DNA of 31,256 bases from a virus (IMGVR_UViG_3300030099_007889:1-31256), one strand, 5' to 3'; numbered from the stretch's first letter, positions 1 to 31,256 are shown. Notes: a model not told the origin generated them from the letters alone. A program made the numbers and translations.

Positions 1-1718
1 CTGGGGCCAACCAAGAGGCTGTTAGGATTACCTCTGCTGGAAATGTTGGTATAGGAACAAATAGTCCATCACATAAGTTACAAATAGGGTTAACTAGCTC
101 TGTTTCTTTAGCAAATCAACCAGCAGAGCCTTTACATGTAAGCAATAATGGAAACAGTGTAGACGGAAGAGTCTTTATATCTGTCAAACATGACGTAATA
201 AATACAGCACAAGCTCCTGGGGCTGGATTAAAAATGACAGCGGGTGCGGTTACTTCGGGAACTCCATCTTACTTTGATTCTTTAATATTTTTAGAAAGCG
301 CTGCTCCAGGAAGTGATACTATCCACTCTGCTCCAAAAGCTATTAAGTTTTATGTAGATAATCACGCTACAAATGCTGGTAGTGGGACAAATTATGCTGA
401 TTTAGGCGATCTAGCTTTAACCATTAAGGAAGATGGAAATATCAGCGCAGCGGGTGTTGTTCTTTTCAATGACAATAATGGCATTAATTTTGGTAACAGT
501 AACGCAAAAATATACGGTTCATCTAGTGATGGTATAAAGTTTAATGCAGGTAATGCCGAAGCAATGCGCCTTACCCAAGCAGGAAGATTAGGTATAGGAG
601 TAAATGATCCAGATGCAACTCTAGAAGTTAAAGGCGAAGGAAATACCAGTGCTACTACATCTCTTAATGTTAGAGATAGTAGCGACCAAAGGTTATTCAT
701 GGTTAGAAATGACGGTGTTGTAACTGTAGAGCATAATTACTTCTATGCTAGTGCAAGTGCTGGAGCTTATGTTCAACACACCTTACGAGTTAGAGGTGCT
801 CTTACTAATGATCAAGGAACTTTACAAATTGGTAACTCCAACGGCACGAATTTTAATGGTGATGTTAACTTTGATTCAAATACTTTATATGTAGATAGCT
901 CAAATAATAGAGTTGGTATAGGAATGACTAATCCAACAGCGGAGCTTGATGTCGCTGGAGAGATTAGAGCTGAATCAAATATGACATTAGGTTCTGATGG
1001 AACCTTCGGAAGCACCTATGGAGCCATTGGTATAGGAACCACAAACTTGACAAATGGTCATCATAGAATATTCGCCAAATCCTCTGACCATATGTACTTT
1101 GCTGCTTCGTCAAGTAAAGGGTTTAGATTTAGACCAAACGGTGGAACATCAACAGCATCTGCTGGAGTTACAATTACAAGTGCAGGTAGACTTGGCGTAG
1201 GTATAACAAACCCATCAAGTAAAATGGCTGTAGGTGGCGGTGTCGCTATTGGCGCTAGTTACGTTAGTAGTTCAGCACCATCTAATGGGGCAATTATCCA
1301 AGGTAATGTAGGAATTGGAACATCTAGTCCATCTTACGCGCTACAAGTAAATGGAGCTATTGTAGGTAATTCTAAATCATTTTTGATTGATCACCCAACC
1401 AAAGAAGGAAAACAGCTTCTTCATGCGTGTATTGAGGGACCAGAACACGCAGTATATTTTAGGGGCAGGAGTAATTTAAATATAATTACAATGCCAGATT
1501 ACTGGGAAGGTTTGGTCGACCTAAATACAATGACTGTAGATTTAACCGCAATAGGAGCCAATCAAAATATATATGTTGACTCTATTAGGGAAAACGGAGA
1601 CGTAACTGTTGGCTCAAATACAAATGAGCCTTTAGATTACTTCTATGTTGTCTATGGAGAAAGAAAGGATTTAGATAAACTGGAGGTAGAAATTATAAAG
1701 CCAGAATATTCTAAATAA
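1..1718 (+). CDS. Tail fibre protein, 5'-truncated
   Basis: The reading frame is open from base 3 with no start, so the gene begins left of the window; 571 residues are visible. It contains at least five copies of a tail-fibre motif of the form R-(I/L)-T-x-A-G-x-(V/L)-G-(I/V)-G-x-x-x-P-x-x-x-L-x-V, at about bases 27-110, 555-630, 905-960, 1165-1235 and 1303-1355. Gly, Asn and Ser are abundant, as expected for a beta-rich trimeric fibre. The C-terminal 110 residues, from the Lys-Ser-Phe-Leu-Ile-Asp-His-Pro stretch through a Cys-Ile-Glu-Gly-Pro-Glu motif, resemble a conserved C-terminal module I associate with marine phage fibres. By position it could be a trimerisation or receptor-tip domain. 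No S74 peptidase catalytic motif was recognised. Role: host recognition, by inference from the family. It ends 22 bases before a convergent small gene, with no obvious strong terminator between them. Confidence 0.85.
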   Translation, partial: GANQEAVRITSAGNVGIGTNSPSHKLQIGLTSSVSLANQPAEPLHVSNNGNSVDGRVFISVKHDVINTAQAPGAGLKMTAGAVTSGTPSYFDSLIFLESAAPGSDTIHSAPKAIKFYVDNHATNAGSGTNYADLGDLALTIKEDGNISAAGVVLFNDNNGINFGNSNAKIYGSSSDGIKFNAGNAEAMRLTQAGRLGIGVNDPDATLEVKGEGNTSATTSLNVRDSSDQRLFMVRNDGVVTVEHNYFYASASAGAYVQHTLRVRGALTNDQGTLQIGNSNGTNFNGDVNFDSNTLYVDSSNNRVGIGMTNPTAELDVAGEIRAESNMTLGSDGTFGSTYGAIGIGTTNLTNGHHRIFAKSSDHMYFAASSSKGFRFRPNGGTSTASAGVTITSAGRLGVGITNPSSKMAVGGGVAIGASYVSSSAPSNGAIIQGNVGIGTSSPSYALQVNGAIVGNSKSFLIDHPTKEGKQLLHACIEGPEHAVYFRGRSNLNIITMPDYWEGLVDLNTMTVDLTAIGANQNIYVDSIRENGDVTVGSNTNEPLDYFYVVYGERKDLDKLEVEIIKPEYSK

Positions 1719-1740
1719 CTCTTTTTAGAAGAATTGTTAA

Positions 1741-1956
1741 TTAATCCTTTTCTTCAACAACTTCAAAGTCAGTAGGCTCACTTGCAAATTCGGAAGAATT
1801 AGGCTCTGCATTTTGTTGCTGCAAATAAGAACCAAATTTCTTGGCAAGAATAGAGCCAGCTTCAGATACCTGAAGCCCTCCAGCTTTAATAGCCACATCA
1901 ATGAGTTGAATTGTCACGTTAATTTCCTCTTCAGATAGTTCAATTTGTTTATTCAT
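1741..1956 (-). CDS. Small acidic hypothetical protein
   Basis: 71 residues. The N-terminal half looks helical (the segment around Glu-Glu-Glu-Ile-Asn-Val-Thr-Ile-Gln-Leu-Ile-Asp, then an Ala-Gly-Gly-Leu turn), and the tail is acidic, ending Val-Val-Glu-Glu-Lys-Asp. I do not recognise a function. It lies convergent to the tail-fibre gene and divergent from the glycosyltransferase gene at 1991, the only leftward gene left of the 3250 convergence point. Upstream of the ATG the sequence is A/T only and has no Shine-Dalgarno. The helical, sharply charged pattern argues for a real gene rather than a chance frame. Confidence 0.6.
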   Translation of the reverse strand: MNKQIELSEEEINVTIQLIDVAIKAGGLQVSEAGSILAKKFGSYLQQQNAEPNSSEFASEPTDFEVVEEKD

Positions 1957-1990
1957 AGTTTAAAATGTTTTAAAATATATATAATAATAT
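1957..1990. promoter_or_regulatory. A/T-rich divergent spacer
   Basis: This 34-base spacer separates two divergent start codons and is almost purely A and T. A TATAAT lies at 1980-1985 on the + strand, but it is only five bases from the ATG at 1991, so initiation from it would give a nearly leaderless message. It must hold whatever start signals the two genes have unless they depend on distant promoters. No -35 match was seen. Confidence 0.3.
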
Positions 1991-2683
1991 ATGCTAGATT
2001 GCATTTTTCTAATTCCAATTGATCATAGAGGTATACAAGGCAAATTATTTCCACAATATTTAAAATTAAACTCTTGGTGTGAGAAAAATAATGCAAAAAT
2101 TCTTACTTGTAATGGTTTATTTTTAAACTTTGCACGTAATTATTTAGCTACTGGAGGTAAAGGTTATGTAGATACCACTCCTCCTCCAGCAAAATGGCTA
2201 TTTTGGATTGATTCTGATGTAGAATTTAATATTAAGCAGGTAGAATACATGATGAAAATACCAGAAGATAAGAAATTTGTTACTGGTTGGTATAGATCTG
2301 ATTACAGCGATAACGCAATGGTGGGGAATTGGGATGAGGATTTTTTTAGGGAAAAGCTCCATATGCCATTTACTTCGGTAGATTGGTTAACAAAAATAGC
2401 AGAAGAAGACTCTAATAAGCTAGTCCAAGTAGATTGGTGTGGTTTTGGATTTACCAAAGTCCACAGATCAATATATGAGCAAATGGAATACCCTTATTAC
2501 CCTTTAAGGGACGCTAATATTGCAAATTGCCAACATCCTACTAAAAAAGACCAAAAAATAGATGTTAACGACCTTAGTTTCGAAGATGTAAGTTTCTGCC
2601 GAAATTGTTACGACCAAACAAAAATTAAACCTTTAGTAGCCCCTAAAATAAGAGTAGGTCACTTAAAGTCATTTTTAGTGTAA
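1991..2683 (+). CDS. GT-A type glycosyltransferase
   Basis: 230 residues. Residues around 70-77 read Trp-Ile-Asp-Ser-Asp-Val-Glu-Phe, a DxD-type motif that in GT-A transferases binds the divalent metal and the sugar nucleotide. The segment before it (Asn-Phe-Ala-Arg-Asn) is where such enzymes bind the nucleotide. Further on are a Trp-Cys-Gly-Phe-Gly-Phe segment, a Glu-Asp-Val-Ser-Phe-Cys segment and a Val-Gly-His near the end, matching the acceptor-side and C-terminal His/Asp positions of phage-borne GT-A enzymes. Donor and acceptor sugars cannot be told. It follows the tail-fibre gene on the same strand, so it could decorate virion proteins; that is inference. There is no Shine-Dalgarno upstream. 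Confidence 0.7.
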   Translation: MLDCIFLIPIDHRGIQGKLFPQYLKLNSWCEKNNAKILTCNGLFLNFARNYLATGGKGYVDTTPPPAKWLFWIDSDVEFNIKQVEYMMKIPEDKKFVTGWYRSDYSDNAMVGNWDEDFFREKLHMPFTSVDWLTKIAEEDSNKLVQVDWCGFGFTKVHRSIYEQMEYPYYPLRDANIANCQHPTKKDQKIDVNDLSFEDVSFCRNCYDQTKIKPLVAPKIRVGHLKSFLV

Positions 2684-2722
2684 TTAAAAATAGATAAATT
2701 AAAATTAAATTGTATTATTAGT

Positions 2723-3250
2723 ATGCCAGCGAAAAATTCAGACGAAGTTTTAGGAGATCCTATTCCAAGAGATGAGCCTTTTGTAGTACCAGCCAAACCA
2801 GAAGAAACTTTTGATTCTGTATGGTTGCGTAGCATTAATATTTATGTGCCTAACACCTCCACAGAAGCTCCAACAGAAGGTAGTATAAATGTCGAAATGC
2901 TACCTTATGACGGATCTAATGAAAAAATATTTATAACTGCCGATAATGAAGGTGTGGAATATATTAATGTTCCTAGCCGTGTAAACGGTAGGAAAAGTTT
3001 TTGGGAGTGTGTAAATGAAGTCCCAGAAGTTAAAGCTGCTATGGATGCAATTATCGCAGCGATTCCTGCTTTGAGAGATTGGGCTAATACACCACCGCCA
3101 GAGCCTGATCCACCAGTAGATCCAGACTTTGGTGTCGATCCAGAACCTACTCCTGATCCAGAACCTACTCCTGATCCAGAGCCTACTCCTGATCCAGAGC
3201 CAGAGCCAGAGCCTGATCCAGAGCCTGATCCAGAGTTAGAAGAGGAGTAA
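2723..3250 (+). CDS. Acidic protein with Pro-Glu-Pro-Thr repeat tail
   Basis: 175 residues. The first about 125 residues look like a folded domain with beta-like alternation (Asn-Val-Glu-Met-Leu-Pro-Tyr-Asp, then Asp-Asn-Glu-Gly-Val-Glu-Tyr-Ile-Asn-Val) followed by an amphipathic helix ending Leu-Arg-Asp-Trp-Ala. The last about 50 residues are an acidic Asp-Pro-Glu-Pro-Thr-Pro repeat ending Glu-Glu-Glu. Such tails are usually extended spacers or surface projections. I do not recognise the N-terminal domain. It sits 39 bases after the glycosyltransferase gene on the same strand and is the last rightward gene before the long leftward block, so it is probably a virion-associated protein. Confidence 0.6.
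   Translation: MPAKNSDEVLGDPIPRDEPFVVPAKPEETFDSVWLRSINIYVPNTSTEAPTEGSINVEMLPYDGSNEKIFITADNEGVEYINVPSRVNGRKSFWECVNEVPEVKAAMDAIIAAIPALRDWANTPPPEPDPPVDPDFGVDPEPTPDPEPTPDPEPTPDPEPEPEPDPEPDPELEEE
3137..3235 (+). repeat. 18-base tandem repeat within the Pro-rich tail
   Basis: Three near-perfect 18-base units (gatccagaacctactcct) lie at 3137-3154, 3155-3172 and 3173-3190, the third with one change. They are followed by shorter variants that keep the gatccagagcc core to 3235. Each unit encodes Asp-Pro-Glu-Pro-Thr-Pro, so all length changes stay in frame. This is a likely site of slippage and copy-number variation. Confidence 0.9.
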
Positions 3251-3261
3251 TATAACTACTC
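3245..3261. terminator. Weak stem between convergent genes
   Basis: Gagta (3245-3249) and tactc (3257-3261) form a 5-bp stem around a 7-base loop, spanning both stop codons of the convergent genes ending at 3250 and 3256. There is no T run on either side. It is the only hairpin visible at this junction and may or may not stop transcription. Confidence 0.2.
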
Positions 3262-3480
3262 ACCCACAGAATAAATGTGGAAATGAGGTGTGTTTCCTTC
3301 TTGATAATCATTTTTGAACATCAAGCAGGGGACTTTCTTGCCGTCGATAATTATCTCTCCAGATAAGTATTGCCTACCATTACTCTTGCTCTTGATCCAA
3401 AACGCGCCGACTTTGTTCTTTGTCCAAGTCGATTTGGGAGAAGGTTGATTCAAGGAGTTTGATGAAGTCTCTTTTTGCAT
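3256..3480 (-). CDS. Small phage hypothetical protein
   Basis: 74 residues. The core, from Lys-Val-Gly-Ala-Phe-Trp through Gly-Arg-Gln-Tyr-Leu-Ser-Gly-Glu-Ile to Phe-Lys-Asn and Phe-His-Ile-Tyr, has the beta-strand spacing of a small phage family with consensus 'G-x-x-W...Y-L-S-G-x-I...F-x-N...P-x-x-x-I-Y'. Its function is not known to me. The first about 25 residues are low in pattern and overlap the upstream gene by 101 bases, so the real start could lie further in at an alternative codon; no later ATG precedes the core. It is the last gene of the leftward block. Confidence 0.6.
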   Translation of the reverse strand: MQKETSSNSLNQPSPKSTWTKNKVGAFWIKSKSNGRQYLSGEIIIDGKKVPCLMFKNDYQEGNTPHFHIYSVGE

Positions 3481-3589
3481 GATGTGGTACTCTAGTGTAT
3501 TGTCTCTTTAATCTACGATAAACCCTTTTTGATACAGGGTCAATAGGATTACAGATTTTTCTAAGTTTTTTAGCTACTCTTTGGTTCAT
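3380..3589 (-). CDS. Small basic hypothetical protein
   Basis: 69 residues, strongly basic in the first 45 (Lys-Lys-Leu-Arg-Lys, then Tyr-Arg-Arg-Leu-Lys-Arg-Gln-Tyr), resembling small phage proteins with a K/R-rich helical pattern. It starts in an ATGA overlap with the end of the acetyltransferase gene, which supports the start. Its last about 33 codons share DNA with the next gene in another frame. The tail (Glu-Gln-Ser-Arg-Arg-Val-Leu-Asp-Gln-Glu-Gln-Glu) is less convincing than the basic N-terminus. Nucleic acid binding is possible from charge alone. Confidence 0.55.
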   Translation of the reverse strand: MNQRVAKKLRKICNPIDPVSKRVYRRLKRQYTRVPHHAKRDFIKLLESTFSQIDLDKEQSRRVLDQEQE

Positions 3590-4044
3590 AGTTTAGCGAT
3601 GTAAGTTTCAGAATCTTTTATAAAGCCCATTTTCTTATAGAAATTAGCTACCTTGTGGGATTTTGGGTGAGCTTCTACACAGCTCATCATAACGTATTTA
3701 AATTCTTTCTGTCTAGCGAATTTCATAGCTATACCCAAAAGTTTTTGGCCTACTCTCGGATTTTTAGAGAGCCAAATATACTCTGCAAAAATTTCTTTAC
3801 CAAATTTTTCATTTTTATTATTTAAAAATGCGATAACAGCATCGAACTTTCCTGAATCATTTTTGTTAGCCCAAACAAAGAAATCCCAAGCCAAAATAGA
3901 TTTATCTCCAAATGCGTTAAAGATATATTCTTTATTATGTTTAAGCAAAGCGTGACCTTGTTTTTCATTCTCCATATCAAATAGAGGGAAAATGTCATCC
4001 AAAAGAGTTTTGAATTCTTTGGGGTCTAATATCCTCTTTATCAT
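3586..4044 (-). CDS. GNAT-family N-acetyltransferase
   Basis: 152 residues. The C-terminal half has the GNAT layout: a strand with Phe-Ala-Glu-Tyr-Ile-Trp-Leu, then Asn-Pro-Arg-Val-Gly-Gln-Lys-Leu-Leu in the acetyl-CoA pyrophosphate-binding position, a helix, Tyr-Val-Met-Met-Ser-Cys-Val, and the closing Asn-Phe-Tyr-Lys-Lys-Met-Gly-Phe, the classic motif-B ending. Length is normal for the family. The acceptor is unknown; phage GNATs can modify host proteins, small molecules or DNA bases. It overlaps both neighbours by 4 bases (ATGA) within the leftward operon. Confidence 0.7.
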   Translation of the reverse strand: MIKRILDPKEFKTLLDDIFPLFDMENEKQGHALLKHNKEYIFNAFGDKSILAWDFFVWANKNDSGKFDAVIAFLNNKNEKFGKEIFAEYIWLSKNPRVGQKLLGIAMKFARQKEFKYVMMSCVEAHPKSHKVANFYKKMGFIKDSETYIAKL

Positions 4045-4817
4045 TTATTTAAAGCTACTATAAGCTTTCTAGCTTCTTTAGCTGGGATATCAGAGAAGGA
4101 GACCCACGTTTTGGCCTCTTCGTTACGATACTTTTCTTTTTTCCAGAGATCACGGAGAACATTTTTGCAAGACTCAAAAGAATCAACTCCGTGTTTATCT
4201 CTTAAAGTTTTCACTAATAGATCTACAGGTGTGACTGGTGTGGCGATAGCATCAGCCTCTACCGCTTGACCAGCACCTTGAGACTTATCAATCTCATCTG
4301 CTCCGACGATATGAATATTAAGGTAGTTGCGGACACAACGCACGAAAGCACGGTTACAAGCAATCGTTTCTAAGAATTTAGCACAGAAGCTATCTGTATT
4401 TGCAATAGTAGCATTAGCATAGTCCTGATATACGACTTCATCCTGTGTCTCATAATTCTTAGCCCAGTTTATTGTGCATTTGGCTGTTACATAGCCATCT
4501 GATAGATGGGTTACATCAAAAGCTACCGTGGAATATCCTCTCATTTTAGCTAGCTCTTTGATTCCTCCGAGCATAATCAGAAGCTGTTTATCTTCCAAGC
4601 CCTCTGGAGATGTAGGAACTGGCTTATTACGAACATCAAACCAACCTTTATTGGGATACAGAAACTCTGGCTTAATCATAGCCCTCCAGTTGACCGTCCC
4701 ATCTTCGTTGAACTCGTAGTCTACGTTCTCTAGCAATCCATTCTCGTTACGCTTATATACATCAGGTCCGTAGAACTTTTTTGCTGCCTTCTTTTTTGCT
4801 GTTTTAGTCGCGCTCAT
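4041..4817 (-). CDS. Possible ssDNA-annealing (Rad52/ERF-like) protein
   Basis: 258 residues from the ATG at 4817. An earlier in-frame start at 4862 would add a hydrophobic stretch lying inside the upstream gene and is unlikely. The N-terminus is Lys/Ala-rich. A central segment reads Asn-Trp-Arg-Ala-Met-Ile-Lys-Pro-Glu-Phe. Further on, Leu-Glu-Thr-Ile-Ala-Cys-Asn-Arg-Ala-Phe-Val-Arg-Cys-Val-Arg recalls the 'E-T-x-A-x-x-R-A-x-x-R' helix of ERF/Sak-type annealing proteins. The C-terminal about 55 residues form a separate helical domain after a Pro/Thr-Val linker. The assignment rests on motif resemblance and on RecA-like and RecB-like genes elsewhere in the operon; it is tentative. The gene overlaps the upstream gene by 14 bases. 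Confidence 0.5.
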   Translation of the reverse strand: MSATKTAKKKAAKKFYGPDVYKRNENGLLENVDYEFNEDGTVNWRAMIKPEFLYPNKGWFDVRNKPVPTSPEGLEDKQLLIMLGGIKELAKMRGYSTVAFDVTHLSDGYVTAKCTINWAKNYETQDEVVYQDYANATIANTDSFCAKFLETIACNRAFVRCVRNYLNIHIVGADEIDKSQGAGQAVEADAIATPVTPVDLLVKTLRDKHGVDSFESCKNVLRDLWKKEKYRNEEAKTWVSFSDIPAKEARKLIVALNK

Positions 4818-5946
4818 AAATATAAAAATGATCTGATTCTCTCCAATATTCAGGAGTATCAATCACTCTATTATTATTGTCAAGACCTTTTTTCCAGTGA
4901 ACATAGCTTAAATATTCTTTACCTCCCTCAATAATTCTTAAAGACGACATGAATCTAGTATCTTCGCTAACCTCACAAGGAGTTTTTTTATCAGAGTAAT
5001 AAGGCACCACGGGAATATCAAAATACTTATTCCTTATATCGTTTAATTCTTCCTTATTTTTAACTATCATAGATAAGTTTATATCCATGTTTTTTAGAAT
5101 TTCAAAGTAGTTTTCTGGAATAGAATCCCAACTTTTATCTAAAAATAAATAAAATTTATTTACATTTTTTGCTATTTTTTGCAATCCATGAGGTTGGATC
5201 AAATTAGAAGAAAAAATATTTGTAGGGTACAAAGAGCAATACTTTAAAAAACAATCCTCATTAAAATCGTAATCAGCTCGAACCATTAATTCTTGACCAG
5301 ATTTTAACTTTAAAGGGTTAAAGGATGTGGGTACGACTTCTACAACAGGATTTCGGAATGATGGACCTACATATTTAGTATTAAATCTAATATCCTCTTT
5401 TTCTATTTCAAGAAAATCTAAAACAGATTGAGCTACAATTTCAGGTTTTATGCTGTCAATTTGTTTTTTAGGGTCTTCGATACTAAAACATGGTTTTTTG
5501 TCCCATTTAGGTTCTAATGTTACATTTATAGACTCATCAGAAAAAGTGGGTTTGGCATTAGCAGCAAAAACATTACCAAATATAGTGACTGTAGGTAATT
5601 TTTTAGAGCTAGACAACTGGGCTAAAGCGCTATCACAGCCCAAATGAACTAAAGATTTAGATAAAATAAAAGATTGTTGTTTAAAAGAAACATTTAAAGC
5701 AGCATCTACCCCTTCTATTTTTTTAGAACCCCCTAACTGTATAACTTTAATTTTTGCACGTTCTAAAAAAGGTTTTAAAAGACTAATAACTATATCGTAA
5801 TGAGAATAAGTTTTTGAGGAAACATTAGAAGCTTGATGAATAGTAATATAATTATCAAAGCAAATAGGAAAGAAGTGGTCTTTTACAACAGGACTACTTA
5901 TTTTAACGCCTAAACTTTTTGCGTATTCTTCTATTAAATGAGCCAT
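4804..5946 (-). CDS. GT9-like C-terminal half plus unknown domain
   Basis: 380 residues. Residues 1-about 150 look like the second half of a GT9 (heptosyltransferase-type) GT-B fold: a strand leading to Ile-His-Gln-Ala, a helix with Leu-Leu-Lys-Pro-Phe-Leu, Lys-Val-Ile-Gln-Leu-Gly-Gly, then Leu-Val-His-Leu-Gly-Cys-Asp-Ser-Ala-Leu-Ala-Gln-Leu and Pro-Thr-Val-Thr-Ile-Phe-Gly, where GT9 enzymes bind the donor. The N-terminal half of that fold is missing here but appears at the end of the preceding gene. Residues about 190-380 form a domain I do not recognise. The ATG shares one base with the upstream stop (TAATG), so translational coupling is likely. Substrate unknown. Confidence 0.65.
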   Translation of the reverse strand: MAHLIEEYAKSLGVKISSPVVKDHFFPICFDNYITIHQASNVSSKTYSHYDIVISLLKPFLERAKIKVIQLGGSKKIEGVDAALNVSFKQQSFILSKSLVHLGCDSALAQLSSSKKLPTVTIFGNVFAANAKPTFSDESINVTLEPKWDKKPCFSIEDPKKQIDSIKPEIVAQSVLDFLEIEKEDIRFNTKYVGPSFRNPVVEVVPTSFNPLKLKSGQELMVRADYDFNEDCFLKYCSLYPTNIFSSNLIQPHGLQKIAKNVNKFYLFLDKSWDSIPENYFEILKNMDINLSMIVKNKEELNDIRNKYFDIPVVPYYSDKKTPCEVSEDTRFMSSLRIIEGGKEYLSYVHWKKGLDNNNRVIDTPEYWRESDHFYIYERD

Positions 5947-7838
5947 TATTTTAGTAAAAATTCATGTTTATCTAACCCGTTATGAATATAAGATATACTT
6001 TTTTGGGTAGTCGAATGTGGATAAAACACCATATCAAAATAACCTTCATGATCAGAAACTCCCTCCATAATTAACGAGTCCTCTACCACGGGATTGTAAG
6101 GAAGTAATTTATAAACAGCTGGATTGTCGTCAATATAAGGATAGCATTCAGGTTTAGTAAAAATATAAATGTTATACTCTTTGTATTGTGACTTTAGGTT
6201 TTTTAACAAAGAATTAATCAATAAAACATCCACTTCGCTTTGTGGTATTACTATAGCTATTCTTTTATTGTCTCCTTCTTTAGACAACAATTCTTCTAAG
6301 GCTGGGGTTTTTAACTTTTGAGTCTCTTGTATAGCTACTTGCTTAAAGTGATTAATTATTTCATCTGGGGTTTTGCCAGATCTTAATTCACTTATCCAAT
6401 GCTTGAGTCCTTGAGAATTTTTGTCGACATCATCGCATAAAATGTTTTTATAAATATCAATTATAAACTCTTCTTGAGAAATATAGTTATTTCTAGGTTG
6501 ATAATCGGGGTTGTAATCTATGCCTTTGGAATCGAAGTCATAATTTATAGGAGGCATTTCATCAATTATTTCTTCGAGTTTTTTTCCTATGACTTCGACG
6601 CTGAAATTATCTACAACCCATTGCCTAGATTTTTTCTCCATAGCTATTCTTTTATCCTGCTCCATATCTCGAACTAGTTCTAGCTTTTTAGCTATATCAT
6701 CAGCAGAAGTAGACGCTTTAATAAATTGAGTTCCAGGTTCTCTATACTCACTCCACTCCAAAGGGATACCCCCAGATTCCTCTGAACAGCTATCTTCTCC
6801 ACAAGAATAATTAGTTACTAAGGTAATCATTTCTGTTAGTTTAGCTTCTTGAATTGGAATCTCTTGACCTCCACTTGTAAAGGGGTGGCAGTATACATCC
6901 ATTAAATTATAGATTTCATTTAGTTGGGATTCGCTTACCCCCCTGCCAGTGTTGGTTGTATTTACAGACTTTTCTGTGCCGCAAGAAGCACATGTAAGTT
7001 CTTGCCCCTTAAAAGGAGATACATGATATATCCCACATTTATTACAAATATAAGTGGTAAGGATATCTTTTGGATTAATACCTTTTTCTTTTATTAATCT
7101 AGGAATATCCCAACCTTCAGACCAGTGGGTGTGCAGTAGCAATTTGGCTTTTGGCTCTCTTGTTTTAAATAATTTAAATCCTTCAAGGATATTAGGAACA
7201 CTTTTTCTTAGTTGATTCCTAAATACAAACCCAATAATAAATTCATTAGATAAATTATAAGACTTTCTCAAAGAAGCCCTTTTTTCATCACTTAATCTAA
7301 AAAATTTACTAGTATCTAAAGACCCTCTTAAAGTTTTTACATTATTATAACCCATCTCATTCATGGCTTTCTCTGCGAAAGAAGCCCAAACATAATAATG
7401 TTTAATTTTAGGTGCATACTCAATAGCTTGAGGTAAAATAGGAAGACTATCTAACGTGGTCCAAATCATTGTATTGATTTTGTTCCACCAAGGTTTAGTG
7501 TGAAAAGAATTAAAAGCCCAAATATCTTCCATGCCTATGTAAACATCTGGCTTAAACTCTTCAATGGCTTTATCTACTAATTTCCGACCATATCCTTCAG
7601 CTCTTTGATCTTCAGGTGTTAAACCTCTTAATTCATTAGGTTTAGGTGCAGACCCTCTACATTCCCAAGGCAAAAGTTTTGTGCTAGGATCTTCCCATTG
7701 AACTCCATTAGCCAACTCAACAATATTATATTTACCAGTGTTATATAAATATTGTAAAATATTTTTTTTATTTTTACCGAAGCCTGTATAAGCTCGACAA
7801 AAATTAGAATGTATTAAAACAGTCTTTTTTTCACTCAT
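5946..7838 (-). CDS. GT4 glycosyltransferase with zinc ribbon, DUF4214 and GT9-like N-half
   Basis: 630 residues with several domains. Residues 1-about 425 are a GT-B transferase of the GT4 type: an N-terminal strand with a Tyr-Thr-Gly-Phe-Gly loop, a second Rossmann half starting near residue 200 (Phe-Ile-Ile-Gly-Phe-Val-Phe-Arg-Asn), and Gly-Gly-Gln-Glu-Ile-Pro-Ile-Gln-Glu-Ala at 323-332, the E-x-x-x-x-E donor-binding region. Inserted in the second half is a four-cysteine zinc-ribbon-like loop, C265, C268, C283, C286. Residues about 453-504 match DUF4214 (Asp-Ile-Tyr-Lys-Asn-Ile-Leu, then Gly-Leu-Lys-His-Trp and Leu-Arg-Ser-Gly). Residues about 524-630 look like the N-terminal half of a GT9 fold and stop at a TAATG junction with the next gene. 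Likely role: assembling a glycan on the virion or host surface. Confidence 0.75.
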   Translation of the reverse strand: MSEKKTVLIHSNFCRAYTGFGKNKKNILQYLYNTGKYNIVELANGVQWEDPSTKLLPWECRGSAPKPNELRGLTPEDQRAEGYGRKLVDKAIEEFKPDVYIGMEDIWAFNSFHTKPWWNKINTMIWTTLDSLPILPQAIEYAPKIKHYYVWASFAEKAMNEMGYNNVKTLRGSLDTSKFFRLSDEKRASLRKSYNLSNEFIIGFVFRNQLRKSVPNILEGFKLFKTREPKAKLLLHTHWSEGWDIPRLIKEKGINPKDILTTYICNKCGIYHVSPFKGQELTCASCGTEKSVNTTNTGRGVSESQLNEIYNLMDVYCHPFTSGGQEIPIQEAKLTEMITLVTNYSCGEDSCSEESGGIPLEWSEYREPGTQFIKASTSADDIAKKLELVRDMEQDKRIAMEKKSRQWVVDNFSVEVIGKKLEEIIDEMPPINYDFDSKGIDYNPDYQPRNNYISQEEFIIDIYKNILCDDVDKNSQGLKHWISELRSGKTPDEIINHFKQVAIQETQKLKTPALEELLSKEGDNKRIAIVIPQSEVDVLLINSLLKNLKSQYKEYNIYIFTKPECYPYIDDNPAVYKLLPYNPVVEDSLIMEGVSDHEGYFDMVFYPHSTTQKSISYIHNGLDKHEFLLK

Positions 7839-8317
7839 TTATCTCGCAAACTATTATTTTTTGTCAGCCTATGTATGTAAAGCTCTTGGAGATAAAATTT
7901 ACAAAATTCTAAAAGATTATAAGCCTCTGACATCTCGACTCCGATACCAAACTTATTTGCTGAATTTCTTGTCACCCCAAATGAAAAAGCAGGAGTTCCG
8001 TCTTTTTTTTGATAAGGCTTAAAAGAGATAGAAGTTTTATTATCTTCGTAAGAATGAAAAGCTGAAAATTCAGTATACTTTTCTACAGCATGAATAAATC
8101 CACCAATTTCATTTTCATTTAATTTAATAGAAATAGACTTATCTGGATCTTTAGCATTTTCAGAAAATGAACCTGTTCGCGTCTTATCGTTCCAAGAATA
8201 TTGTTTTACAGCTCGAATATAAACGCATGGTTCTTGGTTTTTATTATTAGCTCCAATATCAAAGCTAAAAGCACAACCTTTATTACTAGAATTAGGTTTA
8301 TAATACTGAACAATCAT
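7835..8317 (-). CDS. Hypothetical beta-rich protein
   Basis: 160 residues. Two similar halves of alternating strands, the first running Gly-Cys-Ala-Phe-Ser-Phe-Asp-Ile-Gly then Val-Tyr-Ile-Arg-Ala, the second Thr-Ser-Ile-Ser-Phe-Lys-Pro then Ala-Phe-Ser-Phe-Gly-Val-Thr. Each is followed by a helix: Asn-Glu-Ile-Gly-Gly-Phe-Ile-His-Ala-Val after the first, Glu-Ala-Tyr-Asn-Leu-Leu-Glu-Phe-Cys after the second. A beta-sheet-plus-helix repeat of this kind recalls PC4/Whirly-type ssDNA-binding folds, but this is a guess from pattern. It overlaps the downstream glycosyltransferase gene by 4 bases (ATGA). No signal peptide or membrane segment is seen. Confidence 0.6.
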   Translation of the reverse strand: MIVQYYKPNSSNKGCAFSFDIGANNKNQEPCVYIRAVKQYSWNDKTRTGSFSENAKDPDKSISIKLNENEIGGFIHAVEKYTEFSAFHSYEDNKTSISFKPYQKKDGTPAFSFGVTRNSANKFGIGVEMSEAYNLLEFCKFYLQELYIHRLTKNNSLRDK

Positions 8318-8352
8318 GTAGAATACTAAGCAACTAGGGCTTTTTTTCTACA
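8317..8352 (-). promoter_or_regulatory. Inverted repeat at a start codon
   Basis: Tgtagaa (8317-8323) and ttctaca (8346-8352) can pair as a 7-bp stem around 22 bases, in the only spacer of note between 8317 and 9903. The stem reaches the first base of the start codon of the gene beginning at 8317. It could act in translation control or be chance; a run of T at 8341-8347 lies beside it. Confidence 0.25.
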
Positions 8353-8356
8353 TAAA

Positions 8357-8836
8357 TTAATTTTTAGCTTTTTTAATTTGTTCTGGGGTAGGAGCGCCCT
8401 TATCGCCTTTTTTACGCATTTTTTCACCAGACCCCCTTTTGATTCTCTCCCTTTTCTTCCTGATGTTTTCCCAAAGGCTGCTAAATGTTTTGTAATCGGG
8501 GCCAGCCATGTAAAGGGTTTTGCCTTTATCGTTTTTAAAACTGTGATAACCTTTTAATCCAAACTTTACAGCGTCAGCTATAGCCTCTTCTTTTGTCTCT
8601 CTGTAGTGATCCATAGGGCCATCGCTAGATTTAGAGAAATAATAGCACAAATCATCTTCATTCAATGGGTTTCCGACAATAAGAGAAGCTTTGCTTTCGG
8701 CTTTCTTGAATTGAGAATAACAAACAGCAGCTCTTTGTTTGCCGTCTTTGAACTCATCTTTAGAAATTAAATCGGACATACATCTGTCCATAAATTTAGC
8801 TCTTTTTTCTCCGTCTCTTGGTGTTGGCAGTGGCAT
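8357..8836 (-). CDS. Basic phage protein with RCM-type N-terminal motif
   Basis: 159 residues. The N-terminus (Pro-Leu-Pro-Thr-Pro-Arg-Asp-Gly-Glu then Phe-Met-Asp-Arg-Cys-Met-Ser-Asp) and the nearby Gln-Arg-Ala-Ala-Val-Cys-Tyr-Ser match a short module seen in many tailed-phage proteins, often near head-protein genes; I know no proven function. A middle domain (about 55-115) has mixed strands and helices. The last 40 residues are strongly basic (Lys-Lys-Arg-Glu-Arg-Ile-Lys-Arg). Nucleic acid or capsid-interior association is plausible. It ends 39 bases before the next gene and begins 2 bases after the kinase-fold gene ends. Confidence 0.65.
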   Translation of the reverse strand: MPLPTPRDGEKRAKFMDRCMSDLISKDEFKDGKQRAAVCYSQFKKAESKASLIVGNPLNEDDLCYYFSKSSDGPMDHYRETKEEAIADAVKFGLKGYHSFKNDKGKTLYMAGPDYKTFSSLWENIRKKRERIKRGSGEKMRKKGDKGAPTPEQIKKAKN

Positions 8837-8838
8837 AC

Positions 8839-9903
8839 TTAAGCTTTTACACCAAAAATTGGCTCACAGATAGTTTTCATTATAAAATCCCTATTTTTAT
8901 TAAAGATTTCTATCTTACAGAACCTTTCATAACAATGAGAAAAGACATCAGCTATATTTAAAATATTGTCATATCTATAGGAATCATAAATATAAATCTC
9001 TTTTATATAATCAGATATTAAATGGCCTAGTTTTTTTCTTAATTGTATTTCGTATAATTTGTTAAATAAATTTCTATCTTCAGGTATATTTCCTTTGGTG
9101 CAAAAAATTGATAAAAATTTATATTGCTGCTCCTCTTGTATTCCAATTTCGAGTAATAAGTCAATAAAATCTAAAAAGGCGTGACCCATATACACCGAAT
9201 GAAATTTATCAAAATAAAATGTATTTTTATCAAAAAAGATACTATCTAAAGATAAGCTTCCATGACACTTATGTTTGCATATAAGTTCAATGTTAGAACT
9301 CAAAGATATTATCTGTTGTTTTAGCAAACCCATAAACTTTTCACACAAAGAGTAATTAGTATAACTTTCGAAAGCTTGTAAAGAATCTTTAGGAAGGTAA
9401 TTACTGGGGCTTAGATCAACTAAAAATTTTTTGAGAGAACTTTTGAAAGTAGGTTTAACTGATTTATTTTTTTGAAAATCAAAATAACAATCAAAAAACA
9501 TATCCATATTCTCAATTATGCAGGATCTGCCATAATTTCTTATACTCTCGTAATTAGGAGTCTCGGAAAGTAGATAGGAAACATTTTCTCCTATTGTAAC
9601 CTGACCATAACTCTTAAAAATAGGCATTGTTTTAGACTTGTGATTTTTCAAAAACCCTGCTTCTTTTTTAAGTATATTATCAGAATCATCTAATGATACT
9701 TTAAGGCTGTAGTTTTTCAGGTCTTCAGATAAAATCTTAAAATTATCATAATTATCATCAATTTTCCCAACATTAATATCTTTAACCTTTAATTTATTAT
9801 TAATCTTATCAAGAATTTTTTTAGCAAAGATTATATCTTGTTGTTGATTTTGGTTTTGTGGGAAAGCGTAAACTTTATCTTTAAATAGAGAGGAAAGTTT
9901 CAT
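8839..9903 (-). CDS. Kinase-fold (APH/choline-kinase-like) protein, probable pseudokinase
   Basis: 354 residues from the ATG at 9903; a TTG start further out at 9936 would put the first codons inside a C6/G6 hairpin and is unlikely. An N-lobe pattern is visible: Lys68 in Tyr-Ser-Leu-Lys-Val-Ser and Glu81 in Lys-Lys-Glu-Ala, spaced like the ATP-binding Lys and helix-C Glu of protein and aminoglycoside kinases. The catalytic-loop position reads Cys-His-Gly-Ser-Leu-Ser-Leu-Asp-Ser-Ile-Phe-Phe (213-224), where APH enzymes have His-Gly-Asp-x-His-x-x-Asn-Ile. So the catalytic Asp is Ser216 and the metal-binding Asn is Ser221. The following metal-binding position is Phe231-Asp232. If the fold assignment is right, catalysis is doubtful. 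Target unknown. It is the first gene after the terminator-like hairpin. Confidence 0.55.
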   Translation of the reverse strand: MKLSSLFKDKVYAFPQNQNQQQDIIFAKKILDKINNKLKVKDINVGKIDDNYDNFKILSEDLKNYSLKVSLDDSDNILKKEAGFLKNHKSKTMPIFKSYGQVTIGENVSYLLSETPNYESIRNYGRSCIIENMDMFFDCYFDFQKNKSVKPTFKSSLKKFLVDLSPSNYLPKDSLQAFESYTNYSLCEKFMGLLKQQIISLSSNIELICKHKCHGSLSLDSIFFDKNTFYFDKFHSVYMGHAFLDFIDLLLEIGIQEEQQYKFLSIFCTKGNIPEDRNLFNKLYEIQLRKKLGHLISDYIKEIYIYDSYRYDNILNIADVFSHCYERFCKIEIFNKNRDFIMKTICEPIFGVKA

Positions 9904-9919
9904 TAAGTATAATAATAGA

Positions 9920-9945
9920 AACCCCCCTTTTTTCAAAGGGGGGTT
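9920..9945. terminator. Perfect C6/G6 hairpin, terminator-like
   Basis: Aaccccccttt (9920-9930) and aaaggggggtt (9935-9945) pair as an 11-bp perfect stem with a 4-base loop. On the leftward strand it is followed by tctattattatact, moderately T-rich. It lies between the small gene ending at 9996 and the gene starting at 9903, the clearest break in the leftward block. It could end or attenuate transcription of the replication genes, or protect the 3' end of a processed message. Confidence 0.65.
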
Positions 9946-9995
9946 AATACAATGAGCAAACCACCTAACATTAGGCGACTAGTTTTTTAGTAAGA

Positions 9996-10220
9996 TTAAA
10001 AAACCTTACCAAAATTCTTTTCTGCAATCCGCACACCGCAAACGCTGGTTTTTGCGAATTTACGGGTAAGTCCAGAGTTTCTATCGTAAACTTGCACGTA
10101 TTTATCAGTCTCTGCCATAAGTTGAGCATTGAGCGACTCTCCTTGAGAAGTATAGAGACCAAAAAACCTTCCCTTAGAATTCCTAATAGCGCTCATCACT
10201 CGCGTATTAACTTTATTCAT
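9996..10220 (-). CDS. Small beta-rich phage protein
   Basis: 74 residues. The pattern Gly-Arg-Phe-Phe-Gly-Leu-Tyr, Glu-Ser-Leu-Asn-Ala-Gln, Lys-Tyr-Val-Gln-Val-Tyr-Asp-Arg, Arg-Lys-Phe-Ala-Lys-Thr-Ser-Val and Gly-Val-Arg-Ile suggests four or five beta strands in a small barrel. I do not recognise a function; a small nucleic-acid-binding or core-protein role is possible. The start overlaps the Clp gene stop as ATGA. An 8-bp inverted repeat (gttttttagta... taaaaaac, 9982-10004) spans its stop codon. Confidence 0.55.
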   Translation of the reverse strand: MNKVNTRVMSAIRNSKGRFFGLYTSQGESLNAQLMAETDKYVQVYDRNSGLTRKFAKTSVCGVRIAEKNFGKVF

Positions 10221-12682
10221 GTTGTTATCTTATCAAACTCTAGAGATTTGTCAACAATATTTACAGAAATTTTTTCTACATTCCTATTTTTCACAATATA
10301 GTTAGAAATAGGAACTTGGACAATGCTTTTTACTGCACTTTTTATTTTTCTGGCGTGATTTTTTTCTAATTTAATTTTATTTAAAATATATTTTTCTAAA
10401 CTTTTATTAAAGATTACTTGTATATTTCTATCTGCTAATCTGTTTTTTATTAGGACTAATTCTGCTTTAATAATTTTAATTAATTCAGATTCGCCAAGTT
10501 CATTGAAAACTAAAACCTCATCCACTCTAGCTAATAACTCTGGCCTGAAATATTTTTTCAATGACTTTCTGTAAATAGTGTCATCTTCCTCTATATCTGG
10601 CACGAAACCCATACTTTTTTTTGTTTTATCTTTATGACCGATATTTGAGGTCATTACAACTATAGTCTTACTAAAATCTATTTTTCTATTGAGATTGTCT
10701 GTGAGGTATCCTTCGTCTAATATTTGGAGAAGTATATCTAAAACTTTAGGTTCACATTTCTCTACCTCGTCAAACAAGACAACGCAGTTAGGATTATTTC
10801 TAACGTATTCAGTTAGTAAACCGCCCTCTTCATAGCCGACATAGCCAGCATTAGCACCTACCAGCTTAGAAATACCTGTTTTATCCTGATATTCGCTCAT
10901 ATTAAGCTGGAGGAAAGATTTTTCATTACCAAAGAAATACTTAGCAATTTTTTTAGCTGTGAATGTTTTGCCTACACTAGTAGAACCCACAAACAAAAAG
11001 TTACTTAAGGGCTTAAATGGGTCATTCAAACCAGCCTTAACACAAGAAAGAGCATTATGTATGACTTTTATATTTTTTTCCTGCCCGAAAATCTCACTAT
11101 TCATCTGATTGTAAAATTTAGCAAAAGATGAGGTGTTTTTGGCAATAGTTTTAGGCGATAAACCTGTTTTTTCTTTAAAAACAGCTAAAATATCTTTTTG
11201 CCTTATCTTTTGTTTCCTACCCCTTTTTTCTCCATATTTAGCCATCACCTGAAGATATTCTTTTAACAGAGAAGTAAACTTTTCTTCATCTATTTTTTCA
11301 TCTTCAGAAGTAGACATTAAGAACTCACAAAAAGCAGTCCTAACACCCTCTACACTAGAGGGTATCTCGTTATATTTTATCTTTGTTCTAGCTCCTAATT
11401 GATCAATAACATCAAAAGCTTTATCTGGAAATTTTTTATTGCTTAAAAACTTGTCACATAAGTCAATAATAGTATCCACATCTGACTCTGAATATTTAAC
11501 GTGATGAAAATCTTCATAATAAGGAAGCGCATTCAAAACAATTTTTTTAGTATCTTGTTTAGATGGCTCTTCAACAAATATTTTGTCAAATCTTCTTTTC
11601 ATTGCCGTGTCTTTCTCAAAGAATTTTTTGTATTCTTGAGATGTTGTAGCACCTATGCATTTTATATCTCCTCTAGCTAAAGCTGGCTTTAACATGTTGG
11701 AAGCATCCACAGCACCCTCCGAGTTACCAGCTCCAATTATTGTATGTATTTCATCAAAAAACAATATAATATTAGATTCCTTTTCAGCTTCTGCTATTAA
11801 AGATTTAAATCTCTCTTCAAACTCGCCTCTATACTTAGTTCCAGCTATCATAGCGCTAATGTCAACAGCACAAATTTGCATTAAAGACATGTGAGGTGGG
11901 CTTTCCTGACTGATAATTTTTTGTACGAGACCTTCGACTATCGCTGTTTTTCCAACACCAGCTTCTCCAACTAAAATAGCGTTACTTTTGTTTTTCTTGG
12001 AAAGAATTTCTATTAACTCATGTATTTCTTGGTCTCTGCCAGAAACTTTAGATATTTTTTTAGATAGAAACCTTTCATTAAGATTTACGCAGTATTTACT
12101 TAAGTTAGGAAGCGGCCCTTCATCATCTATTTTTTTAGGTTTTATTCTTAATTTACCGTCTTCAGTTAAAGGTCTACCTGAATCTATCAAAATACTTTTA
12201 ATTTGATCAGTGGGAGGAATGCTAGTTTCTAATATATATGTTTCTATGATATCTTTGGCATGTATAGTATCTATACCGTTTTTCTTAAGATACTCTATAA
12301 AATAACCTTCCATATCAAGTATCGTATAAAGGATATGCTCTATACCTATAAAATAACTATCAAAATTATCAGAGAAATCTTTAGCAAAGAATATTATTTC
12401 ATTTACATCTTCATGCCACCCCCCTTGTCCCTTAGATGATTGGAAATATTCTTTATTTTCAGATGCGTATTTTTTAAATAATTTAATAAATTTTTTACCT
12501 TCGAAAGAAATGCCATAGGTTTTTAACCTTACAGCACAACTGTCAGATATATTGATTAAACATCCATAAACTAAATGTGCAGTAGTAACCAAGGTATGAC
12601 CATTAGCCTCTGCAAATTTTTGAGAATCTTTAAGCCCTTTCTTAGCTTTAGGGGTTAGGTTAAAATCAGTTAGACCCATCAT
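10217..12682 (-). CDS. ClpA/ClpC-type AAA+ protein unfoldase
   Basis: 821 residues, the full size of an Hsp100 class I protein. Residues 1-about 150 are a Clp N domain (Gly-His-Thr-Leu-Val-Thr-Thr-Ala-His-Leu). AAA+ module 1 has Walker A at 239-246 (Gly-Glu-Ala-Gly-Val-Gly-Lys-Thr), Walker B at 306-311 and a Lys-Tyr-Arg-Gly pore loop near 283. Module 2 has Walker A at 566-573 (Gly-Ser-Thr-Ser-Val-Gly-Lys-Thr), a Gly-Tyr-Val-Gly pore loop at 613-616 and Walker B at 634-639. Only a short linker lies between modules, so there is no long ClpB/ClpC-type middle domain. Met-Gly-Phe at 691-693 sits where ClpA has Ile-Gly-Leu and ClpC Val-Gly-Phe, the ClpP-docking tripeptide. It may unfold proteins for the host ClpP or act alone. 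It starts 11 bases after the polymerase gene stops and ends in an ATGA overlap. Confidence 0.9.
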   Translation of the reverse strand: MMGLTDFNLTPKAKKGLKDSQKFAEANGHTLVTTAHLVYGCLINISDSCAVRLKTYGISFEGKKFIKLFKKYASENKEYFQSSKGQGGWHEDVNEIIFFAKDFSDNFDSYFIGIEHILYTILDMEGYFIEYLKKNGIDTIHAKDIIETYILETSIPPTDQIKSILIDSGRPLTEDGKLRIKPKKIDDEGPLPNLSKYCVNLNERFLSKKISKVSGRDQEIHELIEILSKKNKSNAILVGEAGVGKTAIVEGLVQKIISQESPPHMSLMQICAVDISAMIAGTKYRGEFEERFKSLIAEAEKESNIILFFDEIHTIIGAGNSEGAVDASNMLKPALARGDIKCIGATTSQEYKKFFEKDTAMKRRFDKIFVEEPSKQDTKKIVLNALPYYEDFHHVKYSESDVDTIIDLCDKFLSNKKFPDKAFDVIDQLGARTKIKYNEIPSSVEGVRTAFCEFLMSTSEDEKIDEEKFTSLLKEYLQVMAKYGEKRGRKQKIRQKDILAVFKEKTGLSPKTIAKNTSSFAKFYNQMNSEIFGQEKNIKVIHNALSCVKAGLNDPFKPLSNFLFVGSTSVGKTFTAKKIAKYFFGNEKSFLQLNMSEYQDKTGISKLVGANAGYVGYEEGGLLTEYVRNNPNCVVLFDEVEKCEPKVLDILLQILDEGYLTDNLNRKIDFSKTIVVMTSNIGHKDKTKKSMGFVPDIEEDDTIYRKSLKKYFRPELLARVDEVLVFNELGESELIKIIKAELVLIKNRLADRNIQVIFNKSLEKYILNKIKLEKNHARKIKSAVKSIVQVPISNYIVKNRNVEKISVNIVDKSLEFDKITT

Positions 12683-12693
12683 AATTCTTTACA

Positions 12694-15249
12694 CTATTTA
12701 AGTTCAGATAACTTCATGTAGATTTTGTCTTCTAGAGGAAAAATTTTATCTATAAACACAATATCATCGCCTTTAGAGCCATACACTATCACAATATCAG
12801 ATTTTTTGGGTAATTTTTTACCTGAATTTAAATAATCTGTGAGTCTAGCGTCTCTGTTGCTATCTAAGAAAAGACCCTCTAAAACACCACCTTCATCTTG
12901 CATCGTCAAACGTGCATATTTATTGCCATTTCTGCTGGTTCTACGCATAATATCAGTCAAAATACCTACAAATTTGACATTAGAGCGCTCATTTAAATCT
13001 TTTACCGTTTCTGCCGAGTGGAAATCGCCCTCATAGCTAAATACCTGTCTTATATTGTGTGAATAGCTATATCCTAAAAGTTTTTCTTCAAAAAACCAAT
13101 TAGCATATTTTAAATGCTGTTTATTCATTTCATAAATATTTTTATAAGGTTGGAACTTTTTATGAAATGTCTGAAACCTTTTATCTGAAAACATTTTTCT
13201 ATTATCATCACCCACCATATTTTGTTTTTTAGCGTCATGAATAGCATTTATTATGTCATAGCTATATTTTTCACCAAGAGACACAAAGTTTCTTTTCTCT
13301 CTGTCTGTTAATATATTAAATGTTTGAGCCTCTAAAACAAGTCTTGGCCTGTTGCTTTTTACAAAAGAATCTAACAAACCCGCTTGAATTAACGCTGACA
13401 ATGTCCCTATATTTAAACCTGCTTGTTTAGCCGACAAGAAAACTTCATATTTATTAGAGAATGACTCTTCCCTAAAATCAAGTAGGGACTGTAATACTTT
13501 AGTTGAAACCCCCTTTATTGAATTCAGGCCGTATCTTATGTTTTTACCCTCTATTTTAAAATCTATATCTGATTTATTTAAATCGGGAGGCAAAAGCTTT
13601 ATATCAAAATGAGAAAGCTCTTGAGATATTTTAGCTATCTCTTCGTGAGAATTAGGTTCGAATTTTGCATATTTCAAAAGACTTAAAAAGAACTCTTGTG
13701 GGTATGTAAACTTTAAGTAAACAGTTATGGCGGCTAAATGTGCGTAACTGATTGAGTGAGACTTGTTAAATGAGTAATTAGCGGAATCCTCTGCTACTCT
13801 CCACAAAACATCTCCAATCGCAGGGTCTAATTTGTTTTCTTGAATTTTATCCTCGATTCTCGCTTTCCATGCTGGCATCTGATCGACTTTTTTCTTGCCG
13901 ACAATCCTTCTTAATTGCTCCGCTTCATCTAAAGTAAAACCTACCTTTACAGCCATTTTCATTAACTGTTCTTGATAAAGAGGAATACCACCTGTGTAGC
14001 TCAAAATATCATCAAAAAACTCATGGACCGATTGGAATTCTCCAGTGCGAACGTATGCCGCATAACTATCTTTAAAGTCTAAAGCTCCAGGTCTTGCAAT
14101 AGCGACAACCGCAGACAACTGCTCTAAATTTTGAGGCGCAATCAAACGACAAACTTTGAAATTAGTCTCTGCTTCAATTTGGAATAAGCCTTGTGGAGAA
14201 CGCAAAGAAGATAAAGCTGTGTAAATAATCTCATTATTAACATCTATTTCTGATACATCTATATCTACTTGTTTGCAAACATCATGAACAACAGAAAGCG
14301 TTCTCAAACCAAGGATATCGAACTTGACACTAAGGCTCGCGACATCATTCATATCATATCCAGAAACAAGAGCGCCATCATTAGTTGTTTGAAGAGGCAT
14401 TATGCCATCTAAATCATAGTATGAAATAGATATGCCAGAGGGATGAACTCCAGTGTTTTTGTTCAAGCCTTGTAATTTTTTTGCTATCTGAAATACTTTA
14501 GGGTATTTATCAGCGTAAGATTTAAAAGATTCACTCTCTTCATAAGCGGTATCTAATTTAGCCACAATACCAAAGTGTTTAGGAATAGTATCACTTATTT
14601 GATTAACTTCCCCCTCTGATAATTCAGCCACAATTTTACCACACTCTTTCATACAAAGTTTACCACTAAGAGTATTTAGGGTGAGAATTTTGGATGTTTT
14701 ACCCTCATATTTTTGCTCGATGTAATTGATTACTTCTGCCCGTCTATCATAAGAAATATCGTTATCTACATCAGCAAGTAAGCTACCATCAAGAAATGTT
14801 TCGCCATTATGTTCTATTTTTTTAGCTCTACTTTTAGATACAAACCTTTCAAAGAAAAGATCATACTCAATAGGATCTATGTTAGTAACACCTATTACAT
14901 AAAGAACTAAAGAACCAGCTGCGCTTCCCCTCCCTGCTCCTGTAGGAATGTCGTTTTCTTTGCAAAAATTTATAATGTCCCAATTAAGAAGAATGTAGTC
15001 AGTAAACCCAAGATCATCAAAGATTGTTAATTCTTCTTTTAATCTATCATAATAAGTTTGTGCGTTTTCAAATTTATCAATACCTTTTTGTTTTAATCTG
15101 GCAAAGCAAAGCCTTCTTAAGAATTGGAAGTTATCTCCCAGGTCTAGACAAGCAACCTCGTCATAATATTTTTTTTCTATTTTAATTTCTGGCAATTTTA
15201 CCCCAACAGGAAATGGAGTATTGTAACCTGTAAAACTGTTAGAACTCAT
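12694..15249 (-). CDS. dnaE: DNA polymerase III alpha, polymerase piece without PHP
   Basis: 851 residues; replicative DNA synthesis. It begins where family C polymerases leave the PHP domain. Gly-Ala-Gly-Arg-Gly-Ser-Ala-Ala-Gly-Ser at 104-113 is the nucleotide-binding motif. Asp160 and Asp162 in Leu-Ala-Asp-Val-Asp-Asn-Asp match E. coli Asp401/Asp403, and Asp311 in Lys-Phe-Asp-Ile-Leu-Gly-Leu-Arg matches Asp555, so the catalytic triad is present. Then come the fingers region (Gln-Arg/Leu-Arg-Arg-Ile-Val-Gly-Lys-Lys), a helix-hairpin-helix region near 600-640, and an OB-fold near 745-830. The missing PHP domain seems to be the gene at 15859-16617: 252 plus 851 residues is close to a normal DnaE length. 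It starts in an ATGA overlap with the exonuclease gene, so the three are probably co-translated. No clear clamp-binding motif was identified. Confidence 0.93.
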   Translation of the reverse strand: MSSNSFTGYNTPFPVGVKLPEIKIEKKYYDEVACLDLGDNFQFLRRLCFARLKQKGIDKFENAQTYYDRLKEELTIFDDLGFTDYILLNWDIINFCKENDIPTGAGRGSAAGSLVLYVIGVTNIDPIEYDLFFERFVSKSRAKKIEHNGETFLDGSLLADVDNDISYDRRAEVINYIEQKYEGKTSKILTLNTLSGKLCMKECGKIVAELSEGEVNQISDTIPKHFGIVAKLDTAYEESESFKSYADKYPKVFQIAKKLQGLNKNTGVHPSGISISYYDLDGIMPLQTTNDGALVSGYDMNDVASLSVKFDILGLRTLSVVHDVCKQVDIDVSEIDVNNEIIYTALSSLRSPQGLFQIEAETNFKVCRLIAPQNLEQLSAVVAIARPGALDFKDSYAAYVRTGEFQSVHEFFDDILSYTGGIPLYQEQLMKMAVKVGFTLDEAEQLRRIVGKKKVDQMPAWKARIEDKIQENKLDPAIGDVLWRVAEDSANYSFNKSHSISYAHLAAITVYLKFTYPQEFFLSLLKYAKFEPNSHEEIAKISQELSHFDIKLLPPDLNKSDIDFKIEGKNIRYGLNSIKGVSTKVLQSLLDFREESFSNKYEVFLSAKQAGLNIGTLSALIQAGLLDSFVKSNRPRLVLEAQTFNILTDREKRNFVSLGEKYSYDIINAIHDAKKQNMVGDDNRKMFSDKRFQTFHKKFQPYKNIYEMNKQHLKYANWFFEEKLLGYSYSHNIRQVFSYEGDFHSAETVKDLNERSNVKFVGILTDIMRRTSRNGNKYARLTMQDEGGVLEGLFLDSNRDARLTDYLNSGKKLPKKSDIVIVYGSKGDDIVFIDKIFPLEDKIYMKLSELK

Positions 15250-15878
15250 ATTTCAAGGTCAAATAATTGTTTGCGAAAAACTTTAAAATTCATTTCAATG
15301 TCATACAAAGCATCATGAAGTCTTTTGGGATCATGTTCAATGTTATATTTCTTAAGAAGAGTAGCTTGAGATGTTTTTAAACCTCTCTCTCTGTGATTTA
15401 ACAGTCTATACTGCCAGCCAATAAAATCATTTTTGTCCACAGGTATTTGTTTTGCTATGGCAGTAGCCAAAGATTTTGTATCTATGATTCTATCGACAAA
15501 TGAGTAATCTGGGTTTTTACCCATAAGTTTTCTCCAAATGTTTACCATATAAACATCAAAGCCTAAAAGGTTTTGACCAATGATTAAATTATTTTCGTCA
15601 TAAAGATCTTTAGAGAACTCTTCCCAAACTTGATTCGGAGCCTTAGAGTTCTTGTTATATTCTTTCATAGAAAAACCTGTCACCTTGGCGGCTCCCTCTG
15701 AAACATTAATGTTCGGCCAATGAATAAACCTATCGTTACGGGCCACAATTTTGTCCCCTTCTACAACTAGCCACGCAACCTGCCAAGGTCTAGAGGTAAT
15801 TAAATTTAAACCTTCGGTTTCTGTGTCAAAGACTATATATCTTTGCTTTTTGTTAAATCTAAGCAGTGGCTCGTTCAT
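15246..15878 (-). CDS. DnaQ-like DEDDh 3'-5' exonuclease
   Basis: 210 residues. The three exonuclease motifs are visible: Phe-Asp-Thr-Glu-Thr-Glu-Gly near residue 17 (ExoI), Gly-Gln-Asn-Leu-Leu-Gly-Phe-Asp near 103 (ExoII), and His-Asp-Ala-Leu-Tyr-Asp near 188 (ExoIII with the His of the DEDDh class). All catalytic residues are kept. It most likely proofreads for the adjacent polymerase. The gene lies exactly between the PHP-like gene (20-base overlap) and the polymerase gene (4-base overlap). That order recalls PolC, where an exonuclease is inserted in the PHP domain of a single chain. Confidence 0.9.
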   Translation of the reverse strand: MNEPLLRFNKKQRYIVFDTETEGLNLITSRPWQVAWLVVEGDKIVARNDRFIHWPNINVSEGAAKVTGFSMKEYNKNSKAPNQVWEEFSKDLYDENNLIIGQNLLGFDVYMVNIWRKLMGKNPDYSFVDRIIDTKSLATAIAKQIPVDKNDFIGWQYRLLNHRERGLKTSQATLLKKYNIEHDPKRLHDALYDIEMNFKVFRKQLFDLEI

Positions 15879-16617
15879 TCTCTAAATATGATTCAAAGCA
15901 AAATTCATTACTGCCAAAATGATCTAGATTAGGACAGCTTAAACTTGCGGTTCTCCCAAAGTTTCTATTGCACAAAATTTTATATGTTTGTAAAGCCTCT
16001 ACATCTTGCTTCTTCTTATAAAGAATGCTTTTGACTTTTCTTATCGGTCTATTTTCTGTAAAAAGATTGCCTTTAGCAAACTTCAAAACTTTCTGTTTTA
16101 ATAGGTGATCAAAAGGTAGCCCATTATCTTCAACCCAAAATGTAGGACATATTTTATTGAAATTGGGGACACACTTCCTTAAGTGAAAATTGTTATTGTA
16201 GATAAATGAATCATAAAAGGGGATAACCATCTCCAAATTGTTGTCCCATATAGAATTTAAAAAAGCAAAATCAACTTTTCCTTTACCCGTATGAGCATAC
16301 GAATATATTTTGTAAAGCAATCTACAGCCATCGTCATTATTTGCAAATATAACAATTTTATGATCTGAATTGTCTTCAGCCTCAATATCGTTGCAACAAG
16401 TTAACCTTAAACCAAAAACTAAATCTATATCTCTAGAACGACACCTGTTATGAGCAGTTACAAAACCAGTCATTGAATCTTCGACAAGAACTAAAGACTT
16501 TATGTTATGCTCCTCACATATGCTTAGAATACTATCGGGACCACCATCTAACTCATCCTCATCAAGAGTCAAAATACTCTTTCCAATTGAATAGGTGGAC
16601 TTAAATACTGGTATCAT
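15859..16617 (-). CDS. PHP-domain piece of DNA polymerase III alpha
   Basis: 252 residues from the ATG at 16617; a GTG lies directly before it. The order of segments follows the DnaE PHP domain: Ser-Thr-Tyr-Ser-Ile near the start, Lys-Ser-Leu-Val-Leu-Val-Glu-Asp-Ser, a helix, Leu-Val-Phe-Gly-Leu-Arg, Lys-Ile-Val-Ile-Phe-Ala-Asn-Asn-Asp-Asp-Gly then Leu-Tyr-Lys-Ile-Tyr-Ser, and a closing Phe-Glu-Ser-Tyr where DnaE has its end-of-PHP helix. The metal ligands are mostly gone: the H-x-H position reads Phe-Lys, and the Asp-His and Gly-x-Glu positions read Glu-Asp and Gly-Leu-Arg. It is therefore probably structural, docking the polymerase piece or the exonuclease. It overlaps the exonuclease gene by 20 bases. 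The assignment is by segment pattern and context. Confidence 0.65.
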   Translation of the reverse strand: MIPVFKSTYSIGKSILTLDEDELDGGPDSILSICEEHNIKSLVLVEDSMTGFVTAHNRCRSRDIDLVFGLRLTCCNDIEAEDNSDHKIVIFANNDDGCRLLYKIYSYAHTGKGKVDFAFLNSIWDNNLEMVIPFYDSFIYNNNFHLRKCVPNFNKICPTFWVEDNGLPFDHLLKQKVLKFAKGNLFTENRPIRKVKSILYKKKQDVEALQTYKILCNRNFGRTASLSCPNLDHFGSNEFCFESYLENERATA

Positions 16618-16648
16618 CACTGTCAGGATACCCGTTTTCTCGGATTTG

Positions 16649-17674
16649 TCAAGAAGAATGTGCGGGACATCCTTGATAATATCTCAACTCGCAGAAACCA
16701 CCCTCTGGAATCAAGCTTTCAGAAAAACTATCTTCAAAATAAGATTTACAAAACTTACCTTCGGAATTGTAGACCTCATAATAAAAAAAATCAAACTTCA
16801 TGGGGCAGTGCCACTTAGGAGATCCGTCTTTTTTTAATTCACCTTTTCTAGTTGCAAAACCACATAAAAGTTTGCCGCTAAAAGAATTGTCTTTTGGAAA
16901 GCCTTGGTGTGCTGCAAAATTGTATTTAGCATCTCTCTCTGAAAAATTATCTAAATATTTTTGGATTTCTGTAAGTTGTAACTCGAAACCTTTTAATTCG
17001 TCAGTTTCTAAAGGCTTCATCCTGACAACGCCAGATTTGCTAGCATTAGGATCTAAATCAAACTTAAGAAACAAAAACTCACTGACTCTGTTAGAGTATT
17101 CTGGAAAAAGTTTTTGCACCGCCAAACTATACATCAAGTCTTGTAAATTATCTGTTTGGTCCTTTCCTTTGAAAACGTCCTTGCTTGTTTTAAAATCTCT
17201 TATTAAAGCAAATTTTTGTTTTTTATACAAAAACAGTTTGTCTATAAACCCTCTTACTCTATAGCAAATATCGCCCTCTTTTTTTACTATATCAAAATCT
17301 TTTTCAGAGTATTCTTGAGATGGCTTTGATAAATCCCCACCAAAAAAATCATAAGACAACCCATTAAAGATCATGTCTTTCATAAGGTTTACATTGTCTA
17401 TGTCGTCTACCCCCTCTTTTAAAGCGTGTTTTAATATCAATTTCTTTATAGACGGAACAGAGAAAACATCTTGGGTTTTAATTATTTTATTATAATATTT
17501 TTTTCTTTTTTTAACTCCGAGAACTTCAAATATAAGATGGCATATAGATCCTCTACGCGCACCATCATTACCTTTTTCTGGAAGATGAAGCTTATACTTA
17601 CACCAATACAGCCAAGAGCAGGATTGAGCTGTCTTAATCCTACTAGCAGATAAAGGTGTTTGAGGTTCAGGCAT
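16649..17674 (-). CDS. Cas4/RecB-like PD-(D/E)XK nuclease
   Basis: 341 residues from the ATG at 17674, which is preceded by a GTG. The N-terminus (Pro-Leu-Ser-Ala-Ser-Arg-Ile, then Ser-Cys-Ser-Trp-Leu-Tyr-Trp-Cys, then Gly-Ser-Ile-Cys-His) matches the first motif of RecB/Cas4-type nucleases. The active-site pair is Gly-Phe-Ile-Asp (near 154) and Ile-Arg-Asp-Phe-Lys-Thr-Ser (near 170), followed by Asp-Leu-Met-Tyr-Ser-Leu-Ala, the Q/D-x-x-x-Y-type helix. Several further cysteines lie near the C-terminus, the last in Gln-Gly-Cys-Pro-Ala-His; an iron-sulfur cluster is possible but the spacing is not the standard one. Probable role: end processing in replication or recombination. It overlaps the primase gene by 8 bases. 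Confidence 0.8.
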   Translation of the reverse strand: MPEPQTPLSASRIKTAQSCSWLYWCKYKLHLPEKGNDGARRGSICHLIFEVLGVKKRKKYYNKIIKTQDVFSVPSIKKLILKHALKEGVDDIDNVNLMKDMIFNGLSYDFFGGDLSKPSQEYSEKDFDIVKKEGDICYRVRGFIDKLFLYKKQKFALIRDFKTSKDVFKGKDQTDNLQDLMYSLAVQKLFPEYSNRVSEFLFLKFDLDPNASKSGVVRMKPLETDELKGFELQLTEIQKYLDNFSERDAKYNFAAHQGFPKDNSFSGKLLCGFATRKGELKKDGSPKWHCPMKFDFFYYEVYNSEGKFCKSYFEDSFSESLIPEGGFCELRYYQGCPAHSS

Positions 17675-18734
17675 CACTAAGTAATAAAGCAGTCTTTATT
17701 TCTTTTTTAGTGAAGCTTGAAGAGTTGTTTTTAACAAAATCGCAAATAAATTTAAGTTGTGCAGTCTGATCTATTGATTTTTCTAGCCAATATTTCTTTA
17801 TGTCACAATTATCTAAATGAGCGTCACCAAAATCATTATATGATTTTGGAGGGAATTTTACACTTAAGGCGCTTAAGTCGAAGTAATTAGAAAGCTTTAA
17901 AAAACTCTTCAGTGCGGCGATAAATCCTCTATTTTGCCCACTATTTTCATCGTTATTTGTTGAAATATATATATGATCGATAGACCTACCACTAAGATAA
18001 TTAATAATATTATTATTAACAGATAAGCCAAAAATGACAAGAACATTTTTAATGTTTTGTTCGTAAAGAGCCAACGCATCTCCTATACTTTCTACTAAAA
18101 TTACTTCTTTTTTTAATTCAATTTCTTTATCAACACCAGTTTTACAGTTGAAAGCTGGATAAACCCAATTGTTACGCCTCCCAATATGTTTCCATTTTGG
18201 ATAATCATTATTATCATCTACTTTTCTTCCAGAGAATCCAATAATTTGATTATGTTCATTATATACAGGAAACACCATTCTTCTATACATCTTACCAAAT
18301 CCAGCTAATCCAACTTGAAAATCCTTTTGTGTCTCTTCAGATATATTTCTGTTATTATAAAAATTATAGTTAGGGAATAATCTTTCTAGTGATGATTCTG
18401 GGTAAATTTTTTCCATCTCTATTTTCTCTTTAGGGCAATAAGTAACTACATCAGTAGTGGAAGAATTAACTAAAATTTCTTGTATTTGTTTTTGATCTTT
18501 TACTGTAAGACGGATAAGAGCCTCAAAAGGTTTAGAGCCTTTGTTTTCTACAAAATCCATCCATACACCAGTGTTTTTGTATATTTTTACAGCAGTATTA
18601 TTATCACCTTCTCTATACAAAGCTTGAGTTCTCCAATGATCTCCACAATCAATAAGAGTGTATCCGATTGATTCTAAAATTCCTTGGAAGTCTTCAGAAC
18701 TGATCGAAGTCTGGGATTGTTTCTTGGATTCCAT
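17667..18734 (-). CDS. DnaG-like primase with degenerate metal sites
   Basis: 355 residues from the ATG at 18734; a GTG precedes it. The N-terminal 75 residues follow the primase zinc-domain fold (Asp-His-Trp-Arg-Thr-Gln-Ala, then Thr-Gly-Val-Trp-Met-Asp-Phe) but lack its cysteine and histidine ligands. Residues about 150-200 carry the Arg-Arg-Met-Val-Phe-Pro-Val then Ile-Gly-Phe-Ser-Gly-Arg signature of DnaG. The TOPRIM part has the conserved Glu in Val-Glu-Ser-Ile-Gly-Asp-Ala-Leu (near 215). The later acidic motif reads Thr-Asn-Asn-Asp-Glu-Asn-Ser-Gly, so its first Asp is Asn. Phage primases do lose the zinc; whether TOPRIM chemistry survives needs testing. The gene overlaps the helicase gene by 41 bases and is next to it, as in phage primase-helicase pairs. 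Confidence 0.8.
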   Translation of the reverse strand: MESKKQSQTSISSEDFQGILESIGYTLIDCGDHWRTQALYREGDNNTAVKIYKNTGVWMDFVENKGSKPFEALIRLTVKDQKQIQEILVNSSTTDVVTYCPKEKIEMEKIYPESSLERLFPNYNFYNNRNISEETQKDFQVGLAGFGKMYRRMVFPVYNEHNQIIGFSGRKVDDNNDYPKWKHIGRRNNWVYPAFNCKTGVDKEIELKKEVILVESIGDALALYEQNIKNVLVIFGLSVNNNIINYLSGRSIDHIYISTNNDENSGQNRGFIAALKSFLKLSNYFDLSALSVKFPPKSYNDFGDAHLDNCDIKKYWLEKSIDQTAQLKFICDFVKNNSSSFTKKEIKTALLLSDA

Positions 18735-20211
18735 CACTATCTAAATCTTCATGACCATTTAAAACTCTAGCTATGTCCCTAAGATCTCCCCTCTCCGTAA
18801 TATTAAAATTATTAAAATCTAAATTAATAGCATTTTTTCTCAACGAGTCTCCGATACTTACAGGTTCTACAGCCCCAGCGATATCGCTACCTAAGTGCCT
18901 AGCTTTCACATTAATCAGTTTATGTGTTCCAAACCTCCCGCCTTCTGTTTCTACTTCATCTGTAGTTTTGCTGCGAAGAATAAACATGTGAGAGCAAAAT
19001 TGAGTGATCCTGTCTGATAAAGAAACAATAGATTCATCATCGACTATATTTTGAGATGTTCGATTAGTGGTGATACCATATCTATTTGATTGAACAGATG
19101 TAATCATAGGTATTACTGGATTGCCATCATTCAAAATCTCTTTTTGCACACATTTCTTAAACTTGTCCACCATTTCACCTACAACTTGCCACTCTGATTT
19201 ATTGCCCACACTTTCAGATGTTGTCTTTATATAATCAAAAGAAAATACCATCTGGTTTCCTCTCCCAACTTTAGCATAATAAAACCTTTTTAAAGTATTA
19301 ACCATTGAGTCAACATCCATGCCGCCAACATTATAGTAATAAAATTTTAAATTTTTAACTTTAGGCCAAACAGATCTCACCTTATCTACAACATCCTGAC
19401 CAGCTTTCCTCCATTTACCACTTTCAAGCAAATGCATTGGGACACCAGATAAAGCCGCACATTGTCTCATGATAAGTTCTTCTTTGCTCATCTCTCCATT
19501 GTCAAAGTGAAGAACAGGGACACCATATTGTAAACTTACTTTAGTAGAATAATCCATGCAAAACTGCGTTTTACCGACACCAGAGCGAGCAACAATAACT
19601 GTAATATTACCAGCTCTTAAAAGTGATCCATAAATGTCATTTATCTTTTGATGTGGACCCATCATCCCAAATTCTGTGACAGGGTTATTACCACGCTCCT
19701 CTACAAGAGCTTCCATATCCTCATAAATATTTTCTGGTGTATCGTTACCTATTTCATAAAGATTAATTCGTGAATTGTATACATTGTCAGCTGCTTCTAT
19801 AATATCTCTATAAGAAGACTCGGGAGCAATGTTTTTCATCTTCTTTACTATATCTTGAGAAGACTCCAGTATTTCTCTTCTTATAGTGTATTTTTTAAGT
19901 TCTTTAGCTGTCTTTAAAATATTACCCTCGGGAACTTTCCTCAAAGATAAAGATTTGATATAGTCAGATGGATTCAGATTATCTTCAAATGATAACCCTA
20001 CTTCATTTACTCTTTGAGCAATAATAATTTCGTCTATCTCATCACCAACATCAATTGCTTGTTTAATTATTCTAAATATCGCAGAATGTAGAGAGCTTTG
20101 TTTAGAATAAAAATCAGAATTACTTACAAAATTAGAAATTTCCGCAAAACTTTCTGGATACTTAATTAAGCCAGCTAGCAACTGTTTTTCTAATTCAAAA
20201 TTATATATCAT
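18694..20211 (-). CDS. dnaB: DnaB-like replicative helicase
   Basis: 505 residues. Residues 1-about 140 form the DnaB N-terminal helical domain (Glu-Leu-Glu-Lys-Gln-Leu-Leu-Ala-Gly-Leu-Ile at the start). The RecA-like domain has Walker A at 208-215 (Ala-Arg-Ser-Gly-Val-Gly-Lys-Thr), His-Phe-Asn/Asp-type Glu motif Asp-Asn-Gly-Glu-Met-Ser near 238, Walker B as Val-Phe-Ser-Phe-Asp-Tyr-Ile near 325, and a Gln motif (Thr-Ser-Val-Gln-Ser-Asn-Arg). The acidic C-terminal tail ends Asp-Phe-Asp-Gln-Phe and is encoded by DNA shared with the primase start. It unwinds the fork and recruits primase. The start is in an ATGA overlap with the upstream small gene. Confidence 0.93.
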   Translation of the reverse strand: MIYNFELEKQLLAGLIKYPESFAEISNFVSNSDFYSKQSSLHSAIFRIIKQAIDVGDEIDEIIIAQRVNEVGLSFEDNLNPSDYIKSLSLRKVPEGNILKTAKELKKYTIRREILESSQDIVKKMKNIAPESSYRDIIEAADNVYNSRINLYEIGNDTPENIYEDMEALVEERGNNPVTEFGMMGPHQKINDIYGSLLRAGNITVIVARSGVGKTQFCMDYSTKVSLQYGVPVLHFDNGEMSKEELIMRQCAALSGVPMHLLESGKWRKAGQDVVDKVRSVWPKVKNLKFYYYNVGGMDVDSMVNTLKRFYYAKVGRGNQMVFSFDYIKTTSESVGNKSEWQVVGEMVDKFKKCVQKEILNDGNPVIPMITSVQSNRYGITTNRTSQNIVDDESIVSLSDRITQFCSHMFILRSKTTDEVETEGGRFGTHKLINVKARHLGSDIAGAVEPVSIGDSLRKNAINLDFNNFNITERGDLRDIARVLNGHEDLDSDGIQETIPDFDQF

Positions 20212-20453
20212 TCTTCTTCTTCTGTTATTTCGTTATCTGGATGCTGAAAGTGGTTCTCCAGCGCTTTTGTTAGAGCAAATTCTGTCATACCGCAGTCAAA
20301 TTTACAATAGATAAGTGGCTTGCCATTTTCAGATGAAACAGCCATAATAACTCCTTTATACTTATCAGCTCCACCCGATAATTCATAGAGTTTATCGACC
20401 ATCTCTGTAGGTATGCAAAACTCTCCGTCATCACTTCCTTCTGGTAGATTCAT
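20208..20453 (-). CDS. Small acidic hypothetical protein
   Basis: 81 residues, acidic at both ends (Glu-Gly-Ser-Asp-Asp-Gly-Glu, and a Glu-rich tail). A central strand-helix pattern is visible (Gly-Val-Ile-Met-Ala-Val-Ser, then Ile-Tyr-Cys-Lys-Phe-Asp). No known motif was recognised. It lies in 4-base overlaps (ATGA) between the nuclease and helicase genes, so it is co-translated with replication genes and may be a helicase or recombinase partner; that is inference from position only. Confidence 0.6.
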   Translation of the reverse strand: MNLPEGSDDGEFCIPTEMVDKLYELSGGADKYKGVIMAVSSENGKPLIYCKFDCGMTEFALTKALENHFQHPDNEITEEEE

Positions 20454-20857
20454 AAATAAATATTTTGTTTAGTAAATAAAGATGCTTGTATTTCATCTTG
20501 AGGATAAACTTCTGCTAACTTTATTTTATTAGCTTGGCAGAAATTTAATTTTTGTTCATCTCTTTTAAGTTGGTCAGCATATTTAAAATGATTTTTATGA
20601 AAATGCTTCACAAACTTTGTATGTTGAGCGCCCTGAACTTCGACTGCTATTTTTTTGTTAGCGTTGTAAAAATCTAAAGTAAGTCTGCTACCAACAACCC
20701 TAAACTCTTCAAAGACAATATCATTTTCCCAAAATGGACGCAAAAACTTTTTTACTGTTGTCTGGAACTTACTTCGACTGGGCTTATCCCAATCAATTAA
20801 ATATTTTTTTGCGTTTTTTAGGTTTCTCTCTTTTCCATACCTATCAACAAATTTCAT
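20450..20857 (-). CDS. PD-(D/E)XK-type small nuclease (DUF559/Vsr-like)
   Basis: 135 residues. The core reads Glu-Glu-Phe then Leu-Thr-Leu-Asp-Phe-Tyr (about 52-68) and Ile-Ala-Val-Glu-Val-Gln-Gly-Ala-Gln-His (about 70-79). It continues with His-Phe-Lys-Tyr-Ala-Asp-Gln-Leu-Lys-Arg-Asp-Glu-Gln-Lys and ends in a strand-helix pair. The Asp, Glu-x-Gln/Lys and Arg-Asp positions are those of the Vsr/DUF559 branch of the PD-(D/E)XK fold. It could cleave branched or mismatched DNA, for example as a junction resolvase. Its place right after the RecA-like gene (ATGA overlap) supports a recombination role. Confidence 0.7.
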   Translation of the reverse strand: MKFVDRYGKERNLKNAKKYLIDWDKPSRSKFQTTVKKFLRPFWENDIVFEEFRVVGSRLTLDFYNANKKIAVEVQGAQHTKFVKHFHKNHFKYADQLKRDEQKLNFCQANKIKLAEVYPQDEIQASLFTKQNIYL

Positions 20858-21963
20858 GCTCCGATTTGTTCCCTAAAATACTTGATTAAGAATTGACACA
20901 ACTTCTCGTCCTGATCAAGCGTTTTGAATAAATTATTATCACCTTGGATTTGATCAGGAAAGTTTAATTTATTTTCTGCCAACAACTCACAGAAATCCTC
21001 TGTCGGTTTAATCCATGCACCTTTTTTTTCTACGAACTCCCAAGCATAAAGCAAATCTACGATTTCTTTCTCTATCCAAATAGAATTGCCACCAGAACGA
21101 TTATATCTGACGGGATAAGTTAAGCTTACATTAGATTTTTCGTTAGGAGATTTGCAGATCAAAACTTTTGCAAAATGACCTATGATTGGATTTTTCTTCT
21201 CGTCGATAGTTTTTATGCTAGGGTTTTGAAGAATCAAGTCCGATTTATATCTAGGTTGAAATTGAATTACGCTATTAGCATAATGTTGTAAAGCGTAACC
21301 GCCTGTAGATACAGACTGTCTAGGAGGCTCTTTGGAATATTGGTCTCTCATTTCTGACCTTACCTGACTGATGAAAATAGCCATGTGTCCTCTTTTGCCT
21401 AAAGCTATACTAGTCTTTTTGCACCAAACAGATGCGATGTTTGCTCCTGCTGCTATCTTAGAGAATTCATCAAAACCCTTAGGGGCATCATTTTTTGCTA
21501 TTAACCCATCAACAGAGTCTAATATAAAACAATACTTATGTTTATTTTTTACATTATCAATGAGTTGCTTAATACAGGTCATCGCTGCTTCATAAATATT
21601 TGTTTCTAGAACAAAGCAGGTGCCATCTACCCATTCATCTGGCGACCACACAAATTTTATCCCAGATCTTTCTCTGATCTCTTTACCCAGTCTGCCTTCA
21701 GCCTTAATATATACTCCTCTAGGGTTTTCTATCGTGGTCAAAAAGTTCTTCATGACCTCTAAAGCCTCGGATGTTTTTCCTCCTTCTGTAAGACCAGTAA
21801 AACGATGTAACCCAGGTCCAAAGCCCCCGTTCATGCAAAGGTCGAATTGAAGAGAGCCGCTAGAAACTCTATAATCACACTCCTCTTCAAAATTGTAGTG
21901 ATCGCTTTTGTTTGATTTCAAAAAATTTCCTAGAATATCGTTTGGGTCTGGTCCTTCACTCAT
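20854..21963 (-). CDS. recA: RecA/UvsX-like recombinase
   Basis: 369 residues. The core begins Val-Ser-Ser-Gly-Ser-Leu-Gln-Phe-Asp, then Walker A Gly-Leu-Thr-Glu-Gly-Gly-Lys-Thr at 57-64 and Walker B Cys-Phe-Ile-Leu-Asp-Ser-Val-Asp-Gly (near 147). An Ile-Ser-Gln-Val-Arg segment (near 199) matches the loop leading into the DNA-binding L1 region, and a Gly-Gly-Tyr-Ala-Leu segment the L2 end. The C-terminal about 70 residues form a helical tail unlike bacterial RecA. Role: strand exchange in recombination-dependent replication and repair. It overlaps the upstream gene by 8 bases and the downstream nuclease gene by 4. Confidence 0.88.
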   Translation of the reverse strand: MSEGPDPNDILGNFLKSNKSDHYNFEEECDYRVSSGSLQFDLCMNGGFGPGLHRFTGLTEGGKTSEALEVMKNFLTTIENPRGVYIKAEGRLGKEIRERSGIKFVWSPDEWVDGTCFVLETNIYEAAMTCIKQLIDNVKNKHKYCFILDSVDGLIAKNDAPKGFDEFSKIAAGANIASVWCKKTSIALGKRGHMAIFISQVRSEMRDQYSKEPPRQSVSTGGYALQHYANSVIQFQPRYKSDLILQNPSIKTIDEKKNPIIGHFAKVLICKSPNEKSNVSLTYPVRYNRSGGNSIWIEKEIVDLLYAWEFVEKKGAWIKPTEDFCELLAENKLNFPDQIQGDNNLFKTLDQDEKLCQFLIKYFREQIGA

Positions 21964-22303
21964 TTAAAAAGTCTTTAATTGTTTTATTTTTGCGGTTTAT
22001 GGCTCGATCTTGGCCTGACTTATCACCTATATTGTATTGCTTGTATTTAGATAAGTCAACCTTAAAATTGAATGCCCTAAATTTAGCGTCCATAGTCTCT
22101 TTGAGCTTATCACTAACAAGGTAAGCCAAGGAGTCAAACTTTTTTTCAAAGGATACAATAGCCATAAAATCTTGTGAGTATCGCTCACAAAGATCATTAA
22201 GCATCTTCATCTCCCTAGCGAAAAAGGGTCTTCTGCCCTTGTCTGGGACTTCGATTAAACGAAAAATAATTTCTCTTTTATTCGGCCCTTTTGATTTGCT
22301 CAC
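21956..22303 (-). CDS. Conserved-looking hypothetical protein, GTG start
   Basis: 115 residues starting at a GTG; no in-frame ATG lies near the start. It has a basic N-terminus (Ser-Lys-Ser-Lys-Gly-Pro-Asn-Lys-Arg) and several charged helices, for example Phe-Ala-Arg-Glu-Met-Lys-Met-Leu-Asn-Asp-Leu-Cys. It ends with a basic stretch (Asn-Arg-Lys-Asn-Lys-Thr-Ile-Lys). No motif was recognised. It is wedged between the glycan cassette (4-base overlap) and the RecA-like gene (8-base overlap); a recombination or replication accessory is the natural guess. Confidence 0.6.
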   Translation of the reverse strand: MSKSKGPNKREIIFRLIEVPDKGRRPFFAREMKMLNDLCERYSQDFMAIVSFEKKFDSLAYLVSDKLKETMDAKFRAFNFKVDLSKYKQYNIGDKSGQDRAINRKNKTIKDFLNE

Positions 22304-23349
22304 GGGAAAATTTGCGATGAAAAGACATCGCAGTCAACCATTTTTTTGACCAGTTGCACAAAATTGGTTTTTGGTTCCCATCCAAGCTCTTCTCTGGCTT
22401 TTGTGGAATCACCCCATAGTAAATCTACTTCTGCGGGTCTGTAAAAATCTTTATTAACCTCCATTAAACAGTCAGGGCCATGAAAATATTTTTCTTCTAG
22501 CCCTTTCCCTTTCCATTTACATTCATTTCTGTGGAATCCAGCAAAATTGAAAGCCTCAACTACAAATTCTCTAATTGTATGAGTCTCATTAGAAGATAAT
22601 ACATAATCTTTAGCCTCACCCCTTTTTTGATTTAACATTAGCCATACACCTTTGACAAAATCTTCAGCGTCACTCCAATCTCTTTTCGCATCAATATTGC
22701 CAAGCTGAAGGGGAGTTGTTACTTTTCCTGATTCATACTCACGTAAAATTCTAGCTACATTTTTAGTAATTTTACGAGTGACAAACTCTTCTCCCCTTCT
22801 AACGCCTTCATGGTTGAATAAAAACCCTTGTACAGCATAAATATCGTAAGAATCTCTGTAAACTTTGACTAAATGTCTAGCGGCACATTTAGAAGCTCCA
22901 TAAGGGCTTCTAGGGCGTAGAGGATGATTTTCTGTCTGTGGAGATTCTACAATATCACCAAACTCTTCAGAGCTACCAGCGTTATAATATCGGCAATTAG
23001 GGGAATGTCTACGGATGGCTTCTAGTTGATGTAAGACAGCCATAGCATTTGTCTGCATATGTTGAGTCGGCATTTTCCAACTAGTTCCAACAAAAGAATT
23101 TGCTGCAAAATTTATAAAGTAGTCAGGTTTATGTTCAGCCATGACTCTTTCTGTATTTTGAGGGTCTGAAACATCTAAATCAATCAAGAAGAACCTATCG
23201 TTATCTTCTAAGTGTTTAATATTTTTGTGATTCTTAACACTAAGTCTCCTAGCTCCTCCAATAATTGTATGTTCTGTATGATTTAAAAGATAGTCAGCCA
23301 TAAGACTGCCATCTTGACCAGTGACTCCTGTAATAATAATTTTTTTCAT
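22300..23349 (-). CDS. gmd: GDP-mannose 4,6-dehydratase
   Basis: 349 residues, the family's usual length. It starts Lys-Lys-Ile-Ile-Ile-Thr-Gly-Val-Thr-Gly-Gln-Asp-Gly-Ser, the NADP-binding Gly motif specific to this enzyme. The catalytic Ser/Glu appear as Ala-Gly-Ser-Ser-Glu-Glu-Phe-Gly (near 125) and the Tyr-x-x-x-Lys as Tyr-Gly-Ala-Ser-Lys (near 149). An Asn-His-Glu segment and Arg-Asp-Trp further on match the GDP-mannose site. It converts GDP-D-mannose to GDP-4-keto-6-deoxymannose, the precursor of GDP-fucose, GDP-rhamnose and GDP-perosamine. No epimerase/reductase or aminotransferase is visible here, so the next step must be elsewhere or by the host. No Shine-Dalgarno; one base separates it from the methyltransferase gene. 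Confidence 0.95.
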   Translation of the reverse strand: MKKIIITGVTGQDGSLMADYLLNHTEHTIIGGARRLSVKNHKNIKHLEDNDRFFLIDLDVSDPQNTERVMAEHKPDYFINFAANSFVGTSWKMPTQHMQTNAMAVLHQLEAIRRHSPNCRYYNAGSSEEFGDIVESPQTENHPLRPRSPYGASKCAARHLVKVYRDSYDIYAVQGFLFNHEGVRRGEEFVTRKITKNVARILREYESGKVTTPLQLGNIDAKRDWSDAEDFVKGVWLMLNQKRGEAKDYVLSSNETHTIREFVVEAFNFAGFHRNECKWKGKGLEEKYFHGPDCLMEVNKDFYRPAEVDLLWGDSTKAREELGWEPKTNFVQLVKKMVDCDVFSSQIFP

Positions 23350-23350
23350 A

Positions 23351-23908
23351 TTAATTAGTTGATCCGAAAATTCTGATAACCCAAGGATCTTCGTCTTTAA
23401 AGACAGCTAACCCTTTAGATTCTTGAATTTCGTATTTAAAATTTAATTTTTGCAATTTATATTCAATGGATTTTTTATTAATAAATCTCCTATAGTGATC
23501 TCCCTCAAATACGCCTTTGTCAGATCTAGCTTCGACAAAGAACTTTTTAGAGTTTTCTTTTACATAGTCCCAGAAAATATCCTCGATATCTTCTGGAATC
23601 GCATGAATAAAAAATCTACTATAAATATAATCACACTTAATATCTATTAAATTTTCTATATCGCTTTTTATAAAAAAAACACCATTTGATGCAAATTTAT
23701 CTTGGGAATTGCTATCCACGGCTATAACAGAATTGTTTATAGCCAAAAAATTAGCGTCTCTACAATTGCCACATCCAATTTCTAAAACTCTAGATCCAAC
23801 ATTTATCATTGGATTACATGCGACTGCGAAACTAGAAGGTTTATTAGGGGCAGTCTTATTTTTATAAAACAGCTTCCAATAATTGTCTTTATTCTCTAAT
23901 AAACTCAT
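23351..23908 (-). CDS. Class I SAM-dependent methyltransferase
   Basis: 185 residues. The SAM-binding motif I is Val-Leu-Glu-Ile-Gly-Cys-Gly-Asn-Cys-Arg-Asp (about 40-50), then motif II as Val-Ile-Ala-Val-Asp-Ser (about 58-63), and motif IV-like Asp-Tyr-Ile-Tyr-Ser-Arg-Phe. No DNA-methyltransferase signature (such as N-P-P-Y or P-C) is seen, and it sits between GDP-mannose dehydratase and a LicD-like gene. Methylation of a sugar or glycan is therefore the likeliest use, by inference. Tight spacing of 1 and 2 bases to its neighbours indicates co-transcription. Confidence 0.8.
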   Translation of the reverse strand: MSLLENKDNYWKLFYKNKTAPNKPSSFAVACNPMINVGSRVLEIGCGNCRDANFLAINNSVIAVDSNSQDKFASNGVFFIKSDIENLIDIKCDYIYSRFFIHAIPEDIEDIFWDYVKENSKKFFVEARSDKGVFEGDHYRRFINKKSIEYKLQKLNFKYEIQESKGLAVFKDEDPWVIRIFGSTN

Positions 23909-23910
23909 TT

Positions 23911-24477
23911 TTAACTTGATGCTGATATCCCCTTTACGGGAGTTCTCCAGTTCTCTCCATATTTTTCTATAAGGTAGTCTTCGATGTTTGAAATAGTTTC
24001 AAACTCCTCTCCTAAAAATTCTATTGCTTCAGTAGGAAAATATTTTTTCTTTAATCTGTAATTATATTCCCATCCAAGCAAAGACCTATACTCATCTCCA
24101 TCCATAGTAAATGGATAGATGTCCATGTAAATATCCCCTTTTTGTAAAGAATAACCCCTATCTTTGAAAAACTTAATGTTCTTTTCTGCAAAGATGCCCT
24201 GCAAAACTAAATCTTCTAAATCATTTTTAGAATCTGAAAAAATTCCAATATCGATATCTTTATCATGTTTAATAAAATCTTTTTCTCTATAAGCTCCAAG
24301 CAAAGTGCCAAATAACAAAAAATAATTAATGTTTTTTTTATTCAAAATGTCTCTAACTTCAATTAGAAATTCCTTACACTTTTGAGAATTTAAGTCATTA
24401 TTATATACAGAAGAGTGAAAAGATAAAAAGTCTTGTTCACAAAATATATCGTTTTTATTTTTTTCAGAATTTTTCAT
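23911..24477 (-). CDS. LicD-like phosphotransferase/nucleotidyltransferase-fold protein
   Basis: 188 residues. The diagnostic stretch is Phe-Leu-Leu-Phe-Gly-Thr-Leu-Leu-Gly-Ala-Tyr-Arg, followed by Phe-Ile-Lys-His-Asp-Lys-Asp-Ile-Asp-Ile-Gly, the LicD pattern Gly-Thr-Leu-Leu-Gly ... Asp-x-Asp-x-Asp with the metal-binding aspartates. A second Asp pair appears as Met-Asp-Ile-Tyr-Pro-Phe. LicD-type proteins add phosphocholine or other phospho-groups to surface glycans. The substrate here is unknown. It overlaps the upstream glycosyltransferase by 14 bases. Confidence 0.75.
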   Translation of the reverse strand: MKNSEKNKNDIFCEQDFLSFHSSVYNNDLNSQKCKEFLIEVRDILNKKNINYFLLFGTLLGAYREKDFIKHDKDIDIGIFSDSKNDLEDLVLQGIFAEKNIKFFKDRGYSLQKGDIYMDIYPFTMDGDEYRSLLGWEYNYRLKKKYFPTEAIEFLGEEFETISNIEDYLIEKYGENWRTPVKGISASS

Positions 24478-25210
24478 ATTCTATAGGTCTATAACCATTT
24501 TTAATACAATGTTGCAACACTTCTTTAAATCTTGGTCCTCTAGTTGGATCAGTTGATATTGCTACGTTATCTACTCCGAACTTATAGCCTAACTGTGGGT
24601 GACTTCCCCATATTGAAATATCATCCACTGGGTGTGGGGGAACAAAACAAGATAGCCCCAAATATTTTTGAATAGCGTATGCAAAATAAACATCATCACC
24701 GAACCTTTTCAGGAAATCAGGGACATTGCCAGCCTCCTTCCAAAAAGCTCCCAATAAATCTCTATGAAAAAACCAAGAATGACCCACAAAGTCTACTTTT
24801 TGAATCTCTTTGTTAGGACTTACCCATCCGTATCTACTGACATTTTGATACTCTGTATCATGAAATATAACGCCGTAAGGCCCATACAATCCATTTTGTT
24901 TATTTTCGATACAATCTATACAGCTTTGGAAATAATTTTCTTGAGGAATAGTGTCGTCATCTATCACGCAAATATATTCAGAAGATGAATTTAATGCGTG
25001 AACAAACCTTCCCCATATCCCAAAATCTTTAGTATTTTCAGTTATCTCTAACTCATCTAAACCATCATAATTAAATTCATATTCTTTCTGATTTGTTTTC
25101 CATAATAAAACCTCCTTTGGCTTTATGGATTGACCCATCAAAGATTCATATTGAAGTTTTAGGGTATGAGGTCTTTTAAACCCATTTAAAATGACTGATA
25201 TAGACTTCAT
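24464..25210 (-). CDS. GT-A (GT2-like) glycosyltransferase
   Basis: 248 residues. It starts with a GT2 strand (Ser-Ile-Ser-Val-Ile-Leu-Asn-Gly-Phe-Lys-Arg-Pro), has the metal motif Val-Ile-Asp-Asp-Asp-Thr-Ile-Pro near residue 86, and Trp-Phe-Phe-His-Arg-Asp-Leu-Leu and Gly-Asp-Asp-Val-Tyr-Phe-Ala where GT2 enzymes have acceptor and catalytic residues. A closing Trp-Gly-Ser-His segment is also present. Donor and acceptor are unknown; GDP-sugars from Gmd are candidates. ATGA overlap with the exostosin-like gene upstream, 14-base overlap with the LicD-like gene downstream. Confidence 0.8.
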   Translation of the reverse strand: MKSISVILNGFKRPHTLKLQYESLMGQSIKPKEVLLWKTNQKEYEFNYDGLDELEITENTKDFGIWGRFVHALNSSSEYICVIDDDTIPQENYFQSCIDCIENKQNGLYGPYGVIFHDTEYQNVSRYGWVSPNKEIQKVDFVGHSWFFHRDLLGAFWKEAGNVPDFLKRFGDDVYFAYAIQKYLGLSCFVPPHPVDDISIWGSHPQLGYKFGVDNVAISTDPTRGPRFKEVLQHCIKNGYRPIEYEKF

Positions 25211-26049
25211 TGACTTAAAAAATTAATTTTATGGAGATCAAAATCCCCCCACAAGCTATTATAAAGGTTTTTAGATAATTTCAAATGTTTAAATTCAGAC
25301 CAGTCATCAATAATTAAGATAGGTATGCCTAGCTTTTTAAATTCTTCTACTCCATGCCAGCGAGTTACAATAGGTATGCTCTTCATATAAAGAGCCTCCC
25401 AAGTTTTATGACAATCGACCCCGTTTCCGACTGGAGATAAAGTAAAATAAGAACTAGCCATGTCTGTCAAATATCTTTCTTGAGTTGATTCAACAAAGTT
25501 ATCATGATCTTTTATAGAAGCCGCATTTGGATAATTTTTTTCTAACTGTAAATTGTATGGAAAACCTATTTTATCTAAACAATCTTGTCTTGCGAGTGGA
25601 TTAGTAGAAATATTAAAGTTTACATATACATTTTGAAATTTATTTATTTTTTTAGATTGTATTTCCCTAAATCTATCTTGGTTGCCATGAGACCATTTAG
25701 GGTTAGCTATTCCAATGGGTATCGGTTTTACCTTTGGATGATCAACCATCAAATTTTGCGTATACCATTTTTCAATATTTGGAAATAAATTTAACACATA
25801 TTCTATTTCTGTAGAACCAAAATTTATGTCAGAATTATGTGTAACTAAAATAAATTCATCAGGTAATTTTATAGAGCCTATTGTGCAATAAGTTTTAAAC
25901 AAAGATAAGTGTTCTGGTTTACAGAATACATAATTATTATCTAAAGAAGTATCTTCTTTAGGAAGAAATTCAGGAGTTCTAGGATCTTTGTAACTACTTA
26001 ATTGTAGCATACAATGATGTTTAAAGTAAGTCCCACAAACAAAATTCAT
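25207..26049 (-). CDS. Exostosin-like glycosyltransferase
   Basis: 280 residues from the ATG at 26049, whose ATGA overlaps the stop of the gene upstream; an extended start at 26091 lies inside that gene and is rejected. The C-terminal signature Phe-Thr-Leu-Ser-Pro-Val-Gly-Asn-Gly-Val-Asp-Cys-His-Lys-Thr-Trp-Glu-Ala-Leu, followed by Ser-Ile-Pro-Ile-Val, is that of exostosin/GT47-type transferases (P-x-G-x-G-x-D-x-x-R/K-x-W-E-A-L and x-I-P-V). An Ile-Pro-Ile-Gly-Ile segment lies mid-protein. Substrate unknown. It forms a run of transferase genes with the neighbours on both sides. Confidence 0.7.
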   Translation of the reverse strand: MNFVCGTYFKHHCMLQLSSYKDPRTPEFLPKEDTSLDNNYVFCKPEHLSLFKTYCTIGSIKLPDEFILVTHNSDINFGSTEIEYVLNLFPNIEKWYTQNLMVDHPKVKPIPIGIANPKWSHGNQDRFREIQSKKINKFQNVYVNFNISTNPLARQDCLDKIGFPYNLQLEKNYPNAASIKDHDNFVESTQERYLTDMASSYFTLSPVGNGVDCHKTWEALYMKSIPIVTRWHGVEEFKKLGIPILIIDDWSEFKHLKLSKNLYNSLWGDFDLHKINFLSQ

Positions 26050-26894
26050 TTTAATGCCCTTTCCCAAAATATAGATGTAGCGCGACCACACTCTTCTTTA
26101 AATTTGTCGTATCCGACTTTCTCAAACTCTAAGTAAGATCCAATTTTAGAATTATTACCTATAATATCTTTTACTCCGCACAATAAAGCTTCTGCTATCA
26201 TTCTACAAAAAGGTTCGTTTACAACTGGAGAGTGAAAAACAGCATTTGATTTTTGGAAAACAGACGCTGTTTCAGAATGTTTTATATGACCGTTAAATTT
26301 TATATTTTTATAATTATTAAAATGATTTTTAATATTGAAATCTCCCCACCCAAAAATATCTATATTCCTATGTGGATTGTCTTTAGCAAATTTAACTAGG
26401 TTATTCATGCCCTTTAAAGGATGTAAATAACCGCAATAAACCACATCATATTCTTTATCACAGTCGCTTGTTGTAAAAATATTTACATCTATTGGATCAT
26501 AAACTATCTCCACATTGTGAAAGTAATTTCCGTAAAGATGTTTAAAAAAATTGTAGTGATAGTCACTTAAAAAAAAATTCTTTTTAGAATTAGAGAATAA
26601 AAGTTCTCGGCTTTTATCGTCTAAGTAACTGCAAGAATCATGTTCTAACCTAATAGAGTTTGGACATTTAATAATCAAAGGTATTTTGTCGGGAGATATT
26701 TTACTAATAGCCTCTAAATTAGAATTAACTATCAAATCATAAGACGATAAAAAATCAGTAGCTGATGATTTGTAATGGTGTTCTTTTATATCAAGACCCA
26801 ATTCCCTACCTTTATCAATAAGCAATTTATTGCTTACTTGAGCGCCTCCCTGTCTTTGGTCTAATGTGAAATCTGATATGAACAATACTCTCAT
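26046..26894 (-). CDS. GT4-like glycosyltransferase
   Basis: 282 residues, somewhat short for GT-B. It starts Arg-Val-Leu-Phe-Ile-Ser-Asp-Phe followed by Gln-Gly-Gly-Ala-Gln-Val, the N-terminal sugar-transferase loop. The second half opens with Val-Val-Tyr-Cys-Gly-Tyr-Leu-His-Pro-Leu-Lys-Gly (near 150), and the donor site is Glu-Pro-Phe-Cys-Arg-Met-Ile-Ala-Glu-Ala-Leu near 230, the E-x7-E pattern. The start codon lies inside a perfect catgca-aa-tgcatg stem (26892-26905). It is the first gene of the glycan cassette in the direction of transcription. Confidence 0.82.
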   Translation of the reverse strand: MRVLFISDFTLDQRQGGAQVSNKLLIDKGRELGLDIKEHHYKSSATDFLSSYDLIVNSNLEAISKISPDKIPLIIKCPNSIRLEHDSCSYLDDKSRELLFSNSKKNFFLSDYHYNFFKHLYGNYFHNVEIVYDPIDVNIFTTSDCDKEYDVVYCGYLHPLKGMNNLVKFAKDNPHRNIDIFGWGDFNIKNHFNNYKNIKFNGHIKHSETASVFQKSNAVFHSPVVNEPFCRMIAEALLCGVKDIIGNNSKIGSYLEFEKVGYDKFKEECGRATSIFWERALK

Positions 26895-26913
26895 GCAAAT
26901 GCATGATTATATC

Positions 26914-27894
26914 TTATAATTCATCTTCTTCAACAACTTGTTTTATGTCAGATAAAAACGGAAAAGAGTTTAAAAGGTCTTGTTGATCAGCAAAAGTAGC
27001 ATCATCCCAACCCCATTCACTTAAAACTTCCTCATCATCCCAAGCTACAGCCTCACTAGAGGTCATTTTACTAACTGGCTTTTTACTCCAAAATCTGCAA
27101 GACCAATATCTAGCTTTATGCTTTGGACCTGGGTTTGTATCGCATTGATGACGCGCTCTAAAGTTTCTGCGCCTATCTGGGTCATCCCGTTTGATTTCCA
27201 TGTTTGGGTCACCAAACTTAACCATCACGGTGTTACCTTTAGGATTTTTGACGTAAACTCCAAATTTTTTTTTAGAGCCAGATGGCAATCTGAACGGCTT
27301 ATTTAAAGTTTTTTTTTCTGCCTCTGAATAATCTATATCCTCTATTTCTGAATTCATCTCATCTTCAGAAGCGCCAACACGTAACAAATCAATCTTCGCT
27401 AAACCAAAATCAACTTCATCAAAATCAACATAAGCCTCTCCGACTGGCTCATTGTAATACTCTTCGCTACCTCTAGCTATGTCTCCATCAGCAGCCCTGT
27501 AAGATTTTTTTACTTTACCTCCGCGAACCATTCTTAAAAACGTATTAACGCGAGCCATTGCCCATTGACCTCTGCTTTTACCAGGTCTATGACTACTTGA
27601 GAATGCTCCAGCACCTCTCCTATATACTTTTTTTAGCTGACCTAGGGTAACTTTTTTAGAATGCTTGGAGTTGTGTTCTTTAACTTTATTTTTAAGAGAG
27701 GTGATTACTTTTGCTGAAAAAGTAATTGATGGGGCTTTTTTACCTCCCCCAGCAGATCCTTTTGGGTTCTTTTTAGAGCCTTTTTTACGTTCTGAAGGTT
27801 TAGCTGGAGTCTGCGCTCCGCTTTTACGCCCAGGTCTTTTAGCAGCCTGTGACTCTAAGAACTCTTTAGCTTGATCTGAAAAGTCGTATTCCAT
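26914..27894 (-). CDS. Modular basic phage protein, function unknown
   Basis: 326 residues from the ATG at 27894, just after a TTG. The N-terminus has a short acidic helix, then a Lys/Pro/Gly-rich linker (about 20-60). A module near 60-140 contains Gly-Gln-Leu-Lys-Lys-Val-Tyr-Arg-Arg-Gly-Ala-Gly-Ala-Phe and Ala-Arg-Val-Asn-Thr-Phe-Leu. An acidic stretch follows, then a module at about 210-275 with Phe-Gly-Val-Tyr-Val, Phe-Gly-Asp-Pro-Asn-Met, Phe-Arg-Ala-Arg-His-Gln-Cys and Arg-Tyr-Trp-Ser-Cys. I recognise both modules as widespread in tailed-phage proteins, often near head-maturation genes, without a proven function. The tail is acidic. It sits between the nrd genes and the glycan cassette. 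Confidence 0.7.
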   Translation of the reverse strand: MEYDFSDQAKEFLESQAAKRPGRKSGAQTPAKPSERKKGSKKNPKGSAGGGKKAPSITFSAKVITSLKNKVKEHNSKHSKKVTLGQLKKVYRRGAGAFSSSHRPGKSRGQWAMARVNTFLRMVRGGKVKKSYRAADGDIARGSEEYYNEPVGEAYVDFDEVDFGLAKIDLLRVGASEDEMNSEIEDIDYSEAEKKTLNKPFRLPSGSKKKFGVYVKNPKGNTVMVKFGDPNMEIKRDDPDRRRNFRARHQCDTNPGPKHKARYWSCRFWSKKPVSKMTSSEAVAWDDEEVLSEWGWDDATFADQQDLLNSFPFLSDIKQVVEEDEL

Positions 27895-27933
27895 CAAAAA
27901 TTAATTACACTTTTAAATATTAAAAATGAATAT

Positions 27934-29580
27934 TTATCCCTCGCAAGAGGAACAATTTAAGATAGATCTAGCTAATTCTTGACTGGGATTAGCGCTTCTT
28001 TGGTAGTAAAAGCTTTTGACTCCTTGCTCCCACCCAAAAATAAGTAACTCACTAACTTGTTTTGGTGGGCATTTAGGAGAAATCATAACATTTAAACTTT
28101 GTCCTTGATCAATAAACTTTTGTCTTTGAGCAGCTTGAATTACAATTTCTTTTTGAGATATTTCGCCAAAAGTTTTAAATACCGCTTTTTCTTCGTCAGA
28201 AAGAAAATCTAAATGCTGAACAGATCCACCTTTAACCAGAATAGATTTCCAAGTAGTTTGAGTGTTCTTTTTCTTCTCTTCAAGTAATTGTTCTAGATAA
28301 GGGTTTTTGTAAGTAAACTTACCTTTGGCTAAATCTTTAGTAAAATAGTTACTATTGAGTGGCTCGATAGATGGTGAGACTTGTCCCAAAATGAAAGAGC
28401 TAGAGGTCGTAGGAGCAATGGCCATTGTAGTCATATTTCTTTTCCCATATCCTTTTAAATGCTCTGGTTCTTCAAACAAAATAGCTAACTCTTTCGTGGC
28501 TTTGTCACACTTTTCTGAAATAGATTTGTGGATTTCAGAATTTAAAAACTTAGCATCCATGCTTTCAAATGAAATCATTTTAGATTGCAAATAAGAATGC
28601 CACCCCAATACGCCTAAACCCAAAGCTCTCTGCCTTTTAGCAAAATTGTGAGATGAGCGCATAAATGGAATGTCCTCGGTTTTATTGACATATTCTTCCA
28701 TTACTGCATCCAGAAAATATGTAAGAGTTTCTACGGCATCAGTTTCTTTTATCTCGTCCCATTTCAAAAGATTGAGAGACGATAAACAACAGACAAAAGA
28801 TTCGTCCTCTGAAGAGTGCAGAAATATTTCACTGCAAAGATTAGAAGCGTGAATTTTAAGATCCTTATCTCTATAGGCGATAGGAGCGTTCATGTTAGCA
28901 GTGTCTGTAAAGAAAATATAAGGATAGCCCGTTTCAAACCTTTTCTTGACTATGCTAGCCCAAGTAGATCTTTTCTTTTTATCTCCACCAATCATAGATC
29001 TCATCCACTCATCAGTAATACAAACAGCAAAAGACATTTCTTGAATTGGATTACCTTCAGATCTAATCCTAAGAAACTCGTTAATATCGGGATGATCTAC
29101 TGGCAAATAAGCAGCGAAAGACCCTCTCCTTACGTTGCTTTGAGACACAACAGATGTGACCTTATCAAAAAGCTCCATAAAGTGGACAGGACCACTAGAT
29201 GTGCCGCCAGCAGATATGTCTGCTCCCCTTGATCTTAAAGCACCAAAATAAGCTGATGTCCCAGAGCCGTGCTTAGTTTGCATGCCCACTTCAGCCTGTT
29301 TGTCTAAAATCGCATCCATGCGATCTTCAATATAGACTCCATTACAAGATATTGGAAGACCTCTTTCTCTACCAAAATTAGCCCAAATAGGACTAGATAA
29401 AGAATAAAAACCTTTAGAAAGATAGTCTTCGAATTTATCTGCGAAACCTTTTATCTTAAGAGATTTTTCAGCAGCTAAAGCAATATCATGGCCTCTCTGT
29501 TCTGCTGTTTCTCCAGCTTGTAAATACCCTCTTTTTAAAAAATCGCGAGCGTCCTTATTAAGCCATTTATATTTTTTCAT
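27934..29580 (-). CDS. nrdA: Class I ribonucleotide reductase, large subunit, short form
   Basis: 548 residues. It reduces ribonucleoside diphosphates for phage DNA synthesis. Catalytic residues are visible: Cys79 (Ile-Ser-Cys-Asn-Gly), the Asn247-Leu-Cys249-Ser-Glu251 radical motif, a partner Cys at 264/265 in Cys-Cys-Leu-Ser-Ser-Leu-Asn, a Tyr-Tyr pair in Ser-Phe-Tyr-Tyr-Gln near the end for radical transfer, and the redox-active tail Cys-Ser-Ser-Cys-Glu-Gly. The protein begins near the catalytic barrel: there is no N-terminal ATP cone, so the usual dATP feedback site is absent. A thioredoxin or glutaredoxin partner is not in the window. The start shares one base with the NrdB stop (TAATG). 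Confidence 0.95.
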   Translation of the reverse strand: MKKYKWLNKDARDFLKRGYLQAGETAEQRGHDIALAAEKSLKIKGFADKFEDYLSKGFYSLSSPIWANFGRERGLPISCNGVYIEDRMDAILDKQAEVGMQTKHGSGTSAYFGALRSRGADISAGGTSSGPVHFMELFDKVTSVVSQSNVRRGSFAAYLPVDHPDINEFLRIRSEGNPIQEMSFAVCITDEWMRSMIGGDKKKRSTWASIVKKRFETGYPYIFFTDTANMNAPIAYRDKDLKIHASNLCSEIFLHSSEDESFVCCLSSLNLLKWDEIKETDAVETLTYFLDAVMEEYVNKTEDIPFMRSSHNFAKRQRALGLGVLGWHSYLQSKMISFESMDAKFLNSEIHKSISEKCDKATKELAILFEEPEHLKGYGKRNMTTMAIAPTTSSSFILGQVSPSIEPLNSNYFTKDLAKGKFTYKNPYLEQLLEEKKKNTQTTWKSILVKGGSVQHLDFLSDEEKAVFKTFGEISQKEIVIQAAQRQKFIDQGQSLNVMISPKCPPKQVSELLIFGWEQGVKSFYYQRSANPSQELARSILNCSSCEG

Positions 29581-30551
29581 TAAAAAAGATCTTCAGCATC
29601 AAATGTTTGAGAATTTTTAGAATATTCCACTGGTCTAGAGTGGAAAAAATCAGTGGCATTATTGCCCATCAATTCTTCTTCGAACCACATTGTATCTTCC
29701 AACAATGAAGTGTCAACATCAAACGCTGAATGAAAACCGATTTTTTCTAGAGAGTCATTAATTCTATTTTTAATAAACTCTTTTAGAATATCGGCATTCA
29801 AACCTTTTTCATTAAACCCATTTACCATCCAATCAACAATTTTACTTTCTGAAACAAAGGCAGCTTTAGCTTCACTCGAAATTCTTTCTTCTAACTCCTC
29901 ATCAAAAAGTTCGGGATGCTCGCTACGAATTGTGTTGATTATTTTGATACCTGCCAACGCATGAATATTTTCTTCGTTACGTGTATATTTAACTTGTTGC
30001 CCTGTATCTTTTAGAACATTTCTGTAACGGTTAAACCAGTTGACGATATAAAACTGACTAAACAAAGACACATTCTCTACAAAAAGCGTAAAAAGAATAA
30101 TTGAGTAGACATACTGCTTTTTAGAATCCTTGTAAAACTTGTGATTATACTTACGGAGATATTTAACTCTACCCTCTATGAAATCAAGCTCAAGATTTTT
30201 TTCGAATATATCTTCCAATCCTAAAACTTTAAGAAGCCTTTCATAAGCATTATTGTGGATGACTTCGATATTAGCCATAACATAGCCTAAATCAGTCAAA
30301 CTTGGATGTGGTAAATTGTCTCCCAACTTACTCCAAAACTTTTTAACAGCGACCTCGATCTGACCAATTGCAGAGAGAGTCCTAATAACCATCTCTTTCT
30401 CGTCATCCGTTAAATTGACATTAAAATCCTGAATATCACTACTGAAACTAAATTCTTTATCGGTCCAAAAACCGTTATGCATTGCCTCAATAAACTCCTG
30501 CGCCCAAGGATAATGGTCGGGCTTCCTCGATACTTGTTCTTCAAAAATCAT
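29580..30551 (-). CDS. nrdB: Class I ribonucleotide reductase, small subunit
   Basis: 323 residues. It carries the radical cofactor. Metal ligands can be read: Glu66 in Gln-Ile-Glu-Val-Ala-Val-Lys, Glu96 and His99 in Ile-Glu-Val-Ile-His-Asn, Glu159 in Phe-Val-Glu-Asn-Val-Ser, and Glu194 and His197 in Glu-Asn-Ile-His-Ala. Tyr103 is in the tyrosyl-radical position. The first ligand is Glu rather than the Asp of E. coli NrdB. The acidic C-terminal tail ends Phe-Asp-Ala-Glu-Asp-Leu-Phe, the usual docking tail for NrdA. It is the first gene of the 27-kb leftward block; its leader has no Shine-Dalgarno. Confidence 0.93.
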   Translation of the reverse strand: MIFEEQVSRKPDHYPWAQEFIEAMHNGFWTDKEFSFSSDIQDFNVNLTDDEKEMVIRTLSAIGQIEVAVKKFWSKLGDNLPHPSLTDLGYVMANIEVIHNNAYERLLKVLGLEDIFEKNLELDFIEGRVKYLRKYNHKFYKDSKKQYVYSIILFTLFVENVSLFSQFYIVNWFNRYRNVLKDTGQQVKYTRNEENIHALAGIKIINTIRSEHPELFDEELEERISSEAKAAFVSESKIVDWMVNGFNEKGLNADILKEFIKNRINDSLEKIGFHSAFDVDTSLLEDTMWFEEELMGNNATDFFHSRPVEYSKNSQTFDAEDLF

Positions 30552-30566
30552 GGTTAAAGGATTTTA

Positions 30567-30595
30567 CACATACCATCGAATCAAAGCAATGTCAA
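30567..30595 (-). promoter_or_regulatory. Candidate promoter for the leftward nrd/replication operon
   Basis: On the - strand TTGACA (30595-30590) is followed after 17 bases by TATGTG (30572-30567), with a TG one base before it as in an extended -10. The -35 is perfect and spacing ideal, but the -10 matches TATAAT at only three positions. It lies 16 bases upstream of the nrdB ATG, implying a very short leader. Confidence 0.4.
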
Positions 30596-30623
30596 AGACA
30601 AAATTTAGGAAAAATTTTTTTTG

Positions 30624-30651
30624 TTGACAAAATATTGTCTATACGTATAAT
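30624..30651 (+). promoter_or_regulatory. Consensus sigma70 promoter for the sigma-like gene
   Basis: TTGACA at 30624-30629 and TATAAT at 30646-30651 are perfect matches to both hexamers, with a 16-base spacer and an A/T-rich block upstream. Expected start of transcription is near 30658, giving a leader of about 140 bases before the ATG at 30798. A perfect palindrome, tatacgtata (30640-30649), overlaps spacer and -10, so repressor binding here is possible. Confidence 0.85.
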
Positions 30652-30652
30652 A

Positions 30653-30740
30653 ACCGTGAAACGGGATAAACGTAATTCTTACCTATAACGGTATAGATTA
30701 AGTAAAACGTATTACTTAAGTGTATACGTTTTATAAATAA
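30653..30740 (+). promoter_or_regulatory. Structured leader with repeated ACGT palindromes
   Basis: The leader contains small stems: ccgt-gaa-acgg (30654-30664), ctata-acgg-tatag (30683-30696) and ttaagtaa-aacgta-ttacttaa (30698-30719, an 8-bp perfect stem). The core ACGT recurs at 30670, 30707 and 30726, plus once in the -10 region at 30643, each flanked by A/T. A TATAAATA, identical to the T4-type late promoter box, lies at 30732-30739. These could be operators, RNA structures or a late promoter. Confidence 0.4.
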
Positions 30741-30797
30741 ATTATAAAATAATATCAGATTTTAATTTCTGTGGAAAAAGGAAATAAAGAAGATACA

Positions 30798-31256
30798 ATG
30801 GGGTCAATGGAAAGCGACCTGACATTAATATCTAAAATACAGGAAGACAACACTGACCAGAAAAGCCTAATAGCTTTAGTAGATAGGCATTCTGGCATAT
30901 TCCATACGATGGTTAATCATTTTATGTCAAGTCCTCAATGCGCTTTGGACAAAAATTTGATTATTGAGGATAAAGAGATTACAATATACAATTCGGCTTT
31001 AAACTATGATCCTTCTAGAAACACTAAATTTTCTACTCATTTAGCTAACCAAACTAAATGGAAGTGCCTCAACGCACTGAATAAGAAAAAGAAAAATAAA
31101 GAGTGTTTTATAGATGATGATAATACATACATCGAGCCTAGCTGTGAATCATTTATCCAAGACATTAACAAAGAGGAAGCCTTAACTGTTTTTGAAGACT
31201 GCTTAAAAACAGAAACTGACGATAGGGTAAAAAAAATAGTTGACATGAGATATGGA
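30798..31256 (+). CDS. Phage sigma-factor-like protein, 3'-truncated
   Basis: 153 residues are visible and the frame runs off the right edge. The ATG at 30798 is chosen; another ATG at 30807 and a GTG at 30771 are in frame. The region Tyr-Asp-Pro-Ser-Arg-Asn-Thr-Lys-Phe-Ser-Thr-His-Leu-Ala (encoded near 31005-31050), followed by Thr-Lys-Trp-Lys-Cys-Leu-Asn, matches sigma70 region 2.2-2.4 (D-P-x-x-G-x-x-F-x-T-Y-A ... W-I-R). The upstream helix Leu-Ile-Ala-Leu-Val-Asp-Arg-His-Ser-Gly-Ile-Phe fits region 2.1. The last residues visible (Val-Asp-Met-Arg-Tyr-Gly) look like the start of region 4. It would redirect host RNA polymerase to phage promoters. It is read from a consensus host promoter. Confidence 0.8.
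   Translation, partial: MGSMESDLTLISKIQEDNTDQKSLIALVDRHSGIFHTMVNHFMSSPQCALDKNLIIEDKEITIYNSALNYDPSRNTKFSTHLANQTKWKCLNALNKKKKNKECFIDDDNTYIEPSCESFIQDINKEEALTVFEDCLKTETDDRVKKIVDMRYG

Follow-up and report, generated by a model that had tools for sequence, protein, structure and literature searches.

A DnaE-type polymerase encoded apart from its PHP domain, with a DEDDh exonuclease gene between the two, in a family of uncultivated viruses

The PHP domain has been called invariable in C-family DNA polymerases, even when dead (PMC3666897), and what it does beyond catalysis has been studied solely with mutants of the fused domain (PMC3666897). What, then, is to be made of a virus that encodes a PHP protein, an exonuclease and a polymerase devoid of PHP as three successive genes? 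This question is raised by a linear IMG/VR record of 31,256 bases (IMGVR_UViG_3300030099_007889), a genome fragment, which in its full length is referred to here as the window. A sequence-only reading of the window had suggested that DNA polymerase III alpha is split in two, with the proofreading exonuclease gene lying between the pieces, and had likened this arrangement to PolC. The genes in question, with their neighbors, are the following.

18694..20211, minus strand: DnaB-like replicative helicase, part of the same cluster of replication genes
17667..18737, minus strand: DnaG-like primase (Toprim), likewise in the replication cluster
16649..17677, minus strand: PD-(D/E)XK nuclease, adjoining the PHP gene on its upstream side
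15859..16617, minus strand: PHP-domain protein gene, 252 aa with the ATG at 16617 as start (253 aa with the GTG at 16620)
15859..15878, minus strand: overlap of the PHP and exonuclease genes, 20 bases
15246..15878, minus strand: DEDDh 3'-5' exonuclease gene, 210 aa, presumed proofreading subunit (D18, E20, D108, H188, D193)
15246..15249, minus strand: overlap of the exonuclease and polymerase genes, 4 bases, ATGA
12694..15249, minus strand: DnaE-type polymerase gene without PHP, 851 aa, with palm (D160, D162, D311), thumb, fingers, HhH and C-terminal OB
10217..12682, minus strand: ClpA/ClpB-like AAA+ ATPase, immediately following the polymerase gene

The order of transcription, on the minus strand, is helicase, primase, PD-(D/E)XK nuclease, PHP, exonuclease, polymerase and AAA+ ATPase. 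The ORF calls and the junction sequence reproduce exactly the ORF sizes and the 20- and 4-base overlaps initially claimed, and the PHP piece and the polymerase together (252 + 851 = 1103 aa) do come to about the length of a normal DnaE.

Identity of the three proteins

As a single sequence, the 252-aa protein matches Pfam PHP weakly (E 0.0037) and phrog_405, representing the DnaE N-terminus, somewhat better (E 2.4e-8), while the sole match in a PDB sequence-profile search is to PolC (0.012). A profile of the family (31 members), when aligned with the PHP domains of phage DnaE proteins, produces a probability of 97.6% and an E value of 2.9e-12 (hhalign). The AlphaFold2 model obtained from the family alignment (pLDDT 84.8, pTM 0.84) superimposes on residues 7..263 of the Thermus aquaticus DnaE with a Z of 20.1 (3.3 A over 229 residues) and on residues 6..251 of the Escherichia coli DnaE with a Z of ~19.8, compared to a Z of 16-17 for PolC and of ~11 for other PHP enzymes. 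Comparison of a predicted structure with the DnaE/PolC PHP domains had been set beforehand as a test, and it resulted in a clear match, with DnaE above PolC. The assignment of the 252-aa gene to the DnaE/PolC-type PHP was thus borne out by both profile alignment (E 2.9e-12) and model (Z 20.1), and the prediction that this protein is a stand-alone, uninterrupted PHP domain of the DnaE type, separate from the polymerase, is a solid one. For annotation, this means that such PHP genes are missed or weakly scored by single-sequence searches and would be named hypothetical.

The 851-aa protein matches the Pfam models for DNA_pol3_alpha (PF07733, 1.1e-60), for the fingers and for the HhH domain (HHH_6, 7.8e-18), and it scores 457.5 against TIGR00594, above the cut-off of 434.35. 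It is also far closer to the Thermus DnaE (383 bits) than to PolC (28-31 bits). Its model (pLDDT 86.7) maps to residues 284-1123 of the Thermus DnaE, and to the E. coli DnaE from residue ~270. Residues 739-841 of the model match OB folds, corresponding to the C-terminal OB domain, and the sequence stops ~10 residues past this fold, a length by which a C-terminal tau-binding domain may be absent. The catalytic aspartates, Asp160, Asp162 and Asp311, are invariant in 148 of 148 relatives. As the PHP model ends at Thermus residue 263 and the polymerase starts at ~284, the two pieces abut, with ~20 residues missing, and, as far as the models can tell, this is a DnaE divided at the PHP/palm border. 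The proposal that the 851-aa gene begins where PHP ends and keeps the catalytic aspartates is supported on both counts, by the model starting at residue 284 and by the triad present in 148/148.

As to the gene between these two, it had been read as a DEDDh exonuclease, and this identity is confirmed by a Pfam match to RNase_T (E 2.3e-14) that covers residues 15-201 of 210, and by the DEDDh residues being intact in all 136 relatives examined (136/136). The full-length relatives measure 202-239 aa. The C-terminal tail that binds alpha is absent from the window exonuclease, which ends ~9 residues past the RNase_T fold. Its best relative of solved structure is the exonuclease domain of the Thermotoga maritima PolC (E 1.2e-9, versus 1.3e-6 for a DnaQ), and its top NCBIfam match is TIGR01405, polC_Gram_pos (2.2e-10). 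The scores are nearly tied, and by sequence the protein appears about equally close to the PolC exonuclease domains and to DnaQ/epsilon. Among isolated phages, only two weak matches were found, both in Microbacterium phages, with no adjoining DnaE in the stretch shown. The residues Lys63-Pro64 of the E. coli alpha, its contact with epsilon, correspond, in our placement of them on the family alignment, to Asp65-Leu66 in the window PHP protein, and the position equated with Pro64 is a Leu in 126 of 132 PHP proteins. Since the exonuclease has no tail and the equivalent of Lys63-Pro64 is lost, docking of the exonuclease on PHP, if it takes place, must differ from that in E. coli; the E. coli type of epsilon docking was rejected, its sequence hallmarks being absent.

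Conservation of the gene order and loss of the PHP metal site

The sequence-only reading had called for a search for the same gene order in other viruses. In IMG/VR, a scan with the polymerase identified 405 relatives (80 kept), a deeper profile more than 550 (80 kept), and the PHP profile more than 560 (80 kept). The PHP-exonuclease-polymerase order, on one strand, is found in every kept locus holding all three genes. The loci with the full trio number 94, 75 and 74 in three sets and 5 in a set of contigs binned with bacterial MAGs, these sets overlapping, and the survey of the order covers 143 distinct polymerases. The loci not encoding the full trio are all on contigs ending inside the module, PHP is missing from no untruncated locus, and the order recurs in every untruncated related locus. 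No fused form was found, as among the 184 polymerase hits there is no ORF that both the PHP and the polymerase family profile recognize within the thresholds. The arrangement is far beyond chance, and it is old and fixed in the family. An assembly error was also considered and rejected, as the arrangement recurs in many metagenomes. The family itself represents a large and diverse group of uncultivated aquatic viruses of bacteria.

Some variation on this theme is presented by a sister clade, in which unrelated, lineage-specific genes (cupin, radical SAM, unknowns) often occupy 0.2-2.3 kb between the PHP and exonuclease genes, and in which a short conserved ORF of ~66-85 codons is positioned between the exonuclease and polymerase genes. 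With such cargo genes parting PHP from the exonuclease, strict translational coupling cannot be a requirement.

The active form of PHP, and this form only, is defined by nine metal ligands, HHDHEH[C/H]DH (PMC12926913). In the profile alignment, the respective positions of the window protein are V4, K6, K13, D47, R71, K87, F134, S197 and L199, the fourth being less certain than the others because of a one-residue gap in the alignment there. A FWVEDN motif, considered as the site of the last two ligands, was rejected, as the profile alignment places these at S197 and L199. All nine positions are substituted family-wide, the lone canonical His, at position 47, being present in 2 of the 132 distinct PHP proteins. 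The claim that the metal ligands are lost is thus upheld for each of the nine positions and for practically every family member, and, with the metal site lost, the protein cannot be a nuclease of the PHP type. The former active site now holds other conserved residues (K/R13, D47, R71, K87). K87, F134, Y135 and E163 are invariant across the 132 distinct proteins, and the other ligand positions vary within narrow limits. The 132 distinct PHP ORFs are all intact, 26 columns are at least 97% conserved, and the median dN/dS, a rough figure as dS is near saturation, is ~0.13, indicative of purifying selection. The PHP distances track the polymerase distances (r 0.905), a correlation that shared descent in one phage lineage alone would give.

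It had also been asked whether a separate, full-length polymerase containing PHP might be encoded elsewhere in the genome. In 18 long relatives (records of 92-172 kb, not certified complete, and searched with HMMs that may miss divergent proteins), none was found, and exactly one family C polymerase per record was recognized by PF07733 (18/18). Neither family A nor family B polymerases were detected in these 18 records, which leaves the polymerase of the trio as the sole replicase detectable in them. No PHP outside of the trio gene was recognized in them by PF02811, which finds the trio PHP gene in 15 of the 18 and misses it in 3, and likewise no RNase_T outside of the trio gene was recognized, by a model that finds the trio exonuclease in 13 and misses it in 5. 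No convincing Pfam match to either the bacterial beta clamp or the T4-type clamp was present in the same 18 records.

A proposed three-subunit polymerase and its alternatives

These observations are best accommodated, in our opinion, by a three-subunit replicative polymerase, with one gene per subunit, in a large group of tailed-phage-like viruses, and we regard this reading as likely, the assembly itself being what we infer. The selection on PHP and the way its distances follow those of the polymerase fit this reading. An ancestral one-chain DnaE would have been cut between PHP and palm. Polymerization would fall to the 851-aa protein, with the 210-aa DEDDh protein as its dedicated proofreader. 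The dead PHP subunit would re-associate with the palm and thumb, completing the polymerase, and it would probably help in positioning the exonuclease, thus acting, as the sequence-only reading had it, as a structural hub or scaffold. There is precedent for a role of this kind, as in E. coli a PHP that is dead nonetheless contributes to the stability of Pol III and, at a distance, to polymerization (PMC3666897), and loss of PHP ligands accompanies a DEDDh proofreader acting in trans (PMC3666897; exceptions are discussed in PMC3919608 and PMC12926913). More speculatively, PHP and the exonuclease might make up a detachable module for proofreading and assembly that docks on the PHP-less polymerase, with an interface unlike the one between E. 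coli epsilon and alpha, and the old metal site might have been remodeled into a cluster of conserved charged residues (K/R13, D47, R71, K87) at the core, serving either to keep the subunit intact or to sense its partner; this version we consider possible but doubtful. A natural, separate, dead PHP subunit next to a dedicated proofreader makes the purpose of PHP directly askable, and its contributions to stability, polymerization and exonuclease placement could be told apart by add-back, as the three proteins are small enough to be made recombinantly.

The alternative that survives best, if an improbable one, is that the PHP protein no longer belongs to the replicase and now serves elsewhere, for example as a regulator or in some other binding role, with the polymerase working without PHP. 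PHP is, after all, a separate gene, parted from the exonuclease by other genes in many genomes of the sister clade, and the conserved K/R13, D47, R71 and K87 in its former active site could form a new site. However, the whole DnaE-type fold is kept, including its C-terminal part (Z ~20 to DnaE versus ~11 to other PHP enzymes), the PHP gene precedes the exonuclease and polymerase genes in every untruncated locus and is missing from none, and PHP is invariable in C-family polymerases according to published work (PMC3666897).

Descent from PolC at the gene level, by a split into three genes, is very unlikely, even if both the best solved relative of the exonuclease and its top NCBIfam match are PolC. 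The polymerase is of the DnaE type by a very wide margin in profile scores, its OB is C-terminal, the PHP is uninterrupted, with a Z of ~20 to DnaE versus 16-17 to PolC, and the scores of the exonuclease against PolC and epsilon are nearly tied. The notion of a three-gene counterpart of PolC, put forward from the sequence alone, was not supported by the same comparison (uninterrupted PHP, exonuclease gene between PHP and palm, C-terminal OB, 383 bits to DnaE versus 28-31 to PolC).

We also give next to no credence to a single polypeptide being made from the pieces, whether by way of an intron, trans-splicing inteins or programmed frameshifting. The 20- and 4-base overlaps do lie in different frames, cyanobacteria have a split-intein DnaE (PMC3919608), and interrupted DnaE genes exist in phages. 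However, intein halves would have no room, as the fold of the PHP protein reaches its C terminus and the polymerase begins, with a normal Met, ~15 residues before its first conserved motif. Neither can recoding or splicing join the pieces in the sister-clade genomes that have 0.2-2.3 kb of other genes between them, and an intron or frameshift origin was rejected because of these intervening genes. The idea of a PHP gene in decay, left over from the ancestral DnaE, to which the loss of all nine catalytic ligand positions might point, is hardly credible, and it was rejected because of purifying selection (132 distinct intact ORFs, 26 columns at least 97% conserved, a rough dN/dS of ~0.13), while loci without PHP occur only where contig ends cut them.

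Relation to known polymerases

A split DnaE is, in itself, already known, and the proposed three-subunit polymerase joins known elements in a combination that did not turn up among the isolated phages and papers covered (INPHARED, IMG/VR, one scan of bacterial genomes and open-access PMC). No published account of the PHP-exonuclease-polymerase arrangement was found in the open-access PMC literature, and tblastn with the window PHP returned no match in isolated phages, even at an E of 1.

One close example is presented by the Microbacterium phages of cluster EF (Krampusvirus: Krampus, AnnaSerena, JDawG), in which DnaE is likewise split at the PHP/palm border, into adjacent genes for a 345-aa PHP protein and a 766-aa polymerase without PHP; the presence of two genes for Pol III alpha, normally one gene, has been remarked upon (PMC7302621). 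However, the metal site of the Krampusvirus PHP is intact, with all nine ligands (Pfam PHP 2e-35), whereas the PHP of the window family is dead, and no exonuclease gene is present between the Krampusvirus pieces, while a DEDDh exonuclease gene intervenes in the window family. Another example is Pbunavirus (PB1-like Pseudomonas phages, such as PS44), in which a gene for a 184-aa DEDDh exonuclease overlaps and directly precedes the DnaE gene, and PHP is degenerate (Pfam PHP 2.9e-4), as in the window family, but fused to the polymerase (1035 aa).

Similar comparisons can be made for cellular polymerases. In the E. coli Pol III core, a dead PHP is combined with a DEDDh proofreader in trans, as we propose for the window family, but this PHP is within alpha, and epsilon possesses the C-terminal alpha-binding tail that is missing in the window exonuclease. 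The DnaE1 of Bacteroidetes is a DnaE-type polymerase with an exonuclease of its own, but it is a single chain, with the exonuclease N-terminal to PHP (PMC3919608). PolC of the low-GC Gram-positives has PHP, exonuclease and polymerase encoded together, roughly in the order of the window family, but in one chain, with the exonuclease inserted inside PHP, an N-terminal OB, a PHP site that is usually intact and a distant polymerase sequence, and the likeness of the window trio to PolC is a loose one. The cyanobacterial split-intein DnaE carries intein halves at the split ends, and the window pieces are without them.

Other phages divide the polymerase at different places. In the group 2.2 jumbo phages alpha is also encoded by two genes, but these are distant, and the split is inside the palm, into NTP-binding and Mg/DNA-binding subdomains (PMC7824862); this split alpha accompanies a family B polymerase (PMC7824862). 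In Alicyclobacillus phage KKP_3916 and Bacillus phage KLEB27-3, the match to DnaE likewise extends over several ORFs, but in DnaE of this type the break is within the polymerase part, in some cases with an HNH endonuclease gene, and PHP is found in the first piece, along with polymerase sequence.

A small gene and variable cargo in the module

In 70 loci of the sister clade, the interval between the exonuclease and polymerase genes holds a small ORF that is conserved among them. It spans roughly 66-85 codons, and its protein begins MASLDDIYD and often possesses a charged tail.

L095-L102 and L115-L194 (related module-bearing loci; for example, L100:9437-9679): small conserved ORF in the exonuclease-polymerase interval

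No such ORF was found in the window or its close relatives, and the sister-clade sequences have no matches in Pfam or PHROG. Its product is a possible fourth subunit.

The junction between the PHP and exonuclease genes is an insertion hot spot in L122-L194, where inserts of 0.3-2.3 kb (cupin, radical SAM and other cargo, along with unknown genes) vary from lineage to lineage, while the order of the three replicase genes remains constant.

Sliding clamps and neighboring genes

Among the 18 long relatives of the window (92-172 kb), no bacterial beta clamp (PF00712) scored over the cut-off, nor was a T4-type clamp (PF09116) found. Genes of the window include:

10217-12682, minus strand: ClpA/ClpB-like AAA+ ATPase gene (phrog_4871, 'ATP-dependent protease', 1.6e-208), immediately downstream of the polymerase gene
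20450-20857, minus strand: HNH/homing-endonuclease-like ORF, directly adjoining the UvsX-like recombinase gene
20854-21963: UvsX-like recombinase gene

Potential hosts

Three of the six module-bearing contigs binned with metagenome-assembled genomes (L195, L198, and L199) fall into Saprospiraceae or Flavobacteriaceae bins, a weak hint at Bacteroidota as hosts; the bin assignments of the remaining contigs disagree with these families. On one MAG-binned contig (L200:9995-12976), two ORFs, of 593 and 393 codons, cover the polymerase homologue, and in this the other members differ.
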